DNA from: Natrialba taiwanensis DSM 12281
GTDB taxonomy: Archaea > Halobacteriota > Halobacteria > Halobacteriales > Natrialbaceae
NCBI RefSeq assembly: GCF_000337595.1
Contig: NZ_AOIL01000050.1
Coordinates: 135,588 to 199,587, forward strand
DNA: 64,000 bases
Direction of reading: 5' to 3'
The translations under genes were made by a program, and so were the position numbers. Under the pieces are notes generated by a model. The model saw only the letters and a program-made list of their open reading frames with translations, had not been told where the DNA came from and did not search any database. Below are positions 1 to 64,000 of this stretch, one piece after another (positions within the stretch are counted from its first letter, which is position 1; the number at the start of each line of letters is the position of its first letter).

Positions 1-245
1 ATCTCTTCGTTGGCTTCGCGGAGTGCGGTATCGAGGATGGAGTCGTCGATCGGCTCGGCTCCGCCGCCGGGGAAGCTCATCTGTCCGGGGTGATCGCCGA
101 GGTGGTCGGCGCGGCGGGTGAACAGGAGGTGGTCCTCATCGTTGCGATCGACAATCGGCGCGAGTACCGCGGCGTCGAACTGCTGGTCGTCGATCCCGAC
201 GGGTTCGTGAGCGGCGATCGGATCGAGGGTGAGCCGCCGACACAT
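1..245 (-). CDS. Nudix hydrolase, CoA pyrophosphatase-like (partial, 3' end outside window)
   Basis: The visible 81 residues start MCRRLTLDPIAAHEP and contain the sequence LLFTRRADHLGDHPGQMSFPGGG, typical of CoA pyrophosphatases (NudL/Pcd1 type), followed by a Nudix box ending REANEEI. Such enzymes hydrolyse CoA and its derivatives to 3',5'-ADP and phosphopantetheine, using Mg2+ bound by the Nudix glutamates. The ATG sits one base after the TGA of the gene at 247-738, so the two are almost certainly cotranscribed. The C-terminal half runs off the left edge of the window, so length and completeness cannot be judged. Confidence 0.85.
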   Translation of the reverse strand, partial: MCRRLTLDPIAAHEPVGIDDQQFDAAVLAPIVDRNDEDHLLFTRRADHLGDHPGQMSFPGGGAEPIDDSILDTALREANEE

Positions 246-246
246 C

Positions 247-738
247 TCACTCGAGCGCCCCCGAGATGGTCCGGCGCGCGGGCGCTAAATCGAGCGGTGC
301 CCAGGCTTCGAGATCGTAGCTCACGTCGAGCAGGTGTGACAGTCGCTCCTCGTCGGATGATTCGGTGGCTTCCTCGACTGCATCGGCGAACCGTTCGCGG
401 GCGCTCTCGCCGAGTGCAGTTCGGTCGAGTTCTCGTCGCTCGACGTCGAGGATGTGGGGAACGTCCTCGGCGTGGTCCGGAACGGTTGGAAACGCCGTCG
501 GGCCGGCGACCAGGAGGGGTGCCGTCGGTTCCGAGGGAGCGGTGACGGCGGTCGGCGGGGAGCGAACGAGTGCGAACGACGCGAGTGCGCCGTCGATCGT
601 CTCCTCGAGTGCCGTCTCGTTGACGGACTGGCCGTCCGCACGGAAGGCGGCCTCCGAGAGGGCGCGGTCGAGTTCTGTCCTCGTCAACCCGCCGAAGAGG
701 TCGACGACGCCGGCCAGTTCGTCGGCGGTCGCATCCAT
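247..738 (-). CDS. conserved haloarchaeal hypothetical protein upstream of Nudix gene
   Basis: A 163-residue acidic protein beginning MDATADELAGVVDLFGGLTRTELDRALSEAAFRA. I chose this ATG because it begins a soluble acidic protein, while the longer reading adds an Arg-rich stretch untypical of halophile proteins. No catalytic motif, membrane segment or signal peptide is visible. The text looks mostly helical and includes a region around residues 80-110 (HAEDVPHILDVERRELDRTALGE) that could be a small-molecule or partner-binding segment, but that is guesswork. The stop codon is one base from the Nudix start, so a functional link with CoA/nucleotide hydrolysis is possible. I do not recognise a characterised homologue. 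Confidence 0.7.
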   Translation of the reverse strand: MDATADELAGVVDLFGGLTRTELDRALSEAAFRADGQSVNETALEETIDGALASFALVRSPPTAVTAPSEPTAPLLVAGPTAFPTVPDHAEDVPHILDVERRELDRTALGESARERFADAVEEATESSDEERLSHLLDVSYDLEAWAPLDLAPARRTISGALE

Positions 739-836
739 ACGCGGTGTAACGAGCGGTTCGCTGATAAAGATTGATAGCCGCCAGTCGCTCACAGCGCGGC
801 GTCTGAGTCGCTCGTGATCGATTGTGATTGATCGCC

Positions 837-2090
837 CTAATCGTCTGCGCTCGTCTCGAGCCGCGTCGCGTCGTCGAGCCAGGGCCGGGACGCGGCGAGA
901 ACGGATGCCGGTTCGATCGGTGCGTTCGTCCACTCCGGCAGTCGGTGGTCGGGACCTGGCGGCGTGATCGAGCCGGCGTAGCGCTCGAGTTGGTCCCGTT
1001 CGGCCGCCGGATCGTACGCGAGTTCATTGAACGCGGCGTCGGCGCGGTACTGGTCGATCAGTTGCCGGCCGGCTGCCAGGTAGCGTTCGGGAAGCGTCTC
1101 GTAGTTCAGTTCGACGCCACCCTCCTCGAGGACGCGACAGAGCGTCGCCGCGACCTCGCGGCTCATCCCCTCGAGTCCGGTATCGCCCGCGACTGCGCGG
1201 TGATCGTGGACGTGTCGCCCGAGGTCGACCTGTGCGCTCCCCTCGAAGCCGGCGTGTTCGAACGCGTCACCGAGAATACCGACCTCGAGTCCCCACGCCT
1301 GCGGCGCACGGATACGACGCGCAAGGGAATCAGTCATGGCGAACTCGCCGGCCAGCGCGTACCGGAACGAGTCGAGGTACGCCAGGAGAGCCGCATCGTG
1401 ATCGTCGCCCACTGCGCGAAGTAACGGGCGATAAAACAGTCGAAACAGTCGCCCGTAGAGGCGATTCTGCTCGATGCGCGCGTAGTAGCCCTTGGTGAAC
1501 TCGAACTCCTGGCCCATCGCCAGCGGCGCGACCAGTCGGCGGACGTGATCCGCCTCGTAGCTCCGGGCATCAGCGTCGTGGACCACGATGAACTCCGCGG
1601 CTTCGGCCGCGGGTCCGAGTGCGAGCCACACGTCGCGGCCCTTGCCCGTTCCCTCGCCGTTCGGGAGGCCGGCGTCGGCGAGCACGGCTTCGACGGCGGG
1701 GGCGTTACACCAGAGAACCCGAATCGGCAGCGAAAACGAGGCGAGCCACTCGCGAAACGGCTCGATCCGATCGGGGTCGGCACGGACGGGCACGAAGACG
1801 GCGGCGGGCGCGGGGTCGAGACGCTCGAGTTCGGCCAGGACGCGGGCGGCGGCAGGGCTGTCGTGTTCGCGCCCGGCCATGGGGACGACGATGGCGGTAT
1901 CGCGCAGGTGGTCGTCGAACTCGAGTTGCCGGTCGTGTTCGCGCTTGTACTCGCGCTCACCAGCGGGAGCGGGCTCCGCAGACTCGCGCGCTGTCTCCGC
2001 ACGCTGTCCCCTGCGGGTGCGCTGGGTCCGTTGGGTGGGTTGGGTGCGGAAATCGTGGAGCGTCGCGATCCGCTCCTGGACGTACTCCAT
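837..2090 (-). CDS. GT-A glycosyltransferase, glucosyl-3-phosphoglycerate synthase-like
   Basis: A 417-residue protein starting MEYVQERIATLHDF. It has the features of the GT81 family (glucosyl/mannosyl-3-phosphoglycerate synthases): an N-terminal nucleotide-binding half (TAIVVPMAGREHDS), a GKGRDVWLALG segment, a metal-binding DxD-type VHDADARSY, then the acceptor-side block KGYYARIEQNRLYGRLFRLFYRPLL. The family transfers a sugar from NDP-sugar to 3-phosphoglycerate as a step to compatible solutes or polysaccharides; substrate here is inferred, not shown. I prefer the start at 2090 over the ATG at 2126, because the family begins with this sequence and the extra 12 residues look like upstream DNA. 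A Gln/Arg/Pro-rich insert follows residue 15. It stands alone on its strand. Confidence 0.8.
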   Translation of the reverse strand: MEYVQERIATLHDFRTQPTQRTQRTRRGQRAETARESAEPAPAGEREYKREHDRQLEFDDHLRDTAIVVPMAGREHDSPAAARVLAELERLDPAPAAVFVPVRADPDRIEPFREWLASFSLPIRVLWCNAPAVEAVLADAGLPNGEGTGKGRDVWLALGPAAEAAEFIVVHDADARSYEADHVRRLVAPLAMGQEFEFTKGYYARIEQNRLYGRLFRLFYRPLLRAVGDDHDAALLAYLDSFRYALAGEFAMTDSLARRIRAPQAWGLEVGILGDAFEHAGFEGSAQVDLGRHVHDHRAVAGDTGLEGMSREVAATLCRVLEEGGVELNYETLPERYLAAGRQLIDQYRADAAFNELAYDPAAERDQLERYAGSITPPGPDHRLPEWTNAPIEPASVLAASRPWLDDATRLETSADD

Positions 2091-2263
2091 CGGTAGGGTG
2101 TTCGGCCGAATCGATAAAACGTCCACGACTCTCGCTGAGACCTGCTCTCAGCAATCATGTCCTCGGGTCTACAGAAACCCGGGGTCAATACCCCACTCAC
2201 GGCGTTCGAGAAGGCCCCGTGAAGCCCTGGTCTTTTTCTTCTAGACCTTCCTACGTAGTGAAC

Positions 2264-2434
2264 ATGAAATCTGTCCGGAAGGCGCTGCGCGAGGGTGAAC
2301 TCGACAAAGACACGTATGATCGGCTCGTCTGTGCCGATTGCGAGAAACCGTTGAAGACCGAGAACGATCCGGATCAGATCAAGACGGTTCGAATCTGTCC
2401 AGATTGTGACGTGGAGTGGAAGGAAATTCGGTAG
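2264..2434 (+). CDS. HVO_0758-type small zinc-ribbon protein
   Basis: A 56-residue protein, MKSVRKALREGELDKDTYDR..., with two CxxC knuckles (CADC at residues 23-26 and CPDC at 45-48) that should bind one zinc ion. The sequence matches the haloarchaeal HVO_0758 family of very small zinc-finger proteins as I remember it. Their molecular role is not well defined, though such micro-proteins are often regulators or adaptor modules. A T-rich tract about 30 bases upstream could be the promoter. It is flanked by divergent and codirectional genes with no obvious operon. Confidence 0.88.
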   Translation: MKSVRKALREGELDKDTYDRLVCADCEKPLKTENDPDQIKTVRICPDCDVEWKEIR

Positions 2435-2669
2435 CTGCCGGATCGGTTCGACCGCAGTTCGGGGTGTTCGGTGCAGTCTCGTTAGAGTTAGTTTCGGTTC
2501 CAGGCTCGATCCCGGATTAGGTTCGGTGTCGCTGTGGAGTCCAATTTCGATCCCGGCTCTCTCGACTTCCAGCGAGTTCAGTTCGTCGTTGTAGCGGTGA
2601 TCGCGCGCGAGCGACTGCCGGGAAACCGCTTTTAGGGCCGTTCGTCGTCAACGGTGGTGTGGATGTAGC

Positions 2670-3734
2670 ATGAGCTACGATGCGCTCTCCGAGCGACTCC
2701 CAGTCGCCTTCGACACCGAGGACGCCGGTGGAGAGAGCGACGAGAGCGGCGTCCGCGTCGTTTCGCTCCCCGATGGCAGCGTCGACTACTTCTACAGCGT
2801 CGAGGACTCGCAGGGAAGACGACTCGACACGCCCGCCGCGTTCGGTCGGCGGCTCACCGACGGCGAGACGACGTTCCCGCTCACGCCGACCGATACCCGA
2901 CCCGGCGGCCAGGCGACCAACGCAGCGATGCAAATCCACGAACTCGGCGAGCGGGCGACGCTCGTCGGCCACCTCGATCATCCCGTCTTCGACGACCTCG
3001 GATTCGAAACGTACTCGATGGGAACGCCGGCGACGATCAACGTTCTCGAGTTCGGCGACGGCGACGTGCTGCTTCCGGAGCCGGGACCGACGGCTGGCTG
3101 GACGATAGCCGCTCTCGACGCCGTCGTCGACTGGTCCGACCTGATTCGCGCCGACGCGTTCTGTTGTGTCAACTGGGTCTCCGTCCGCGGCCTCACTGAT
3201 GTCTTCGACCGACTCGCGTCGACCCCGCCCGCGACCGATTCCTTCCCGATCGTCGTCGATCCCGGCGCGATCGGCGTCCCCGACGAGACGGCCGTTACAG
3301 CGTTCTTTCGAACGCTCTCGGAGACGGACGCGGTCGACCCGCTCGATGTCGTTTGCAGCGTCAATCCGGCAGAGTTCGACCGCGTTGCTGCGGTTCTCGA
3401 TGTCGACGACGACTGGTCACATCTCGATCGACTCGCCGCGGCGCGAACTGCACTCGGCGTTCACAGCGTTGTCATCCACGGCCCCGAGGCAGCCCGTGCG
3501 GCGACACCGGACGGCGTCGTCTCTGTCGATATGCTCGAGACGGCGACGACGAAACGGACGACCGGCGCAGGCGACCGCTTCTCCGGCGCACTGGCCTGTG
3601 CGCTGGCGCGCAGCTGGTCGACTGAACTCGCGCTTGCACTCGCCAACGCCTGCGCTGCACACTTCGTGGCGACTGCAGAAACGGCGACGCCGGGGGCGCT
3701 CCGTGCGTTTCTCGCGGACCACAGGGGACGGTGA
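2670..3734 (+). CDS. PfkB-family carbohydrate/nucleoside kinase
   Basis: 354 residues with both PfkB (ribokinase-like) signatures. The N-terminal GGQATNAAMQIHELG (near residues 79-93) shapes the sugar site, and the C-terminal TTKRTTGAGDRFSGALACAL (near residues 289-308) holds the catalytic Asp and the anion hole. The substrate cannot be told from sequence: adenosine, ribose, 2-keto-3-deoxygluconate and fructose-1-phosphate kinases share this fold. The start follows a TATA-like element (CTTTTAGG near 2630). It converges with the DHH gene 27 bases downstream. The middle contains an unusual Cys pair (FCCVNW). Confidence 0.85.
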   Translation: MSYDALSERLPVAFDTEDAGGESDESGVRVVSLPDGSVDYFYSVEDSQGRRLDTPAAFGRRLTDGETTFPLTPTDTRPGGQATNAAMQIHELGERATLVGHLDHPVFDDLGFETYSMGTPATINVLEFGDGDVLLPEPGPTAGWTIAALDAVVDWSDLIRADAFCCVNWVSVRGLTDVFDRLASTPPATDSFPIVVDPGAIGVPDETAVTAFFRTLSETDAVDPLDVVCSVNPAEFDRVAAVLDVDDDWSHLDRLAAARTALGVHSVVIHGPEAARAATPDGVVSVDMLETATTKRTTGAGDRFSGALACALARSWSTELALALANACAAHFVATAETATPGALRAFLADHRGR

Positions 3735-3761
3735 TCGGTTGTCTGTGCCTGCGAGCGCGAA

Positions 3762-4949
3762 CTACCGCTCGCCGGCCAGCGCCGAAAAGAGCTGTTCCTC
3801 GAATTCGGTTTTGTCGACGCCGTCAGCGGGGCCGAGCCCGCGCATGTGCTCGACCGAGAGCTGGCCGCCGCCCATCCGCGCGTGGCCGCCCGCGTTCGCC
3901 ATCGGAATGTCGCTGACCGCGTAGCGCAACGTCTCACCCATGTGAACGCGGTCGTCCCGCGATCTCCCTGAGAGGTGGATCGTCCCGTCGTTCTCGCCGT
4001 AGACGACGACGGCAGTAACCCCTTCGAGTTGCATGAGTTCGTCCGCCGCCTGCGGGATCGCGTCGGTGTTCGAGACCGCTCCGACATCGCAGATCGCAAA
4101 CGAACCCTCGACGCGCTTTTCGGTGATCGCCGTCGCCTTGATCTGTAACACGTCGTCGCTCACCTGCGGGTTCGCGATCCGTTCGAGCAGATCCTCGTCG
4201 AGTTCACCGAACAGGGTGCCACAGGCCTCGAACTCGGCCCGCGAACAGCCGTTTGTCAGGTGGTCCGTATCGGACTGGATGCCGTAGAGGAGTCCGGTCG
4301 CGAGTTCGGCCGAGAAGTCGGGATCGGTGTCGTTGTCCGTGCCAGCGCCGAGATCGTCAAGATACTCGACCAGCAGGGTCGCAGCGGCACCGTAGTCCGT
4401 TCGAACGTCGGTAAAATCCGTTCCGGTCCCGTTGCCGGGGTGGTGATCGACGACGGCGACCGGTTCGACCGTTTGTGCACCCGTAAAGCCACGCGCCGTG
4501 TTGTGATCGACGAGGACGACCGCCTCGCTCGCGAGCGCCGAACTCGAGGCGATCTGATCGAGATCGAGGCCGAGAACGGTTCGGAACGCGCGGTTTTCCT
4601 GATGGCGGATCTCCCCGGGGAACTGCAACGTCGTGTCCGTGTCGACCGCGTCGGCGATGGCATCGACGGCCATCGCACACGCCATCGCGTCCGGGTCGGG
4701 GTTCGGGTGCATCAGGACGGTTACGTCGTCGTACTCCGCGAGGACGGACTGGAACCGAACGCCCGGTGGACGGCGAACCCAGCGGACGACCCACCAGCCA
4801 CCGAGGACGAGTCCGACGGCTGCGAGAACGACGAGCGAGAGAACGAGCGGGTCGAGCGCCTGTGCCGAGTCGATGGCGCGCTCGACGGCCGCAACCAGTG
4901 GCTCCGCCTCGACGAACGCCACGTCTGTCGAGGCGTTCTGGAAGTCCAT
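3762..4949 (-). CDS. membrane-anchored DHH-family phosphoesterase
   Basis: About 395 residues. An N-terminal transmembrane segment (LVLSLVVLAAVGLVLGGWWVV, roughly residues 38-60) precedes a DHH domain with the metal motifs NPDPDAMACAMA, VDHN and the signature DHHPGNG. The C-terminal DHHA1-like half ends with GGHARMGGGQLS, the substrate-binding block. DHH proteins cleave small phosphodiesters or oligonucleotides (for example cyclic-di-AMP, pAp, nanoRNA) with Mn2+; the anchored form resembles GdpP/Nrn-like enzymes, but specificity is inferred. ATG at 4949 is chosen; a GTG three codons upstream (4958) is also possible. An AAATTTCTT element near 4976-4984 lies about 30 bases upstream. Confidence 0.85.
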   Translation of the reverse strand: MDFQNASTDVAFVEAEPLVAAVERAIDSAQALDPLVLSLVVLAAVGLVLGGWWVVRWVRRPPGVRFQSVLAEYDDVTVLMHPNPDPDAMACAMAVDAIADAVDTDTTLQFPGEIRHQENRAFRTVLGLDLDQIASSSALASEAVVLVDHNTARGFTGAQTVEPVAVVDHHPGNGTGTDFTDVRTDYGAAATLLVEYLDDLGAGTDNDTDPDFSAELATGLLYGIQSDTDHLTNGCSRAEFEACGTLFGELDEDLLERIANPQVSDDVLQIKATAITEKRVEGSFAICDVGAVSNTDAIPQAADELMQLEGVTAVVVYGENDGTIHLSGRSRDDRVHMGETLRYAVSDIPMANAGGHARMGGGQLSVEHMRGLGPADGVDKTEFEEQLFSALAGER

Positions 4950-5039
4950 ATCGGACACTCAAATTCAACAACCAAGAAATTTCCCCCATTCGTGACGGTT
5001 CTCGGCTCGCGTACAGCCGCAGGGATCGCAACTGACCGG

Positions 5040-5087
5040 TCAACGGCCCCAACACTCGAGTCGGCCAGTCAACGGCTCCAACACTCG
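5040..5087. repeat. short tandem duplication in intergenic DNA
   Basis: The 19-base unit TCAACGGCCCCAACACTCG at 5040-5058 is repeated with one mismatch at 5069-5087, giving a 29-base period. It lies between the start of the DHH phosphoesterase and the stop of the SDR gene and has no coding role that I can see. Confidence 0.8.
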
Positions 5088-5132
5088 GACCCGCCGTCTC
5101 ACGCCGGTTGATCGGCCTCGCCAGCACGTTGC

Positions 5133-6026
5133 CTAGCGAATCGCCTCGACCGCCTCCCGGTACCCCTCTCGGAACGTCGGATAGCTGAACTCGTACCCCA
5201 GCTCTCGTAGCCGGTCGTTTCCGCAGCGCTTGCTCGTCAGAATCCGACGACGCGCCGGTTCCGAGAGGTTGCCCGCCTCAAGGCGCTCCGCTTTCGTCCG
5301 CTTCGGCGGGTGCTCTCGATCGCACGCGTCGGCCAGCCAGTCGGCGAACGTCCACTTGTCGACGGGTTCGTCGTCGACAACTTGGACGACCTTGCCGCGG
5401 GCGAGATCCGCGTCGAGGAGAACGCGAACCGCACCAGCGGCATCGTCCCGATGAACCATATTCAGGTACCCCGCCGTAACCGGCCCTTCGAGATACCGCT
5501 CGAGACGGTACCGGTCGGGCCCGTACAGACCCGCATAGCGAACGACCGTCCCGTCGATACCGAACTCGGCGGGATACTCGAGTGCGAGTTGCTCTGCCTC
5601 GGCGAGCACCTCGGTCTTCGGCGTCGTCGGCTCGATCGGCGTGTCCGAGCCGACCCAGTCCCCGTCGTGATCGCCGTGAACACCCGTCGAGGAGGTGTAG
5701 ACGAGTCGATCCGGCGGCGTCTCACGCTCCCCGAAGGCTTCGATCGCCGTCCGAAGCCCGTCGACGTAGATTTCGCGCGCCGCGTCGGCCCCCCGACCTC
5801 CGCTACTCGCCGCGAAGACGATCGCATCAACCTCCGGGACCGCCTCGAGTTCAGCGCGGTCGGTCACGTCCGCCTGGACGGCCTCGAAGCCGGCGGCCTC
5901 GATGGCGTCGAGTCCCGCGTCGGAGCGTCGCACGCCGATCACGTCGTGGCCGCTGGCCGCGAGTTGTCGGCCGAGTTCGAGCCCGACGTAGCCACAGCCA
6001 AGCAGTGCAACACGCATTGCGGTCAT
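5133..6026 (-). CDS. NAD(P)-dependent SDR epimerase/dehydratase-like protein
   Basis: 297 residues with an N-terminal Rossmann glycine motif GCGYVGLELGRQLA and the extended-SDR segment VYTSSTGVHGDHDGDWV, where a Ser/Thr and possibly an equivalent of the catalytic Tyr would lie. The usual YxxxK motif is not obvious: VVRYAGLYGP comes later but without a clear YxxxK, so it belongs to the atypical YeeZ-like branch and may be an NAD(P)-binding protein rather than a standard epimerase. The ATG at 6026 is preferred to the one at 6017 because a TATA-like ATTATATC near 6050-6057 lies about 27 bases upstream, as expected for leaderless transcription. Confidence 0.82.
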   Translation of the reverse strand: MTAMRVALLGCGYVGLELGRQLAASGHDVIGVRRSDAGLDAIEAAGFEAVQADVTDRAELEAVPEVDAIVFAASSGGRGADAAREIYVDGLRTAIEAFGERETPPDRLVYTSSTGVHGDHDGDWVGSDTPIEPTTPKTEVLAEAEQLALEYPAEFGIDGTVVRYAGLYGPDRYRLERYLEGPVTAGYLNMVHRDDAAGAVRVLLDADLARGKVVQVVDDEPVDKWTFADWLADACDREHPPKRTKAERLEAGNLSEPARRRILTSKRCGNDRLRELGYEFSYPTFREGYREAVEAIR

Positions 6027-6055
6027 GCGATGAACTCGCGGGTGCGGAGATATAA

Positions 6056-6150
6056 TGACTGTGACTGGGGCTGTGTTTGTGATCGTGATTGCGACTGTGA
6101 CTGAGGTTGTGTCTGTGATCGCGATCGTGATCGTGACTATGACTGCACTC
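6056..6150. repeat. low-complexity GTGATY/GACTGTG repeat tract
   Basis: About 90 bases upstream of the SDR gene are built from degenerate six-base units (GTGATC, GACTGT, GCGATC, GACTAT). The period of six and the lack of any open reading frame with plausible protein composition suggest a simple-sequence repeat that may vary in length between strains. It overlaps the upstream side of the SDR promoter. Confidence 0.7.
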
Positions 6151-6182
6151 GATGCGAGTCACCGCGGGAGCAGGACTCAGCC

Positions 6183-6266
6183 GGTCTGCTGTCCCGAGTT
6201 TCCGGCACAGCCGTGACGCCGCAGAACGGTCGCGGCTGTGCCGGCACTGACTGACAGCGGTCCGTA
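6183..6266. repeat. imperfect palindromic dispersed repeat, copy 1
   Basis: An intergenic element opening with GTCTGCTGTCCCGAGT and closing with CTGACTGACAGCGGTCCGTA. Inside is a perfect 12-base inverted repeat, CCGGCACAGCCG at 6202-6213 and CGGCTGTGCCGG at 6233-6244, so the RNA or single-stranded DNA could fold into a long hairpin. A second, diverged copy lies at 61160-61237 with the same start, the same end and the same internal arms. The element abuts the stop codon of the DUF5791 gene. Confidence 0.75.
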
Positions 6267-6692
6267 TCAGGGGGCAGCGTCCACGATCACGAACTGAAGG
6301 TGAACGTACTCCTCGAACGACATCGGCGCACGCCGTTCGAGTTTCTGTTGGATCTCCTTTGCATCTAACTCGAGTTCGAGTTCGCTCTCGACGGCGTCCA
6401 CGTCGAGGACGGCGGTGGACATGCCGAGCAGCAGGTGTTCGCAGGCCATCGTGACGATGGTATCGGCGTCGGGAGCGGATTCAGCGCGGGCCTGGATCTC
6501 GGCGGCGTCCTCGAGTGAGAGGGTACCGACCGTCTCGTGACCGAGATTCGCGAGCGTATCGCGGTCGAGAGCCGTCCCGTCGGCGAGTTCGTCCACGCCG
6601 TGTCGGTCGACGATCGAGGCGAGATCGGCGGCGTACTCGGCGCGCAGATCGGCGGGCGTGTCGGGGACCGTCATCCGCTGTTCGTGGAACAT
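6267..6692 (-). CDS. DUF5791-type haloarchaeal protein
   Basis: A 141-residue acidic protein beginning MFHEQRMTVPDTPADLRAEYAADLASIV. It matches my memory of the haloarchaeal DUF5791 family, whose function is unknown. It has no membrane segment, signal peptide or metal motif. The pattern is helical throughout, with a middle part (LSLEDAAEIQARAESAPDADTIVTMACEHLLLGMS) that resembles small helical regulatory or adaptor domains. I chose the start at 6692 because family members begin with a short MxHE-type leader before the conserved PDTPADLR. It is divergent from the cetZ gene, so the two may share the intervening promoter region (6693-6840). Confidence 0.75.
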   Translation of the reverse strand: MFHEQRMTVPDTPADLRAEYAADLASIVDRHGVDELADGTALDRDTLANLGHETVGTLSLEDAAEIQARAESAPDADTIVTMACEHLLLGMSTAVLDVDAVESELELELDAKEIQQKLERRAPMSFEEYVHLQFVIVDAAP

Positions 6693-6840
6693 ACCGGGTG
6701 TGACTGTGGGCTGGCACAAGTGGATTGCCATTCGAGCGTTCTGCGGCGACCGTCGTGAGCGGCGGCGCTGAACGGCACTGGGCCTGTAAACAGGTACGGA
6801 CACCGGAACGTTCAACACGGTGCACTTATACGATATCTGT

Positions 6841-7923
6841 ATGAAAGTTGCCCTGATCGGAGTCGGTCAGGCCGGTGGGAAGGTCACGGAACGGCTCGCT
6901 CGATTCGATGCGGACATGGGCTTTGGTGCCGTCCGTGGTGCACTGGCAGTCAACTCCGCGAAACCCGACCTCCAGTCCCTCCAGGTCGTCGACACGCAAC
7001 TGATCGGTGCAGACCGCGTCAACGGCCACGGCGTCGGTGGCGATAACGAACTCGGAACCGAGATCATGCAGTCGGACATCCAGCAGGTACTCGGGTCCTT
7101 GGACGGCCGCGTGACCTCGAGCGCCGAGGGTATCTTCGTCGTCGCCGGACTCGGTGGCGGAACCGGTAGCGGCGGAGCACCGGTCTTGGTCCATCACCTC
7201 CAGCAAGTCTACGACGTCCCGGTGTACGCCCTCGGCGTCCTGCCGGGGCGCAACGAAGGCGCGCTCTACCAGGCCAACGCCGGCCGCTCACTAAAGACCA
7301 TCGTGCGCGAAGCCGACGCGACGCTCCTGATCGACAACGACGCCTGGCACGAGCAGGGCGAAAGCGTCGAGGGTGCCTTCGAGACGATCAACGAGAAGAT
7401 CGCCCGCCGAGTCGGCCTGCTGTTCGCCTCCGGCGAGGCCGTCGAAGGCGTCGGCGAGAGTGTCGTCGACTCGAGCGAGGTCATCAACACGCTCCGAAGC
7501 GGCGGCATCGCGACCCTCGGATACGCGAGCGAAATCGCGAGCGACGATAGCGCCGAGAACATCAGAACGGCGATGACGGTCTCGCGCCAGGCGCTGTTGA
7601 CCGGAACGAGTCTCCCGGACGCGACAACGGCCGACTCTGCACTGCTCGTCATCGCCGGCGATCCCGAGAAGATCCCGCGGAAAGGCGTCGAGAAGTCACG
7701 GCGCTGGCTCGAGGACGAAACCGGCAGTATGCAGGTTCGAGGCGGGGACTTCCCGCTCGAAAGCGACCGCCTCGGCGCGCTCGTCCTCCTCGGCGGGGCC
7801 GAACGCTCCGCTCGCATCCAAGAGTTCATGGAGCGCGCACGCGAGGCAAAGCGCGAACAGGAACGCGAGGAAACCGACCACGTCGAGCAGTTCTCCGACG
7901 ATCGGCTCGAGAACCTCTTTTAA
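6841..7923 (+). CDS. cetZ: CetZ tubulin/FtsZ-superfamily cytoskeletal protein
   Basis: 360 residues with the full GTP-binding signature of the tubulin superfamily: N-terminal MKVALIGVGQAGGK, NSAKPDL, and the tubulin-signature G-box GGGTGSGG at residues 105-112, followed by PVYALGVLPG. The DNAW and SSEIxNT-like (SSEVINTLRSGG) segments, and the ILF-to-GG C-domain, are those of CetZ rather than FtsZ. CetZ proteins polymerise with GTP and control cell shape and motility in haloarchaea. At 360 residues it is shorter than Haloferax CetZ1 (about 395), mainly because the loop after the GGxxTxGYAS segment is short. The C-terminal tail is acidic/coiled (AREAKREQEREETDHVEQFSDDRLENLF). Which CetZ subtype it is cannot be settled by eye. 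Confidence 0.93.
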   Translation: MKVALIGVGQAGGKVTERLARFDADMGFGAVRGALAVNSAKPDLQSLQVVDTQLIGADRVNGHGVGGDNELGTEIMQSDIQQVLGSLDGRVTSSAEGIFVVAGLGGGTGSGGAPVLVHHLQQVYDVPVYALGVLPGRNEGALYQANAGRSLKTIVREADATLLIDNDAWHEQGESVEGAFETINEKIARRVGLLFASGEAVEGVGESVVDSSEVINTLRSGGIATLGYASEIASDDSAENIRTAMTVSRQALLTGTSLPDATTADSALLVIAGDPEKIPRKGVEKSRRWLEDETGSMQVRGGDFPLESDRLGALVLLGGAERSARIQEFMERAREAKREQEREETDHVEQFSDDRLENLF

Positions 7924-8259
7924 CTCCGCCGCCAACCTGCGGACTCGGCGGCCATTTATAGCCGCGCCGATCGCGAAACACGAACGAGCGCGGGCGGAAT
8001 ACGACCCCTGATAACGGTTTTCACGGGGGCTACGACCGGTACATTTAAATTGCAAGCACCAGTAGACACCGTTACCAGAACGCCACCGGGGCGCGTATCG
8101 CTCGACGATCGATGACAGGAAATCTTATTCACCGGGATTTCGCAGATTGTGAGCGATTGCTGTATACAGGACTACGATCGGAGCCGTGGCGACACACTGT
8201 CACCTCGCTCCGACCGTCGCTACCCCGGTGCGGGTATGGCACAGAGGTTTGACTAACAC
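7924..8259 (+). other. 336-base intergenic region between cetZ and coiled-coil gene, with candidate TATA boxes
   Basis: No open reading frame looks real here. There are TATA-like sequences at about 7953 (ATTTATAG) and 8041-8048 (CATTTAAAT), and another AT patch near 8118 (AAATCTTATT). If the element at 8041 drives the downstream gene, its mRNA would carry a leader of roughly 190 bases, unusually long for a haloarchaeon; a small RNA between about 8070 and 8250 is an alternative. Neither is proven. Confidence 0.4.
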
Positions 8260-9141
8260 ATGGTAGACGAATCGAAAAACATCGAACTGACAGACGACGA
8301 CCTCGAAAACAACTCCAAAGGACAGCTCATCAAGATGGCCGGCCAGCTTCGAGACCGGCGAAACGATCTGAACCAGATGGCCTCCGAACGGGCTTCCAGC
8401 CGCGACGACTTAAACGCCAAGACGCGCGAAAAGGTCGACGAAGCCCAGGAACACCGCGAAAAACGCGACGAACTGAACGAGAAGGTTCAGGAACACAAGG
8501 AGAGCCGCAACGAACTCAACGCCGAGGCCAACGAACTCTTCGACAAGGTCGAGAAGCTCAAGTCGGACATGGAACTCGACGAGGGCAAGGACCTCGAAGA
8601 ACTCGAAGAAGAAATCGAGCAACTCGAGTTCAAACAGCAGACCGAAGTCCTCTCGAGCGAGGAAGAGCAGGAACTCATCGAGAAGATCGAGAACAAGCGC
8701 GAGGAGTACGAAGAGCGCAAGGGAAAGCTCGAGCAGAACGAGGATCTCGAAGAACTCGTCGAGGAAGCCGAGGAAGTTCGCTCTGAGGCCTCCCAGCACC
8801 ACCAGAAGGTCACGGAGCTTGCGGACAAGGCTCAGGAACATCACAACCAGATGATCGAGGCCTACCGCGAGGCCGACGACATCCGTGATGAAGCCGACGA
8901 GATGCACGAGAAGTTCGTCGAGGCCCAGGAAGCGGCCGACCAGCACCACGAGGACTTCGTTCGCGTCCAGAAGCGCCTGCGCGAACTCGACAAACAGGAA
9001 GAAGAAGAGCGCAAGTCCGAACGCGACAAGAAGAAAGAGGAAGCCAAAGAGGAAGCCGAGGAAATCTATCAGAAGTTCAAGGAAGGCGAAACCCTCGATA
9101 CCGAGGACCTGATGAAGCTCCAGAAGACGGGGCTGCTCTAA
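8260..9141 (+). CDS. long archaeal coiled-coil protein (COG1340-like)
   Basis: 293 residues made almost entirely of heptad-patterned Glu/Lys/Leu-rich sequence, with DxLNxxxxExxEKRDELNEKVQEHKESRNELN repeats over residues 40-260. There is no ATP-binding head, so it is not an SMC protein. It matches the family of uncharacterised archaeal coiled-coil proteins (COG1340), some of which carry the misannotation phosphoserine phosphatase. It should form a rod-like dimer; a structural or scaffolding role is inferred from shape only. The Lys content is high for a halophile. The C-terminus KFKEGETLDTEDLMKLQKTGLL is a conserved small tail in this family. Confidence 0.85.
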   Translation: MVDESKNIELTDDDLENNSKGQLIKMAGQLRDRRNDLNQMASERASSRDDLNAKTREKVDEAQEHREKRDELNEKVQEHKESRNELNAEANELFDKVEKLKSDMELDEGKDLEELEEEIEQLEFKQQTEVLSSEEEQELIEKIENKREEYEERKGKLEQNEDLEELVEEAEEVRSEASQHHQKVTELADKAQEHHNQMIEAYREADDIRDEADEMHEKFVEAQEAADQHHEDFVRVQKRLRELDKQEEEERKSERDKKKEEAKEEAEEIYQKFKEGETLDTEDLMKLQKTGLL

Positions 9142-9184
9142 GGTCGTCTGCGCTCGCTCGATTCGTCTCACGGTCGAGTATGGC

Positions 9185-9260
9185 ATGTTTTGCGTTTCGT
9201 ATTTCGCGTTTCACGTCCCGCGTCCACGCTTCGCGTTCTGCGTTCGACCGTGGTCTCGGC
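9185..9260. repeat. low-complexity CGTTTCGCG-type tract
   Basis: A run of degenerate units (TTTGCGTTTCG, TTTCGCGTTTC, CTTCGCGTTC) between the coiled-coil gene and sppA. It appears to be a simple repeat without coding content. It lies upstream of the likely sppA promoter (ATTAAC near 9334). Confidence 0.6.
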
Positions 9261-9373
9261 TGCGAGCGTCGCTTGCGTGCAGTTACCTAGAGCACCCTAG
9301 ACACAGCACGAGCGTCGCCTGTGGACGGCAACGATTAACAGGACAGCACACAGACAGAGCAGTATGAACCGAG

Positions 9374-10384
9374 GTGGAGCCGTTGGTCGAGGCGCAGCGA
9401 GCTAATCGACTCGCCGTCATCGCTGCAGGGACCGTCGTCGTTGCAATCGCCAGTCTGTGGCTATTCCTCGTCTATCCGAGCACGCTCACCGAACTCTTCG
9501 GTATCGTGATCGCACTCGGCGTGATCCTCGTCGGGATCCGGTTTGCGGGGACGATCGCAGCATCGCTGTTTCCCGACTACGACGTCGCCGAGGTTGCGAT
9601 CGACGGGCCGATCACCCGCGACGGCGGTGGCGGACCGCTCCCGTCACGCCCGCAGTCGACGCCGGCCGACGACATCGTCGATCAGATCGACCGAGCCGAC
9701 GAGGACGACCACGTCGATGCACTCCTCCTGAAGCTGAACACGCCCGGCGGCGAGGTCGTTCCAAGCGAGGACATTCGCCTCGCAGCCGAGCGCTTCGACG
9801 GCCCGACCATCGCCTACACGACTGACGTCTGTGCAAGCGGCGGCTACTGGATCGCAAGCGGCTGCGACGAACTCTGGGCGCGCGACGGCTCGATCGTCGG
9901 CTCGATCGGCGTCATCGGCTCGCGGGTCAACGCCAGCGAGTTCGCCGAGAAGGTCGGCCTCTCCTACGAGCGCTTTGCCGCCGGCGAGTTCAAGGACGCC
10001 GGCACGCCGCTGAAAGAACTCGACGAGGACGAACGCGACTACCTCCAGGGGCTGATCGACGACTACTACGAGACGTTCGTCGACCGGGTCAGCGACGGCC
10101 GCGATCTGGAACCCGAGTTCATCCGCGAGACGGAGGCCCGGATCTACCTCGGCGAGCAGGCCCACGAACTGGGGCTCGTCGATACGCTCGGGACGCGACG
10201 CGAACTCGAAGACGAGTTGGCGGAGCGACTTCGGACGGACGAGGTGACGGTCGAAGAGTTCGAGCCGGAACGGCCGTTGATGACACGCCTCGGAGCGGGA
10301 GCACAGCGGGTTGCATACGCGTTTGGGGCCGGAGTTGCTGGGATTGCAGACGATCACGAGTTCCGGCTTCGGTTGCGAAACTGA
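9374..10384 (+). CDS. sppA: signal peptide peptidase SppA, S49 family
   Basis: 336 residues: two N-terminal hydrophobic segments (LAVIAAGTVVVAIASLWLFLVY and LFGIVIALGVILVGIRFAG) then an S49 peptidase domain. TPGGEVVPSEDI is present, the nucleophile serine sits in CASGGYWIASGCDELWA, and the general-base lysine is probably in the later RFAAGEFKDAGTPLKELDEDE block. SppA degrades leftover signal peptides in the membrane. The C-terminal 60 residues (acidic then Arg-rich) are an extension. The start is uncertain: the only in-frame start near the promoter is GTG at 9374, while an ATG at 9364 is in another frame and stops after 13 codons. That could be a small indel or a real GTG start. Confidence 0.87.
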   Translation: MEPLVEAQRANRLAVIAAGTVVVAIASLWLFLVYPSTLTELFGIVIALGVILVGIRFAGTIAASLFPDYDVAEVAIDGPITRDGGGGPLPSRPQSTPADDIVDQIDRADEDDHVDALLLKLNTPGGEVVPSEDIRLAAERFDGPTIAYTTDVCASGGYWIASGCDELWARDGSIVGSIGVIGSRVNASEFAEKVGLSYERFAAGEFKDAGTPLKELDEDERDYLQGLIDDYYETFVDRVSDGRDLEPEFIRETEARIYLGEQAHELGLVDTLGTRRELEDELAERLRTDEVTVEEFEPERPLMTRLGAGAQRVAYAFGAGVAGIADDHEFRLRLRN

Positions 10385-10536
10385 GTCGGTGCTTGCTGCT
10401 CGCCACTCGGTGTGGTGCCCACTGCGTGGTACTTGCGTGATGTATAGTACTGCGGCAGACGGGGGTATGCCCGCGAGCAGCCCGCAGGCACGTTGCGATA
10501 AGTGGTTTTATCGTCGTACGGAATGCACGGATAACC

Positions 10537-11991
10537 GTGACAACGCTGGTCGTCTGTCTCGACCGGACCGACGATGTCGGCCGGAAAACTGGGCTTCAGT
10601 CGCCGATCGTCGGCTGGGAGGCTGTTCGGGCTCTCGTTACCGATATCGGACTTGCTGACCCGGAGGACTCGGGAGTCAATACGCTCCTCGAGACGCTGCG
10701 GGTCGGCCAGAACCTTCGTGACGAGAACGAGGAGGCGATCGTCGCGGTCGTCTCCGGTGACCGAGAGTCGATGGTCTCGGCGGACAGGGCAGTTGCCCGA
10801 CAGCTCGACGACCTCATTGCACAGCACGACCCCGATTCGGCGGTCGTCGTCATCGACAGCGGCGAGGACGAACGGCTGGTTCCGATCGTCGAGAGTCGCG
10901 TTCAGGTCGACTCGGTCGATCGGGTCGTCGTTCGGCAGGCCCGGGATATCGAGTCGACGTACTATCTGCTCAAGCAATTTCTCGCCGACGAAGAACTCCG
11001 ACAGACGATTCTGGTTCCGCTTGGACTGACGTTGCTCGTCTTCCCGATTCTTGCGATGGTCGTCGCTCCGGCCGAGGGGGCCGCCGCGATTACGACCGTT
11101 ATCGGCCTGTTCTTGCTCTACAAGGGATTCAGCATCGACGAAATCATAACCGGGTTCGCACACCAGGTGCGCGAGTCGCTTTACTCCGGACAGGTCTCGG
11201 TCGTCACCTACGTCGTTGCGGCGGGACTCACGCTTGTTGGCTTCTTCGTCGGCGCACTCGGCGTTTCGAATCTCGATGGTTCCACCGGAATCGGCATTCC
11301 TGCGGTCCAGTTCGCGTTCGACAGCGTTCCCTGGTTGACGATGGCCGGCCTTACCGCGAGCGCCGGACGACTGTTAGACGAGATCATCGGCGAAGACCCG
11401 GTTCGGCGATCCTACCTCAACCTGCCGTTTATCGCCGTCGCCGTCGGTCTCGTCATCCGCGGGTTCTCCGCGTACTTCCTCGAACAACAGCAGTTACTCT
11501 CCTCGATTGCGGTCGTAGAGACCGAACTCGGGCCGCTGACCGTCGAGGGATTCTCGCTTGCGCCGGGCGAACGGCTCGCCGTCTTCGTCATCAGCGCGAT
11601 TCTGGTGAGCCTGATCGGAGCCTGGATCGCAACCGCAGTGAGCAGTTCGGACGACGACTCGACCCCGGGATCAGGATCAGGACCAGGAACCGGTGACGGG
11701 AACCCGGGCACCCGTCCTCAATCAGAACTCACGGACGGCGGACCGGGATCAAACCAACTCGCGTCGACGACACCGCCGTCAGCCGACGTCGAGGTTGTAA
11801 CCGACGCCGACAGCACCGAGTTCAGCAACGGTGAAACCGAAACTGGACAGCACGCCGGGTCTGGCAGTTCGGATACCCGTGCTGATTCGAACACCGACTC
11901 GGAACTCGAGTCCGAGGGCGGGGGAGAATCTGACGACGGCCGCGAGCACACTCAGACAGCCGCGTCCGAACACGAGGCCGAAGACCGCTAA
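10537..11991 (+). CDS. DUF373-family multi-spanning membrane protein
   Basis: 484 residues. The N-terminal 140 are a soluble Rossmann-like domain starting TTLVVCLDRTDDVGRKTG, followed by six or so transmembrane segments (about residues 165-370) and an acidic Ser/Gly/Asp-rich tail of about 110 residues with no fold. This is the archaeal DUF373 family, whose function is not known. The GTG start at 10537 lies about 27 bases after a TTTTATCG TATA box at 10506-10513, fitting leaderless transcription. The soluble head with a conserved CLDRTDD motif suggests a nucleotide- or ion-binding sensor coupled to the membrane part, but this is speculation. Confidence 0.85.
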   Translation: MTTLVVCLDRTDDVGRKTGLQSPIVGWEAVRALVTDIGLADPEDSGVNTLLETLRVGQNLRDENEEAIVAVVSGDRESMVSADRAVARQLDDLIAQHDPDSAVVVIDSGEDERLVPIVESRVQVDSVDRVVVRQARDIESTYYLLKQFLADEELRQTILVPLGLTLLVFPILAMVVAPAEGAAAITTVIGLFLLYKGFSIDEIITGFAHQVRESLYSGQVSVVTYVVAAGLTLVGFFVGALGVSNLDGSTGIGIPAVQFAFDSVPWLTMAGLTASAGRLLDEIIGEDPVRRSYLNLPFIAVAVGLVIRGFSAYFLEQQQLLSSIAVVETELGPLTVEGFSLAPGERLAVFVISAILVSLIGAWIATAVSSSDDDSTPGSGSGPGTGDGNPGTRPQSELTDGGPGSNQLASTTPPSADVEVVTDADSTEFSNGETETGQHAGSGSSDTRADSNTDSELESEGGGESDDGREHTQTAASEHEAEDR

Positions 11992-12039
11992 CCGCCGGCG
12001 ACTCGTCACGCATTTACTCCCCCGTTCCCACCCTCTGCT

Positions 12040-12771
12040 ATGAGCGACAGCGACGCAGACGGCGCGTGGGTGAGCCTCTTTTCCGGCGGGAAGGACTCGT
12101 CGTGGGCGCTGTACCGAGCCCTCGAAACCGGCCTCGATGTCCAACGACTCGTCACGGTCCACCCCTCCGAAGAGTCCTACATGTACCACGTCCCCGCGAC
12201 CGATCTCACCGCACTGGCGTCCGAGAGCATCGGCATCGACCTCGTCGATGTCGACCCCACAGATCTCGAAGCCGACACTGCCCGCGACTCGAGCGCCCAG
12301 GGCGACGCCGAACTCGAACCGCTCGAAGCGGCCCTCGAAGAACTGGACGCGGACCTCGACGGGGGAATCGCGGGCGTCACGGCGGGGGCGGTCGAGAGCG
12401 AGTTCCAGACGAACCGTATCGAAGCGATGTGCGACCGACTCGACTGTGAACTGTTCGCACCGCTGTGGCAGGAAGACCCGCGAGCGCTCGCCGAGGCGAT
12501 GCTCGACGCCGGCTTCGAGATCAAGATCATTCAAACCGCGGCCTACGGACTCGACGAGTCGTGGCTCGGGCGTACGCTCGACCGCGAAGCCATCGCCGAA
12601 CTCGAGACGCTCAACGAGGAGTACGGCGTCCACATTCTCGGCGAGGGCGGCGAGTTCGAAACGCTCGTCGTCGACGGGCCGCATATGGATCAGCGGATCG
12701 ACCTCGAGTACGAGACCGACTGGGACGGCACGCGCGGAACGATACAGATCACGACCGCTGAACTCGCGTAG
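12040..12771 (+). CDS. dph6: diphthine--ammonia ligase (Dph6-type ATP pyrophosphatase)
   Basis: 243 residues with an N-terminal PP-loop SGGKDSSWALYRAL (near residues 15-28), diagnostic of ATP pyrophosphatases. Later blocks match the diphthine-ammonia ligase family: GVTAGAVESEFQTNRIEAMCDRLDCELFAPLWQED, and the GEGGEFETLVVDGP close to the C-terminus. Dph6 amidates diphthine on elongation factor 2, the last step of diphthamide synthesis. The length is that of a stand-alone archaeal enzyme without the C-terminal YjgF domains of the eukaryotic form. It follows the DUF373 gene by 48 bases and could be cotranscribed. Confidence 0.9.
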   Translation: MSDSDADGAWVSLFSGGKDSSWALYRALETGLDVQRLVTVHPSEESYMYHVPATDLTALASESIGIDLVDVDPTDLEADTARDSSAQGDAELEPLEAALEELDADLDGGIAGVTAGAVESEFQTNRIEAMCDRLDCELFAPLWQEDPRALAEAMLDAGFEIKIIQTAAYGLDESWLGRTLDREAIAELETLNEEYGVHILGEGGEFETLVVDGPHMDQRIDLEYETDWDGTRGTIQITTAELA

Positions 12772-12796
12772 TCTATTCTGGGTTTCTGCGGTGTCG

Positions 12797-13480
12797 TCAG
12801 AACGGATCGCCATCCCCTGGGACGTCCGAATCGATCGCAACGGCTCGAACTGGCGCGCCGTCGGCGTCCGCGATCGGGAGAGGAAAGGCGGCGAGCGTGA
12901 CGGTCGAGTTCGCTGCTGGTACCCGTTCGAGGCCCGTCAGGTTCTCGATAACGAACAATCCGTTCCCGAGCAGCGTGTGATGGGCTTGAAACCCCGTCGG
13001 TTCCGAACCCGTCGCGTTCTCGGTCGGCGTCGGGTCCGGATTGAGCGTGTCCAGACCGACGCTCCAGCCCGCTTCACGACAGTGTTCGGCGGCCCCCGGC
13101 GTCAGGTACGGGTGATCGAAGTACCGATCCGTGCCCCAGTACTCGTCCCAGCCGGTGTGACAGAGCAGGAGGTCCGCAGTGCCGTCCTCGGTGGGTAATT
13201 CGGCCGCCTCGATCGGTTCCCGTGGCGATTTGCCAGTGCAGTCGACGAGTCGGGCGTCGAAGACGAACTCGTCGACGGCGATCGAGTCGAGTTCAGATCC
13301 GTCGCGGAAGACGTGGCTCGGCGCGTCGATATGCGTCCCGGTGTGGCTGCCACAGTGGAGTGCGGCAACGTGATAGCCGTCATCTTCGACTGTTGCCGTC
13401 GGCGTGATGTCGACCGGCGGATCGCCGGGAAAGACGGGCATACCGGACCGAATCGAGTGGCTAAGGTCGTAGTAGGTCAT
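12797..13480 (-). CDS. cyclase family protein (kynurenine formamidase-like)
   Basis: 227 residues with the hallmark HxGTHxDxPxH motif: SHTGTHIDAPSHVF (about residues 44-57), the binuclear metal site of the cyclase/arylformamidase superfamily. Further conserved parts are DLSHSIRSGMPVFPGDP at the N-terminus and GHHTLLGNG-type QAHHTLLGNGLFVIENLTGL at the C-terminus. Members hydrolyse N-formylkynurenine or isatin, or act on other cyclic amides; the substrate is not determinable here. Its ATG overlaps the TGA of the upstream lipoprotein gene by four bases, so the two form an operon. Confidence 0.88.
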   Translation of the reverse strand: MTYYDLSHSIRSGMPVFPGDPPVDITPTATVEDDGYHVAALHCGSHTGTHIDAPSHVFRDGSELDSIAVDEFVFDARLVDCTGKSPREPIEAAELPTEDGTADLLLCHTGWDEYWGTDRYFDHPYLTPGAAEHCREAGWSVGLDTLNPDPTPTENATGSEPTGFQAHHTLLGNGLFVIENLTGLERVPAANSTVTLAAFPLPIADADGAPVRAVAIDSDVPGDGDPF

Positions 13481-14325
13481 GGGTCGCTGTCGCTCAGTTC
13501 GCTTTCTCTCTCGCCCTCTCTTTCGCTCTCGAACGACTGTGTTTCGGCTTCGAGTGCAGCCCGCGCGTCGTCGACCCACGCCGGTTTTTCGAGTTCGATG
13601 TCGTCGCCGCGGGTGAACTCGCCGACGGTCGTTCGTGTCTGCTGGTTGCCGTCAACTGTCCATTGACGGCTGATCTCGTAGGTTTCGATAGCCCCGGATG
13701 GTGTAACGGTAATATCGAACTCGATGAACGTCCTATCGATCTCCATGTACGTCCCATCGGATAGATTTCCGGCTCCTGTGAGTCGGTAGCGCTCGGCCCC
13801 TCCGGCGGTCTGTTCGATGGCAACCGAGTGCTCGACTTCGTCGAATCTGTGGATCGATACCGGAAGACTCGGCGAGTCGGGTCCGGCTGTCTGAGAGAGT
13901 ACGTGTGTCTCCCCAGTTGCGTCGATGACGCGACCGAGTTCGTCGTCGGCTGAGCGCCACTCTTGGCGGCGGATGGGTTGCTGTGTTTCGTTCGCTTCGA
14001 GATAGTCGGGATCGTTCTCTCGGACGGAGTACGCTGCGTCGTCGGTGACGGTCTGTGTCGTGTTCGCGACGTTGCTGATGGTATCGGTTTCGTCGTACCA
14101 ATATGTCGTCTGTGTCCGCTCGAAGGTGGCGCTCTCGAGTTCACTGAGATGAGCGTTCGAAAGCGCAACAGTGTCGGTGATCCCGCTCTCGCTAAGGCCG
14201 GGGACGAGTTCATCGTCGACGGTGAGTGGCTCCCGTTCCTCGGTGTCCGGCGACGATTCGAACGCGCTACAGCCCGCAGCCGTTACGAGCAAAGCGACGA
14301 GGAGGGCGGTGACGAGGCGACGCAT
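13477..14325 (-). CDS. secreted lipoprotein of the haloarchaeal DUF7537-like type
   Basis: 282 residues beginning MRRLVTALLVALLVTAAGCSAFESS, a Sec-type lipoprotein signal whose lipobox TAAGC places the lipidated Cys at about residue 19. The mature part is Thr/Glu/Asp-rich, mostly beta by pattern, with conserved YTTTWxxTDTISNV-like (TYWYDETDTISNVANTT) text. I believe it belongs to the family labelled DUF7537, though the number is from memory. The extracellular role is unknown. The 4-base overlap with the cyclase gene downstream suggests joint expression. The ATG at 14325 is chosen over the upstream start because it opens the signal peptide directly. Confidence 0.82.
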   Translation of the reverse strand: MRRLVTALLVALLVTAAGCSAFESSPDTEEREPLTVDDELVPGLSESGITDTVALSNAHLSELESATFERTQTTYWYDETDTISNVANTTQTVTDDAAYSVRENDPDYLEANETQQPIRRQEWRSADDELGRVIDATGETHVLSQTAGPDSPSLPVSIHRFDEVEHSVAIEQTAGGAERYRLTGAGNLSDGTYMEIDRTFIEFDITVTPSGAIETYEISRQWTVDGNQQTRTTVGEFTRGDDIELEKPAWVDDARAALEAETQSFESEREGERESELSDSDP

Positions 14326-14470
14326 TGGTGTCGTCACCTCGACAGTCACGCTGTGATCACATAGGCGTTCGGTAGACTAACTGAGATGACCGGCGTCCCG
14401 GCGTGACCGCAAGCGCCGGGTTTCACACGACGGCCCAATCTCTTTGCGATTCGGCACTGCCATCTCTGGT

Positions 14471-14938
14471 ATGATCGAGAACGAACACGATCTGTTCATC
14501 CGGACGCTGCGCGAGTTCTATCACATCGAACGCGAACTCGAGGACCTCCAGTCGGAACTGGCCGACGCCGCCACCGACGAAGAACTCGAGGAGTTCTACA
14601 TGGCCCACAGCGAGACGACGACGGAGCAACTCGGACGCATCGAGCCGATCTTCGACGCGATCGAGGCCGACCCGGGTGTCATCGAGAGTGATGCCCTCGA
14701 CGCGCTCCGGAGCGAGCGCGACGACCTGGTCGGAGACATCGAGGACCCGGTCCTCGGCGACCTCGTCGACGCTGAACTCGGGCGGTCGATCGAGCGACTC
14801 GAGATCACGAAGCTAGAGACGCTGCTCGCACTCGCGGATCGAATGAATTTGCCGGACGAGGTCGTCGAGCCGCTCGAAACGACGAAAGCGGAGGCGACGA
14901 CGGGTCTCGAACGAGCGCAGGAACGCACGGAAGTATAG
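14471..14938 (+). CDS. DUF892 (YciE/YciF-like) ferritin-like protein
   Basis: 155 residues starting MIENEHDLFIRTLREFYHIERELEDLQSELADAATDEELEEFYMAH. The pattern of helix pairs with EFYxxERxLxDLQ and EFYxxHxExTxxQxxRIExIF matches the DUF892/YciF ferritin-like family, which forms a four-helix bundle and is linked to stress response. The metal ligands expected of a ferritin (Glu and His in the first two helices) are present in part: H17-like, E19, E43, H46. No signal or membrane segment. It is divergent from the lipoprotein gene. Confidence 0.78.
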   Translation: MIENEHDLFIRTLREFYHIERELEDLQSELADAATDEELEEFYMAHSETTTEQLGRIEPIFDAIEADPGVIESDALDALRSERDDLVGDIEDPVLGDLVDAELGRSIERLEITKLETLLALADRMNLPDEVVEPLETTKAEATTGLERAQERTEV

Positions 14939-14964
14939 GGTGCCCAGAGCCCGGACGGCGGGCA

Positions 14965-15390
14965 CTAGAACGTAACCAACACGACGCGAGCGAGAACGAG
15001 AATCGTCGCCACCGCACCGAGCGCGACGAAGATGATGTGTTCGAGGGACGGATCACCGGATTCGACCGGCGCTGAACTCGGTTCGGGTGCGTACGGGTCG
15101 TCCGAATCGTCACCGGTGTGGCGCTCGTCATCTCGGTTCTCCGCGTCGGTCCCACTTGCGGAGAGGTCGATCGGAATCCGTTCGGTGGGTGATTCCGTTT
15201 CGGCACCACTCCGTTCCCCGTCACGGGCCCGGTCAGCCCCAGCGGTTGTCCCCCACTCGTCCGCCTCCCCGTGCTCGCCATCGGTCGGCTCGTCGGCCGC
15301 TCCCTTCGATCCGTCCGACCCAGTTACACCCGTCTCCGTCGTGCTCCAGTCGTCTTCGCGGCTGTCGGGTCCGGACGTTTCATCTGCCAT
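14965..15390 (-). CDS. small acidic tail-anchored membrane protein (DUF7312-like)
   Basis: 141 residues beginning MADETSGPDSREDDW. The first 105 are disordered, rich in Asp, Glu, Ser, Thr and Gly. A single C-terminal transmembrane helix (LEHIIFVALGAVATILVLARVVLVTF) ends the protein, so it is a tail-anchored protein with a cytoplasmic or exported acidic domain. It resembles the haloarchaeal family labelled DUF7312 (number from memory). No function known. The ATG at 15390 is chosen because the alternative GTG upstream adds an unlikely leader. Converges with the DUF892 gene. Confidence 0.75.
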   Translation of the reverse strand: MADETSGPDSREDDWSTTETGVTGSDGSKGAADEPTDGEHGEADEWGTTAGADRARDGERSGAETESPTERIPIDLSASGTDAENRDDERHTGDDSDDPYAPEPSSAPVESGDPSLEHIIFVALGAVATILVLARVVLVTF

Positions 15391-15528
15391 ACAGTGCCGT
15401 ACTTGCCGTGGCGTCAAAAATCCGCCGTCCCGACCACAGGTGATCCGGGTACACCCTGGCGTTCTTCGCCCCGAGGGTACGGTCAGCGGCCAGGATCGAC
15501 CGCTCGAGCGGGTTCCCGTTCTCGCGCC

Positions 15529-17283
15529 CTACCGATCCGTTCGATCCCGAATGTCACCCTCGTAGACGACCCCTCGTTCTGCGTCGATGGTAACGACCGT
15601 TCCCGCCTCAATCTCGGAAATCGCCGCACCGCTTACCATCGGCACGTCCATCTCTCGTGCTACCAGCGCCGGATATCCCGTCATCCCTCGCCGAGCGTTG
15701 ACGATGCCGCCGATTTTCGAGACATCACCTGTAAACTCCGCGTCGAACTCCGTCGGCAACGCGAGGATCGCCCCCTCCGGTACGTCGGTGAGATCGCCAT
15801 CCTGAACTCGGGCCAGCGGCCCGGTCGCACGGCCCTCGACGACGACGCGGCCCGTCGTCAGCGCCTCCGCCGCGACGTGGACCTTCAACATGTTCGTCGT
15901 ATTCGCGCCCTCGAGTTCAGTCATCATGCCACAGAGGACGACGACGGTATCGCCGCTCTCGGCGACGCCGGCTTCCAGAGCGGCCTGGACGGCTTTCTCG
16001 ACGACGGCGTCGGCTCCCTGATCGGAGACTTCGGCGTACAGCGGTGTGACGCCCCACGAGAGGGCGAGCCGGCGGCGGACGCGGTGGCTCGGCGTCGAGG
16101 CGACGACCGGGACGCCGGGACGGTACTTTGCGGTTTTCAGCGCCGTGTAGCCGGATTCGGTCGCCGCGACGATGGCGTCGGCACCGATGTCGCGGGCGAG
16201 AAAGCGCGCCGAGCGTGCCAGGGCGTCCGTTCGAGCCTCGCCGGCGGCGGGAACGCGCTGTTCGAGGAGTTCGGCGTACTCCTCGGAGTGTTCGACCTCG
16301 CGGACGATGCTGTCCATCGCGTCGACGACCGCGACGGGGTGGTCGCCGATCGCGGTCTCCGCGGAGAGCATGACGCCGTCGGTGCCGTCGAGGACGGCGT
16401 TTGCCACGTCCGAAGCCTCCGCTCGGGTCGGTCGGCGAGCGTGGACCATCGAATCGAGCATCTCCGTCGCCGTGATAACCGGGAGACCGGCCTCGCGACA
16501 CCGGCGGATGATGCGTTTCTGGATCATCGGTACGTCCTCCATCGGACATTCGACGCCCAGGTCGCCGCGGGCGACCATGATCCCGTCCGAGGCGTCGATA
16601 ATGTCGTCTAGGTTGTCGACGGCACCGGCGCGTTCTATCTTCGAGATGATCGGAATTTCCGCACCGGCGTCCTCGATGACCTCGTTGACCTCGTAGACGT
16701 CCGCTGTGTCCCGGACGAAACTCGCCGCCACGAAGTCGACTTCCTTCTCGGCGGCGAGTTCGAGATCCTTGCGGTCGGACTCGGTGACGACGTCGAGATC
16801 CAGGTCGACGCCGGGGACGTTGACGCCCTTTCGGCCGCCCAGTTCGCCGCCCGTATCGACGTGTGCCACCACGGCGTCGCCGTCGCGTTCGCGAACGGTC
16901 GTCTCGATCAGTCCGTCGTCGAGCAGAATTCGATCGCCCGGTTCGACGGCACCAACCGGGAGCGAGAGGCCGACGGTTTCGGGTGTTGCATCGTCCCCTT
17001 CGACGAACCTGATCTCCGAGTCGGTTTCGAGCGTGACGGTCTCTCCCTCGGGGAGCGGCGCAGTCCGGATTTCCGGCCCCTGCATGTCCAGCATGACGGA
17101 GACGGGTTTCTCTCGTTCCTCGTCGACCGAGCGAACGCGGTCGATGAGTGCGGCACGATCCTCTCGAGTTCCGTGACTCGCGTTCAGCCGAGCAACCGAC
17201 ATGCCGGCGTCCGCGAGGTCCCGGATCGTCCGGCGATCGCTCGAGGCAGGGCCGAGCGTACAGACGATCTTTGCGTTTCTCAT
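15529..17283 (-). CDS. pyk: pyruvate kinase with extra C-terminal phosphohistidine-like domain
   Basis: 584 residues. The barrel core has MRNAKIVCTLGPASSD, the substrate/K+ segment VARLNASHG, the active-site block SKIERAGAVDNLDDIIDASDGIMVARGDLGVE, and the signature MDSMVHARRPTRAEASDVANAVLDGTDGVMLSAE. It makes pyruvate and ATP from PEP and ADP. After about residue 470 comes a PEPS/PPDK-type swivelling domain (GDVSKIGGIVNARRGMTGYPALVARE...), as in Bacillus-type enzymes. In that domain the usual GGxTSHAA phosphohistidine is replaced by RGMTGYPAL, so it cannot carry phosphate and is presumably regulatory. The ATG is at 17283. Confidence 0.97.
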   Translation of the reverse strand: MRNAKIVCTLGPASSDRRTIRDLADAGMSVARLNASHGTREDRAALIDRVRSVDEEREKPVSVMLDMQGPEIRTAPLPEGETVTLETDSEIRFVEGDDATPETVGLSLPVGAVEPGDRILLDDGLIETTVRERDGDAVVAHVDTGGELGGRKGVNVPGVDLDLDVVTESDRKDLELAAEKEVDFVAASFVRDTADVYEVNEVIEDAGAEIPIISKIERAGAVDNLDDIIDASDGIMVARGDLGVECPMEDVPMIQKRIIRRCREAGLPVITATEMLDSMVHARRPTRAEASDVANAVLDGTDGVMLSAETAIGDHPVAVVDAMDSIVREVEHSEEYAELLEQRVPAAGEARTDALARSARFLARDIGADAIVAATESGYTALKTAKYRPGVPVVASTPSHRVRRRLALSWGVTPLYAEVSDQGADAVVEKAVQAALEAGVAESGDTVVVLCGMMTELEGANTTNMLKVHVAAEALTTGRVVVEGRATGPLARVQDGDLTDVPEGAILALPTEFDAEFTGDVSKIGGIVNARRGMTGYPALVAREMDVPMVSGAAISEIEAGTVVTIDAERGVVYEGDIRDRTDR

Positions 17284-17400
17284 GCCTTGTGCTATCGCGA
17301 GCACGGGCAAAAAGATAGGTGACTTACTCGGGGCCGAGTGTATCCTTTCCCATTATGTGCCACGGCAACCGTGTTCAGTATTTACGCGCAGTGGCGTGGT

Positions 17401-17687
17401 ATGCCAACTCATGCCTCGATCATCGAACTAGAGAACCGGGACGTACAACACGCGCGGGAACTCGCATCGATTTGGGACGAGGTGAGAGCCGAGTTCGACC
17501 AGCACGGCGCTGCGTTACGCAATGCGTACACGGTCCTGGGCGAGCAGGATTTTCTGCGATTTTCGAGACCGGAGACAGAGGGGCCGCGTTCAAATCGGCG
17601 CTGACGCTTCGTTGCCACGGATTGAACGCGCAGACGATGGTGCTCATCGATACGTCGCAGTTCTCGCAGTTAGTGGATGAGGTGTGA
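17401..17687 (+). pseudogene. GYD-domain protein, interrupted by a one-base frameshift
   Basis: Reading from ATG 17401 gives MPTHASIIELENRDVQHARELASIWDEVRAEF...LGEQDFL, then the sense continues only in another frame as AIFETGDRGAAFKSALTLRCHGLNAQTMVLIDTSQFSQLVDEV, ending at the TGA 17685-17687. Restoring one base near 17550-17556 (TTTTCTGCG to TTTTCTGGCG) joins the halves into a 95-residue GYD domain, the typical size. GYD proteins are small dimeric alpha-beta proteins of unknown function. It may be a pseudogene, a sequencing error, or programmed frameshifting. It sits at the edge of an AT-rich patch. Confidence 0.8.
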
Positions 17688-17903
17688 TCGGGGATCAGAG
17701 TGGGGATTGAGGGATCGAAAAGCAGAAGCACCCGCTGCTCACCTAGCACGGTGATGGCGATTACCGGGACGCAAAACAGGCGAAAATCTCAATCGACTCT
17801 ATTTTCTAACCGGTGTCGACGACGATCTCGGCGTCGGCCTCAAAACTGCTATCAAAGATATTGAAGCCACGTTCAGCGGTTGAATCGCATTATTTCCCCC
17901 GTC
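17688..17903. other. intergenic DNA with possible coding remnant
   Basis: One frame on the plus strand (about 17785-17881) reads TGENLNRLYFLTGVDDDLGVGLKTAIKDIEATFSG before a stop, with protein-like composition but no start. It may be the tail of a decayed gene, of unknown family. Nothing else is recognisable. Confidence 0.3.
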
Positions 17904-18107
17904 TTATGTAGTCTCTTCCATTGGTATCGTCCGTTCTAGAAGAGTGACTAACACATATATACAGACAATTGACATTGTTATTTCTGCTATGGTGTTTGTT
18001 ACATTCATTAGCGAGTGTATTATGTTAGATACACTCATGCCAATAGCGAATCCCAATATACGCGCTACTGTTCTCCTTGACCAAAATTTTCCTATATTAG
18101 TCCCCAT
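17904..18107 (-). CDS. small two-helix membrane protein in AT-rich patch
   Basis: 67 residues, MGTNIGKFWSRRTVARILGFAIGMSVSNIIHSLMN..., with two hydrophobic stretches (ILGFAIGMSVSNIIHSL, and AEITMSIVCIYVLVTLL) linked by a short turn, then a charged end ERTIPMEETT. Codon use is AT-rich and unlike neighbouring genes, which points to recent transfer or weak selection. A longer reading upstream is possible but adds unlikely residues. I do not recognise the family. An AT-rich TATATAAG-like element lies close upstream, too near the ATG for the usual promoter spacing. Confidence 0.5.
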   Translation of the reverse strand: MGTNIGKFWSRRTVARILGFAIGMSVSNIIHSLMNVTNTIAEITMSIVCIYVLVTLLERTIPMEETT

Positions 18108-18254
18108 GTCACTCTTATATTCATGCTGGGTCCGGTAACCAAGGATCGGTACTGCTGGCGTCGCTTCCGTTATCGCCGCTAGGTCGTCTCGAAAGCGAGC
18201 GTGAGCAATTGCGATCACAGAAGCGAAATCGAGACCGTGAACTCGAACGGCCGT

Positions 18255-20378
18255 CTACTGCACCTTTTCGCCGATGACGGCGGCGTCGTGGGTCGTCAGC
18301 AGATCCGCCTCGTCACCTGCAGCGAGGATCATACCGTTGGATTCGACGCCGAATAGCTCAGCGGGTTCCATGTTCGCGAGCAGGATGCACTTCTCGCCGG
18401 GGAGTTCGCCGAGGTCGTGGAGTTGCTTGATTCCAGCGACGATCTGGCGGGTTTCGAAGCCGATGTCGACTTCGAGTTTCGCGAGGTCGTCCGCGCCGTC
18501 GATTCCCTCGGCCGACTCGATACGCCCGACGCGAATGTCGAGTTCTTGGAAGTCTTCGAAGCCGATGCGGTCCTCGAGTAGCGGTTCGAGGGCGTCGGTG
18601 TCTGCCATGGCAGTCGATTCGTCCGTGGTGGTGTCGTCGGTTTCGGTTTCCGTCTCTTCGCCTTCACCTTCGTCTTCATCGCCGCCCGCCGCCGCGACGC
18701 GTTCTGCGAGTTTCTCGTTGAGTTCGTCGACGCGGTCGTCTTCGATCTTCGCGAAGAGTTCACCGGGTTCGTCGAAGGTTCGGGGCGGTGCCTCGAGTGC
18801 GTCTTCGAGGTGAGCGTCCGCAACGTCGCCGGTCTCGCCCAGTTGTTCCCAGAGGTGTTGGGCCTTTTCGGGAGCGATGGGTTCGAGGAGGACGCCGACG
18901 GCTTTCGCGATCTGGACGCAGTCGCGAATGACCTGTGCGGCCCGTTCGGGGTCGTCGTCGGTGAGCTTCCAGGGTTCGTTGCGCTGGATGTACTCGTTGC
19001 CGAACTGGGCGAGCTGGGTCGCGGCCTGCCCGATGTCCCGGAGCGAGTAGTCGTTGACGGCCTCGCGGGTGTCGCCGATCGCGCCTTCGATGCGCTCTGA
19101 CACCTCTTCGGAGACGTCCGTCTCGGGAGTGCCCTCGTAGTTACGGTAGGCAAAGAGCAGCGAGCGGTACCAGAAGTTGCCCACGGTGCCCACTAACTCG
19201 CCGTTGACCTTCTCCTGGAAGGCGTCCCAGGAGAAGTCCACGTCCTGCTGGAGGCCGCCGGTGGTCGTCAGGTAGTACCGCAGCAGATCGGGGTGAAAGT
19301 CCTCGTCAAGGTATTCGTTCGCCCAGATTGCACGGTTGCGACTCGTCGAGAGGCCCTTGCCGTTGATCGTGATGAAGCCGGTCGCGGCGACGGCGCGGGG
19401 CGTGTTGTAGTCGGCACCCTCGAGCATCGCGGGCCAGAAGATGGTGTGGTGCTGGATGATGTCGCGGCCGATGATGTGGACGATCTCGCCGTCGTCCTCC
19501 CAGACGCGCCGCCAGTCGTACTCGTCGGTCCCGACGCGCTCTGCGTACTGCTTCGTCGAGGAGATGTACTCGACCGGCGCGTCGACCCAGACGTAGAGGA
19601 CGATGTCCTCTGTCGTCTCATTGTCGCCGTTCGGGTAATCGATCCCCCACTCCATGTCGCGGGTGAGACACCAGTCTTGCAGCCCCTCTTCGATCCACTG
19701 TCGGGGCTGGTTGCGCGCGTTCGAGGTCCCTTCCAGTCCGTCGAGGAACTCAGTCAGGAAGTCCGCGAATTCGGAAACCTCGAAGAACTTGTGCGTGCGC
19801 CCGCGGTACTCCGCCGGGTTCCCGGTGACCGTACTCTTCGGATCCTCGACTTCGCCCGGTTCGAGGTGGCGCTGACAGCCCTCGTCGCACTCGTCGCCGC
19901 GGGCCTTCGCGCCGCAGTAGGGACAGGTTCCCTCGACGTACCGATCCGGGAGATACTGGTCGGCATCCGGATCGTACGCGACCTGGATCTCCTTCTCGTA
20001 GATGTACCCCTCCTCGTCCAGCGTCCGGACGATCTCCCGGGTCAGTTCCGTGTTCGTCTCGTCGTGGGTGTGGCCGTAGTTATCGAACTCGACGTTGAAT
20101 TTCGGGAACGTTTCGGCGTACTGTTCGTGCCACTCGAGGGCGAAATCCTCGGGATCGACCCCTTCCTGCTCGGCGTTGACGGCGATCGGGGTGCCGTGCA
20201 TGTCCGACCCGGAGACGTAGGCTGTCTCCTGGCCGAGCGTTTCGAGCGCACGGCTGAACGCGTCAGCGCCGATGTATCCCCGCAGGTGACCGATGTGCAG
20301 GTCGCCGTTCGCGTAGGGCAACCCGCAGGTCACGACCGCGGGACGGTCCGTCGGAAAGTCGTCGTTGGTAGTGCTCAT
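18255..20378 (-). CDS. metG: methionyl-tRNA synthetase with fused C-terminal tRNA-binding domain
   Basis: 707 residues. The class I signature HIGHLRG follows TCGLPYANGD; four-Cys zinc knuckle CPYCGAKARGDECDEGC; WVDAPVEYISSTKQYA; and NGKGLSTSRNRAIWA replaces the canonical KMSKS. An acidic linker (GDEDEGEGEETETETDDTT) leads to an OB-fold tRNA-binding domain with DIRVGRIESAE (about residues 600-707). It charges initiator and elongator tRNA-Met. A TATA-like GTTTTACG about 27 bases upstream of the ATG at 20378 fits a leaderless start. Confidence 0.97.
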   Translation of the reverse strand: MSTTNDDFPTDRPAVVTCGLPYANGDLHIGHLRGYIGADAFSRALETLGQETAYVSGSDMHGTPIAVNAEQEGVDPEDFALEWHEQYAETFPKFNVEFDNYGHTHDETNTELTREIVRTLDEEGYIYEKEIQVAYDPDADQYLPDRYVEGTCPYCGAKARGDECDEGCQRHLEPGEVEDPKSTVTGNPAEYRGRTHKFFEVSEFADFLTEFLDGLEGTSNARNQPRQWIEEGLQDWCLTRDMEWGIDYPNGDNETTEDIVLYVWVDAPVEYISSTKQYAERVGTDEYDWRRVWEDDGEIVHIIGRDIIQHHTIFWPAMLEGADYNTPRAVAATGFITINGKGLSTSRNRAIWANEYLDEDFHPDLLRYYLTTTGGLQQDVDFSWDAFQEKVNGELVGTVGNFWYRSLLFAYRNYEGTPETDVSEEVSERIEGAIGDTREAVNDYSLRDIGQAATQLAQFGNEYIQRNEPWKLTDDDPERAAQVIRDCVQIAKAVGVLLEPIAPEKAQHLWEQLGETGDVADAHLEDALEAPPRTFDEPGELFAKIEDDRVDELNEKLAERVAAAGGDEDEGEGEETETETDDTTTDESTAMADTDALEPLLEDRIGFEDFQELDIRVGRIESAEGIDGADDLAKLEVDIGFETRQIVAGIKQLHDLGELPGEKCILLANMEPAELFGVESNGMILAAGDEADLLTTHDAAVIGEKVQ

Positions 20379-20725
20379 ATGCGTGGTCAGTCGGTCGCGG
20401 GCGTAAAACCCGCCGGTTTCGATTTCTCGCCGGGGCGCGTTTCTTGTCACTCACAAGCAGCGAACACAGCCGGCGAACAGCTGAACTCGGGTACCCGGGT
20501 TTCGACGCCGCGAGAAGCCTGTATTCCGTATGACCGGTCGCGTTCGCGGCACTCCACCCGGAGACGGCGCTGTCGCTACATCCGCATGGGACGAGAACAG
20601 TCAGCGTCGACAGCACGCGTCGTCATTCGTACGCACACGTACGCAGTCGCGCTCTATAACGTTGACGTGTGCCGGACCGGTTCGATTCAGTATTCGGCCG
20701 TCTCCCGCCGCTCTCGTCACGACGG
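20379..20725. other. 347-base intergenic region between metG and mfnA
   Basis: The part near 20402-20409 carries the likely metG TATA box (minus strand GTTTTACG). Beyond it I see no credible gene, RNA structure or repeat. The short open frames here are Arg/Ser-rich and antisense-like. Confidence 0.5.
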
Positions 20726-21946
20726 TCAGTCGCTACTCGAGTCGCCGGCACTGCCCGGTGTCGATCCGTTCCGGCAGGTCCGTGACTGGTCCGTCTCGGA
20801 GCCGCCGCTGTGGGGAGTCGAGTTCAGGTTCGCCCCTGCCGGTCCGGACTCCGCCGGGCGGGGGCTGGTTTCGGTTCCGGCTGTCCCTGGTTGGCCGCCG
20901 AGGTCGTCGAGGTCGGCGACGAACGCCTCGAGCATCTTGCGGGTCACGTGTGGCATGCAGACGATGCGGAGGTCGTCGGTGCCGGTTCGGGAGATGCGCC
21001 AGCCCGCGTCGCGAAGCGCCTCGAAGGTCGCGGCGGGAACGTCGGCCGCAACGAGTGGGAGTTCGGGGGTGACGACGTCGTAGCCTCGCGCCGTCAGCGC
21101 GTCGGCGAGCCACTCGGCGTTGGCCTGCGAGCGGGTATACTGCTCGCGATAGCCGGCGGGCCAGAGTTCGTCCATCGCGGCGACGGCGCTCGCAACGCCG
21201 GCTCCGGACCGCGTTCCTGTGAGCGTCGCCTGCGATGTCGATTCGAGGTAGGGCGTGTCGACGGCGAGTTCGTCGAGGAGAGTATCCTCCTGGACGAGCA
21301 GGCCGCCGGCGGGAACCGCGGCCTGGCCCATCTTGTGGGGGTCGATCGCCATGGTGTCGACGGATGCGTGGTCGAAGTTCCAGTCGTGGTCGGTAAACGG
21401 CAGGACGAACCCGCCCCAGGCGGCGTCGACGTGGAGCATGGCGTCGACGGACTGCGCTATGTCGCCGAGTTCGGGAATCGGATCGACGCGGCCGTACTCG
21501 GTGGTGCCGGCGACGCCGACGAGCAGGGCGGTGTCGTCGTCGGCGCAGGCGCGGACGGCGTCGAGGTCGGCCCGGTGATCGTCGTCGGTGGGGACGAGTT
21601 GGAGGTCGACCCCGAGCAGGGTGGCCGCCTTCTGAAAGCTAAAGTGGCCCGATTCTGGCATGACGACGGTGGGTGTCGCCATCTCGGCGCGTTCGCGGGC
21701 GATTCGGACGGCCTGGATGTTTGCTTCGGTCCCGCCGCTCGTGACGTATCCGGCTGGATCCGCGAGACCGGCGATTTCGCCAAGTCGCTCGATAGCCTCG
21801 TCTTCGAGCGCCGAAATAGCGGGGTACGTCCCGGGATCGCCGGGGTTCGTCGCGAGAAATCGTTCGGCCGCCTCGCGTGCGACCGGGTGGGGCTCCGTAC
21901 ACATCGACGAGAGCACCCGGTCGAACGCTTGGGGCTCGATTTGCAT
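20726..21946 (-). CDS. mfnA: L-aspartate/L-tyrosine decarboxylase (MfnA family)
   Basis: 406 residues of the PLP group II decarboxylase fold: [50 protein letters not shown], and the PLP lysine in [14 protein letters not shown] (Lys205). In methanogens this enzyme makes tyramine; in haloarchaea, which lack methanofuran, it most likely decarboxylates aspartate to beta-alanine for coenzyme A. A TACTAAACC element about 27 bases upstream of the ATG fits a leaderless start. The last 50 or so residues ([23 protein letters not shown]...) are a low-complexity tail not part of the fold. Confidence 0.93.
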
Positions 21947-22018
21947 ATCACGTACGTCGGCTGTCGGCGGTTTAGTAGTTGCGTTGTCGGATTTCGAACC
22001 CGTTCCGGGTCCGGGCGG

Positions 22019-24370
22019 TTATCGAACCGAATCCAGCAACAACTTCTGCTCGACGCGTTTGACCTCGTGCTGGACGTCGCGGACGGCGTCGATGTTCGCC
22101 GAGACCGAGTTGATGCCCTCGTTGACGAGGAACTGGACCATCTCGGGCTTGGAGCCGGCTTGCCCGCAGATGCTCGTATCGACATCGTGTTCGCGACACG
22201 TCTCGATCACGTCGCCGATCAGGCGCAGGACCGAGGGGTGGAGTTCATCGAAGCGATCGGCGACGTGTTCGTTGTTGCGGTCGACCGCGAGCGTGTACTG
22301 GGTGAGGTCGTTGGTGCCAAAGGAGGCGAAATCGATGCCCGCGTCGGCCATCTCCTCGACCGCCAGCGCGGACGCCGGCGTCTCGATCATCACGCCCCAC
22401 TTGCGCTTCTCGGGATCAATGCCGGCCTTGGTCATGAGCCGCTTGGTCCGGTAGACGTCCTCGGCGTCGTTGACCAGCGGAAACATGATTTCGACGTTGT
22501 CGTAGCCCATCTCGTAGAGCCGACGGAACGCCTCGAGTTCGTGAGCGAACACGTCGGGGCGATCGAGCGAGCGCCGGATGCCCCGGTAGCCGAGCATCGG
22601 ATTGTGTTCCTCGGGTTCGTCCGCGCCGCCCTCGAGCTGGCGGAACTCGTCGGTCGGCGCGTCGAGGGTTCGCACGCGAACCGGCCGCGGATAGAACTCG
22701 TCGGCGACGCCGCGGATGCCCTCGACGAGTTCAGTAATGTAGTCGTCCTCGCCGTGTTCCTCGATGAACTTCGCGGGCGTCTGGTTCAGCGAGAGGATCA
22801 TGTGCTCCATGCGCAGGAGGCCGACGCCGTCGGCGCCGGTCGCGGCGGCGCGTTCGGCGGCTTCGGGGATGGAGACGTTGACCTTTACCTCGGTCGCGGT
22901 CATTGGTTTGACCGGTGATTGTGGCCGGACTTCCTCGACGGGTTCGGTCTCCTCTTCGGGTTCGACTTCCTGGCCTTCGAGAATCGCGCCCTTGTCGCCG
23001 TCTAAGGTGATGACGCGGCCGTCCTCGAGGACGGTCGTGGCGTTGGTCGTGCCGACGACGGCGGGGACGCCGAGTTCGCGCGAGACGATGGCGGCGTGGC
23101 TGGTCATGCCGCCCTCGTCGGTGACGATTCCTGCGGCGCGTTTCATCGCGGGGACCATGTCGGGCATGGTCATCTCGGTGACGATGATGTCGCCGTCGCT
23201 GACCTTGTCCAGGTCGTCGAGTTTCGTGACGATGCGAGCGGCTCCGCTGACCGTGCCGGGGCTCGATCCGAGGCCGTCGACGATGACGTCGCCGGTGCCA
23301 GCGTCCGCGGTCGAGTCGTCAGCGTCGCTGCCGCTGGCCGCCTGCACGCCGCCGCTGCCGTCGGTGAGACCCTGTGCTGCGTCGCTGCCGCCGGCACCCG
23401 AGCCCGTGGCGGCGTCGGCCGCGCTCTCGTCGTCGATCGTCGTGATCGGGCGCGACTGGAGCATGAAGACCTCGCCGTCGGCGATCGCCCACTCGACGTC
23501 CTGCGGATCGTCGTAGTGGTTCTCGACGCGTTCGCCGAGGTCGACGAGGGTATCGATCTCCGCATCGTCGATGACGCGGGCGTTTCGTTCGTCCTGGGGA
23601 ACCTCCCGCTCGACGGTTTCGCCGGTTGCCTCGTCCTTGACGTGCATCACCTTCTTCTCGGCGACGGTGTAATCGACCGAGCGGTCGTCGCGGCTGACGA
23701 TGTAGTTGTCCGGAGAGACAGCCCCGGAGACGACCGCCTCGCCGAGCCCCCAGGCGGCCTCGATGATCATCGTCGGATCGCCGGTCGAGGGGTGGCTGGT
23801 GAACATCACGCCGGACTTCTCGGCGTCGACCATCTGCTGGACGACGACCGCGATGTTGACCGCGGAATGGTCGAAGCCCTGCTCCTGGCGGTAGTAGATC
23901 GCCCGTTGCGTAAAGAGGGAGGCCCAACACTCCCGAACTCGTTCGAGCAGCGCCTCCTCGGTGACGTTGAGGAACGTCTCCTGCTGGCCCGCAAAGGAGG
24001 CGTCCGGAAGGTCTTCCGCCGTCGCGGAGGAGCGAACGGCGACGAAGGCGTCCCCGTCGCCGACCTCGTGGTAGGACTCGAGGATCTCCTCGCGCAGGTC
24101 CTCGGGGAACGGCGTCTCGAGGATGAGTTCCTGCGCGCGGTCGGCGGCGTCCGCGAGCGCGGCCGAATCCTCGACGTCGACATCGACCGCCGCGAACAGT
24201 TCCTCGTCGATGCCGGCCGCTTCGATGAACGACCGGTAGGTCCCGGCGGTGACGACGAAGCCCGGCGGTACGGGGAGCCCGGCTCCGGTAAGCTCGCCCA
24301 GAGAGGCGCCTTTGCCGCCGACCTTCTCGAGATCGCCGGCGTTGATTTCGTCCAGCCAGAGTACAGCCAT
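22019..24370 (-). CDS. ppsA: phosphoenolpyruvate synthase
   Basis: 783 residues, full length. Domain order: ATP-grasp-like PEP/pyruvate-binding part (VGGKGASLGEL; RSSATAEDLPDASFAGQQET), a low-complexity Gly/Ala/Ser/Asp linker at about residues 313-360, the phosphohistidine domain with DEGGMTSHAAIVSRELG (His425), and the TIM-barrel PEP site ending SFGTNDLTQYTLAVDRNNE and the catalytic Cys in SICGQAG. It converts pyruvate and ATP to PEP, AMP and phosphate for gluconeogenesis, opposing the pyruvate kinase encoded 5 kb away. The CTTTATCG TATA box at about 24396-24404 lies 27 bases before the ATG. Confidence 0.97.
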   Translation of the reverse strand: MAVLWLDEINAGDLEKVGGKGASLGELTGAGLPVPPGFVVTAGTYRSFIEAAGIDEELFAAVDVDVEDSAALADAADRAQELILETPFPEDLREEILESYHEVGDGDAFVAVRSSATAEDLPDASFAGQQETFLNVTEEALLERVRECWASLFTQRAIYYRQEQGFDHSAVNIAVVVQQMVDAEKSGVMFTSHPSTGDPTMIIEAAWGLGEAVVSGAVSPDNYIVSRDDRSVDYTVAEKKVMHVKDEATGETVEREVPQDERNARVIDDAEIDTLVDLGERVENHYDDPQDVEWAIADGEVFMLQSRPITTIDDESAADAATGSGAGGSDAAQGLTDGSGGVQAASGSDADDSTADAGTGDVIVDGLGSSPGTVSGAARIVTKLDDLDKVSDGDIIVTEMTMPDMVPAMKRAAGIVTDEGGMTSHAAIVSRELGVPAVVGTTNATTVLEDGRVITLDGDKGAILEGQEVEPEEETEPVEEVRPQSPVKPMTATEVKVNVSIPEAAERAAATGADGVGLLRMEHMILSLNQTPAKFIEEHGEDDYITELVEGIRGVADEFYPRPVRVRTLDAPTDEFRQLEGGADEPEEHNPMLGYRGIRRSLDRPDVFAHELEAFRRLYEMGYDNVEIMFPLVNDAEDVYRTKRLMTKAGIDPEKRKWGVMIETPASALAVEEMADAGIDFASFGTNDLTQYTLAVDRNNEHVADRFDELHPSVLRLIGDVIETCREHDVDTSICGQAGSKPEMVQFLVNEGINSVSANIDAVRDVQHEVKRVEQKLLLDSVR

Positions 24371-24502
24371 CTGTAGTTGTGTGGACAGGGGACCCGATAA
24401 AGAAGGTTGCGAACGATCCGCACGATTCGCTACTCAGAACCGAATAAACACTTCCGCAGAGCGGCGAAATTCGCCGCGGCTTCCGTCAGCAAAGCGGACG
24501 GT

Positions 24503-25432
24503 TCAGGCCTCGAGAATCTCATCCTCGTCGTCGTCAGGAACGACAATCGAACCGTCGAGTACCGTTACACCTCGACCACCAACCCGGACTGTCGATCCGT
24601 CGAGTTCAGCGCGGACGTAGCCGGGGCGGTCGACGTAGTGACCTTGCTCGAGTCGGAGTTCCGCGGGCAGGTCGTCGTCGAACGCGCCGAAGCGATCGAG
24701 GTAGGCAGTGACAGCGCCGCTGGCCGTGCCGGTAACCGGGTCTTCGGGGACGCCGGCCCCGGGTGCGAACATTCGTCCGTGCAGCGTCGAGTCGGCGTCG
24801 AGCGCGTCGAAGGTGAAGAGATAGATGCCGGCCGCGCTGAACTCATCGGCGAGGTCTTCGATTGCGCCCATATCGGGCGTCGCGTTGCCGAGGTCCGAGA
24901 GGTACGTGATCGGGACGATCAGGAAGGGGAGGCCGGTCGAGGAGACGGCGAGCGGGATGTCGTCGCGCGCACCTTCGAGCGCGGCCTGTTCGACGCCGAG
25001 GGCGTCGGCGACGCGGTCGTATCCGGCGTCGACCTCGCGGATCTGGGGCGCATCCTGGGTCATCCAGACCGTCCCGTCGGCGTCGATGTCGATGTCGAGC
25101 ACGCCGACGTTGGTTTCGAGCGTCGTCGTGCCGGACTCGAGGCCCTCGTCGTGGAGGTGAGCGAAACTGCCGATCGTGGCGTGCCCGCAGAGGTCGACCT
25201 CCTGGGTCGGCGTGAAGTACTGCACGCCGTAGTCGGCCTCGTCGCTTTCCTGTAGGAAGGCTGTTTCGCTGAGGGCCATCTCGTCCGCGATGGCCTGCAT
25301 CTGGGCCGTCGAGAGGTCGTCCGCATCCGGCACGACGCCGGCGGGGTTGCCGGCCAGCGGTTCGTCGGTGAAGGCGTCGACCTGCAGGACGCGAGTCGTC
25401 CGCGCGCTCCCGGCGGAAGAATCGGTGGGCAT
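24503..25432 (-). CDS. PhzF-family isomerase
   Basis: 309 residues with the PhzF features: N-terminal QVDAFTDEPLAGNPAGVV, the catalytic Glu in ADEMALSETAFLQES, VDLCGHATIGSFAHL (DLCGHAT motif), and the C-terminal GVPEDPVTGTASGAVTAYL (DPVTGSA). The family catalyses proton shuffling in the diaminopimelate-epimerase fold, for example in phenazine synthesis; stand-alone archaeal homologues have no assigned substrate. The Ser/Ala-rich N-terminal 12 residues may be a late-start artefact. An acidic C-terminal tail ends the protein. Confidence 0.92.
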   Translation of the reverse strand: MPTDSSAGSARTTRVLQVDAFTDEPLAGNPAGVVPDADDLSTAQMQAIADEMALSETAFLQESDEADYGVQYFTPTQEVDLCGHATIGSFAHLHDEGLESGTTTLETNVGVLDIDIDADGTVWMTQDAPQIREVDAGYDRVADALGVEQAALEGARDDIPLAVSSTGLPFLIVPITYLSDLGNATPDMGAIEDLADEFSAAGIYLFTFDALDADSTLHGRMFAPGAGVPEDPVTGTASGAVTAYLDRFGAFDDDLPAELRLEQGHYVDRPGYVRAELDGSTVRVGGRGVTVLDGSIVVPDDDEDEILEA

Positions 25433-25501
25433 ATCCCGACATACGCTCGGGGAGTCTTCGATCTTTTGACTCGTCGTGCCGATATCGTCCTCGTCGTCCG
25501 T

Positions 25502-26947
25502 TCAGTCGCTCTCCGACGGTTCGACCTCCGAGTGAGGCGCGCTCGAATCGAGTTCAGTCGCCGACGCCTCGCTGCCGGCGTGGGTCCCGACCGGCGGCAG
25601 GTTAACTTCGGCCGCCAGGGAGGCGTCGAGATCCGTCTCGGTCTCGAGGTCGCTCATTTCGCCGGCTTCGCGCGCATCCTGATCGATGCGCATCGAACAG
25701 AACTCGACGCCGCACATCGAGCAAAAGCGCGCCTCCTTGTAGTTGTCGCCCGGCAGCGTTTGGTCGTGGTAGTCGCGCGCGCGGTCGGGATCGAGCGCGA
25801 GGCGGAACTGCTCGCGCCAGTCGAACTCGTACCGAGCCGTCGAGAGCGCATCGTCCCAGTCGCGAGCGCCCTCCCGACCGGTGCCGATATCGCCCGCGTG
25901 GGCGGCGATCCGGTACGCCGCCAGTCCCTCGCGAACGTCTTCCTCCTCGGGCAGCCCGAGGTGTTCTTTCGGCGTCACGTAACAGAGCATCGCCGCCCCG
26001 GCCTGGGCAGCCATCGCCGCGCCGATCGAACTCGTGATGTGGTCGTAGCCGGGGGCGATGTCGGTCACCAGCGGCCCGAGGACGTAGAAGGGCGCGCCGT
26101 CGCAGACCTCCTGCTGGCGCTCGACGTTCTCGGCGACCTTGTGCATCGGGATGTGGCCCGGTCCTTCGACCATCACCTGCACATCGTATTCCCAGGCGCG
26201 CCGGGTCAGGTCGCCGAGCGTGTCGAGTTCAGCGTACTGGGCCTCGTCGCAGGCGTCGGCGATACTGCCGGGGCGGAGGCTGTCTCCGAGGCTGAACGTC
26301 ACGTCGTGTTCGGCGAAAATCTCGCAGATGTCGTCGTAGACCTGAAAGAGCGGGTTCTGCTCGCCGCGCTCTTCCATCCACTTCGCCATGATCGACCCGC
26401 CGCGGGAGACGATCCCGGTCGTGCGGCCGTCCGTCAGCGGCAGGTGTTCCGCCAGAATCCCGGCGTGGATCGTCATGTAATCGACGCCCTGTTTCGCCTG
26501 TTTTTCGATGACGTCGAGCAGCAACTCCGTCGTGATGTCTTCGGGGCTTCCGGCCCGCTTGACGGCCTCGTACAGCGGCACCGTCCCGATCGGGACCGGC
26601 GAGTGCTCGATTTGCATCTCCCGAATCTCGTCCAGATCGGTGCCCGTGCTGAGGTCCATCACCGTATCCGCGCCGTAGTGGACCGCCGTGTGGAGCTTCT
26701 CGAGTTCGGTGTCGCGGTCGCTCGTCGTCTCGCTGTTGCCGATGTTGGCGTTGACCTTCGTGGCGAACTCGCGGCCGATCGTCATCGGGTCGAGCGCGTC
26801 GTGGTGTCGGTTGGACGGGATCACGGCCTGTCCCTCGGCGACCTGCTGGCGGACGAACTCGGGATCGCGGTTCTCGCGGTCGGCGACGCGTTCCATCTCG
26901 TCGGTAATCGTTCCCTCACGGGCGGCTGCTAGCTGGGTGGATGGCAT
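25502..26947 (-). CDS. thiC: phosphomethylpyrimidine synthase ThiC
   Basis: 481 residues. It has the radical-SAM ThiC features: NIGNS near the N-terminus, the barrel with [68 protein letters not shown] and, near residues 405-420, the [11 protein letters not shown] motif that binds the [4Fe-4S] cluster at the C-terminus. It turns 5-aminoimidazole ribotide into the pyrimidine of thiamine. A Ser/Glu-rich tail of about 65 residues follows. A TATTTATAAC promoter and an inverted repeat lie directly upstream. Confidence 0.97.
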
Positions 26948-26949
26948 CG

Positions 26950-26980
26950 ATAACTAGGTTGTACTATCGAGTTATAAATA
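26950..26980 (-). promoter_or_regulatory. thiC promoter with adjacent inverted repeat
   Basis: On the minus strand TATTTATAAC (26971-26980) is a TATA box about 30 bases before the thiC ATG. Between it and the start lies an inverted repeat, ATAACT (26950-26955) and AGTTAT (26970-26975), spaced by 14 bases. The right arm touches the TATA box, so a repressor bound there would block transcription. No thiamine riboswitch is recognisable here. Confidence 0.5.
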
Positions 26981-27069
26981 ACTGTCCCTCTCATCTGTCT
27001 GGTCGGTAGAGGATCTCTCTAGCAGATGTGTGTGATAATGGCGCGTCGAAACGTAAACGAGACAACCGA

Positions 27070-28437
27070 CTAGTCGAGCGAGCCAACCGGACCGCCCCGA
27101 ACGCGAAGCGACAGCGAGTCGTCGGTCTCGTCGGGTATCGAAACCGTGACCGTCGCCGCTGCTGTCCTCGTTTCGTTTTCCGCCTCGCGCTCCGTTTCTG
27201 GAACCGTCACTGTCGTTCGTTCTCCATCGATCGCGAGCCAGTAGGTTCCCGGCGCGGCGGTGATCGTGGCAGTCACGTCGACGGAGTCACCCGACCGGAT
27301 TTTGCCGTCGAACGAGAGGGAGTCGAGCGTCGGCGACGGCGTCTCGACCGCCAGATCCACGTCGATGGTGTGGTCCATCGTCGTCGTGTAGACCGGCACG
27401 GACGCCGTCGGCTCCGGGCCAGTGCCGCTCTCGGATTCTTCGTCCGGTTCGGCGGTCAGCACCTCGACGCCGAGTTCAGTTTCGACGGCCGCGATCCGAT
27501 TACAGATCGTCTGTTGGCTCGAGCCGGCAAAGAGCAGGCCGACGAGCGCGCCGTCGTCGAGGAAGACCGGCGAGCCGCTGTCGCCGGGTTCGGACAGCGG
27601 CCCGGCGACGAGTTGTTCGCGGAACAACGCGGGCTCTTGATCGCCGATATCCACGCGGACGCTCGCGCTCGTGGCTTCGAGTTCGGCGCTCGTGACGCCC
27701 GACGTGCGGCCCGTTTTCGTTACCGTTTCGCCCCGGAGATCGGCGTAGTCGTCCCGGTAGACGCCGGTCGGCCACGACTCGTCGAGTTCGTAGTACGTCG
27801 CCGTCTCCTGTGTCGGGTCGACCGAGCGGGCGGCGACGTCGACGCGCCCGTCGTCTTCGATCGGGACGTAGCCGACGAGTTCGCCGACCGCGTCGTCGTC
27901 GGCGGTGCCGCCGTCCTGCGGCGAGGGTTGGAGGATTAGCTCGCCGAATTCGGCTGCGTTCGAGCGGGCGTAGGTGTGGTTGTTCGCCAACCGGACGAGG
28001 TCGCCCGCGGCCACGTCTTCGCGCCAGCGCGCGGCCGACGCCTCCGGGTCGTCGACGCGGGCCGGATACGGCCCGGCGGTGGCGGCCGTCGAATTGGCGT
28101 TGATTTCGCTGACGCCACCGGGGACGGGCCGGTGGCGGTCCTGCCGACCAGGCGCGGCTTCGGGGACCGCTTCGATCGGTCCCGTCTCCGTCTCGGTGTT
28201 CGCGTCCATTGCGTCGAACCCTTCGCGCGTCTCGTCGTAGCCCGCGTCGACGACGGTCACGTCCACGTCGTCCCCGGCATCGGCCAGGCGGGTTTCCACG
28301 TCGTCCGCGGCGTCGAGCGCCGATTTCGGCCGCTTCTGCGAGACGAACACCGTGAGTTGCTCTGCGTCCTCGTCGTAGTCGACGCCGATCACGTTCTCAC
28401 ACTCGAGTAAGAACTCGTAGTCTGGTGTCGAGGGCAT
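27070..28437 (-). CDS. trypsin-like serine peptidase-fold protein with N- and C-terminal extensions
   Basis: 455 residues. An N-terminal part (LLECENVIGVDYDEDAEQLTVFVSQKRP) is about 90 residues and resembles a small alpha-beta domain. A chymotrypsin-fold core follows (about 110-330), with GELV/NNHTYARSN as the likely His region, AARSVDP as a possible Asp region and SEPGDSGSPVFLDDGALVGLLFAGSS as the Ser motif GDSGSPVF. The C-terminal 120 residues form a beta-sandwich-like module. There is no signal peptide, so the protein appears cytoplasmic. Activity is plausible but the His/Asp assignment is uncertain. It is divergent from the phosphoribosyltransferase gene. Confidence 0.72.
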   Translation of the reverse strand: MPSTPDYEFLLECENVIGVDYDEDAEQLTVFVSQKRPKSALDAADDVETRLADAGDDVDVTVVDAGYDETREGFDAMDANTETETGPIEAVPEAAPGRQDRHRPVPGGVSEINANSTAATAGPYPARVDDPEASAARWREDVAAGDLVRLANNHTYARSNAAEFGELILQPSPQDGGTADDDAVGELVGYVPIEDDGRVDVAARSVDPTQETATYYELDESWPTGVYRDDYADLRGETVTKTGRTSGVTSAELEATSASVRVDIGDQEPALFREQLVAGPLSEPGDSGSPVFLDDGALVGLLFAGSSQQTICNRIAAVETELGVEVLTAEPDEESESGTGPEPTASVPVYTTTMDHTIDVDLAVETPSPTLDSLSFDGKIRSGDSVDVTATITAAPGTYWLAIDGERTTVTVPETEREAENETRTAAATVTVSIPDETDDSLSLRVRGGPVGSLD

Positions 28438-28526
28438 CGGTCATGTAACCGTTCGTGATACCGTTAGATATAGCTGGATATTATTACACAATTATCTAAG
28501 GCGGATAAACGAGGCGTCTTTCAGCC

Positions 28527-28536
28527 CACTTATAAT
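28527..28536 (+). promoter_or_regulatory. TATA box of phosphoribosyltransferase gene
   Basis: ACTTATAATG, preceded by a divergent AT-rich stretch (28450-28500) that could serve the serine peptidase gene on the other strand. Transcription would start near 28560, leaving a leader of about 13 bases. Confidence 0.55.
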
Positions 28537-28572
28537 GGTCGCCCCATTCTGTCCCGAGTAGGTGGCCACCAG

Positions 28573-29274
28573 ATGTCCGATCTACCGGACGATTTCGACT
28601 GTACGATTACGAACTGGGAGTACATTTACAGCCTCTGTCGCGACGTCAGCGACGACGTTCGCCGCGACGAGTTCGAGCCGGATGTCATCGTCGCCCTCGC
28701 ACGCGGTGGCTGGTTCGCGGGACGGTGTCTGTGCGACTTCCTCGGCCTGAACGACCTGACGAGCCTGAAGATGGAACACTACGTCGGGACGGCGGAGAAG
28801 TCGGGCGAGCCGACCGTCCGGTATCCGATGCCGGAAGGAAGCGTCGAAGGCAAGGACGTGTTGATCATCGACGATATCGCCGACACCGGCGGCTCGATCA
28901 AACGCGCATACGAGTACGTCGAGGACCGAAACGCCGGCGAGGTCCGCACTGCAACCCTGCAACTGCTCGGCACGAGCGAGTTCGAGCCGGACTACGTCGG
29001 CGAACAGCTCGAGACCTGGACCTGGGTCGTCTACCCCTGGAACTTCATCGAGGACATGATCGACCTGATCTCGAGTGCGATGGAGCAGGCCGACCAGGAG
29101 ACGTTCTCGCAGGAGGAACTGCGCCACTATCTCACCGAGTTCCACGGGATCGAACGGATCGAGATGGAAATCGCCCAGCCGAACCGTCTCACGGAGGTTC
29201 TCTCGGAGATGGAACGTCGCGAACTGCTCGAAATGCGCGACCACGGGCAGTGGGCGCTTTGTAGCGATTCGTAG
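28573..29274 (+). CDS. phosphoribosyltransferase (purine-type PRTase)
   Basis: 233 residues with the PRPP-binding motif VLIIDDIADTGGSIKRAYEYV (about residues 97-117) and the pyrophosphate loop VALARGGWFAGRCL. The architecture matches the archaeal xanthine-guanine/hypoxanthine PRTase group; the base cannot be decided by eye. About 80 residues follow the core (LTEFHGIERIEMEIAQPNRLTEVLSEMERRELLEM), a helical extension typical of haloarchaeal members. A strong TATA-like ACTTATAATG at 28527-28536 lies about 40 bases upstream. Confidence 0.88.
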   Translation: MSDLPDDFDCTITNWEYIYSLCRDVSDDVRRDEFEPDVIVALARGGWFAGRCLCDFLGLNDLTSLKMEHYVGTAEKSGEPTVRYPMPEGSVEGKDVLIIDDIADTGGSIKRAYEYVEDRNAGEVRTATLQLLGTSEFEPDYVGEQLETWTWVVYPWNFIEDMIDLISSAMEQADQETFSQEELRHYLTEFHGIERIEMEIAQPNRLTEVLSEMERRELLEMRDHGQWALCSDS

Positions 29275-29375
29275 GGATTCGCCGACCGCCTCGATGTCTC
29301 CGATTGCAGTCACCAGCCCGGTGAGCCACACTCACGCTATCCGTACTGCAGTCCACTGACGGATACGCACTCACG

Positions 29376-29654
29376 TCAACGGATGGACGAGACGTGTCGT
29401 CCGCGACCGGGCGTGTGTTCGTGGCCGAGAACCACGCAGCTACCGTGTATCGCGATCAATATGACCAGCGCGAAGAACGGATCGAGCGGTACAGCCGCCG
29501 GAGAAAACGGAAACAGCAGGGTAGACAGCACCGGCAGGTACGCGACCGGCAGCACGACCGCGATCCAGAACGCAATCGCACGCACACCGGCGACGGCAGT
29601 TTCCTGCAGCCGCTTCCCGACGGAACGGTCCGTTGATTCGACGAGAGTCGACAT
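29376..29654 (-). CDS. small haloarchaeal membrane protein
   Basis: 92 residues, MSTLVESTDRSVGKRLQETAVAGVRAIAFWIAVVLPVAYLPVLSTLLFPF..., with two hydrophobic segments (about residues 26-50 and 56-78) separated by PAAVPLDP, and a short charged C-terminus. No family recognised. It lies immediately downstream (25 bases) of the lipoprotein gene on the same strand, so it is likely cotranscribed with it and under the same promoter and operator. Confidence 0.6.
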   Translation of the reverse strand: MSTLVESTDRSVGKRLQETAVAGVRAIAFWIAVVLPVAYLPVLSTLLFPFSPAAVPLDPFFALVILIAIHGSCVVLGHEHTPGRGRHVSSIR

Positions 29655-29679
29655 CGATTACCACCTACCCAGGGTCACG

Positions 29680-30654
29680 CTACTCGCTGAACTCGCCGTC
29701 AGGGCACGCCATTCGCGTCGATATCGTCGCGAGTTCAATCGATCCCGTCGCGTCGAGTTCAGCTTGCGTCGTCGAGGTGTTACAATCGAAGTACGTCGCG
29801 CCGATGTGTTCGTGTTCGGTCGCGTCCGTTTCGAGGACGGTCACGTCGAGACTGTACTCGCCGCTCTCCGCGAGTTCGATCTCGGCGGTCGCACCCGGTT
29901 CGAGCGTGTACACGCCGTCGAAGGTCGGATCGGACGACTCGTCGAGCAGAATGTGCGTCGTCCAGGTCTGTGCTGTCGGGTTGTGAACGACGATTCCGTG
30001 TCGGGCGTCGGCCGATTCCTGGTCACCAGCGCCCGGCATGGCTCCGACGGTCGTCGAGTTCGTCTCGTCGCGTTCGATGGTCGTCGTTACGACTCCCTGG
30101 CAGGCCATGAGCGTGGAGACGACGGACGACTCGAGCGTGCCGTCGTCCTGCACGGCGACGGTCGCCGTCGTCGCGTTGCAGTCGAACTGATCGTGTCCGA
30201 CGGTGACCGTTTCAGCCTGGTCGGCGTCCGGGAGGGTCGCGCGAACGGTGAACTCGTCGAGATCGGAGAGCGAGACGTGAACCGCCGCGTCCGCGCCGAG
30301 TTCAAACGATTCCTCGAGAACGGTCGTTCCGTTTCGCTCGATGACGAGCGCGGGCGTGTGCGTCTCGCTCGCTCGGTTCGTGAGGGCGACTTGCACCGGC
30401 TTCCGAAGGCCGCTGTCCGCGAGCGTCTCGTCACCGATGAGCCGATCCGCGGTCGCCCCGCTCTCGACGGTGGTGGGCGCGGACTCCGCCTGCGTCGCCA
30501 GCGACCGGGGGTCGTCTTCAGGTGTTGATTCCGATTCCGGGTTCGATTCCGACTCGGATCCCGGATCGGCCGTCGCGTCCGTTTCAGAGAGACAGCCAGC
30601 CGCTGCAGTCGTCATTCCGATACCGATCGATGCCAGAACGGTTCGTCGTTCCAT
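29680..30654 (-). CDS. secreted lipoprotein with two tandem homologous domains
   Basis: 324 residues. MERRTVLASIGIGMTTAAAGCLSE is a lipoprotein signal whose RR pair suggests the Tat route; the lipobox AAAGC gives the lipid Cys at about residue 21. An acidic Ser/Glu-rich linker leads to two copies of one domain: about residues 85-190 and 208-320. Both end in the same pattern, FDCN...T...L/I...S..MAC, so each carries a Cys pair that may form a disulphide or bind metal. The fold is beta-rich (Ig-like by pattern). Expression is probably governed by the 20-bp palindrome at 30694-30713. Confidence 0.78.
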   Translation of the reverse strand: MERRTVLASIGIGMTTAAAGCLSETDATADPGSESESNPESESTPEDDPRSLATQAESAPTTVESGATADRLIGDETLADSGLRKPVQVALTNRASETHTPALVIERNGTTVLEESFELGADAAVHVSLSDLDEFTVRATLPDADQAETVTVGHDQFDCNATTATVAVQDDGTLESSVVSTLMACQGVVTTTIERDETNSTTVGAMPGAGDQESADARHGIVVHNPTAQTWTTHILLDESSDPTFDGVYTLEPGATAEIELAESGEYSLDVTVLETDATEHEHIGATYFDCNTSTTQAELDATGSIELATISTRMACPDGEFSE

Positions 30655-30693
30655 ACAGTCCCGTTCGGTGGGAGGTCCTTCCCACTATCCCAA

Positions 30694-30713
30694 ACTCAAA
30701 GCCGTCTTTGAGT
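30694..30713. promoter_or_regulatory. palindromic operator, copy 1 (upstream of lipoprotein gene)
   Basis: A perfect inverted repeat ACTCAAAG, 4 bases, CTTTGAGT. It is 40 bases upstream of the lipoprotein ATG and just upstream of a TATA-like GGATAGTG element (minus strand, about 30682-30689). An identical copy lies before the regulator gene at 31429-31448. A smaller inverted repeat GTGGGA/TCCCAC sits between this operator and the start. Confidence 0.8.
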
Positions 30714-30739
30714 CCCGTTCGTCGCTCGAATTCTTCCGG

Positions 30740-31381
30740 TCACTCGCCGACAGCGGCTTGTCGCCGCGTCGCCGGTCGATACCGCATCCAGTACCAGTAG
30801 CCAACCCAACACCCGATCGCGAACAGTCCGGCCGCGAGCACGAACCCGCCGGGCCCGGTTGCGAACTCGAGAAGCGACTCGCGAAGCGTCGGCTCGGGTG
30901 GCTGTGCGGTACTGAGCAGCCTCGGCTGTGCCGGCCGGGGCGCGTTCCACCGCGTATGAACGAGCGCACTCACGAGACCCACGAACACGCTCGCACCGAG
31001 CACTCGCTGCAGTGCACCCGAAAGCGACGGCGTCGTCTGCTCGGCCCCAGTATACAGAACCAGCGGACCGTTCGCCGGCGCATAGACATCCATCTCCCGT
31101 CCCTGGCTCGAGTACCACGTCCCGGCAACGACGATCAGATCCGCTTCGACAAGCCGCTCGAGATGATAGCTGACGTTCTGCACCGAGGCGTCCATGCGAT
31201 CGGCGATATCCGACGCCGTCTGTGGCTCCTCGTAGAGCATCGCGAGAATCGTCCGCGCCGTCGTCGACGAGACGGATGACAGTATGTGCTCGGCTTCCGT
31301 CTCGGTGAACTCGACGAGTTTCGGCTCGGTTTCGCGGTCGTCCAATGCCGATGATGGTTTCAGCGGAAAGAGAGAGCTCAT
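30740..31381 (-). CDS. winged-helix (ArsR-like) membrane-bound transcription regulator
   Basis: 213 residues. After a 25-residue leader comes a winged-helix domain: EFTETEAEHILSSVSSTTARTILAMLYEEPQTASDIADRMDASVQNVSYHLERLVEADLIVV (about residues 25-87), where VQNVSYHLERL is the recognition helix. The C-terminal half has two hydrophobic segments (about 127-145 and 172-195) that would place the regulator in the membrane. The 20-bp palindrome at 31429-31448, just upstream of its TATA box, suggests autoregulation; the same palindrome precedes the lipoprotein gene. It may sense an envelope signal. Confidence 0.82.
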   Translation of the reverse strand: MSSLFPLKPSSALDDRETEPKLVEFTETEAEHILSSVSSTTARTILAMLYEEPQTASDIADRMDASVQNVSYHLERLVEADLIVVAGTWYSSQGREMDVYAPANGPLVLYTGAEQTTPSLSGALQRVLGASVFVGLVSALVHTRWNAPRPAQPRLLSTAQPPEPTLRESLLEFATGPGGFVLAAGLFAIGCWVGYWYWMRYRPATRRQAAVGE

Positions 31382-31409
31382 CGTACCTACAGTCTCGTTT
31401 CCACCGGGG

Positions 31410-31418
31410 TGATATATT
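31410..31418 (-). promoter_or_regulatory. TATA box of winged-helix regulator gene
   Basis: AATATATC (minus strand) lies about 30 bases before the ATG at 31381, near the spacing expected for a leaderless or short-leader transcript. The palindrome at 31429-31448 begins about 11 bases further upstream. Confidence 0.65.
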
Positions 31419-31428
31419 CGTACGTGAA

Positions 31429-31448
31429 ACTCAAAGATTCCTTTGAGT
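31429..31448. promoter_or_regulatory. palindromic operator, copy 2 (upstream of regulator gene)
   Basis: ACTCAAAG, 4 bases (ATTC), CTTTGAGT: the arms are identical to copy 1 at 30694-30713 and only the 4-base spacer differs. Its position just upstream of the regulator's TATA box suggests binding by the regulator itself, either as activator or as an upstream-acting repressor. Confidence 0.8.
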
Positions 31449-31535
31449 TTGTGAACTCCAGCCAGTGCGACGGTTTCGATCGCCGAAGACGATCCGAATA
31501 TGAACTCTCTGTCCAGTGCTGGGCGACACTCTCAC

Positions 31536-33095
31536 CTATTCCGCGAACGATTCGGAATCCGGCGTGGGGTCGGGTTCTGCGTCCGTTTCCGCTGCTGTTC
31601 CCGCTTTCGATTCCGTCCCCGTTTCCGCTTCGCGTTCCGGGCCGACCGTCCCCGCCTCGCCTGCAGTCGCTGACGCGGCGTCCGTGGAGTCAGTTTCGCT
31701 CGTTTCGTCGACGATCGACTCCGTCCAGGTCCCGCGGGTAAACCACGCAGTCGCCGCGATCGCGCCGACGATGTCGCCGATAACGACACCGGCCCAGATG
31801 CCCGTCGGGCCCCAATCGAGGACGAAGGCAAGGATGTAGGTAACGGGGACGCGGACGGCCCACAGGCCGAAGACGGCGAACGCGAGTGCAGTCTTCGTGT
31901 TCCCCGCGCCGCGGAACGCACCCTGAACCACCTGCATGACGCCCATGAAGACGAATGCGACCGCGGAGAACCGCAGGTAGGTCACGCCGTAGTCGATCGT
32001 CGCCGCCCGTCCTTCCGCCTCCGCCATCAGGAACACCGAGACGAACGGTTCCGGCAGCAAGAACGCGAGCACGCCCGCCACGAACATGATCGATCCGATC
32101 ACCCCCGCAGCGATCCAGACGGCCCGCTTTGCGCGATCCGCCATCCCTGCACCCAGGTTCTGGCCGACGATCGAGTCCGTCGCCTGCCCCATACCGAGCG
32201 CCGGCAGGAACGCGAGCGATACCAGTCGGTTCCCGAGCCCATAGGCGGTGACGACTTCGGACGGAAACGTGACGACGATCGCCATCATCGCAACCAGCGC
32301 AAGCGCCGTCATCGACTGCTCGAGAGCCGTCGGAACGCCCAATCGCGTAATCTCGCGAACATACTCGAGTCGCGGCCGAATATGCGACGCCTTGATCGCC
32401 GGTCCGGTGTCCGTATAGTACAGCAGGTAAAATCCGATGACCGTCGCAATAGCGCGCGAGATGACCGTCGCGACAGCCGCTCCCTGAACCTCGAGCCGCG
32501 GGAGCGGGCCGACGCCGAAGATAAGCAGCGGGTCGATTGCAACGTTGATGACGACGCTGATGAACATCACTCGCATCGGCGCGCGCGTGTTCCCGTAGCC
32601 GCGCATGAGCGCGACGAAGACGAAGAAGCCGAATACGGACGGTAATCCGAGGAAGAATACCTCCAGGTACTCCGCGGCGAGCGGGATGATCGCCGCCTCG
32701 GTGTCGGGATCGGACGGCAACGCGGCGAGCATCGGATCGCTCAGTAGATACCCGAGGATACCGAGTCCGACCGCGACAAGCGAAATAAACGACAGCGTTT
32801 GCCCGGCGATGATCCCGTCCTCGTCGCTGTCGGCCCCCGTGTGCTGGGCGATCAGGATCGCTCCGGCGGTCGTAAACCCGCTTCCGACCGCAATCAGCAA
32901 GAAGAGCAGCGGAAACGCGAGGCTCACCGCACCGACGGCGTCGGGCGAGAGCGTCCCGAGCCACAGCGTGTCGCCGACGTTGTAGGCGACCTGCAACAGT
33001 TGAATAACGACGAGCGGCCAGGCCAACCTGAACATCGGTCGGACGAGTTCACCTTCGGTAAGGGAGTTCTCGTCCGCCGTCGCGCCAGCGGACAT
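31536..33095 (-). CDS. MATE-family multidrug/metabolite efflux transporter
   Basis: 519 residues with twelve predicted membrane helices in two homologous halves. It has the NorM/DinF features: LAWPLVVIQLLQVAYNVGDTLWLG at the start, GSGFTTAGAILIAQHTGA, FFVFVALMRGYGNTRAPM and QGAFRGAGNTKTAL, the two halves of the conserved RGxGxTxxP-type motif. It exports cationic compounds using a sodium or proton gradient. An acidic tail of about 70 residues (ETSETDSTDAASATAGEAG...) is disordered. The start at 33095 (MSAGATADENSL) is chosen because upstream residues look like non-coding DNA. Divergent from MTA phosphorylase. Confidence 0.92.
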   Translation of the reverse strand: MSAGATADENSLTEGELVRPMFRLAWPLVVIQLLQVAYNVGDTLWLGTLSPDAVGAVSLAFPLLFLLIAVGSGFTTAGAILIAQHTGADSDEDGIIAGQTLSFISLVAVGLGILGYLLSDPMLAALPSDPDTEAAIIPLAAEYLEVFFLGLPSVFGFFVFVALMRGYGNTRAPMRVMFISVVINVAIDPLLIFGVGPLPRLEVQGAAVATVISRAIATVIGFYLLYYTDTGPAIKASHIRPRLEYVREITRLGVPTALEQSMTALALVAMMAIVVTFPSEVVTAYGLGNRLVSLAFLPALGMGQATDSIVGQNLGAGMADRAKRAVWIAAGVIGSIMFVAGVLAFLLPEPFVSVFLMAEAEGRAATIDYGVTYLRFSAVAFVFMGVMQVVQGAFRGAGNTKTALAFAVFGLWAVRVPVTYILAFVLDWGPTGIWAGVVIGDIVGAIAATAWFTRGTWTESIVDETSETDSTDAASATAGEAGTVGPEREAETGTESKAGTAAETDAEPDPTPDSESFAE

Positions 33096-33231
33096 ATCCG
33101 CACAGTGTCGGGCGGCGTACTTGACCACTCGGGAGATGTGGTACCGTATTGCACTCGACGGTGAGAGCGCCGGGCATGTGTGCAACCGAGAATCCGGACC
33201 GTTTACGGTGCTCCTCCGACGATCCTCGGCC

Positions 33232-34092
33232 ATGACGATCGGAGTTATCGGCGGCAGCGGTATCTACGAGGCGCTCCCGCTCGAGAACACGCGCACGGAG
33301 ACCGTCACCACGCCCTACGGCGACCCCAGCGACGACGTGACGCTGGGTGAACTCGCCGGCAAGGAGGTGGCGTTCCTGCCGCGCCACGGTGAGGACCATC
33401 AGCACACGCCGACCGACGCGCAGTACCGGGCGAACATTTACGCCCTCAAATCGGTCGGCGTCGACCGCGTCATTTCGACGAACGCGGTCGGCAGCCTCCG
33501 CGAGGACCTGCCGCCCCAGACGCTCGTCGTTCCGGATCAGATCTTCGATCGGACGAAACACCGCTCGCCGACGTTCTTCGGCGACGGTATCGTCGTCCAC
33601 ATGGGCTTTGCCGAACCGTACTGTCCCGAGATGGTCGAGCACCTCGCCGATGCGGCCGCAGCGGTGGCCGATGCGGAGACGAAGACGGAGCGGGGTGGCA
33701 CCTACGTCTGCATCGAGGGTCCACAGTACTCCACGCGAGCGGAGAGCGAGTTCTATCGCTCGCAGGGGTGGGACGTGGTCGGTATGACGACGATTCCGGA
33801 GGCCAAACTCGCCCGCGAGGCCGAACTGAGCTACGCGACGGTCGCGGGGATAACTGACTACGACGTCTGGAAGCAGGACAACGAGGTGACGCTCGAGGAA
33901 GTCCTCGAGAACGCCGCGGCGAATCAGGACTCGATCAACGCCGTGATCGAACGCGCGATTCGAACGATGCCCGAGGACTTCGAAAGCGACGCCTGGAGTG
34001 CACTCGAGGGGACGATCAACACGCCGACGGAGGCTATTCCCGACGAGACGCGCGAACGCGTGGATCTGCTGGCCGGTGAGTACCTCGACTAA
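33232..34092 (+). CDS. S-methyl-5'-thioadenosine phosphorylase family protein
   Basis: 286 residues of the purine nucleoside phosphorylase fold: IGVIGGSGIYEA at the N-terminus (phosphate site), FLPRHGEDHQHTP, VISTNAVGSLREDL, the signature YVCIEGPQYSTRAESEFYRSQGWDVVGMTTIPEAKLARE (purine and ribose site), and DYDVWK. It would phosphorolyse methylthioadenosine from polyamine and methionine metabolism, giving adenine and methylthioribose-1-phosphate. A GTTTACGG TATA-like element about 28 bases before ATG 33232 fits leaderless transcription. Confidence 0.93.
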   Translation: MTIGVIGGSGIYEALPLENTRTETVTTPYGDPSDDVTLGELAGKEVAFLPRHGEDHQHTPTDAQYRANIYALKSVGVDRVISTNAVGSLREDLPPQTLVVPDQIFDRTKHRSPTFFGDGIVVHMGFAEPYCPEMVEHLADAAAAVADAETKTERGGTYVCIEGPQYSTRAESEFYRSQGWDVVGMTTIPEAKLAREAELSYATVAGITDYDVWKQDNEVTLEEVLENAAANQDSINAVIERAIRTMPEDFESDAWSALEGTINTPTEAIPDETRERVDLLAGEYLD

Positions 34093-34188
34093 TACATCAC
34101 TCACGCGATAAATATGTGTGGGTGACTATCACTCGAACCAAATATAATTGGCACACTGACTATCACCATTGAGAACATAGCATGAGAT

Positions 34189-34814
34189 ATGAGCCACGAT
34201 TCCGAGTGCCGCTTTCGCCCGACAGACGGTTCGGCCAGTCAAGCGCATGCCAGTATGACAGCCACTCCGTCCGCCCCAGACCACTCGCTGCCGCTTGAGA
34301 CCCCGCTTTCCCCTCGAAAGCGCGACACACTGCAATTCCTTCTCGATACTGACGGCCCCGTCACGATCCGTGCCGTAACGGACCACGTGGCAGCCACGGA
34401 ACACGAAACCGCTCCAACATCCCTCTCCGCCGATCAGCGGCAACCGGTCTACGTCGCCCTCTACCAGTCGCTGCTCCCTGAACTCGACGACGCAGACATC
34501 GTCGAGTACAACAAAGCTCGCGGAACCGTTCGCTTGACGGCCGACCGCGCGGCTGTCGAGTCCGTCCTCGAGTTCACGGAGAGCGAGCCCGAGCCAACGA
34601 GCGCGGGACGGACGAGCAGACAGGGACTGCAACTGCGACCGAGAAAACGGCGGTGAACGCAGGCAATGAGTCGTCGAATATCGTCGCCGAGGGAACCGTG
34701 AGTCTATTCGGAATCGCATCGCTTGGATTGCTCGCGTCGCCCGCTCTTACGGCCAGCAGCACCGTCATTGCGACGGTCGCGCTGGCAGTGGCTGTCGTGA
34801 GTCAACTCGCTTGA
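34189..34814 (+). pseudogene. DUF7344-type wHTH membrane protein, frameshifted
   Basis: The frame from ATG 34189 encodes a DUF7344-like winged-helix domain: ETPLSPRKRDTLQFLLDTDGPVTIRAVTDHVAATE...SLSADQRQPVYVALYQSLLPELDDADIVEYNKARGTVRLT. It ends at 34656 in an Arg-rich tail, while another frame continues sensibly through TDEQTGTATATEKTAVNAGNESSNIVAEGTVSLFGIASLGLLASPALTASSTVIATVALAVAVVSQLA to the TGA at 34812. Such C-terminal transmembrane pairs are usual for this family. Inserting one base near the GGG at about 34607 rejoins the frames. An alternative start is ATG 34255. A TATA box AAATATAAT lies near 34138-34146. Confidence 0.78.
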
Positions 34815-35014
34815 ACTGGGTCCGAGACTGGGGCCGGCACTGGCACTTCCGTACCGTTCACACGATGCCGTGTTTGCACTCGTTTTTCGCTGTCTCGAGT
34901 GGTCACGACAACGTTTCGGGACGGTATATCGTTATCTGTGGCATCAGACGGCAGTTCGAACCGAAGAGACCCGTGATCCCTAATCCCGCGACCCCGTATC
35001 TCGTGATCCAGTGA

Positions 35015-36214
35015 TTACTCGGCGACTGCGTCGTTCGCTGGAACCGTCGTCGCATCCTGGATCCAGAGATCCCCGAAGAGTTCGTCCTGGTCGAGAGTCA
35101 GGCGGCCGCGGTGGGCGAGAAAGAGCAGCGCGAGGTACGTCATCACGCGCGAGCCGCCGGTTTCTGCGATCTCCGCGTACAGCACTTCGTCGCGCCCGCG
35201 CTCGTAGCGCGCGATGAGTTCAGTCTCGACGTTGTCGATGACGGTTTCGATGTCCTCCTCGTGGGTGGTATGGGTCACGTCGTCGCTGGTCGGCTCGTCG
35301 TCCACCCGGAAGTCATCGCCCGAGTGGTAGCTCAGTTCTTGGACCCCGCGGTCGTAGCCGTGCGGCGAGTCGCTGGTGTCGTAGCTGCGGGATTCTTTCC
35401 ACCAGGTCCCCCGTTCTGCACTGCGGAGTTCGCGGACCAACTCGTCTAGCGTCTCGGGTTTCCCGCGGACGTGCTTGCGTTCGAGTCGGCGATCCATCTC
35501 GGCTTCGAGACTTTCGACGGGATCGAATCCGTCATCGGGCGCGTCGCCGCCGGCAGGATCGGGCGCACCGCCGCCCATCCCCCCCTCGTCGGCGAATGGT
35601 GCCTCCCACGGCGGGAGTTCGTCCTCCTCGGGCTCGTCCGTCGCGAAGAGTTCGTCGCTCTTCATCCGGAGCAGCACGCTCGCGTAGAACAGCGCCCGCC
35701 CCGAGGTCCGCAGGTCGGCGTCGTCGAGCGCCTCGAGAAACTTGTCCGTGACCTGGACCACGTCGATATCCCAGGGGTCGATGTCGCCGTTTTCGGCGAG
35801 TTGGACGAGGAGTTCGACGGGTTCGACTTCGTCTTCGCCGTCTTCGACGTCTTCGTCACCGGTGCCGGTACCGATATCGCTCTCGTCTCCGGCGGCCGCC
35901 CGCGAACCAGCGTCGTCGGGTTCGCTGAACTCGAGTACCGTGCCTCCTTCGCCTTGCGTATCGGTGGCTGCTCCGGGTCGTTCTCGGTCGTCGTGTCCGA
36001 CGATCTGGAGGGGGATGTCGTCCTCGCCCTCATCCACATCCCCATCCTCATTCTCGTCCTCGTTGTCCGGTCCGTCGTCTCTCTCGGTGGCTGTCTCGTC
36101 CGTCGACGAGTCCCACGCTGGCGACGACTCTTCGGTTCCGTCACTATCTTGCGGGTCTCCTCGTTCCCCGCTCGCGGCTTCGTCGTTCGCATCTGTCGAG
36201 GGATCCTGCGTCAT
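35015..36214 (-). CDS. scpA: segregation and condensation protein ScpA
   Basis: 399 residues. The conserved kleisin part begins EVEPVELLVQLAENGDIDPWDIDVVQVTDKFLEALDDAD (about residue 135) and includes RTSGRALFYASVLLRMKSDELF. The last 80 residues, VDNVETELIARYERGRDEVLYAEI... RGRLTLDQDELFGDLWI, form the winged-helix end that contacts Smc heads. The N-terminal 130 residues are an acidic, disordered extension. ScpA bridges Smc heads in chromosome organisation. It lies 21 bases after the smc stop, forming one operon. ScpB was not seen in this window. Confidence 0.93.
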   Translation of the reverse strand: MTQDPSTDANDEAASGERGDPQDSDGTEESSPAWDSSTDETATERDDGPDNEDENEDGDVDEGEDDIPLQIVGHDDRERPGAATDTQGEGGTVLEFSEPDDAGSRAAAGDESDIGTGTGDEDVEDGEDEVEPVELLVQLAENGDIDPWDIDVVQVTDKFLEALDDADLRTSGRALFYASVLLRMKSDELFATDEPEEDELPPWEAPFADEGGMGGGAPDPAGGDAPDDGFDPVESLEAEMDRRLERKHVRGKPETLDELVRELRSAERGTWWKESRSYDTSDSPHGYDRGVQELSYHSGDDFRVDDEPTSDDVTHTTHEEDIETVIDNVETELIARYERGRDEVLYAEIAETGGSRVMTYLALLFLAHRGRLTLDQDELFGDLWIQDATTVPANDAVAE

Positions 36215-36235
36215 CTTCGGTTCCTCGGGCCCTCC

Positions 36236-39200
36236 TTAGTCATCAGCCGGTACCCCCTCACCCTCGCCTTCGCCTTCGCCCTCGCTCAAGTCGATCCCCG
36301 TCACCGCGCTGACGTTGTCGTCTTGCATCGTCACGCCGATCGCTCGCTGGGAGCGGTCGAGCATCGCCGAGCGATGGGAGACGACGACGAACTGGGCCTT
36401 TTCGGCGAGTTCTTCGACCATCTCGCCGATCCGCTCGGCGTTGACGGCGTCGAGGAAGGCGTCGACCTCGTCGAGCGCGTAGAACGGGGCCGGGTTGTGC
36501 CGCTGGATCGCGAAGATGAACGCCAGCGCGGTCAGGGATTTTTCTCCGCCGGACATCGCGTCCAGGCGCTGGATCGGCTTGTCGCCGGGCTGGGCCTTCA
36601 TCGTCAGGCCGCCGTCGAACGGATCGTCCTCGTTCTCGAGGTGCAGCGTGCCGGTCCCTTCCGAGAGTTGTTCGAAAATCTCCGTAAACTGGGCGGAGAT
36701 CGCGTCGTAGGCGTCCATAAACGTCTGTTTTTTCTGCGTTTCGTACTGTTCGATTCGGTCTCGAATCCCCGCCGCCTCCTCGACGAGCGTCGCTTTCCCG
36801 TCTTCGAGTTCGTCGAGATCGGTGCGGACCTCGTCGTACTCGTCGATTGCGAGCATGTTAACGGGCTCCATCGCCTCCATATCACCTTGGAGGAGGTCGA
36901 TCATCTCGAGGACGGTCTCGTGGTCGGGGACGTCTTCGGGGTCGTAGTCGCCGACCTCGGCTTCGAGACTCTCGATTTCCCATTCGAGGTCGCTGACGCG
37001 CTCGCGTTTGTCTTCGAGTTTGCTCTCGACGGCGTTAACACGGTCCTGTTGCTGGTCGCGCTTCGTCCGGGCCTCCGAAAGGTCCTCTTTGAGGTCGCTG
37101 CGGTCGTCTTTCAGCTCGGCGAGTTCAGCCTCGAGTTCCTCGACGGCTTCGTGTTTCGCCTCCAGAGTCTCGCGTTTCTCGGCGATGGTTTCCTCGCAGT
37201 CTGCGATGCGATCTTCGTGTTCGGCCGTGCGGTTCTGGGCGGTCTCGATGTCGTCGTGGAGATCTTCGATGGCGTCTTCGGCGTACTCTTTCTCGAGTTC
37301 GAGTTCGTTGAGCGTGCCGTCGAGGTCGTCGATTTGGTCCTCGCGGTCGTCGATTTCGCTTTCGAGGGCTTCGATCTGGGCGGTGAGTTCTGGGATCTTC
37401 GAGTCTGCGAGTTCAGATTCGAGGTCGTCGATGTCGGCCTCGACGGCCTCGATGTCGGCTGTCTGCTCGTCAATCTCGCCGGCGATTTCGTTCATCCGCT
37501 CGTCGACGGATTCGCGCTCCTCGCGGAGGTCGTCGAGTTCGGCCTCGAGCGTTTCGATTTCGTTCTCGATGGACTCGCGGGTGGAATCGAGGGAGTCGAG
37601 TTCGCTCTCGATCGAGCGGACCTCGTCTGCGGCGTCGGTCTTGCGGTCGCGGGCGTCGTCGAGGCGGTCCTCGACGCCGCGCAGGTCCTCACGGAGGGAC
37701 TCGCGTTCCTCCTGCAGGTCCGTGATCTGTTTGGCGACGCGCTCGAGTTGGCCTTCGCCGCCGCCGGTAAAGGAGTAGCGCGAGCCCTTCCGGGAGCCGC
37801 CGGTCATCGCGCCGCTTTTCTCGACCAAGTCGCCGTCGAGGGTGACCATCCGGTAATCGCCCATGTACGAGCGGGCGGTCTCGATGTCCTCGACGACGAG
37901 GGTGTCGCCGAGGACGTACGAGAAGACGCCGGCGAACTGGTCGTCGAAGTCGACGAGGTTGTACGCGAAGTCGACGACGCCGGGATCGCTTGGGGCGTTC
38001 GGAAGCCGGCGCTGGCTCATATCGGTCAGCGGCAGGAAGGTCGCCCGACCCGCATTGCGCGATTTCAGGTGTTCGATACACTGCTGGCCGACCACGTCGT
38101 CGTTGACGACCACGTTTGCGAGTCGGCCGCCCGCCGCCGTCTCGCAGGCCACGGCGAACTCGCCGGAGACGTTTCCTAACTGCGCCACCGCGCCGTGGAC
38201 GCCGTTGATCCCCGAGTTCAGGATCGTGGTCACCGCGCGGCCGAACGAGGAGTCGCCGCTCTCGCCGGCGTTGGCTTCGAGTTCGGCGTACTCCTGTTGT
38301 TTCGCCTGTAGTTTGTCGTCGGTGTCGTCGATGTCGGCCTGAATACGGCGCTTCTCGTCTTTGAGGTCGTCGACGACTTCTGCGATGTTCGCACGATTCT
38401 TCGTCGCCTTCTCGAGTTCGCGTTCGAGGTCGCTGCGCCGGTTTTCGAGTTCGGGGAGGTCCTCGCGGCGCTCCTCGATCGTCGTCTCCTTCTCGCTGAT
38501 CGTGTTCGACCGGCGGCGAGCTTCGTCGAGGAGTCGGTCCTGCTCGCGCTGGAGGTCGTTGCGCTCGGTCTTTGCGTCTTCGAGGTCGTCCTTTCGCGCC
38601 GCGAGATCGGCTTTGAGTTCGTCGAACTCGGTGTCGACGGCGTCGATTTCGGCCTCGAGTTCGTCGCGCTCGGCCTCGCGTTCCTGGATTTCGGTCTTGA
38701 GCGAGGCCTTTTCGAGTTTGTGCTCGCGCATTTCCTCGTCGAGTTCCTCGATCGTCTCCTGCTTGCGATCGATCTGGACGAAGGCTTCGCGCCGTTTCGA
38801 TTCGGCCGCCTCGATTTGCTCCTCGCTGGCTTCAATTTTGTCCTCGAGCCGCGAGATGTCGCCTTTGATCTCCTCGATTTCGCTTTTAATCTGGAGCTGT
38901 TCGTCCTCGCCCTTGCGTTCGATTTCGGCGTTTAAGTCCTCGAGGTCCTCCTGGAGGCGGACGACTTTCCCCTGGCGCTCGTCGAGTTCGCGCTGGAGCT
39001 CCTCGAGGTCGGATTCGAGGTCGTCGACGGCTGCCGTGGCTGTCTCGAGTTCGGCGCGCTTTTCCTCGAGTTCGCTGGCCTTCTTGTAGCCATCGTACAC
39101 CTCTTTCTCGCGGCGGAGTCGTCGGTAGCGCATGGCTTGCCGGCGCTCGTCGGCGAGCTGGTCGAGGCGGTCGCGCTTTTCCTCGATGCGGAGTTCGGCC

Positions 39201-39829
39201 TCGTCGATGCGTTCTTCGACGATATCGAGTTCCTCGAAGGCGTCCTCCTTCTTCGCGTCGAACTCGGCGACGCCGGCGATTTCGTCGATGATCTCCCGGC
39301 GGGCGTGGGGGGTCATGTTGATGATCTCGGTCACGTCGCCCTGCATGACGACGTTGTACCCCTCCGGCGTGACGCCGGCCTGGGCGAGCAGGTCCTGAAT
39401 GTCCGAGAGGTTGACCGAGCGGTCGTTTACGTAGTAGTAGGAGTAGTAGTTGTCCTCGGTTTCCTTGACGCGGCGACGGATGCGGATTTCGTCGACATCG
39501 CCGATGTCCTCGCTACCCGCGGCGTTGACGACCTGTGACCGATCGAGCGTCGCGTCCGAGTTGTCGAGGATAACTTCGACGATGGCTTCGCGCGGCCCGT
39601 CGGAGTTCGACCCGTCCTCGTGGCCGGGGTTGTAGATGAGATCGGTGAGTTTCTCCGCGCGGATGCCGCGGGTCCGTGCGAGTCCGAGGGCGAAGAGAAC
39701 GGCGTCGATGATGTTCGACTTTCCCGAGCCGTTCGGGCCCGTGACGACGGTGAAATCCTCGTAGAACGGAATTTTCGTCTTTCGACCGAAGCTCTTGAAC
39801 TTGTCCAGAACGACTGCCTTGATATACAT
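36236..39829 (-). CDS. smc: chromosome segregation protein Smc
   Basis: 1197 residues, full length. N-terminal head: MYIKAVVLDKFKSFGRKTKIPFYEDFTVVTGPNGSGKSNIIDAVLFALG (Walker A GPNGSGKS at about residues 32-39). Long antiparallel coiled coils flank a hinge at about residues 520-660 (SSFGRAVTTILNSGINGVHGAVAQLG). The C-terminal head has the signature AMSGGEKSLTALAFIFAIQ and Walker B FYALDEVDAFLDAVNAERI. Smc extrudes or tethers DNA loops using ATP. It ends with a Gly/Glu repeat tail. The upstream gene is a small coiled-coil protein and scpA follows. Confidence 0.98.
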   Translation of the reverse strand: MYIKAVVLDKFKSFGRKTKIPFYEDFTVVTGPNGSGKSNIIDAVLFALGLARTRGIRAEKLTDLIYNPGHEDGSNSDGPREAIVEVILDNSDATLDRSQVVNAAGSEDIGDVDEIRIRRRVKETEDNYYSYYYVNDRSVNLSDIQDLLAQAGVTPEGYNVVMQGDVTEIINMTPHARREIIDEIAGVAEFDAKKEDAFEELDIVEERIDEAELRIEEKRDRLDQLADERRQAMRYRRLRREKEVYDGYKKASELEEKRAELETATAAVDDLESDLEELQRELDERQGKVVRLQEDLEDLNAEIERKGEDEQLQIKSEIEEIKGDISRLEDKIEASEEQIEAAESKRREAFVQIDRKQETIEELDEEMREHKLEKASLKTEIQEREAERDELEAEIDAVDTEFDELKADLAARKDDLEDAKTERNDLQREQDRLLDEARRRSNTISEKETTIEERREDLPELENRRSDLERELEKATKNRANIAEVVDDLKDEKRRIQADIDDTDDKLQAKQQEYAELEANAGESGDSSFGRAVTTILNSGINGVHGAVAQLGNVSGEFAVACETAAGGRLANVVVNDDVVGQQCIEHLKSRNAGRATFLPLTDMSQRRLPNAPSDPGVVDFAYNLVDFDDQFAGVFSYVLGDTLVVEDIETARSYMGDYRMVTLDGDLVEKSGAMTGGSRKGSRYSFTGGGEGQLERVAKQITDLQEERESLREDLRGVEDRLDDARDRKTDAADEVRSIESELDSLDSTRESIENEIETLEAELDDLREERESVDERMNEIAGEIDEQTADIEAVEADIDDLESELADSKIPELTAQIEALESEIDDREDQIDDLDGTLNELELEKEYAEDAIEDLHDDIETAQNRTAEHEDRIADCEETIAEKRETLEAKHEAVEELEAELAELKDDRSDLKEDLSEARTKRDQQQDRVNAVESKLEDKRERVSDLEWEIESLEAEVGDYDPEDVPDHETVLEMIDLLQGDMEAMEPVNMLAIDEYDEVRTDLDELEDGKATLVEEAAGIRDRIEQYETQKKQTFMDAYDAISAQFTEIFEQLSEGTGTLHLENEDDPFDGGLTMKAQPGDKPIQRLDAMSGGEKSLTALAFIFAIQRHNPAPFYALDEVDAFLDAVNAERIGEMVEELAEKAQFVVVSHRSAMLDRSQRAIGVTMQDDNVSAVTGIDLSEGEGEGEGEGVPADD

Positions 39830-39936
39830 TCTCTTCTCGAGCCCTCCGTGCCGTCGGGGATTGCACTCGGGGCATCGTGGCGGACACCGGCCTGCGACGA
39901 GCCAGTCCGGTCCCCCGAATGCGAACCGCCGTGCAG

Positions 39937-40263
39937 TTATGCGACAATAATGTCGTCGCTACCTGAGTCTTCCGCTTCGTCGCCGGATTGGGCTTCGCTT
40001 TCCGTATCCGCATCGGCCGTCGCCTCTTCGACTTCCTCCGGAGCGGCTTCCGGGGTCTCCGAATCGCGGTCGGCGGCATCGGCACCGGTTCCGGCTTCGT
40101 TCTGGCGGCGCTCGGGAACGCGAGTCGGCGTCTCCGTATCGAGTTCGGCTTCGAGAACGCGGATGCGTTCTTTGGCTTCGATGAGTTCGTCGGTCAGGCC
40201 CTCGACGGTCGATTCGAGTTCTGCGACCGTTGATTCGAGCTGCTCGACGCGGTTGTTCGACAT
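39937..40263 (-). CDS. small coiled-coil acidic protein upstream of smc (DUF7518-like)
   Basis: 108 residues: MSNNRVEQLESTVAELESTVEGLTDELIEAKERIRVLEAELD forms a coiled coil over the first 45 residues, followed by a disordered acidic region. I believe this corresponds to a haloarchaeal family (DUF7518, number from memory) found directly upstream of smc. It may be an accessory of the condensin complex, an inference from position alone. The gap to smc is 107 bases. The divergent acyl-CoA synthetase gene starts 301 bases away. Confidence 0.75.
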   Translation of the reverse strand: MSNNRVEQLESTVAELESTVEGLTDELIEAKERIRVLEAELDTETPTRVPERRQNEAGTGADAADRDSETPEAAPEEVEEATADADTESEAQSGDEAEDSGSDDIIVA

Positions 40264-40564
40264 ACGTTCTAGGGCTGTTGCCTGCCACATAAACGTACGT
40301 CAGACACACCTACCTGTTTTGGTACATACTGCCGCCGGCTATAGGAACACCTGAAACGGGTTACACACTGATCGTACAGCTCTCGTGTGATCAGGTGTGC
40401 ACTAACTTGCAGTGGCTACTATCGGTCCTGCACTCTCTTTCGCACAGATCTGTCGGTAGATGGGACTTGGACGACAGAATACGCCACCACTGTCCGCGAG
40501 TCAGCGCGCTACGACCTGTTGTTTGATAGGGGGCTGACGCCAACCTGTGTGTGTCATCATCACC
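40264..40564. other. 301-base divergent intergenic region
   Basis: Promoters for both flanks are expected here. A CATAAACG-like element near 40289-40296 would serve the coiled-coil gene on the minus strand, and a TTGATAGG element near 40523-40530 may serve the acyl-CoA synthetase. An Arg-poor, Cys-rich open frame within it does not look real. Confidence 0.45.
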
Positions 40565-42589
40565 ATGACTGCGAACACCAGCCTCGACGACGTTGACGAG
40601 ATCGTCCACGAACCCAGCCAGGCGTTCGTCGAGTCGACGAACGTCGCCGAGTTCATGCGAACCCACGGGATCGAGGATTACGAGGCGTTGATCGAACGGA
40701 CGACAACTGAACTCGAGGGCGTCGAGGCGTCGGGCGTCGACTGGTTCTGGGACGAAATCGTCGACTATCTGGATATCGAGTTCTACGAGGAGTACGAGAC
40801 GGTCCGAGATGACAGTGAGGGGCCGCAGTTCACCGACTGGTATCCCGGCGGCGAACTGAACGTTGCGCACAACGTCGTCGACCGCCACGCCGCCGTCGAC
40901 GAGGAGCGCCGCAACAAGGTTGCGACTATCTGGGAGGGGGAGGACGGGGAGGTTCGCGAAATCACGTACCACGAACTCCACCGGCAGTCGAACCAGGTGG
41001 CGAACGCGCTCGAAGCGCGGGGTATCGAGACGGGTGATACGGTCGGGCTCTACATGCCGATGGTACCGGAGGTCGTCTCGATCCTGTACGGCTGTTTCAA
41101 GGTCGGCGCGATCGCGGTGCCCATCTTCTCGGGCTTCGGCATCGACGCGGCGGCGACTCGGATCACCGATTCGGAGTGTTCGGTTCTCTTCACCGGCGAC
41201 GGCTTCTACCGCCGCGGCGATCCGGTCTACCTCAAGTCAGGAGCCGACGAGGCGATCGAAGAGGCAGGTTACGTAGAGGACACGATCGTCTTCGACAGGC
41301 TCGGTTCCGGTGGGGACGAGGCGGAGCGCGAGATTCCCTGGAACGATGACCGCGACGAGTGGTGGGCCGAGGCCGTCGAAACCGCGGACGACGAGTTCGA
41401 AACGAAGTCGCTGCCCTCGGATCAGGAGTCAATGCTTCTCTACTCCTCGGGCACCACCGGGAAGCCGAAGGGGATCGTCCACACCCACGCCGGCGTGCAG
41501 GTCCAGTGCGCGAAGGAGGTCTCCTTCGGGATGGACCTCAAACCTGCGGACCGGTTCTTCTGGGTTTCGGACATCGGCTGGATGATGGGCCCCTGGACAC
41601 TCATCGGGACGCACACCTTCGGCGGCACCGTCTTCATGTACGAGGGTGCGCCCGACTATCCCGAGCCGGATCGCTTCTGGGAGATGATCGACCGCCACAA
41701 GCTCACCCAGTTCGGTATTTCGCCGACTGCCATCCGAGCACTTCGTAAACACGGGGACGACTGGCTGGAGGGCCACGACCTCTCCTCGCTGCGCCTGCTC
41801 GGCTCGACCGGCGAACCCTGGGACCCCGAATCCTGGCAGTGGTTCTACGAAAACGTCGGCGGCGGCGAGTGCCCGATCATCAACATCTCCGGGGGCACCG
41901 AAATCTGCGGCTGTTTCCTGATGCCGATGCCGACCGAACCGCTCAAACCCTGCACGCTCGGCGGGCCGGGGATCGGCATGGACATCGACATCGTCAACTC
42001 CGCGGGCGAGTCGGTCGCGGACGACCACGAGCGCGGCTTCCTCGTCGCCAGCGACTCCTGTCCCTCCATGACCAAGTCCCTCTGGTCCGGCGACGAACGC
42101 TATCTCGAGGAGTACTGGTCGACCTTCGAGGACCCGGCACTGTGGGACCACGGCGACTGGGCCCAGAAAGACGAGGACGGCTTCTGGTTCCTCCACGGCC
42201 GCGCAGACGACGCGCTGAACGTCGCCGGTCGCAAGGTCGGCCCCGCCGAAGTGGAGGGCGCACTTATCGACCACGCGGCGGTCAACCAGGCCGCCGCCAT
42301 CGGCGCGCCGGACGACACCACCGGCACCGCGGTCGTCGCCTACGCGATCCTCGCAGACGACATCGACGAAACCGACGCCCTTCGAGAGGAACTGCGCGCG
42401 CAGGTCGGCGAGGAACTGGGCAAGCCCTTCCGCCCCCGTGAGGTCCTGTTCGTCGACGAGTTCCCCAAGACGCAGTCGGGCAAGATCATCCGCCGCGCGA
42501 TCGAAGCGACCTACACGGGCGAGGACCTCGGCGATATGAGCAGTATCGAAAATCCGGCGGCGCTCGATGAACTCGAGGCCGCCCGATAA
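40565..42589 (+). CDS. AMP-forming acyl-CoA synthetase (acetyl/propionyl-CoA synthetase-like)
   Basis: 674 residues of the ANL superfamily. Motifs: LLYSSGTTGKPKGIVHTHAG (P-loop), GSTGEPWDPESWQWFYENVGGGECPIINISGGTEICG (adenine site), the hinge and NVAGRKVGPAEVEGALIDH, and the C-terminal catalytic lysine in PKTQSGKIIRRAIEATYTG. It activates a short or medium-chain acid with ATP and CoA; the N-terminal part (TVRDDSEGPQFTDWYPGGELNVAHNVVDRH) is like acetyl-CoA synthetases. ATG 40565 is used; an ATG six codons upstream is in frame but lacks support. Confidence 0.93.
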   Translation: MTANTSLDDVDEIVHEPSQAFVESTNVAEFMRTHGIEDYEALIERTTTELEGVEASGVDWFWDEIVDYLDIEFYEEYETVRDDSEGPQFTDWYPGGELNVAHNVVDRHAAVDEERRNKVATIWEGEDGEVREITYHELHRQSNQVANALEARGIETGDTVGLYMPMVPEVVSILYGCFKVGAIAVPIFSGFGIDAAATRITDSECSVLFTGDGFYRRGDPVYLKSGADEAIEEAGYVEDTIVFDRLGSGGDEAEREIPWNDDRDEWWAEAVETADDEFETKSLPSDQESMLLYSSGTTGKPKGIVHTHAGVQVQCAKEVSFGMDLKPADRFFWVSDIGWMMGPWTLIGTHTFGGTVFMYEGAPDYPEPDRFWEMIDRHKLTQFGISPTAIRALRKHGDDWLEGHDLSSLRLLGSTGEPWDPESWQWFYENVGGGECPIINISGGTEICGCFLMPMPTEPLKPCTLGGPGIGMDIDIVNSAGESVADDHERGFLVASDSCPSMTKSLWSGDERYLEEYWSTFEDPALWDHGDWAQKDEDGFWFLHGRADDALNVAGRKVGPAEVEGALIDHAAVNQAAAIGAPDDTTGTAVVAYAILADDIDETDALREELRAQVGEELGKPFRPREVLFVDEFPKTQSGKIIRRAIEATYTGEDLGDMSSIENPAALDELEAAR

Positions 42590-42773
42590 CGCACGCTGTT
42601 GAAACGTTACGTCTCGACTGAGCGGATCTCTGTCGGTAGGACGGTGTTTCCCAGGATTCTGAAAAAACCGGTATCGTCACGACGAGCCTTTGAATACGTG
42701 ATTCAGGCCGTCCGTATCGAATTGGGGACCGCCGTTCACACGACGGCCTGCAATCATCGAGGTGAGCGACAGT

Positions 42774-43263
42774 ATGGCCACGACAGCGGAGACGGAACCC
42801 GAGGCGAGCCGTCGACCTCGACGAGTTCGAGGGAGCGGACATCTATCAGGAACACGACGAACGGGCGCGAATACGCGGTTACTTCCCGCTAACGCCCGGA
42901 ACGCCGAACGCGAGCGGCGTCGGTGCCGAGGAGTGGATGATCGTCTCTATCGAGATCGAGCCGGGAAACTACCTTCCGTCCCACTGGGATAGTAACGAGG
43001 AACTCCTCGTGGTGACCGGGGGCCGGGTTACGGCGACAATCGACGACGAGACGGTCGACCTGCACGCCGGACAGTGTGCGGTCGTCCCCGAAATAGAACC
43101 GCACGAACTTCGCAACGACGGCGACGAAACAGCGTCGATCATCGGATTCTTCCCGGGTACCGAACTGACCGCGACGTTCGACGACGTTTTGCAGCCGTTC
43201 GGCACTGCGGAGGTAACGCTCGGATCGGCACCGGCCGAGGATCGTCAAGAGCGAACCGACTAG
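42774..43263 (+). pseudogene. cupin-domain protein, interrupted by a frameshift
   Basis: From ATG 42774 the reading is MATTAETEPEAS and then Arg-rich nonsense, but in another frame starting near 42812 it continues VDLDEFEGADIYQEHDERARIRGYFPLTPGTPNASGVGAEEWMIVSIEIEPGNYLPSHWDSNEELLVVTGGRVTATIDDETVDLHAGQCAVVPEIEPHELRNDGD. This is a cupin barrel, with the metal-type H(x)... motif partly kept as SHW and PHEL. An ATG at 42937 would give only a C-terminal 108-residue fragment. One extra base, or two missing, near 42808-42812 explains the break. Function of this haloarchaeal cupin is unknown. Confidence 0.75.
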
Positions 43264-43453
43264 CCGGTCCCGAGAACGCTCGGCCTGCGATACGCAGGTG
43301 CACCGTCTATTTTTGCGGATGCAAACCGTCGTCGACGGCGTCGGTACCGGTATAGCTAGGCACGATGGCCCGAGAGAAATCAGGGGAATGCGCGACGATG
43401 TGGCCGGTTCTATCGCGGCGACCGACTACTACGTCGTCGGCGTTACGCGCCGA

Positions 43454-44272
43454 TCAGACCGTCGGAACGCCGAATAACAGCGAGAATACGGCGGCACCGA
43501 TCAACAGAACGCCCACAGCGAACGCGACGCGCTCGCCGTCCGGCGTCAGGCGCTCGATCGAGACGACGAGCGTCAGGCTGACCATTACGAGGAAATTCAT
43601 CGACCCGAGCGCGACCATCAGCGCGAACAGCGGCCAGGTGCACGCGACGCAGTTCGTCGCGTAGGAGATCCCCCTGCGAACCATCCGATTCACATTGGGA
43701 CAGTGCGGAATCGACTGGCAGGACGCACACCGCGAGAGCACCCGGCGCTTGAACGGCGTTAGCTGGTAGCCGCCGGCGAACGCGAGCAGTCCGGCGACGG
43801 GGACCGTCCCCGCACCGAGCCCGAACGCGGACGCGGTCGAGAACTCGTGAATCGAGACGAGCAGTTCGACCGCGAGGGGCACTGCGCCGATCGCCGTCCA
43901 GACGAGACCGTAGCCGCCGAGGAACCCGGCGATCGACGGAACGGCGACGGACGGATTCTGACACACGTCATCGAGGTGCTGTCGAACGACCGGAATCAGC
44001 GACGGGAGCATCATCGCGAGCATCATCGTGCCCCACATGAGCAGGTACGCGACGGTACCCGAGAGCCCGTTTGCCGTTGCCATCGCTTCGGGGACGCCGG
44101 GGGCGGCCATCGGGACCGCGAGTTCAGCGGGAGCGGGACCGAGATTGGGAAGCCAGCCTTCGAAGAGGATGAGCCACAGGAGTGCCGAGAGCGAGAGGGT
44201 GGTGAGTTCGGCGATGGGGAGCGAGTCGGAGTCGATACGAGTGGTGAACGAGAGTGGATTGTCGGGGAGCAT
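43454..44272 (-). CDS. DUF2182 integral membrane protein (predicted metal-binding)
   Basis: 272 residues with about seven membrane segments. It has the DUF2182 hallmarks: LLMWGTMMLAMMLPSLIPVV, the cytoplasmic loop YQLTPFKRRVLSRCASCQS, and SYATNCVACTWPLFALMVALGSMNFLVMVSLT. COG5486 proteins are described as predicted metal-binding membrane proteins; the Cys pairs CASC and CVAC could be the ligands. Function is not established. It precedes the propeller/pseudo-GDH operon on the same strand but after a 206-base gap. Confidence 0.85.
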   Translation of the reverse strand: MLPDNPLSFTTRIDSDSLPIAELTTLSLSALLWLILFEGWLPNLGPAPAELAVPMAAPGVPEAMATANGLSGTVAYLLMWGTMMLAMMLPSLIPVVRQHLDDVCQNPSVAVPSIAGFLGGYGLVWTAIGAVPLAVELLVSIHEFSTASAFGLGAGTVPVAGLLAFAGGYQLTPFKRRVLSRCASCQSIPHCPNVNRMVRRGISYATNCVACTWPLFALMVALGSMNFLVMVSLTLVVSIERLTPDGERVAFAVGVLLIGAAVFSLLFGVPTV

Positions 44273-44478
44273 CGAGTGAACAGCAGGATAATCGGTGGAT
44301 TCGGGATCGGATTTCGACGATAAAACGGTTCGTTACGACGGTATCGAACGGTGGCGGAAGGGACAGAAACGGTGGGGCTGTCATGCGGGTCGATCAGTTG
44401 GCGAGTGGGGGAGGGGGTGCAAGGGGTTGATGGGGTTGAAGGGGTTGTGAGCGGTGGTATGGGCCGGCGGGTGGCGCG

Positions 44479-45654
44479 TTAGTCCGTGGTGTCCGAACGG
44501 TCTCGGTGGCGCTCGAGAACGGTGCCGCCAGCACCGACGGCGATGTCGACGGGAACGGTCGCCAGTCCCTCGTCGTCCGACCGCTGGCGGGCGAGGGAGA
44601 GATCGAGGAGGGATTGTTCCGTCGGCGTGTCCCGTTCCTCCCAGCGGATGCTTTCGATGCGCTCGTAGACGCGCCCGCCGGTTGCGACGGCGACGGCAGT
44701 GTTGCTGCCTTCATCCACCTGGATGGACTGGAGCGCACCCTGTCCGACGTTGATCGGGGTCCAGTTCTCGCAGTGCGGGTCGTACCGATACGCGATGCCG
44801 TCGGCACCGGCGACGAAGACGGTTTCGTCGCCGGCCCAGATGTCGTAGAAGTCGACTTCGGCGTTGCGAACGCCGATTCGTTCCCACTCGCCGTTCGCGT
44901 CCGCGTAGTACGCGCCGCCGCTGGTGTCGATAGCGTAGAATCCGTCCGGGCCGGCGGTCAGGCCGGGTATCGTCGACCCGCCGCCGGGTTCGACGACATC
45001 GCCCCAGACCGGACAGCCGTCCTCGACGGTACAGTCGAGAACTTCGCCGGAGCCGTTCGCGATGCGGATGCGCTCCTCGCCGGTCGGCTCGGACACGGCG
45101 ATTCCCTCCCAGGTACTCGTCTTTTCCCCCGGTGCCGAGTAGTCGCTCAAGTAGCCGTCGGCGACGTCGTAGTACCCGAGTGCACCGCTGTCACCGGCAA
45201 ACCAGAGCCGACAGCCGTCGGCTGTTGCGTCGATCGTCCGCAGCGTGTTGTCCGCGACGCCCGGACCGCGCTCGATCAGTGTCTGCCACCCGTCGTCGCG
45301 TCGGTGCAGCAGGATGCCGCCCTCTCCACAGGCGTAGGCACCGTCCGCGCCGTGGACGACGCCGTGTAGCGTTCTCGAGGTCGGCGAGTCGGCTTCTTCC
45401 CAGTCGGCGGCCGCTTCGGCGTTCGACGGATCGGTCTCGCGACCGCCGTCCGACCGTGGTACAGCCTCGTCCTGGGATTCGAAGCTCGATGCGGAATCGG
45501 CGGCTTCCGACTCGGGGTCGGATCCGGAGTCAGAGTCAGGGCCGGAGTCGAAGTCAGAATCGGATTCGGAGTCGGCTGACGGGTCGATCTCGGGACTAAT
45601 TTCGGTCAGCCATTCGATCGCGTCGCCGAGCGAGTCGTCGAGACGATCGATCAT
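44479..45654 (-). CDS. cytoplasmic beta-propeller protein (Ycf48/BNR-like), paralogue of the lipoprotein propeller at 57.3 kb
   Basis: 391 residues. An acidic Ser/Asp linker (residues 20-90) separates a short N-terminal helix from a beta-propeller built of blades ending in W-x-I/L or Y/A-G-D-G patterns: TIDATADGCRLWFAGDSGALGYYDVADGYLSDYSAPGEKTSTWEGIAVSEPTGEERIRIANGSGEVLDC. The protein at 57344-58327 has the same blade order and near-identical signature strings (AGDSGALG, SAPxxxTSxW, GEERIxxxNGSGE). No signal peptide here. Its ATG overlaps the stop of the pseudo-GDH gene by four bases, so the two proteins are likely partners. Confidence 0.85.
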   Translation of the reverse strand: MIDRLDDSLGDAIEWLTEISPEIDPSADSESDSDFDSGPDSDSGSDPESEAADSASSFESQDEAVPRSDGGRETDPSNAEAAADWEEADSPTSRTLHGVVHGADGAYACGEGGILLHRRDDGWQTLIERGPGVADNTLRTIDATADGCRLWFAGDSGALGYYDVADGYLSDYSAPGEKTSTWEGIAVSEPTGEERIRIANGSGEVLDCTVEDGCPVWGDVVEPGGGSTIPGLTAGPDGFYAIDTSGGAYYADANGEWERIGVRNAEVDFYDIWAGDETVFVAGADGIAYRYDPHCENWTPINVGQGALQSIQVDEGSNTAVAVATGGRVYERIESIRWEERDTPTEQSLLDLSLARQRSDDEGLATVPVDIAVGAGGTVLERHRDRSDTTD

Positions 45655-47021
45655 CGAACCACCTCGTGAGCCGAGACGAGCCGCGAGAGCCCGAGTTCGT
45701 ACGCGCCGTCACGCCAGCCCACGTCGCGGCGCACACGATGGGCCCGAACGTCGGAAACGGCGTCGATAACCGCATACGAGAGTTCGTTCGCCATGCGCGT
45801 GTCGCTCATCTCGCTGCGGCCGACGTGACGACGCCATTCGAGGCTCGCGGCCGATAGTTTGCCGGCGAGCGACAGCACGGCCGGCACGACGGTGACATCC
45901 TGCTCCTCGAGAACGCGCTGCCCGCCGGCGGTCACCGCGCCGTACGCGCCTTCGACGACGAGATCCGCCCGAATCGTCTCTGCGTTTCTGGCGGTCACCG
46001 CCGTTCCTGATCCGGCGAGAACCAGCGCATCGACATCCGCTTCGAGGACGTTCTCGGTGCCGGTCATCGTGCCGCCGCTGAACTCGTCGATCGCACCCGG
46101 TCCGTCGAGGTAGCTGGGTGCGACGGTCGTATCGATGCCGTCGTCGGTAACGTCGTCGCCGTCACCGTCCTCGTCACCAGTCTCGTGCTCGAGCGTCTCG
46201 CTCTCCCCGTCACTATCGCCGTCGCCATCACCTTCGGCGTCGGCAGCAAGCCCGACATGATCGCTACACAGCGCGACGATCGTGCTGCCCCAACGGTCGA
46301 GCAAGCGTGCCGTCGTCGCACCGACGGTGCTGGTGCCGTACACGGCGACAGTTCCGTCCGACAGCGAGCGGCCGAGATCCGTCTCGAGTACATCTCGGAC
46401 GACGTGGGCGACGCTGTGGCCGCCGGCACAGGTGAACTCTCGCGAGCCGCCGAGAACGGCCGGTTTTCCAGCGGCCGTCGCGGTGTGGGGGCCGTCGACG
46501 CGTTCGGCGACGGCATCGGCGGCGCGAGCCATGGTGCGTTCGTCGGTTCCCAGATCGGGAACGAGAACGTCGCTGTTCGGCCCGAGATCGGTGATTCGTC
46601 GCGCGTAGGAGCGCGTGAGCCTGGCGCGTTCGTCCCACGAGAGTGTTTCCGGATCGCAGTCGATGCCGCCCGCTGCGCCGCCGAACGGAACATCGGCGAG
46701 CGCGGCGGTTACGGCAGTTGCAACTCCGAGTCCGGCACAGTCGCCGATTGACAGCCCGGGGACGTAGCGGTGCGGGCCGATGTAGGGGCCACGAACGTCG
46801 TCGTGGCGAACGCGGTACCCTGCTCGAACGTCGATCGTCCCATCGTCGCGTTCGAACGGAATGGCGATTTGCTGGCGCTGGCGCGCATACAGGAGCCGCT
46901 GTTCGATGTCATCTGGGACCGAGAGACGGTGGGCGGCGGTTCGGAGGTGACTCCACGGAGCATCGAGTGCGGGAGCGGTTCGGCTGGTCGTGTCGGTTGA
47001 AGCATCGTGCGGAGTAGTCAT
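45651..47021 (-). CDS. glutamate-dehydrogenase-like protein with lost catalytic lysines (putative pseudoenzyme)
   Basis: 456 residues aligned by eye with archaeal GDH: VRGPYIGPHRYVPG corresponds to RGPxKGGxRYHP, PFGGAAGGIDCDP to PFGGxKGGxxxDP, VPDLGTDERTMA to APDMGTDAQTMA, and VAVYGTSTVGATTARLL to VxGFGSVGxxxARLL. The substrate lysine (now Ile81), the lysine before the FGG motif (Thr105) and the catalytic lysine (Ala117) are all gone, though Asp156 stays. The dinucleotide glycine motif also loses its middle Gly (Ser231), and an acidic loop (about 260-295) is inserted. It overlaps the propeller gene by four bases. Probably a non-catalytic binding or regulatory protein. Confidence 0.85.
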   Translation of the reverse strand: MTTPHDASTDTTSRTAPALDAPWSHLRTAAHRLSVPDDIEQRLLYARQRQQIAIPFERDDGTIDVRAGYRVRHDDVRGPYIGPHRYVPGLSIGDCAGLGVATAVTAALADVPFGGAAGGIDCDPETLSWDERARLTRSYARRITDLGPNSDVLVPDLGTDERTMARAADAVAERVDGPHTATAAGKPAVLGGSREFTCAGGHSVAHVVRDVLETDLGRSLSDGTVAVYGTSTVGATTARLLDRWGSTIVALCSDHVGLAADAEGDGDGDSDGESETLEHETGDEDGDGDDVTDDGIDTTVAPSYLDGPGAIDEFSGGTMTGTENVLEADVDALVLAGSGTAVTARNAETIRADLVVEGAYGAVTAGGQRVLEEQDVTVVPAVLSLAGKLSAASLEWRRHVGRSEMSDTRMANELSYAVIDAVSDVRAHRVRRDVGWRDGAYELGLSRLVSAHEVVR

Positions 47022-47204
47022 CGGTTGTTTCGAGCAGTTGTTGTGCGTGCGTTGGTGGTGCGCTTGGTTCGACCGCGTCGACACAGCCAGTCTGCACAGC
47101 ACCGACTGTTTCGATCGCGTGTGGCTGAATACCGGTTACCGGTCTGAATGCAGCCGTGTCTCAGTGTCTCTCAGTATCTCAGGTGTGGCAGTTACACATC
47201 CGCG

Positions 47205-47573
47205 TCAGGGATCACAGAAGAGACAGTGACGTTCCCACTCGTGGTGTTCTTCAAGTCGCCTGTTGGCGTGCGTGCTCGGCCGGTAGGCGTTGGTTCGTCC
47301 GTCGAGTGGGTGCTTTTCGACGTACCCCTCGTCGACGAGTTCACTGAGGTTCTGGTAGAGTCGGCCCTGGTTGATGTCCTCGTCGTAGTAGCAGTCGAGT
47401 TTGTCTTTGATCACGAGCCCGTGGGGGTTGCGTTCGGCCAGCAGTCGGATGACGAATAGCTGGTCGCGTTTGAACCCGGTCAGGTTCGTCAGTGGGCGAG
47501 GGGGTGTCGACCCGTCGATACTCGATTCGTGCTCGTCGGTGTCGTCGTGGTCGGTAGGGATGTTCCTACACAT
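47205..47573 (-). CDS. PadR-like winged-helix transcription regulator
   Basis: 122 residues with LTGFKRDQLFVIRLLAERNPHGLVIKDKLDCYYDEDINQGRLYQNLSELVDEGYVEKHPLDGRTNAYRPSTHANRRLEEHH: the PadR-type arrangement of helix-turn-helix (HGLVIKDKLDCYY), GRLYxNLxxLVDxGYVEK wing and the DGRTNxY strand. A Cys pair ends the protein (HCLFCDP). It lies just before the pseudo-GDH and propeller genes (183 bases upstream on the same strand), and may regulate them. The acidic N-terminus is disordered. The 47-base tRNA-like structure at 47604-47650 is between this gene and the membrane protein upstream. Confidence 0.8.
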   Translation of the reverse strand: MCRNIPTDHDDTDEHESSIDGSTPPRPLTNLTGFKRDQLFVIRLLAERNPHGLVIKDKLDCYYDEDINQGRLYQNLSELVDEGYVEKHPLDGRTNAYRPSTHANRRLEEHHEWERHCLFCDP

Positions 47574-47603
47574 CGGTGCATCATCGGCGGGAAGACCGCC
47601 GAA

Positions 47604-47650
47604 GCTACGTGTGGGGGTCGAACCCACTCCCGGCCGAGTCCGGACGTAGC
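47604..47650 (-). other. nested inverted repeats forming a tRNA-like 47-nt structure
   Basis: On the minus strand a 7-base outer stem GCTACGT/ACGTAGC encloses a small CCGG-closed hairpin and a 5-base stem GTGGG/CCCAC with the 7-base loop TTCGACC. This looks exactly like a tRNA T-arm and acceptor stem, but the D-arm and anticodon arm are absent and the total length is about 47 bases. It may be a tRNA remnant, a regulatory hairpin in the PadR leader, or a terminator of the gene at 47661-47984. Confidence 0.45.
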
Positions 47651-47660
47651 AAGGGCCGGA

Positions 47661-47984
47661 TTAGGGACCGTGTTCTTTCCGGTGTTCTCGGTACAGGACG
47701 AGGACGAACGCCCCGAGCGGGAGGAGGCCGAGCAGAACGAGGAGCAGCCCTGCGATGAGAGCGGTGGGTAGCGATACGGTCAGGAAGTACAGCAGGACGG
47801 CGACTGCGCCGCCGAGCAGGAGGGTGACACTCGAGAACACGAGACCGAAGCTCAGTTTTCGCACGGTCCATTCGAGGTTCTGCGTTCGGCGGAGCTGGTC
47901 GATCAGGACGACGGCCGGTGGAATCGTCAGTGCGATCAATTGCAGGAGCATCAGTGCAACGTCGGTGCTTGTGGTGGATGCCAT
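47661..47984 (-). CDS. small three-helix membrane protein
   Basis: 107 residues, MASTTSTDVALMLLQLIALTIPPAVVLIDQLRRTQNLEWTVRKLSFGLVFSSVTLLLGGAVAVLLYFLTVSLPTALIAGLLLVLLGLLPLGAFVLVLY..., with three hydrophobic segments (about 7-30, 45-70 and 74-98) and a basic C-terminal end REHRKEHGP. I prefer this start because the longer version adds a Ser/Arg-rich leader. Family not recognised. It is upstream of the PadR-like gene on the same strand. Confidence 0.6.
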   Translation of the reverse strand: MASTTSTDVALMLLQLIALTIPPAVVLIDQLRRTQNLEWTVRKLSFGLVFSSVTLLLGGAVAVLLYFLTVSLPTALIAGLLLVLLGLLPLGAFVLVLYREHRKEHGP

Positions 47985-48326
47985 GGATTGTGGGTCAGAA
48001 GTCGGGATACCGATGCGCAGCGGGTGTGCTGTCTCGGTGGCTGGTGTGCTAACTGTGCGTCGTGAGAGCGGTTCGGGAAGGACGGATCGAGTCGCTGCGG
48101 TCACGAATGAGGGGGACGTCTGCTGTCGGTGTCGCGGGTTAATGGAGAGTCCAGCCGGCGTCTGGGCCAGGGCTGAATCGAGGTCAGCCCCGGGACCGCG
48201 GTCGCGACCCGGAATCGAGCCGGAACTGGGCCAGGATCGCGTCTGAATCAGCGCTAGCTACGGGGAGCTTCGATATCGAAGTTGGGTCCGATCGTCGTCG
48301 TAACGACCGCTTACTCGGCAGAGACA
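47985..48326. other. 342-base intergenic region with 14-base perfect palindrome
   Basis: Nothing gene-like. A perfect palindrome CTTCGATATCGAAG occurs at 48268-48281, 46 bases after the stop codon of the oxidase-like gene (minus strand). An octamer-like repeat GGGCCAGG occurs twice (near 48168 and 48229). Confidence 0.5.
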
Positions 48327-49901
48327 CTACCATTCTCGCGCGTGTGACGGCTCGTCAGCGAGGTTCCACGGATCGTCGCCGGCGTGCTCGCCGACCCAGA
48401 GCGACCGACCGAGGTTGAGCAGGAAGACGAGCTGGCCCACGGCGATGACGTAGGCTCCGACGGTAGCAAGCTGGTGAATCGGCGCGAACGCGGGCGGGTA
48501 GGTCGCGATTCGTCGCGGTAACTCCGCGAAGCCGACGACGAAGAGCGCGCCGAAGGTCACGATGATTCCGACGATAGTGAGCCAGACGTGCAGGTGAGCG
48601 AGCGTCGGATCATACCACCGGCCGGTAAGCAGCGGAAACCAGTAGTACGCCCCGGCGACGAGCGTGAACGCGACGAACCCGACGAGCATCATGTGGAAGT
48701 GGGCGACGACGTAGTACGTCCCGTTGTAGAGGACGTTGATCGGAGCCACCGCGAGAAAGACGCCGGTCACGCCGCCGACGATGAAGAAAGCGATCGCTGC
48801 GATGGTCGCGATCATCGGCGCTGTGTGCTGGATTGCACCCCCCCACAGCGTGCCGAGCCACGTACAGAGCTTCGCCGAACTCGGGACGGCGACCGCCAGC
48901 GTCACGAACATAAACACGGCGCGGACGCTGACGCCCATCCCGGCCATGAACAGGTGGTGTCCCCAGACGGTAAACGAGAGGATGCCGATCGCAAACGTCG
49001 AGTAGACGACCGATCGGCGGCCGAACAGCCGCCGTCCGGCGAATCGCGGCAGCACGTGGCTAGCGATGCCCATCGGTGGCAACACCAGGATGTACACTAG
49101 CGGATGGGCGAAGAACCAGAACAGGTTCAACCAGACCATCGGGCCGCTCCGACCGACGAGGAGCCCGACCCCAGCCGCCCGTTCGAGGAGCAAGAGCGCA
49201 AGCGAACCGGCCAGAACCGGGAAGGCGACGACCGCCATCGCCGCGCTCGTCACCACCGTCCAGGTGAACGTGTCGACGTCGCTCCACGGAATCGTCCGAC
49301 GGTGACAGACCGTGACGACGAGGTTCGCCGCGGTCAGCGACGTGCTGATCGCAACGAGCAGGAGGCCGGCGACCAGCGCGTCGACGGCGGGATTCGACGA
49401 CGCGACGCTCATCGGCGGGTACAGCGTCCAGCCGATCGCGACGGGGTCGAGTCCCGCCACGTCGAGTGCACTGCCGATCGTTCCGGCCCGAACCAGTATC
49501 GCAGCCGGGATCTGCAACCAGAACGCCGTCGCAGCAAGGGCGGGAAACGCGGTTCGTTCGGCACGGATCAGCGCTGGAACCGTCGCGTACGCGTATCCCC
49601 ATATCGCGGGAACCGCGAACAGGAACAACATCGTCAACCCGTGGGTCGTGAAGAGCGAACTGTAGACGTCGGCCGACCAGTGATCCAGCGTCGGCGTGAC
49701 GAGCGTCGTCCGAAGGAGCACGGCGTCGAGGCCGCCCCAGAGCCCCATCACCAGCGCGAAGACGAGGAACCACCGTCCGAGTCGGACGTGGCCGACGGCG
49801 ATCAATCGCCGGCCCGTTTCGACGGGCTCGCTTGTCGTTTCGAGTTCAGTGCCGTCAGCGTCGCCAGCGTCATCGTCGTCGGATGAGTGGGGTAGTGGCA
49901 T
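48327..49901 (-). CDS. orphan heme-copper oxidase subunit I-like protein
   Basis: 524 residues with about twelve helices. Heme and copper ligands are kept: His87 (SLFTTHG), His266 (FFAHPLVY), His315-His316 (WGHHLFMAGM), His401 and His403 (VVAHFHMMLVG), plus the cross-linking Tyr270, the K-channel Lys344 (PSSAKLCTW) and Arg463-464 (LPRRIATYPP). But the D-channel Glu of the HPEVY motif is Leu268, the upstream Asn residues (GNWLVPL...NN) are replaced, and no YS substitute exists. No subunit II, III or cupredoxin gene is adjacent. It may reduce oxygen with altered proton coupling, or sense it. ATG 49901 is used. Confidence 0.85.
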   Translation of the reverse strand: MPLPHSSDDDDAGDADGTELETTSEPVETGRRLIAVGHVRLGRWFLVFALVMGLWGGLDAVLLRTTLVTPTLDHWSADVYSSLFTTHGLTMLFLFAVPAIWGYAYATVPALIRAERTAFPALAATAFWLQIPAAILVRAGTIGSALDVAGLDPVAIGWTLYPPMSVASSNPAVDALVAGLLLVAISTSLTAANLVVTVCHRRTIPWSDVDTFTWTVVTSAAMAVVAFPVLAGSLALLLLERAAGVGLLVGRSGPMVWLNLFWFFAHPLVYILVLPPMGIASHVLPRFAGRRLFGRRSVVYSTFAIGILSFTVWGHHLFMAGMGVSVRAVFMFVTLAVAVPSSAKLCTWLGTLWGGAIQHTAPMIATIAAIAFFIVGGVTGVFLAVAPINVLYNGTYYVVAHFHMMLVGFVAFTLVAGAYYWFPLLTGRWYDPTLAHLHVWLTIVGIIVTFGALFVVGFAELPRRIATYPPAFAPIHQLATVGAYVIAVGQLVFLLNLGRSLWVGEHAGDDPWNLADEPSHAREW

Positions 49902-49962
49902 GCTGGTCACCGTGTAAAGTCAGTGCAAGCGCTCGTCTCGGTTCGAACCGGTACTCGTACGA

Positions 49963-51432
49963 TCAGTTGCTCCCTCGCTCGAAACTGAACGATCTGAGCA
50001 GTTCGCGAACCCCGAGCAGGGAGACGGTCGTCGCGACGGTAAACGCCGCAACGGGGTGGATCGCGTACAGGAGGCCGCCGACGAACGGGGCCGGGACGAG
50101 TGCGACCCGAACCGCCGTCAGGAGGGGCTCGGGCGGCGGGAGACCGAGTGCCGTCGCATCCGCGTCGGGGCTCACATCGTGGCTCGGCCGGGCGGTCGGT
50201 CCGACGGTCGGTCTGAGCGGTTCGATCGCGGTCCGACAGCCGAGCACGGCAAACAGGAGCGCAACGATGGCGACCGACGACGCCGCGACGAGGGCCATCG
50301 GAACCAGCGAGACGCTCGCGAGACCGAGGGCCAGGAGCCACCGTCGATCGACCGCCGAGACGAGCCACGGGGCGGCTATCGCGCCGAGAAGCGCTCCGCC
50401 GGCCTCCGCGAGGACGAACACGCCGAACAGCGCGGCTGGCATCAGCGACCGCCCGCCGACCGAGAGCGAAAGCGGCTGTTCCTCGACGAACAGCAACACC
50501 AGGTACGGCGTACTCCCCACGAGCGCCAGCCTGACGAGCGCGTCGCCGGTGATCGTCCAGCGCCGCCGGTCGGAGAGGGCCGCGATCGCCCGGCGAACCG
50601 ACGCGATCGAATCGGGAACCCGGCCCCTCGCCGCACTCGGCGCTTCGGTGCGACCGACGAGCGGAAGCCGGTCGGTATCGCCGACGACCCCCCGCGTAAT
50701 CGCCGCGACGAGCGTGATCGAAGCACCCGTGGCCGCGACGATCGAAAATCCGGTTTTGACGCCGCCGACGATCGCGATCGCTGCGGTCACGATCAGCGCG
50801 CCGGCACCGATCCCGAGCGCTCCGATAACGGTGCCCGCACGAGCGTCGTGGTCTCGATCGGCTCCCGACGGAGTGAACTCGTCGGCTTCAGTTCGGGTCG
50901 ATCGCGTTTTTCGACCGACGATCCTGGTATCGATCGGCCAGAGGGTCCGCACCGGGCCGAAACTGTGCCAGGCCTGGAGGAGCACGACCCCGACTGCGAG
51001 CCATCCGAGCGCCGAAAGCGGCGTACCGAGGAGCGTATCGAGCGTCGGTGCGCCCGTCCAGACGAACAGTCCGAGGGTCGCAAACAGCACCGAGGCGACT
51101 GCGATCACCTGCGCCGGGAGGCTGCCGGTTTCGGCGTTTCTATCACCAGTTTCTGCTTCGTCACCCGAGTTCAGCCCGGTGGTCGCGGATGCCGTCACGA
51201 CGACGGTCACGCCGAGACCGGTGCTGACGAGCAGTCCGGTGACGATCGGCCCGTAGCCGAGTGCCGACAGGAACTCGGGGAAGTAGCGTTCAGCGATGCG
51301 GATCAACCCGTGGCTCGTGACGAGGGTGACGAGCAGGACGATCCGAACGGGATCGAACCGTCCGCCGGGTGATGGCCGTGGCTGGGGCCGGGATCGGCTC
51401 CGGGATTGAGGCTGTGGTTGGGATGTCGTCAT
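49963..51432 (-). CDS. divergent MFS-like transporter
   Basis: 489 residues. A Ser/Arg/Pro-rich leader (QPQSRSRSRPQPRP) precedes about twelve hydrophobic segments in two blocks separated by an acidic/basic linker (TRIVGRKTRSTRTEADEFTPSGADRD). The arrangement fits the major facilitator superfamily: helix 1 with RIVLLVTLVTSHGLIRIAERYFPEFL, and a second half starting IGALGIGAGALIVTAAIAIV. The usual MFS signature GxxxDxxGRR is poorly kept, so the family assignment is tentative and the substrate unknown. Between the permease (14 bases upstream) and the oxidase-like gene, it probably belongs to one operon. Confidence 0.6.
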   Translation of the reverse strand: MTTSQPQPQSRSRSRPQPRPSPGGRFDPVRIVLLVTLVTSHGLIRIAERYFPEFLSALGYGPIVTGLLVSTGLGVTVVVTASATTGLNSGDEAETGDRNAETGSLPAQVIAVASVLFATLGLFVWTGAPTLDTLLGTPLSALGWLAVGVVLLQAWHSFGPVRTLWPIDTRIVGRKTRSTRTEADEFTPSGADRDHDARAGTVIGALGIGAGALIVTAAIAIVGGVKTGFSIVAATGASITLVAAITRGVVGDTDRLPLVGRTEAPSAARGRVPDSIASVRRAIAALSDRRRWTITGDALVRLALVGSTPYLVLLFVEEQPLSLSVGGRSLMPAALFGVFVLAEAGGALLGAIAAPWLVSAVDRRWLLALGLASVSLVPMALVAASSVAIVALLFAVLGCRTAIEPLRPTVGPTARPSHDVSPDADATALGLPPPEPLLTAVRVALVPAPFVGGLLYAIHPVAAFTVATTVSLLGVRELLRSFSFERGSN

Positions 51433-51445
51433 GGGTGGAAGCGAC

Positions 51446-52993
51446 TTACTTCAGGCCTCGCGATTCGAGCGCGTACGCGACTCGTCTCACGAGGTCGTAG
51501 GCGTGATAGAGAACGCCCGCGACGTACGGTGCGATTCGGTTGCCGAGGCGGACGCGTTGGTCCGGCTCGAGGGCGACGTACACCTGCACGGCGAAGAGGG
51601 GGAGCGTAACGACGTTGAATAGGGACGTGTAGGCTCCAGGGACCGTCCCGCCGGACGTACCGGGTGACGGAACGAGACCGACTCCGGAAAAGACGAGTTC
51701 GACGAGGAAGCCGGCGATGACGGCGGCGGCGAAGAACGCGGCGAACATGACGCCGGCCATGCGGAGGCCGTAGTAGCGGTGGTACGTTCGGACCAGCGGG
51801 AGGATCAGCAGGTCGGCGAAGATGAACGCGAGGACGCCGCCGAACGAGACGCCGTTTTGCCAGAGGACGACGGCGAAGGGAATGTTGCCGACGGAGCAGA
51901 GAAACGTCAGCACGCCGACGATGGCTCCGAGCACGACGTTGGAGAAGAGGCGCGTGAGACTTCCCTCGGGACCGACGCCGAAGAGGGCGGTCCACCAGGT
52001 GTCGGGGACGAATGCGGCGAGGAGTCCGGCGAGGAGGAATCCGAAGAGGATGTCTCGCCAGAGCATGTCCCACTCGCTCATCGTGTTCGCGATCGCGCTT
52101 TGCCAGCGGTCGCCCGAGAGGAGTTCGGGGCCGGCGGTAACGGCCTCGCGGTCGTCGGCCGGGTCGTACGCGTTGAGACAGCCGCCACAGCAGAAGTATC
52201 GGCGCTCGCCGTCGAACGTTCGCGTGATCGTCTCCTCGTCGGTCGGCGGGGCGGCCATGCCGCAGGTCGCGCATTCGGTTTCGTCGAGCGCGCGAGCGTG
52301 GGCGCGTGCCCGTTCGATCCACGATGACGGGACGAACCGCCGGTAGACGATGCCGAGAACGACGACGGCGATTAGCCCGCCGGTGATCTCTGCGGCGGCA
52401 AACTGCCAGCCGAGCAACGTCAGGACGACGAGTGCGAGTTCGAGGACGAGATCCGTACTCGCAAACTGGAACGCTCCGAGGGTGGACGCGGCCGAGGCAC
52501 CCTTGGTGAACAGCGACCGGGTCATCGCGACCGCGGAGAACGAGCAACTCGAGGAGGCCGTGCCGAAGACGGTCCCGTAGCCGATCTCCCGCCAGCCGTC
52601 GTCGCCGAGGTAGTCGGTGAGCTGATCCTCGTCGACGAACTCCTGGATGGCACCGGTGATCGTAAAGCCGAGGACGAGCGCCCACCAGGTATCCCAGGCC
52701 ATCTCGAGTGCGATGACCAGGGCCGTCACGAGCTGGATCAGGAGGGCACCGAGCAGCCCGGCGAGCCTGGCCGCGAGGTCGAGTCCGCCGCCGGTGACCG
52801 GTCCGAAGACGAAGCCGAGTTCAGCCGAGAGGGCGATAGCGATGGTGTTGGTGGTGGTGACGGTGGTGATGGTGGCCGACCCGGATTCGAGGTGGCTCTG
52901 GACGAGTAGCAATCGGAGCAACGAGACGAACTGGTGGCCGGACACGGGCCAGAGACTGGCCTGGTCGGTGAGCAGGTGTATCTCTGAGAGCAT
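51446..52993 (-). CDS. Cu/Zn-efflux-type permease with central Cys-rich metal-binding domain (DUF318/ArsP family)
   Basis: 515 residues. Membrane halves of the DUF318/ArsP_1 permease family: first half with SSSCSFSAVAMTRSLFTKGASAASTLGAFQFASTD, second with FLCSVGNIPFAVVLWQNGVSFGGVLAFIFADLLILPL. Between them, residues 241-272 carry ATGM-like CATCGM and CCGGC (Cys241, 244, 268, 269, 272), a YHS/TRASH-type metal-sensing knuckle. This arrangement is that of SO_0444-like Cu/Zn efflux transporters. The mRNA may have a leader of about 200 bases from a TATA-like element near 53222-53230. The MFS gene follows by 13 bases. Confidence 0.82.
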   Translation of the reverse strand: MLSEIHLLTDQASLWPVSGHQFVSLLRLLLVQSHLESGSATITTVTTTNTIAIALSAELGFVFGPVTGGGLDLAARLAGLLGALLIQLVTALVIALEMAWDTWWALVLGFTITGAIQEFVDEDQLTDYLGDDGWREIGYGTVFGTASSSCSFSAVAMTRSLFTKGASAASTLGAFQFASTDLVLELALVVLTLLGWQFAAAEITGGLIAVVVLGIVYRRFVPSSWIERARAHARALDETECATCGMAAPPTDEETITRTFDGERRYFCCGGCLNAYDPADDREAVTAGPELLSGDRWQSAIANTMSEWDMLWRDILFGFLLAGLLAAFVPDTWWTALFGVGPEGSLTRLFSNVVLGAIVGVLTFLCSVGNIPFAVVLWQNGVSFGGVLAFIFADLLILPLVRTYHRYYGLRMAGVMFAAFFAAAVIAGFLVELVFSGVGLVPSPGTSGGTVPGAYTSLFNVVTLPLFAVQVYVALEPDQRVRLGNRIAPYVAGVLYHAYDLVRRVAYALESRGLK

Positions 52994-53496
52994 GGCTGGG
53001 TGAACTCGGTGTCGAGGCGGTGGCTTGTCGGTGTGCGGTGAGCGGTGACGGGGAATCGGCACCGGTCAAGCAGGGAGCGACGCGCGAAGGAGGGGACCGG
53101 ATACCGGGACGGGGAAGTGAGGATAGTGGCGGCTGTGTCGGTTGGCCAGGAGGTCATCCACGCCGGCGACGGTGGCGTGTCGTCCGGGCTACTAACAGTT
53201 ATAGCCAGAAGTTGTGACCACATAAATATGGGCAAAACCTAGAGAATATAGACCAACGCGGCGTGAGCGGATCGAACCGGACTACCGCGGCGGTCGGTGA
53301 CAGGTGTCGGGCAGGCATCCTGTCGGCCAACCGTCGGTGAAACCGCGATCCGAACTCGCTGTCGTCGAGTGGGGGCCGTTGCGCCCACGCTGCAATGAGA
53401 GTACCACCTGCAACGAGTCACCCACCGATCGCAGAGCCATCGTGCGATCGGGCGTGTATCGACTCGCAACGGCGACGGGAGCGGTGCCCGGCGGTA
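52994..53496. other. 503-base intergenic region with distant promoter
   Basis: The only clear TATA-like element (CATATTTATG, minus strand, about 53220-53229) is some 230 bases upstream of the permease ATG, and the intervening 200 bases show no coding frame. They could be a regulatory leader of the permease mRNA. No other features recognised. Confidence 0.45.
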
Positions 53497-53940
53497 TCAG
53501 CGAGCGAGTAATCCGACGCTCCGATGGCGGTTGTATAGGTATGCCGAACAGACAGTGACCGTCGACAGCAGGAAGCCGAGGACGGTGATCGCAATCGCGA
53601 TTCCGAACCCGGCCGCCAGTCCGGAGAGAACGCCGAGGAGCAGCGGAACGGCGACGGCTGCACCGACGTAGATTTGCCGATCGGGGTCCCACGCATCGGT
53701 TTCGGTCGCAACGAACTCGGCGTCCCGCCAGATCGCCGGCAGCGTGATGGCACTTGCGGCGACGATGACGATCAGGAGTGCGATACTGCCGACACTCGAG
53801 GCCAGTACCGAGCCGCCGCCGGTGAGGCGGGCGAGCGAGATGATCCCGAGCAGACTCAATACGGGGTAGCCGATCAGTATGTACCAGTACCACGGTGCTA
53901 AATCGGTCGAATCGACGGCTGGAAGATCACCACGTGACAT
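53497..53940 (-). CDS. four-helix membrane protein, haloarchaeal hypothetical
   Basis: 147 residues, MSRGDLPAVDSTDLAPWYWYILIGYPVLSLLGIISLARLTGGGSVLASSVGSIALLIVIVAASAITLPAIWRDAEFVATETDAWDPDRQIYVGAAVAVPLLLGVLSGLAAGFGIAIAITVLGFLLSTVTVCSAYLYNRHR... Four hydrophobic segments arranged in pairs around a soluble loop with DAWDPDRQIY. The start at 53940 is favoured over a longer reading. Family not recognised. It lies upstream of the permease gene on the same strand, separated by about 500 bases. Confidence 0.65.
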   Translation of the reverse strand: MSRGDLPAVDSTDLAPWYWYILIGYPVLSLLGIISLARLTGGGSVLASSVGSIALLIVIVAASAITLPAIWRDAEFVATETDAWDPDRQIYVGAAVAVPLLLGVLSGLAAGFGIAIAITVLGFLLSTVTVCSAYLYNRHRSVGLLAR

Positions 53941-54153
53941 GGTGCAATCGTCGTAGTAGCCAGGCACGGATAAGGTATCAACAAACATTAGAAATCTATG
54001 GAAAACATCTGTAACACGTTTCTAGAGTAGTATATGGGTCGCTCTATTTATTTTAGATACTCTCACTACTGTGTCATTTTATCCCGCTGGCACCGCTACG
54101 CTGAGGTAGCCGGTCGGACCGGTGCCCGGTTCGGCCGTCCCAACAACTAACAA
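53941..54153. other. AT-rich intergenic region (divergent promoters)
   Basis: The stretch around 53980-54070 is noticeably AT-rich compared with the surroundings and separates two divergently transcribed genes, so it likely holds both promoters (for example ATTTATTTTAG near 54046). No gene or structure of note beyond this. Confidence 0.5.
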
Positions 54154-54720
54154 ATGATTGGTGAACACGCATTCTGTCCGACCAGCGGTGCGTCTCTCTC
54201 GCAAGAGCGCCATTACGACGACCGCGGCCGTCCGGAACGCGCTCCGGAGGCTGACGGCTGTTCGCAGAACATCGCTCTCGAGACGCCACTGACGACGGGA
54301 AAGCGACGGTCGTCGAAGCGAGCACTGCTGACGTACTTCCGGCGTTGTCACCAACGACACGCCGTCTCGGACGACGAACTGTACGCCCGCGCTGCGGTCA
54401 CGCTCATGCGATTGAAACGGACGGCGTCGGGCCGAGGTGAGCGCGACGTCATCGTCTGGTACGCACTCGGCGAACGACTCGCTCGTGACGAGTTCGCCGT
54501 CGAGTGGATGACCAGCCACGTCGAGCCGCGGTGTCAGAACTGCGGTGGCCGCCTGACGTACCTCGACGGAGCGAACGGATTGATCGGCCGCTGTGGGACC
54601 TCGTGTACGGACACTGGTCGGGACCAACTCGCGGTGATCCGCCATCTCGTCCGCTCGCTTTTCAATCGAACGTTTCCCACCTATTCACTGTCAGAGACTG
54701 ATGCACTCGCGCTACTGTGA
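54154..54720 (+). CDS. hypothetical protein with C-terminal zinc-ribbon-like Cys motif
   Basis: 188 residues. The N-terminal 90 are Arg/His-rich without clear motifs (GKRRSSKRALLTYFRRCHQRHAVSDDELYARAAVTLMRLKR). Residues 128-150 carry CQNCGGRL and CGTSCTD, a pattern like a zinc ribbon split over 20 residues. The ending is PTYSLSETDALALL. I do not recognise the family; given the metal-handling neighbours a regulatory or metal-binding role is possible but unsupported. The region upstream is AT-rich and may hold its promoter (ATTTATTTTAG near 54046). Confidence 0.5.
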   Translation: MIGEHAFCPTSGASLSQERHYDDRGRPERAPEADGCSQNIALETPLTTGKRRSSKRALLTYFRRCHQRHAVSDDELYARAAVTLMRLKRTASGRGERDVIVWYALGERLARDEFAVEWMTSHVEPRCQNCGGRLTYLDGANGLIGRCGTSCTDTGRDQLAVIRHLVRSLFNRTFPTYSLSETDALALL

Positions 54721-54773
54721 TCGATCGCGACGGCGTTCGACGATCATCGCCGAGACGAACGTGGCGGTCGAAT

Positions 54774-55793
54774 ATGCGGCTCCTGACGGTACTCGCAGAC
54801 ACGCAGCCGAGTATCGACGAGGCGATGGCCGTCCTCGAGTCCCACGACCTCACGTACAGCCTCACCGATCATTCCGACGGCGAGCACTGGACGCTTACCG
54901 TTCCGGTCCCTGCACACGCGGTCGAACCGGTCGAAGACCAACTGGAGGCGATCACCGGGAACGTTACCGTCATCGTCGAAGCGCCGATGGCGATCCTCGA
55001 AACCGGCAGCGACTCCGCGCGAAATCGGTCCAACCGACGGCCCGAATGGCTCTCGTTCGAGCGCGTCTCCAGAAGCGAATTGCGGTCGAAAGCCCGCTCG
55101 CAGCTCCCCTCGTTCATCATCTTCGCCACGATGACGGCGATCAGCAGCGTCGTCGCAACCACCGGCGTCCTCCTGAACTCGCTGCCCGTTCTCGTCGGCT
55201 CGATGGTCATCGCCCCGCTGCTCGGCCCGGCAATGGCCGCAAGCGTTGCGACGGTCCTCGACGACCGACCGCTGTTCGTCCGCGGCGTCAAACTCCAACT
55301 GCTCGGCATCGTCGTCGCCCTCGTCAGCGCCCTGTCCTTCGCGGCGTTCGCACGCACGTCGACGATCATCTCCTCCGTCGTCGATCTCGAGGCGAGCCTC
55401 GGACTCGGCAGCCACGGCTTACCGCCATCCCTGCTCGTCACCGTCGCCATCTGCTCCGGCGTCGCCGGCGGGCTCGGCATGGCAACCACGGGCATTACGG
55501 ACCTGATCGGGGTGATGATCGCCGCCGCACTCATGCCGCCGATCGGCGTCATCGGCGTCGGCGTCGCCTGGGGCGCACCCGAAGCGACGCTCGGGTCGTT
55601 CGTCGTCGTCGCCGTCAACCTCATCGCGATCAACGTCGGGTCGATCGCAACGCTCTGGACCGTCGGCTTTCATCCGTCGGATCGCGCCCGTATCAGGACG
55701 ACGCGAAGCGCCATCCTGCGACGCGTCGCCGTACTGATCATCCTGCTCGTCCTTGCACTCCGCCTGCTCGAACTCGTCTCGGCCCTCCTCTGA
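54774..55793 (+). CDS. DUF389 (TIGR00341-like) membrane protein
   Basis: 339 residues. N-terminal 115 residues are soluble with a ferredoxin-like pattern (MRLLTVLADTQPSIDEAMAVLESHDLTYSLTDH..., PVPAHAVEPVEDQLEAITG), then about six membrane helices containing GSMVIAPLLGPAMAASVATVL and the GLGMATTGITDLIGVMIAAALMPPIGVIGVGVAWG segment, typical of the DUF389 / TIGR00341 family. Function unknown; related proteins are discussed as ion or sugar-phosphate exporters. The ATG at 54774 starts the conserved domain directly. It begins a three-gene row with the next two. Confidence 0.83.
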   Translation: MRLLTVLADTQPSIDEAMAVLESHDLTYSLTDHSDGEHWTLTVPVPAHAVEPVEDQLEAITGNVTVIVEAPMAILETGSDSARNRSNRRPEWLSFERVSRSELRSKARSQLPSFIIFATMTAISSVVATTGVLLNSLPVLVGSMVIAPLLGPAMAASVATVLDDRPLFVRGVKLQLLGIVVALVSALSFAAFARTSTIISSVVDLEASLGLGSHGLPPSLLVTVAICSGVAGGLGMATTGITDLIGVMIAAALMPPIGVIGVGVAWGAPEATLGSFVVVAVNLIAINVGSIATLWTVGFHPSDRARIRTTRSAILRRVAVLIILLVLALRLLELVSALL

Positions 55794-55854
55794 TCCGCCG
55801 ACTGCGACCAGCCGCTGGACGATCCCAGCACCACACGAGCTCACTCCCCACCCC

Positions 55855-57360
55855 ATGACTGACGATTCCTCATCGCCCGACCCAGACCCGGACACTGCGA
55901 CCTCGCAAACGCCCCCCGACACGGCACAGGACTCGACTGAACTCGGTGCGCCCGACCACGGCAATTCCGAGACGGCCGGCGAAACCGTCCACGATGACGC
56001 CGACACAACCGTCGACACAACCGCCGACGCTCCCGCTGACGACTCGACGCCACCCTCCCAGCGGTCGCACTCCGAGTCGGATCGTTCCGGTGACGAGCAG
56101 TCATCGCTCGGTCTCTCCCTCGCGGTCTACATCGTTCGGCTGACCGTCGCCGGACTCCTCGTCGGTGGACGTTTGCTCTGGGTCGGCGCTCGAATCGGCA
56201 TCCAGCTGCTCACCGAAACGAAATCCCGCCGCGACAGCCACCGCTGGCTCTTACTCGAGGGCGACCGTCGCGTGATCGTCGGCGGCTTCGTCGCCGGTAT
56301 CTTCGTCATCGCACTCCTGCTCGGGGTGAGCGACGTCATCGGCGTCCGCGAGAGCCGATTCGTAACGACGATGTTTAGCACGATGATCGCGGGCCTGTTC
56401 TCGTTCATCCCGATCGTCGTCGCGGTCAACCAGTTGATCATCTCGCGGCTGTTCGGCACGCCGGACCGACTGACGGATCGCATCGACGGCGTCCAGGAGT
56501 TTCGCGCGCGTATCGAGCAACAGACGGAAGGGGATGGCGTGAGCCCGACCAACCCCGCACCGTTTCTCGCCCGCCTGGCCGGAACGCTCGGCAGCCGCGC
56601 CGACGCGCTCGTCTCGGAGTGCGAACGCGACGGGGAAGCCGCGTCCGAGTCAACGGTCGACGACCAAACCGCGGGCTGTTCGATGGACGCCTTCGAGTCC
56701 ATTCGACGCTTCGCATCGCAAACCCGCGACCACACGCGTGAACTCTCGTCGACGCTTACCGGCAGGACGGACTCCGTCTTCGCTGTCGTCTTGCCGACGA
56801 TCGATCACGACTACGCGGGTGCCGCCACCGAGGCACGGCGGTTTCGGCGACGGTTCGACGACGAACTGTCCGACCGGGCGTCGGAACTGCTCTCCGAACT
56901 CCGGGAACTGTTCGTCGCTGCGGACGCCACGCGACAGTACTTCACGACGATCTACCTCCAGCGCGACCTCGCGCGACTGTCGCGGTGGATCACCTACAGC
57001 GGCACTGCGGCGCTGTTGCTCTCAACCCTGGTCATTATGATCTACGCGAGTGGCTATCCGCCGGTCGCCCACGAGGGCCCGCTGCTCGTCCTCGTGAGCC
57101 TCGCGCTCGCGGTCGCGTTCAGTCCGCTCGGCGTCCTCTTCGCGTACGTCGTTCGTATCTCCGCGGTCCTCAAACGTACGTCCGCCCCCGGCGCGTTCAC
57201 GCCGTCGTCCCCGCCGAGCCGCCCATCCGAAGCCGGGATCGAAACCGCCGACAGCGAACCGGCAGCGACCGCTCCGGACCAGCGGCTGAACAACGGCCCG
57301 TCGAGCACCCGAGTTCAAGAGCAGGAACGGGAGGACGAGACCGATGGCGATGGGGCGTGA
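55855..57360 (+). CDS. large haloarchaeal membrane protein with acidic N-terminus
   Basis: 501 residues. A disordered acidic N-terminus (about 80 residues), then about three to four membrane helices around residues 85-200, an extended middle region with helical text (IDHDYAGAATEARRFRRRFDDELSDRASELLSELRELFVAADATRQYFTTIYLQRDLARLSRWITY), and two C-terminal helices (TAALLLSTLVIMIYASGYPPVAHEGPLLVLVSLALAVAFSPLGVLFAYVVRI). No characterised family is recognised. Its stop overlaps the start region of the propeller lipoprotein gene by up to 17 bases, so they are translated from one message. Confidence 0.7.
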   Translation: MTDDSSSPDPDPDTATSQTPPDTAQDSTELGAPDHGNSETAGETVHDDADTTVDTTADAPADDSTPPSQRSHSESDRSGDEQSSLGLSLAVYIVRLTVAGLLVGGRLLWVGARIGIQLLTETKSRRDSHRWLLLEGDRRVIVGGFVAGIFVIALLLGVSDVIGVRESRFVTTMFSTMIAGLFSFIPIVVAVNQLIISRLFGTPDRLTDRIDGVQEFRARIEQQTEGDGVSPTNPAPFLARLAGTLGSRADALVSECERDGEAASESTVDDQTAGCSMDAFESIRRFASQTRDHTRELSSTLTGRTDSVFAVVLPTIDHDYAGAATEARRFRRRFDDELSDRASELLSELRELFVAADATRQYFTTIYLQRDLARLSRWITYSGTAALLLSTLVIMIYASGYPPVAHEGPLLVLVSLALAVAFSPLGVLFAYVVRISAVLKRTSAPGAFTPSSPPSRPSEAGIETADSEPAATAPDQRLNNGPSSTRVQEQEREDETDGDGA

Positions 57361-58327
57361 TCGAATCCATCGGCGGACCGTCCTCACCGCGATCGGCGTG
57401 GCCGCGGTTTCAGTCTCGGCGTCGCTGGCCGGCTGCGGCGAGACGACCGCCGAGTGGACGCCGGCCACCGTTCCGACCGACGCGACGCTGTACGACGTCG
57501 GAACGACGGCGACTGGCGCTGTCGCCGTCGGCGAGGACGGAATCGTCCTGACTCGAGGCGACGAGTCGTGGACCGTCGCACTGCCGAACGGCCCCGGCGG
57601 GACGGCCGATACGCTTCGTTCGCTCGCGGTGACGAACAACGGCCGCGCGGTCTGGGCCGCCGGCGACAGCGGTGCGCTCGGCCTCTACGACGTCGTCGCC
57701 GATCAGGCTGTGGACTTCTCGGCACCGAAGGAGATGACGTCCTCCTGGACGGCGGTCGCCGTCGCCGGTCTCGCCGGCGAAGAACGGATTACGGCGCTCA
57801 ACGGCTCGGGTGAACTCCTCCACGGGCAACGCGACGGCACGTCGGTCGAGTGGGCCGAGGTGATCGAACCCGGCACCGGTTCGAGCGTCACCGATGTCGC
57901 TATCACGCCGCTGTCGTACGTCTACACCGTCGACACGGACGGCGGTGCGTTCGAATCGCGGGACGGCGGCGATACCTGGACGCGTATCGGAATCGATGCG
58001 GCGGCCGTCGATTTCGATGCCGTCGCCGCGGTCGATTCCGGGGCGGTCTCCGTCGCCGGCGGCGACGGCACCGTCTGGAACTACAACGGCGTCGGCTGGT
58101 CGCGCGCGTCACTCGCCGAAACGGCGATTACAGCACTGGTCCGGAACCGCTACGACGCGCTGGCGATCGCCTCCTCCGGCGACCTCTTCGAGCGCGATTT
58201 CGACGGTTGGACGACGCAAACGACGCTCCCGGCCCAAAACGATCCGCTCGCGATCACGCTCGGCACGTCTCGCGCCCCCGAACTCGTCGTCGGCGAGTCA
58301 GGGATGGTGATCGAGCGGCAGTACTGA
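57344..58327 (+). CDS. Tat-exported lipoprotein with beta-propeller, paralogue of 44.5-kb protein
   Basis: 327 residues. RIHRRTVLTAIGVAAVSVSASLAGCGE is a Tat signal (RR motif) with a lipobox SLAGC, so the mature protein would be lipid-anchored outside. The propeller blades match the cytoplasmic paralogue at 44479-45654 in order and text (AGDSGALGLYDV, SAPKEMTSSW, GEERITALNGSGE, VIEPGTGSSVTDVAI, WTRIGIDAAAVDF, GDGTVWNYNGVGW). The short C-terminal extension of the other copy is absent. Start could be 57344 or 57350. It overlaps the upstream membrane-protein gene, suggesting an exported partner of that membrane protein. Confidence 0.85.
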   Translation: MAMGRDRIHRRTVLTAIGVAAVSVSASLAGCGETTAEWTPATVPTDATLYDVGTTATGAVAVGEDGIVLTRGDESWTVALPNGPGGTADTLRSLAVTNNGRAVWAAGDSGALGLYDVVADQAVDFSAPKEMTSSWTAVAVAGLAGEERITALNGSGELLHGQRDGTSVEWAEVIEPGTGSSVTDVAITPLSYVYTVDTDGGAFESRDGGDTWTRIGIDAAAVDFDAVAAVDSGAVSVAGGDGTVWNYNGVGWSRASLAETAITALVRNRYDALAIASSGDLFERDFDGWTTQTTLPAQNDPLAITLGTSRAPELVVGESGMVIERQY

Positions 58328-58443
58328 CCGTCGGCCGACCGGCACTCGCACCTGTGGCCCGGGTCGCAACTGCAGCCACAAACGACCCCCGCGAGGATAC
58401 GATCCCGTTACGCTTTACCCCCACCGGGCCGAATCGTGGCTCA

Positions 58444-59934
58444 ATGACTGCCCAAACCGTCCAGCAGGGCGACCTCGTGACCGTCATCGGGCTCGAGGTC
58501 CACGTCCAGCTGGAGACCGACACGAAGATCTTCTGTGGCTGCTCGACGGACCAGACCGACGAGCCGAACGAGAACGTCTGCCCCGTCTGTCTCGGCCTCC
58601 CGGGCGCGCTGCCGGTGCTGAACGAAGGAGCCGTCGAAGCCGCCGTCAAGGTCGGTAAGGCCATCGACGCCGACATCCCCGAAGAAACCCGCTTTCACCG
58701 CAAGAACTACTACTACCCCGACCTGCCCAAGAACTTCCAGATCACGCAGTACGACGACCCCATCTGCGCCGACGGCGAACTCGAAGTCGCTGTCGAGGGC
58801 GACCGCCGCACGATCGCCATCGAGCGCGCCCACCTGGAGGAAGACCCCGGCAGCCTCCAGCACGTCGGCGGCGGCATCGACACCGCCGACTACACGCTGG
58901 TCGACTACAATCGCGCCGGCACGCCGCTCATGGAGGTCGTCACCGCCCCCGACTTCCGCAGCCCGAGCGAAGTCCGCGCCTTCCTCGCCGAACTCGAGGA
59001 AGTGCTCGAGTACCTGGGCGTCTTCGACGCCGAGCGCGACGGCAGCCTGCGTATCGACGCGAACCTCTCGATCATCCCCGCGGACGAAATCGCCGGCGAC
59101 GGCATCAACGAGATCGGCGCGGACGCACTCGCCGCCGCCAACCGCACCGAAGTCAAGAACATCTCGAGTCACAAGGGCGCGGAGAAAGCACTCGCGTACG
59201 AGGAGACCCGCCAGAAGAACGCCATCCAGCGCGGCCGCGCGGTCGAACAGGAAACTCGACACTGGGACGAATCCCGCGGCATCACGGTCTCGATGCGCTC
59301 GAAGGAAGAAGAGAAAGATTACCGATACTTCGAGGAAGCCGACCTGCCGCCGCTTCGCGTCTCCCACTGGAAGGACGAACTCTCGATTCCGGAACTCCCC
59401 TCGGCCCGCCGCGAGCGCTTCCAGGACGAGTTCAGTCTGAGCGAGGAGGCCGCCTCGAAACTGACATCCACGAAGCAGGTTGCCGACTTCTACGAGGACG
59501 TGGCCAGCGAGTTCGATCCCGACCTCGCGGCGACCTGGGTCGCGGACAACCTGCTCGGCGAACTCAACTACCGCGACATGGAAATCACCGACCTCGAAGG
59601 TCGGTTCGACGAGGTCACCCGCCTCGTTGAACTCGTCGCGACGGACGAGATCACGGCGAAGAACGCCCGCGAGACCGTCCTCCGGTCGATGCTCGACGAC
59701 GGCCGCACGCCGGACGAAGTCGTCGCCGAGGAGGGACTCGGCAAGACCGGCGAGGACGAAGTACAACAGGCCGTGGTCGAAGCCATCGACGAGAACCCCG
59801 GTGCGGTCGAGGACTACGAATCCGGCGACGACGGCGCGATCAACTTCCTCGTCGGCCAGGTCATGCAAAAGACCGGCGGCAGCGCTGACCCCGGCGATGT
59901 GAATCAGTTGCTCCGGACTGAACTCGAGAGCTAA
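58444..59934 (+). CDS. gatB: aspartyl/glutamyl-tRNA(Asn/Gln) amidotransferase subunit B
   Basis: 496 residues: IGLEVHVQLETDTKIFCGCSTDQTDEPNENVCPVCLGLPGALPVLNEGAVE, NYYYPDLPKNFQITQYDDPIC, IERAHLEEDPGS, DYNRAGTPLMEVVTAPDFRS, and the Yqey-like C-terminal helical domain ending VNQLLRTELES. GatB binds misacylated tRNA and transfers the amide within GatCAB, converting Glu-tRNA(Gln) or Asp-tRNA(Asn). Full length. A CTTTACC element about 28 bases before the ATG fits a leaderless start. gatA and gatC are not in the window. Confidence 0.97.
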   Translation: MTAQTVQQGDLVTVIGLEVHVQLETDTKIFCGCSTDQTDEPNENVCPVCLGLPGALPVLNEGAVEAAVKVGKAIDADIPEETRFHRKNYYYPDLPKNFQITQYDDPICADGELEVAVEGDRRTIAIERAHLEEDPGSLQHVGGGIDTADYTLVDYNRAGTPLMEVVTAPDFRSPSEVRAFLAELEEVLEYLGVFDAERDGSLRIDANLSIIPADEIAGDGINEIGADALAAANRTEVKNISSHKGAEKALAYEETRQKNAIQRGRAVEQETRHWDESRGITVSMRSKEEEKDYRYFEEADLPPLRVSHWKDELSIPELPSARRERFQDEFSLSEEAASKLTSTKQVADFYEDVASEFDPDLAATWVADNLLGELNYRDMEITDLEGRFDEVTRLVELVATDEITAKNARETVLRSMLDDGRTPDEVVAEEGLGKTGEDEVQQAVVEAIDENPGAVEDYESGDDGAINFLVGQVMQKTGGSADPGDVNQLLRTELES

Positions 59935-60120
59935 CGGGTTTTTCACTCGTTCGCTCAGTTTCACACAGACTCGCGTCCACGCTCGCTTTCACTCAGCCGC
60001 TCACTCACGTTCAGACTTACGCTCGCGCTCACCCACATTCCCACCCGCATTCACTCTTCCTCAGCCGCTCACTCTCTCACTCACCACCGTCGATCCCCGC
60101 GCGTCGTTCCGGTACCCAGT
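59935..60120. repeat. CTCA/TTCAC-rich low-complexity tract
   Basis: Downstream of gatB about 180 bases consist of short pyrimidine-rich units (CACTCGTTCGCTCAG, CACTCAGCCGCTCACTCAC, CTCACTCTCTCACTCAC) repeated irregularly. CAGCCGCTCACT occurs twice. It carries no gene and is probably a slippage-prone simple repeat; the start of the next gene follows at 60153. Confidence 0.7.
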
Positions 60121-60152
60121 GAGTTATTATCGCTCGACGGATGCATCTCGGT

Positions 60153-61157
60153 ATGGACCGTATTTCGCTGGGTAACGACGAGTTCGAGGGACACAACAAT
60201 TCCTACGTGCTCGAGGACCCGGACGGCGACGAACTCGCACTCGTCGATACGGGCGTTGCGACCCCCGACGTTCGAGCGGACCTCCGAGCAGGACTCGCGG
60301 ACCGCGGCTACGAGTTCGCCGACGTCGACGCGATCGTCCTGACACACTTTCACGTCGACCACGCCGGCCTCGCCGGCGAGATTCAAGAGGCGAGCGGGGC
60401 GACGGTCTACGTCCACGAGGCCGACGCGCCGCTGGTCGAACAGGACCCCGAGGAGACTGCTGCGCTTCACGAACGCCGACGGGCGTCCCTCGACGAGTGG
60501 GGCGTTCCCGAGGGCCCGAAATCGGAACTGCTCGAGTTCGTCGACGCCTCCTCGCGGCTCGAGGGCGAACCGGTCGACACGACGCCGATCGAGGACGGCG
60601 ACGCGATAGAGGTCGGCGGTCGCACGCTGGAAGCGGTACACGCACCCGGCCACGCGGCGGGTCTCTGTTGCTTCGAACTCGTGGACGGGCCGGAAACGGC
60701 GGACGACGACACAGCATTCGTCGGCGACGCCCTCCTGCCGGTCTACACGCCGAACGTCGGCGGGGCTGACGTCCGCGTCGAGCGGCCGCTCGAAGAGTAT
60801 CTCACGACGCTGCGAACGATTGCGGATCGCGACTACGACCGCGTCTGGCCCGGCCACCGGGACCCGATTCCGGACCCGAGCGATCGCGCGATGACCATCG
60901 TCGACCACCACCGGGAGCGGACGGAAAACGTCCTCGACGTGCTCGCGGACCACGGCCCGGCGAACCCCTGGACCGTCAGCGCGCACCTCTTTGGCGACCT
61001 CGAAGGGATCCACATCGTCCACGGCCCCGGCGAAGCCTACGCCCACCTCGATCACCTCCGCCACGAGGGCATCGTCGAGTTCGACGACGGGGAGTACCGC
61101 CTCCTCGAAGACGCCGGTGAACTCGATCTCGACCACGTCGTCGCGGCCGACGACTGA
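60153..61157 (+). CDS. metallo-beta-lactamase-fold hydrolase
   Basis: 334 residues. The MBL metal motif HFHVDHAG follows IVLTHF, with the later HAPGHAAG and GDALLPV and the H in VWPGHRDPIPDPS, giving a complete two-metal site. A C-terminal winged-helix-like region of about 100 residues (ENVLDVLADHGPANPWTVSAHLFGDLEGIH...HLDHLRHEGIVEFDDGEYRL) resembles the LACTB2/ glyoxalase-II relatives with added DNA or RNA-binding domain. Substrate not known. ATG 60153 is chosen because a TTATTATC TATA-like element at 60123-60130 lies about 26 bases before it; ATG 60141 is an alternative. Confidence 0.88.
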   Translation: MDRISLGNDEFEGHNNSYVLEDPDGDELALVDTGVATPDVRADLRAGLADRGYEFADVDAIVLTHFHVDHAGLAGEIQEASGATVYVHEADAPLVEQDPEETAALHERRRASLDEWGVPEGPKSELLEFVDASSRLEGEPVDTTPIEDGDAIEVGGRTLEAVHAPGHAAGLCCFELVDGPETADDDTAFVGDALLPVYTPNVGGADVRVERPLEEYLTTLRTIADRDYDRVWPGHRDPIPDPSDRAMTIVDHHRERTENVLDVLADHGPANPWTVSAHLFGDLEGIHIVHGPGEAYAHLDHLRHEGIVEFDDGEYRLLEDAGELDLDHVVAADD

Positions 61158-61159
61158 GT

Positions 61160-61237
61160 GGTCTGCTGTACCGAGTTCACGGCACAACCGCAGGACAGGT
61201 CACGGTTATGCTGGAATTGGCTGACAGCAGTCCGTAC
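61160..61237. repeat. imperfect palindromic dispersed repeat, copy 2
   Basis: Starts GGTCTGCTGTACCGAGTTC and ends GGCTGACAGCAGTCCGTAC, the same as the copy at 6183-6266, and keeps internal arms GGCACAACCG and CGGTTATGCTGG as imperfect inverted partners. The two copies are about 55 kb apart on opposite sides of the window. This copy follows the stop codon of the metallo-beta-lactamase gene by three bases, while copy 1 abuts a stop codon too. Confidence 0.75.
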
Positions 61238-61331
61238 GAATGGGAATCGACGAATGCGGTACGAGTACTGGTCCCGGAGTCGCTGTGAATGCCGGCCGTA
61301 CTGCTACCCGTTTCGGCGTTAATTGGTTCGT

Positions 61332-61466
61332 ATGGTCAAACCATCGACGATCTTGATCCTTCTCGGGATCGTCCTCATCATCGCACCGATTCCGCCGATC
61401 GGGATGATTCTCGGCCCGATCGCGCTCGTGCTGGGAATCGTGCTTCGGATACTGACGGATCTGTGA
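61332..61466 (+). CDS. 44-residue single-pass hydrophobic membrane protein
   Basis: The reading is MVKPSTILILLGIVLIIAPIPPIGMILGPIALVLGIVLRILTDL, ending in a stop. It has two short hydrophobic segments with a PIPPIG turn and a basic end, the design of many conserved haloarchaeal small membrane proteins (transporter-like or membrane stress peptides). Its own family is not recognised. A TTAATTG element about 14 bases upstream might belong to its promoter, though the spacing is short. Nothing else of note nearby. Confidence 0.65.
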   Translation: MVKPSTILILLGIVLIIAPIPPIGMILGPIALVLGIVLRILTDL

Positions 61467-61482
61467 CCGCGAGTTCGGAACG

Positions 61483-62265
61483 CTATAACAGCTGTCGGCA
61501 CTCGCCGAGCGGCGGGAACCACAGCGGTTCTTCGGCCACGGCGTCCCAGACGATCGGATGGAACGCGTCCGCGTCGGTGACCAGCGGCGACTGAAAGTCC
61601 CGAGCGGACATGCTATTCACCGTCGCTCCGGCGGCGAGTTCAGTAAACGCCGGCACCACGAGTACGTCCGCCCCCTCGTAGGCCCCGGGACCGAAGAGAA
61701 AACAGGGGCGTTTGCGGCCCTCGATCGAGAGAGCAGGGTGGTCGTGACCGACGACGTACAGGGAGGCGTCGAGAGTTGGCGGTTCGTGGCCGTGACAGAC
61801 GACCACGCTCTCTTGGGCTTCGCTCTTACACTCACTCTCGTTCTCATTCTCATTCTCATTCTCGTTCTTACTCGCGGGCGGGAGTCGGCACGCCGCCCTC
61901 GTCTCCCCGTCGAACACCGACGAGAGCATCGCGTCGTGGTTGCCGGGTGTCACGACAAGCGATGCGCCGGCATCGGCGACCGTCGACTCGAGCGCAGCCA
62001 GCGCGTCCGTGACTCCGCGGGGAACGCGATCGAACGCGTGCAGCAGGTCGCCGGCGACGACGACGGTCGCCGGCCCCAGCTCCGCGAGCAGGGTTCGAAG
62101 GCGCGCTCGTGAACTCGCGTTCGTGCTGTCGGCGATCGGAGCGTCGACGGCGGAGGCGGTGCCGCGGCCGAGGTGGAGATCCGCGACGACGAGCGTTGCC
62201 GAGTCGGGAACGAAGGCGGCGCGCGAGCGGAGAACGAACGGAACGTCGGGTGGGCGTGGAGTCAC
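61483..62265 (-). CDS. metallophosphoesterase (haloarchaeal MPPE)
   Basis: 260 residues from a GTG start at 62265. Two-metal motifs: VVADLHLGRG, VVVAGDLLHAF, VVTPGNHDAM, CHGHEP and VVGHDHPALS. Such enzymes hydrolyse phosphodiesters or phosphomonoesters; substrate unknown. A simple repeat region (KNENENENENESECKSEAQ, about residues 133-152) is inserted between two strands; at DNA level it is a hexanucleotide-like run and may vary between isolates. The start lies seven bases after the archaeosortase A stop, so it is in an operon with artA. Confidence 0.85.
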   Translation of the reverse strand: MTPRPPDVPFVLRSRAAFVPDSATLVVADLHLGRGTASAVDAPIADSTNASSRARLRTLLAELGPATVVVAGDLLHAFDRVPRGVTDALAALESTVADAGASLVVTPGNHDAMLSSVFDGETRAACRLPPASKNENENENENESECKSEAQESVVVCHGHEPPTLDASLYVVGHDHPALSIEGRKRPCFLFGPGAYEGADVLVVPAFTELAAGATVNSMSARDFQSPLVTDADAFHPIVWDAVAEEPLWFPPLGECRQLL

Positions 62266-62272
62266 TGTTTCG

Positions 62273-63304
62273 CTACTGTTCGAGGGCGCTCGGCGCGTAC
62301 GCGGGCCGCCGATCCTCGACGTCGAGGGCTTCGAAGAGGTCGTACTCGGTACCGGTCAGGATGTAGAGCACATCTTCCAGGGGCGCGAGCACCTCGGGAA
62401 CGAGTCTAACGACGATGTAGGTGATCCCGAGGAGGGCGACGATCGACAGCGACTGGGCGATGTAATTGTGGGAGACGAGAAACGAGACGCGGTCGGGTTC
62501 GGCACCCATGTAGGTCGTCAGCAACGAGACCAGCGGCTCCTGCTGGAACCAGCCCCACGGCGAGGCCAGGCCGATGAAGATGTTTCGTCCGAGATTCAAG
62601 ATCCAGATGACGCCGATCGCCACGGCGAACGCCGAGACCTTGCGCTTTAGCGGTGCCGTCACCGACGCGATCAGCCCGCCGAAGATTGCCATGCTCCCGA
62701 TTCCGGTACAGGAGAGGACGATGTAGGTCGTCCGGCCGGTCACCGTCTCGGACGGATCGAAGGCGAACTTGCTCTGGTAGCCGTTCGTTCCCTCGATAAG
62801 CCCGGGACTGTACCCGAGCAGTTCCATCCCGTAGTGGGTCTGGGCCGCCGTCGTCTCGATCAGCCACGTCCGAACGACCGGTATCGTCTCGGCCGGCAGG
62901 TAGATCAGGCCCATAAAGGCGACCGCCTTCGAGAGCAAGAGCAACGACGTGCGACCGCCGTAGAGGAGGTACGCGGTGTACGCGGACAGCGGTAACGCCG
63001 CGAGCGCGAGGAGCGTCTTGATCGGACTCTGGGCGTCCGCGAAGTAGTACGGCACCATCGTCAGCCAGAAGACGCCGAATACCAGCCAGGCGGCTCCGGC
63101 CAGAATGCGCGCCGAATCGACGTTCCCGAACCACTGCAGGAGGGCCGCAAACATGAACGCGCCGATCGCGATCCACGCGAGCGCGTCCGTCAGCGGCGAG
63201 TTCAGGATCGCCGAGAGGGATGCGGGTGAGCGTGCGGCGGCGTCGCCTGCGAACTCGAGGCCGGCGGCCGGCACTGCATCGGCCGCGGCTGAAGCGAGCG
63301 GCAT
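62273..63304 (-). CDS. artA: archaeosortase A
   Basis: 343 residues with about eight membrane helices. The exosortase/archaeosortase signature is present: the catalytic Cys in YIVLSCTGIGSMAIFGG (Cys199), Arg in LNLGRNIFIGLASPWGW (Arg240), and His279 (VSHNYIAQ) as the likely third residue. The Cys-Arg spacing equals that of Haloferax ArtA (41 residues). ArtA cleaves the PGF-CTERM tail of surface proteins such as the S-layer glycoprotein and attaches lipid. The C-terminal 40 residues (EVLAPLEDVLYILTGTEYDLFEAL...) are cytoplasmic. It heads an operon with the metallophosphoesterase. Confidence 0.95.
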   Translation of the reverse strand: MPLASAAADAVPAAGLEFAGDAAARSPASLSAILNSPLTDALAWIAIGAFMFAALLQWFGNVDSARILAGAAWLVFGVFWLTMVPYYFADAQSPIKTLLALAALPLSAYTAYLLYGGRTSLLLLSKAVAFMGLIYLPAETIPVVRTWLIETTAAQTHYGMELLGYSPGLIEGTNGYQSKFAFDPSETVTGRTTYIVLSCTGIGSMAIFGGLIASVTAPLKRKVSAFAVAIGVIWILNLGRNIFIGLASPWGWFQQEPLVSLLTTYMGAEPDRVSFLVSHNYIAQSLSIVALLGITYIVVRLVPEVLAPLEDVLYILTGTEYDLFEALDVEDRRPAYAPSALEQ

Positions 63305-63467
63305 AGTCAGGCTAATCCGAAGGACTCTCTCGCTATCAACTTGACGCCTTGGCCGTCTCGTGTCAAGATGGTAATAGCACGACGACAGGGGCGAGGCGAC
63401 ACGGCGGTCGTCGTCTGGTGTCCGACGTATCGAAGCCGTTTTCCCCGGTGCACCGTTTTGAGACAGT

Positions 63468-63878
63468 ATGAACGGCGGTAGCGACATGACCCTGGCGTTC
63501 GAACTCGAGGCGTTGAAGGAGTTCGCATCGCCGGAGAGTGTGTTCGAGGACGCCCGCGGCTGGACCGAGTACATCGGCGTCGTCTCCGAGAAGCCGACGT
63601 ACGTCGTGACGAACTTCACCCGAAAGAATCGCATTCGGCAGGACTTCTTCTCGGGTCCGCGCGGCAAGGAGGAGAGTCTCGAGGGCGTCAAAGACCAGTT
63701 CGACACCGAGCGCTACGTCTACGTCGGCATCGACGACGCGGACGAACAGTTAGCCGAAGACGTTGAGTGGGAGTACCTCTCGGTCGCCGATGCCGCGGAG
63801 GCGGCCGACTGGGTGCTGGCGACGAGCGTCGAGGAGGAGACGGACGACTCGGAACCGGTACGAGACGACTGGCCGTAA
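63468..63878 (+). CDS. conserved haloarchaeal small protein (DUF7124-like)
   Basis: 136 residues beginning MNGGSDMTLAFELEALKEFASPESVFEDARGWTEYIGVVSEKPTYVVTNFTRKNRIRQDFFSGPRGKEESLEGVKDQFDTERYVYVGIDDADEQLAEDVEWEYLSVADAAEAAD. The pattern is alternating beta-alpha, acidic, without signal peptide or metal motif. I believe it matches a haloarchaeal family labelled DUF7124 (number from memory). Function unknown. A second in-frame ATG six codons on is an alternative start. Confidence 0.72.
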   Translation: MNGGSDMTLAFELEALKEFASPESVFEDARGWTEYIGVVSEKPTYVVTNFTRKNRIRQDFFSGPRGKEESLEGVKDQFDTERYVYVGIDDADEQLAEDVEWEYLSVADAAEAADWVLATSVEEETDDSEPVRDDWP

Positions 63879-63953
63879 CGCGTCGTTTCCGTTTCACCGA
63901 GTTCTATTGAATCCACGGACGGCATCGGGGTAAGTCGGCAGAACGATTGAGGT

Positions 63954-63997
63954 GAAGCGGAAGAGGCGTCTTTGTGCAGAAGATTCTCTTCCGCTTC
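63954..63997. repeat. 12-base inverted repeat (hairpin) at window edge
   Basis: GAAGCGGAAGAG at 63954-63965 and CTCTTCCGCTTC at 63986-63997 are perfect inverted partners with 20 bases between. It follows the last gene and could be a transcription hairpin or the beginning of a terminal inverted repeat of something outside the window. Confidence 0.65.
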
Positions 63998-64000
63998 GTC

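Follow-up and report, generated by a model that had tools for sequence, protein, structure and literature searches.

A membrane-anchored winged-helix regulator and the adjacent Tat lipoprotein of Natrialba likely form a self-contained two-gene haloarchaeal cassette, in which the regulator would bind the promoters of both genes at the palindrome GACTCAAAG-N4-CTTTGAGTC and would act mainly as an activator. The locus lies within the 64,000-nucleotide stretch of DNA that was analysed (the window), and this reading is drawn from comparison of the locus with other haloarchaeal genomes at the sequence level. A local regulon had been proposed for the locus in a preliminary description, and this was supported by the finding that the regulator, the lipoprotein and both palindromes are kept together across haloarchaea and the flanking genes are not.

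The palindrome ACTCAAAG-N4-CTTTGAGT occurred twice at the locus, and as described earlier the 8-nt arms of the two copies were perfect and identical while their N4 spacers differed. On the minus strand the order was MATE transporter gene, operator R, regulator gene, operator L and lipoprotein gene (Table 1). Operator R was separated from the regulator ATG (31381) by 47 nt, and operator L from the lipoprotein ATG (30654) by 39 nt. A TATA-like element had been described after each palindrome; this held for the regulator promoter (ATATAT) but not for the Natrialba lipoprotein promoter, where only GGGATAG was present and no TATA was found at the matching place. Searching the window with up to 3 mismatches returned exactly these 2 palindromes, with dinucleotide shuffles giving a mean of 0.09. 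When the 4.64-Mb Natrialba genome was searched with up to 2 mismatches, the two locus palindromes were recovered together with one 2-mismatch site (L003) inside coding sequence, and the reversed-pattern control gave 1 match. The perfect palindrome was present in 2 copies in this genome, and the many random copies genome-wide that would have spoken against a local regulon were not observed. In the aligned promoter series the Natrialba copies were the most symmetric.

Table 1. Predicted features of the regulator-lipoprotein locus and nearby genes, in window coordinates.
Feature	Position	Strand	Description
MATE transporter gene	31536-33233	-	
Operator R, palindromic, regulator gene	31429-31448	.	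ACTCAAAG-ATTC-CTTTGAGT; kept in 31 non-redundant regulator promoters
TATA-like element, regulator promoter (ATATAT)	31411-31418	-	at a constant distance from operator R, 11-17 nt past the palindrome
Membrane-anchored winged-helix regulator, 213 aa	30740-31381	-	wHTH ~28-102, TM1 ~120-145, short loop, TM2 ~177-200
Operator L, palindromic, lipoprotein gene	30694-30713	.	ACTCAAAG-CCGT-CTTTGAGT; kept in 36 non-redundant lipoprotein promoters, weak in a few
GGGATAG box	30685-30691	-	adjoins operator L; shared among lipoprotein promoters (TCTGGGATAG)
Tat-type lipoprotein, 324 aa	29680-30654	-	starts MERR...AAGC; an FxCN...STxMAC cysteine motif in each of its two beta domains; META-like
Small membrane protein, 92 aa	29376-29654	-	directly after the lipoprotein gene; adjoins it only in Natrialba
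DUF7344 haloarchaeal protein	34189-34656	+	Pfam 1.8e-19; close to the cassette but with no relation to it

Conservation of the site was assessed in promoters from other genomes. The 5' end of the palindrome lay ~60-68 nt before the ATG in 31 regulator promoters and ~60-63 nt before it in 36 lipoprotein promoters. Each promoter was scored by its match to the 18 specified positions of GACTCAAAGN4CTTTGAGTC; a score of at least 15/18 was reached by 29 of the 31 regulator and 31 of the 36 lipoprotein promoters, and the top score in shuffled promoters (n=4000) was 14/18, reached once. Weak lipoprotein sites were seen in two Natrialba species, N. chahannaoensis (L049) and G047 (L048), and also at L067. 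Mean information for regulator and lipoprotein promoters respectively was 1.51 and 1.65 bits in the arms, 0.45 and 0.98 bits in the N4 spacer and 0.09 and 0.22 bits in the upstream background. In 71-90% of regulator promoters an ATA followed the 22-bp core at 12-14 nt, and it recurred in lipoprotein promoters, which share TCTGGGATAG between the palindrome core and the ATA. Where the Natrialba lipoprotein promoter has no TATA, most other genera carried GATAC or GATG. The resulting consensus was GGACTCAAAGACGTCTTTGAATCTGGGATAGGACGATAC for lipoprotein promoters and GGATTCAAACACCTCTTTGAGTCTTCCNTAG-CACATA for regulator promoters. There was no obvious Shine-Dalgarno sequence and leaderless mRNAs were therefore assumed.

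The two genes were also conserved as a pair. In a pattern scan of public genomes the lipoprotein gene lay directly after the regulator gene in 20/20 named regulator relatives, and the pair was present in at least ten genera (Natrialba, Natrinema, Halorubrum, Halorhabdus, Halomicrobium, Halobacterium, Halobellus, Haloprofundus, Halovenus and Halosimplex). With presence of the two genes called at cut-offs of E <= 1e-40 and 1e-20, the 392 genomes of the order divided into 37 with both genes, 1 with the regulator only, 7 with the lipoprotein only and 347 with neither (Fisher 1e-43, genomes counted as independent). The genes that flank the pair in Natrialba (MATE transporter, phosphorylase, phosphoribosyltransferase and small membrane protein) were absent beside it outside the genus, which makes the pair itself the conserved unit.

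The palindrome followed the regulator. Among the 125 genomes of the family it was found at up to 1 mismatch in 10, comprising 8/8 genomes with a regulator orthologue and 2 of the 117 others (Fisher 4e-11, genomes counted as independent), and in the 8 with a regulator it was always at the regulator-lipoprotein locus. The reversed control pattern matched in 5 of the 125 genomes. No palindrome was found in the Natrialba species that lack the regulator (G045, G046). Sites were also kept where the pair was broken up: in G178 the regulator and lipoprotein were on separate contigs, each with a site, the second lipoprotein of G272, located 13.6 kb away, had kept its site, and unlinked lipoproteins in G288 and G412 carried sites as well. 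In genus g70, where the pair has diverged (38-42% regulator identity across the alignment), GACTCAAAGGCGCGTTTGAGCC was still present before the lipoprotein gene, and in G182, whose only regulator is a distant one, the site could still be recognised. Three genomes with a lipoprotein and no close regulator (G029, G030 and G033) carried an altered site at the same place, CTGAAA-N6-TTTGACC, which resembled and did not equal the local paralogue's own palindrome, and in G419 a lipoprotein was present with no palindrome site at its promoter and no close regulator. This altered site and the missing site in G419 indicate that the lipoprotein can be controlled otherwise. In genus g11, lipoproteins without a close regulator (L136-L138) also had their site at -60; it read CTGAAA-N6-TTTGACC(C), with GGGG-AGAGGTTTAT behind it, and the altered site in this genus possibly reflects rewiring to another regulator. 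A relaxed pattern, GAYTCAAAN5YTTTGARTC, searched in 32 genomes gave few off-locus matches, mostly with 2 mismatches and near the control level. Good sites in each genome were mostly confined to the regulator and lipoprotein genes. A larger regulon was considered and rejected, as the extra matches in the Natrialba genome fell inside coding sequence or were not near a matching gene.

The N-terminal winged helix of the regulator matched Pfam HTH_20 (5.1e-14) and the ArsR family (6.5e-8), and its nearest solved folds were the archaeal ArsR homologue PH1932 and P. furiosus Phr (ArsR-type). Hydropathy indicated two C-terminal hydrophobic segments, and the AF2 model, which was of moderate quality (pLDDT 74.5, pTM 0.46), placed helices at 120-145 and 177-211. 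About 17 residues separate the wHTH from TM1, and the loop between the TM helices is roughly 20-30 residues. The combination of a DNA-binding domain and predicted membrane helices in one chain is that of the transmembrane transcription regulators (TTRs). No Pfam match to a HAMP domain was found in the regulator. The HVO_1552_C domain (PF24267) scored 26.0 bits on the window regulator against a gathering cut-off of 27, and matched 26/31 of its orthologues at E <= 0.001 (best 1.2e-12). Close relatives of the genome were N. aegyptia (regulator 97% identity) and N. asiatica (95%). No papers on HVO_1552 were found in the literature searched.

The N-terminus of the lipoprotein contained a twin-arginine motif and a lipobox. 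Pfam META (PF03724) matched it at 6.7e-7 and 29.7 bits (gathering 24), with the best stretch covering only profile positions 40-71 of 109, and the domain was matched by 28/32 lipoprotein homologues at E <= 0.01. The AF2 model of the lipoprotein had a pLDDT of 82. Foldseek returned weak beta-sandwich matches only (PepT extracellular domain, transthyretin), a PDB sequence search gave no match, and no paper that brought together the META domain, haloarchaea and lipoproteins was found in the literature searched.

A universal paralogue, 42-51% identical to the regulator, provided a further comparison. Its recognition helix reads SIQNVRYHL as compared to SVQNVSYHL in the regulator, and its promoter carried a different palindrome at the same position, with the AAA-N6-TTT spacing shared and the outer bases different, as in GGTAAAATCGCTCTTTCAC, and with GGAAA and TATA coming next. 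Two subfamilies with two recognition helices and two own-promoter palindromes provide the best indirect support that these proteins may bind these sites. A second, unrelated Tat-lipoprotein family (L154-L183, for example G000:C70:125194-125877) had AAA-N6-TTTYAS ~60 nt upstream in 28/30 genomes, an arrangement obtained in 8 of 9000 shuffles, and the universal HVO_1552-type paralogue is likely to target this family. Matches to the paralogue pattern at L123, L125, L130 and L131 were in coding sequence and looked like chance. Palindromes of related type were also seen before other genes. In the distant genomes G107 and G182 (L042:1500-2298, L108:1466-2273) a near-perfect GACTCAAA...TTTGAG lay ~50-64 nt before an exported SIMPL/DUF541 gene (Pfam 8e-40 and 1e-40), in genus g70 (L095:1944-2735, L096:2010-2771) GACTCAAATCG(NNN)TTTGACTC lay 60-63 nt before another RR-lipobox lipoprotein gene, and in G084 (L041:1500-2696) a one-mismatch palindrome lay 60 nt before a third type of membrane HTH regulator.

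From these data we infer that the regulator, rather than another factor, binds the palindrome. The binder would be a winged-helix protein of ArsR/HTH_20 type, tethered to the membrane and probably a member of the HVO_1552 family; most likely as a dimer, it would occupy GACTCAAAG-N4-CTTTGAGTC in its own promoter and in that of the adjacent Tat lipoprotein. Held beneath the membrane, the wHTH dimer would touch a pair of half-sites spaced by about one helical turn, immediately upstream of the presumed BRE/TATA, and the site would function mainly as an upstream activating sequence that recruits TBP/TFB, giving positive autoregulation. The lipoprotein would then be the output of the circuit and, more speculatively, might report the state of the envelope back through the membrane helices.

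Within this model we lean towards activation with positive autoregulation because the GvpE UAS, which activates, shares the 8-N4-8 layout adjacent to the BRE, and the ArnR boxes are also upstream of the BRE. The sign is nevertheless uncertain, as ArsR-type proteins often repress and the site is close enough to the BRE to block TFB. The membrane regulator could instead repress itself and the lipoprotein until an envelope signal releases it, a serious alternative that we rate as less probable. Autorepression is common, the wHTH resembles ArsR/SmtB repressors and Phr in both fold and sequence, and the presumed BRE lies just downstream of the operator's end. Against repression, both sites are upstream of BRE/TATA with fixed spacing to TATA, which is the placement used by archaeal activators (GvpE UAS, ArnR boxes), and the absence of a good TATA in the Natrialba lipoprotein promoter fits dependence on an activator.

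It is improbable that a different, cytoplasmic regulator binds the palindrome and that the membrane protein is merely among its targets. The site without a close regulator in G182 and the different palindrome at the same place before the G029, G030 and G033 lipoproteins would fit such a factor, but the palindrome follows the regulator across genomes and is missing from the congeners without it, the cassette and its sites change neighbours as one unit, and the paralogue subfamily carries at its own promoter a palindrome that differs correspondingly. A role of the palindromes in RNA, as hairpin or terminator, or an origin as a mobile repeat rather than as protein-binding sites, is very improbable. 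A perfect inverted repeat could fold as a short hairpin, and operator L is between the regulator stop and the lipoprotein start; however, the sites are ~40 nt before the ATGs and upstream of the presumed TATA, so transcription from these promoters probably does not include them, they are not followed by a T tract, the arm sequence is conserved rather than pairing alone, and the genome holds only two copies. That two short palindromes are alike by chance is hardly credible: a single genome taken by itself offers only two copies, but 0.09 were expected per window at 3 mismatches and the same position is kept in many genera.

Together these data make it very probable that the cassette works at the cell surface as a small, self-contained control circuit. 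In the literature searched no conserved cassette of an archaeal regulator and a lipoprotein, with its operator defined, was found, and to our knowledge operators or targets are known for very few archaeal transcription factors tethered to the membrane. The HVO_1552-type family hereby gains a predicted operator, two predicted targets and a putative difference in subfamily specificity (NVSYHL/CTCAAA vs NVRYHL). More tentatively, and with rather less than even expectation, HVO_1552-type regulators might make up a class of archaeal signalling proteins, every subfamily having a private AAA-N6-TTT palindrome and one Tat lipoprotein to go with it; that lipoprotein would be both output and external sensor, in a counterpart of ToxR/ToxS envelope monitoring. 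The paralogue-type site before the second Tat-lipoprotein gene supports this view. Haloarchaea have no outer membrane. If true, the circuit would show how haloarchaea may link surface lipoproteins to transcription.

Membrane-bound one-component regulators are known and widespread (PMC10269533). The co-component systems ToxR/ToxS and VtrA/VtrC (PMC9214523) resemble the cassette in having the gene of a membrane-tethered transcription factor directly followed by that of a same-strand exported partner in a fast-evolving cassette, and an exported partner was downstream at 20/20 of the named regulator loci. In those systems the partner is lipocalin-like and the periplasmic region sizeable, whereas the cassette regulator is almost without an extracytoplasmic domain and its partner is a Tat lipoprotein with two beta domains and its own promoter and operator, not a lipocalin. 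The UAS of the haloarchaeal activator GvpE (PMC4390858) is likewise a 20-nt element of two 8-nt parts with 4 unimportant nt between them, adjacent to the BRE. This 8-N4-8 layout by the BRE was found at the cassette sites, where BRE/TATA are inferred; GvpE itself is a soluble leucine-zipper-like protein with another element sequence, unlike the winged-helix membrane protein of the cassette. The membrane-bound one-component activators ArnR and ArnR1 of Sulfolobus acidocaldarius are also archaeal, with an N-terminal HTH and two C-terminal membrane helices, and their inverted-repeat boxes are placed like the cassette palindromes, upstream of the BRE/TATA of a surface-structure gene (PMC6396743). 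Homology between ArnR and the cassette regulator is shown for the HTH only; ArnR has a HAMP and a sensor domain between the HTH and the helices where the cassette regulator has neither and only a short loop, and its boxes are TCGAC-N5-GTCGA at the archaellum promoter as compared to GACTCAAAG-N4-CTTTGAGTC at the lipoprotein gene and the regulator's own promoter. The universal paralogue of the HVO_1552 type differs from the cassette regulator in its recognition helix, a longer loop and its palindrome, and the HVO_1552 family (PF24267) appears to share with the cassette regulator the wHTH combined with a C-terminal two-helix membrane domain.

Follow-up and report, generated by a model that had tools for sequence, protein, structure and literature searches.

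The window, by which we mean the whole 64,000-nucleotide stretch of DNA that was analyzed, encodes a heme-copper oxidase subunit I of A-type ancestry in which nearly all D-channel residues are replaced and the K-channel is kept. Judging from sequence, we lean towards reading this protein as a member of an A-type-derived lineage of heme-copper oxygen reductases in the Natrialbaceae that has probably given up the D-channel and would work with the K-channel alone, in the manner of B-type enzymes. Turnover and energy conservation of an A-type enzyme without its D-channel is a central question of proton pumping, and has so far been probed by means of point mutants. The clade described here supplies natural intermediates, i.e. 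relatives with all D-channel residues, relatives in which Asn residues are lost and the Glu is kept, and forms with Gln (one), Glu (one) or Leu (22) at the Glu position, and subunit II in these intermediates is present, unlinked or missing. An oxidase core that is without one of two proton channels, and mostly without its electron-entry partner, would thus provide a natural test of a minimal enzyme. The classification scheme of Sousa et al., in the accessible portion of that paper (PMC3084760), has no slot for an A-type K-channel unaccompanied by a D-channel, and a literature search that left most subscription journals outside its coverage found no description of an A-type D-channel loss like this one.

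Subunit I and its proton channels

The gene and two diagnostic codons, the positions of which were calculated from the sequence, are located as follows:

48327..49901, minus strand: heme-copper oxidase subunit I, 524 aa, A-type by homology, with HPLVY
49098..49100, minus strand: codon of L268, at the position of the D-channel Glu (E278 in Paracoccus)
48870..48872, minus strand: codon of K344, the K-channel Lys, which is kept

The reading frame runs on the minus strand from an ATG at 49901 (a GTG start is possible at 49910) to a stop at 48327. Its product matches the full length of the Pfam COX1 profile with 395.5 bits (cut-off 34.8), and the best NCBIfam model is CtaD_CoxA, with 472.7 bits, a score under the equivalog cut-off of 670.75; the SoxB (B-type) and ccoN models score 91.8 and 39.9 bits, respectively. 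No second Pfam domain was found fused to subunit I. The best sequence relatives in the PDB are aa3 cytochrome c oxidases, and an AlphaFold2 model (mean pLDDT 81.5, pTM 0.85, built from 23 input sequences) had aa3-type cytochrome c oxidases for all of its best 12 PDB matches in Foldseek, with TM-scores of 0.87-0.88. The profile scores and the structure model, the latter proposed as a check in the original prediction, agree in placing subunit I with the A-type in sequence and in predicted fold. Its named close relatives are Natrialba aegyptia and N. asiatica (96%), followed by Natrinema and Halobiforma (67-71%).

All of the ligands and key residues that had been called present, namely the six His, the cross-linking Tyr, the K-channel Lys and the propionate Arg residues, were located in the protein (H87, H266, H315, H316, H401, H403, Y270, K344, R463 and R464). 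The reported change of HPEVY to HPLVY, which puts L268 at the E278 position, was borne out, as was the missing Tyr-Ser substitute of A2 enzymes, the sequence reading FFAHPLVY. The further claim that the Asn and Asp residues of the D pathway are gone holds for three of the four and fails for N199, which is kept (N193). The part of Sousa et al. 2011 (PMC3084760) that could be consulted gives the A-type D-channel residues as Asp124, Asn199, Asn113, Asn131, Tyr35, Ser134, Ser193 and Glu278; these Paracoccus numbers were matched to alignment positions by us and not by the cited list. The window protein (P0001) has Y105 for N113, R116 for D124, A123 for N131, F45 for Y35, A126 for S134, T187 for S193 and L268 for E278, and retains only N199 of the eight listed residues.

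By homology, subunit I belongs to the A-type; by its residues, it would fit none of the A1, A2, B and NOR groups of Sousa et al. With A1-type enzymes (aa3; Paracoccus, Rhodobacter, bovine) it shares the fold (TM 0.87-0.88), the six His, the cross-linking Tyr, the Lys/Thr(Ser)/Ser of the K-channel and the propionate Arg pair, but it is without Glu278, Asn113, Asn131 and Asp124, and there is no spare subunit II gene in its genome or in 17 further genomes. An HPxVY motif without Glu is common to the A2-type, whereas the window protein has no Tyr-Ser before the His and has lost most of the D-channel too. Like B-type enzymes (ba3), it has no D-channel and carries a non-acidic residue at the Glu position; unlike them, with their alternative K-channel that has no Lys, it keeps the A-type K-channel Lys, and it scores 472.7 against 91.8 bits in favor of the A-type.

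Heme-copper families have changed substrate before, and on this precedent nitric oxide, not oxygen, could be suggested as the substrate, a proposal that we consider very improbable. The NOR motifs, which the accessible portion of PMC3084760 gives as H-x-(Arom)-x-E and HHx(Arom)(Arom)x17E, are both absent, HPLVY with the oxidase Tyr being found instead, and a nosZ-like gene (a name that we give to long frames, of about 640-710 aa, that match PF00116) occurs in only 7 of the 24 genomes of the clade.

Distribution, apparent order of loss and selection

The clade comprises 24 Natrialbaceae genomes of eight genera (17 from a first search, the window's included, and seven more from a second), in all of which subunit I is intact and free of internal stops. 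For comparison we used 20 cluster-sharing relatives outside the clade, which bear the D-channel (L027-L039, L111-L116, L124), and 15 other haloarchaeal A-type rows. Throughout the clade the alignment shows the six His, the Tyr, the K-channel Lys and both Arg to be invariant (24/24). The A-type K-channel residues in the Sousa/Pereira scheme are Lys354, Thr351, Ser291 and Tyr280; the Lys and the Tyr are kept in 24/24, Ser stands for Thr351 in every clade row, as it does in all 35 other haloarchaeal rows, and Ser291 is found in 20/24, the window protein among them. At the E278 position there is Leu in 22 rows, Gln in one (L025) and Glu in one (L122), while N113 is Tyr and N131 is Gly or Ala in all 24; D124 is retained in six rows and N199 in 15. 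All five of these D-channel residues (N113, D124, N131, N199 and E278) are kept in the 15 other haloarchaeal rows. The cluster-sharing relatives, which have the same gene cluster, approximately 47-53% identity and likewise no CuA motif within about 8 kb, differ from the clade in retaining the Glu in 20/20, N131 in 18/20 and N113 in 16/20. L025 (Gln) and L122 (Glu) come from two species of one genus (g24), and both read AHLH in place of AHFH.

Among 391 haloarchaeal genomes, 16 contain the motif FF[A/G]HPLVY, once in each and always at this gene, which excludes a chance origin, and all 16 are clade members. The clade received an SH-aLRT support of 100 in a 66-row tree, in which L032, L033 and L124 are its nearest relatives. 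This tree was built with a 'quick' method; its outgroup does not fall on one side, and L123 and L124 sit on long branches. Left out of it were L040-L045 (the same or nearly the same species as other rows), L010, L134 (which duplicates L131), fragmentary rows, and 30-odd others that were either nearly identical sequences of Acidithiobacillus type or own-genome duplicates; L004, L007, L008, L048, L070 and L077, being duplicates or fragments, were left out of the sequence set, as were L140 and L141, which consist of 10-base placeholders. Since the three nearest cluster relatives keep the Glu and have already lost N113, N199 and, in two cases, N131, the D-channel appears to have been lost stepwise, Asn first and Glu last, an order that is drawn from the quick tree.

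Between the window and its two congeners, dN/dS of subunit I is 0.104 and 0.145, approximately 2-3 times the values of canonical coxA in the same three species (0.043 and 0.062), which indicates that subunit I is kept by purifying selection, less tightly than canonical coxA. This difference, taken together with the losses of D-channel and subunit II and with the lack of a match at E 1e-100 in four of six other searched genomes of the genus, might be read as a decaying gene heading for loss. We regard this as highly improbable for a gene that has dN/dS of 0.10-0.15 and invariant catalytic residues, and that is intact, with no internal stops, in 24 genomes of eight genera. As the D-channel has been lost across a conserved, selected clade in which the K-channel is kept, we infer, with good support, that proton coupling is unusual, as the original prediction had it.

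The conserved gene cluster

Subunit I had been described as an orphan, which is correct insofar as the window holds no subunit II, and incorrect insofar as the gene sits in a conserved cluster, and is therefore not isolated, with COX2 present in the cluster of 4 of the 24 genomes. The other features of the cluster in the window are:

43454..44272, minus strand: PpoB2 (DUF2182) copper chaperone-like membrane protein
44479..45654, minus strand: second beta-propeller protein, HVO_0234-like match
45651..47021, minus strand: glutamate dehydrogenase homologue with GGAAGG, the Lys of GPYKGG absent
47205..47573, minus strand: PadR-like regulator
47661..47984, minus strand: small conserved cluster membrane protein, 107 aa
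49963..51432, minus strand: MFS-like membrane protein (weak match to MFS_1, under the cut-off), the next gene upstream of subunit I in almost every relative
51446..52993, minus strand: ArsP_1-type permease that includes a TRASH-like segment for metal binding (TRASH match under the cut-off)
53497..53988, minus strand: small conserved cluster protein, membrane-like, without a Pfam family
54774..55793, plus strand: DUF389 protein, first called gene of the window's divergent arm
55855..57360, plus strand: conserved cluster protein, 501 aa, no Pfam family
57344..58327, plus strand: YCF48/BNR-like propeller with a lipoprotein-like N terminus (match below cut-off)
58328..58443, no strand: empty slot, in which a COX2 gene follows the propeller gene in four relatives

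Two related beta-propeller proteins (44479-45654, minus; 57344-58327, plus) flank the cluster, and the gene that follows the empty slot in the window is one that we take to be GatB-like. The conservation of this arrangement, which is common to the clade and its D-channel-bearing relatives, was surveyed in 43 rows (the window and 42 loci, among which L040-L045 overlap others in species). An ArsP-type permease is present in 42/43 rows, as read from this survey. Immediately upstream of subunit I, on its strand, stands an MFS-like gene (gene families 12 or 13) in 37/43; the same place is otherwise taken by a 273-aa piece in two rows, an unclustered frame in three and another gene in one, and the gap between the upstream gene and subunit I measures -11 to 115 bp in 42/43. 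Further members of the cluster are PadR, the PpoB2 copper chaperone, DUF389, the two propellers and, in many relatives, a small protein with two conserved Cys, named HMA-like by its sequence. Conserved Cys in the permease, and conserved Met and Cys in the chaperone, fit copper handling by the cluster. Profile searches of the PDB with the MFS-like and propeller proteins returned no useful match (the single weak match was unrelated), and searches of PHROGs returned none.

The glutamate dehydrogenase homologue (45651-47021, minus) has GGAAGG in place of GGAKGG, the Lys of which we take to be the active-site Lys of this enzyme, and has also lost the substrate Lys, that of GPYKGG, in 21/21 clade copies examined. 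Two of three copies outside the clade keep both Lys, and one (L110) is without both. The gene is under purifying selection (dN/dS about 0.09-0.105), and the source genome holds four other full PF00208 matches. With two enzymes of one cluster altered in one clade, a repurposing of the whole cluster is a live rival to the K-channel reading: the oxidase core and the dead dehydrogenase might act as sensors or scaffolds (for oxygen, copper or redox state) and not in energy conversion, in keeping with the lost D-channel, the missing Lys residues, and the PadR regulator and copper-handling genes alongside. We think this unlikely, as a scaffold would have no use for the heme, CuB, Tyr and K-channel residues, yet these are kept in 24/24 (bar Ser291 in four), and no other Pfam domain is fused to subunit I.

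Subunit II, electron entry and related oxidases

The predicted absence of a nearby subunit II was confirmed for the window, in which no frame contains a CuA motif, and for its contig (C50), which has no PF00116 match. Partner genes were sought by whole-genome searches with PF00116 and PF00115 in the 24 clade genomes, in which a COX2 was counted as paired if a COX1 lay within 3 kb; the COX1 pairing list omitted NorB-like and some unpaired COX1 entries, an omission that cannot make a paired COX2 unpaired. In 18 genomes, the window's included, each COX2 either is nosZ-like or has another COX1 within 3 kb, so none is unpaired; draft genomes may hide a COX2, yet several of these 18 are in one to five contigs. 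Four genomes (G208, G362, G378 and G411) hold an unpaired COX2 8.2-9.2 kb from subunit I, in the divergent arm, and two of one genus (G344, with Gln, and G391, with Glu) hold one unlinked to the cluster. A subunit II near the gene in relatives, which the original prediction had named as evidence against itself, was thus found in four relatives, and not in the window or the other 17 genomes.

In G208, G378 and G411, for which gene order was read, the slot COX2 comes after the propeller gene, where the divergent arm ends, while that of G362, from Halobiforma nitratireducens (L045), is known by position and sequence. All have complete CuA ligands, with Glu (G208, G362), Ala (G378) or Ser (G411) as third motif residue. 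In a COX2 tree, G208, G362 and G378 group together (97/98) and G411 is placed elsewhere with weak support, on a branch of 2.26, and the very long branch leaves us unsure of a single origin. The slot of the window holds nothing, the next gene beginning 116 bases past the propeller. The simplest history is that an ancestral subunit II in the slot was lost at least twice; separate gains may instead have occurred. An earlier result of ours, that no subunit II occurs within 8 kb (strict CuA pattern, 0/42 family loci; L040-L045 same species as or near others, L005 and L078 left out), was overturned by the whole-genome PF00116 search, since the COX2 genes of G208, G362, G378 and G411 sit just outside the stretches scanned. 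The strict pattern, which requires Glu or Gln in the third place, is blind to the Ala and Ser variants, and our statements on subunit II therefore rest on PF00116.

Whether the enzyme is still CuA-dependent, and borrows the subunit II of another oxidase from elsewhere in the genome, was weighed as an alternative to a different electron donor, and we consider it doubtful, albeit well worth keeping in mind. Other COX2 genes are encoded in all 24 clade genomes, an unlinked unpaired one occurs in two (G344, G391), and coxA and coxB lie at separate loci in several haloarchaea. The P-side loops of the 18 rows with no spare COX2 carry a mean of 5.1 acidic residues, compared with 11.7 in six coxB-adjacent controls, which is odd for a brine-exposed face and is compatible with a covering partner; however, the four members with a slot COX2 already show a comparably low mean (5.2), which hence says nothing specific on borrowing. 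Also against borrowing are the 18/24 genomes in which no COX2 is free, each being nosZ-like or at most 3 kb from another COX1, and the loss of the Mg-site His (H368 in bovine) in 24/24 clade rows, although Asn takes its place in 1/15 other haloarchaeal rows as well. The H368 loss was dropped as a mark of subunit II loss, given that the canonical L136, with an adjoining COX2, also has Asn and that clade members with COX2 show the same loss. A bo3-like quinol oxidase was rejected: among the residues that we take to form the bo3 quinol site (R71, D75, H98 and Q101), R71, H98 and Q101 are not conserved, and D75 is present but is shared with almost every other row. A search of the cluster for an electron donor found no common motif for heme c or for a cupredoxin. 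The different electron donor put forward originally would follow only where no spare subunit II exists, in 18 genomes, and even these may share that of another oxidase.

Under the reading that we favor, with the D-channel given up, oxygen would be reduced at heme a3/CuB, and protons would enter via Y270-S281-S341-K344. Pumping along the D-path would be weak or absent, the usual gate at the Glu being missing. In 4/24 genomes, electrons would enter through the CuA subunit II encoded in the cluster, and in the 18 without a spare subunit II, the window's included, they would come from another donor; the copper of CuB is probably provided by the cluster's own permease and chaperone. In the accessible part of PMC8239185, six of eight protons are stated to use the D-channel in A-type enzymes, and B- and C-type enzymes to have the K-channel only; B-type enzymes without a D-channel are likewise described in the portions available of PMC3084760 and PMC8239185. 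With the D-channel gone and the K-channel kept, the chemical protons would have to come by the K-channel. A working enzyme is not thereby assured, as mutations of channel-end residues abolish activity in the A-type enzymes studied, according to the same part of PMC8239185, and the Glu of L122, the D124 kept in 6/24 and the dN/dS above that of canonical coxA run counter to use of the K-channel alone. A rather unlikely extension is a new complex, in which an A-type core first gave up the D-channel and later the CuA subunit, its outer face being capped by another cluster protein (e.g. the lipoprotein-like propeller beside the empty slot), with the neighboring dehydrogenase also a pseudoenzyme.

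Other oxidases were observed in the course of these comparisons. Haloarchaeal coxA genes beside DUF6789 resemble the window's gene in that they stand alone and that a CuA motif is missing within about 4 kb, but the rows examined keep the D-channel Glu, Asp and all three Asn, and the sampled genomes have a coxB-coxC-ctaA/ubiA locus elsewhere. Such stand-alone coxA with full D-channel and no CuA motif within about 4 kb were found at L125-L128, L130, L132, L133, L138 and L139, several of them adjoining a DUF6789-like protein (Pfam-checked in L130 only), and L166 has coxB with COX3 and a CtaA-UbiA fusion, apart from coxA. Two further A-type subunits I of the source genome, at L143 (G000 C42:126000-136000) and L144 (G000 C9:180000-192000), keep HPEVY and the D-channel Asn and Asp, and have Met or Ile in place of the K-channel Lys, so that enzymes lacking K and an enzyme lacking D occur in a single genome. 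According to the accessible part of PMC8239418, archaeal family A oxidases have lost the K-channel several times. The contig of the COX1 gene in L144 gave no match to PF00116, and the neighbor of this gene at L144:7499-8851 is not a cupredoxin by Pfam. In G402, the source of L164, canonical COX1 appears as two same-strand matches (C3:507038-508419), possibly owing to a frameshift.
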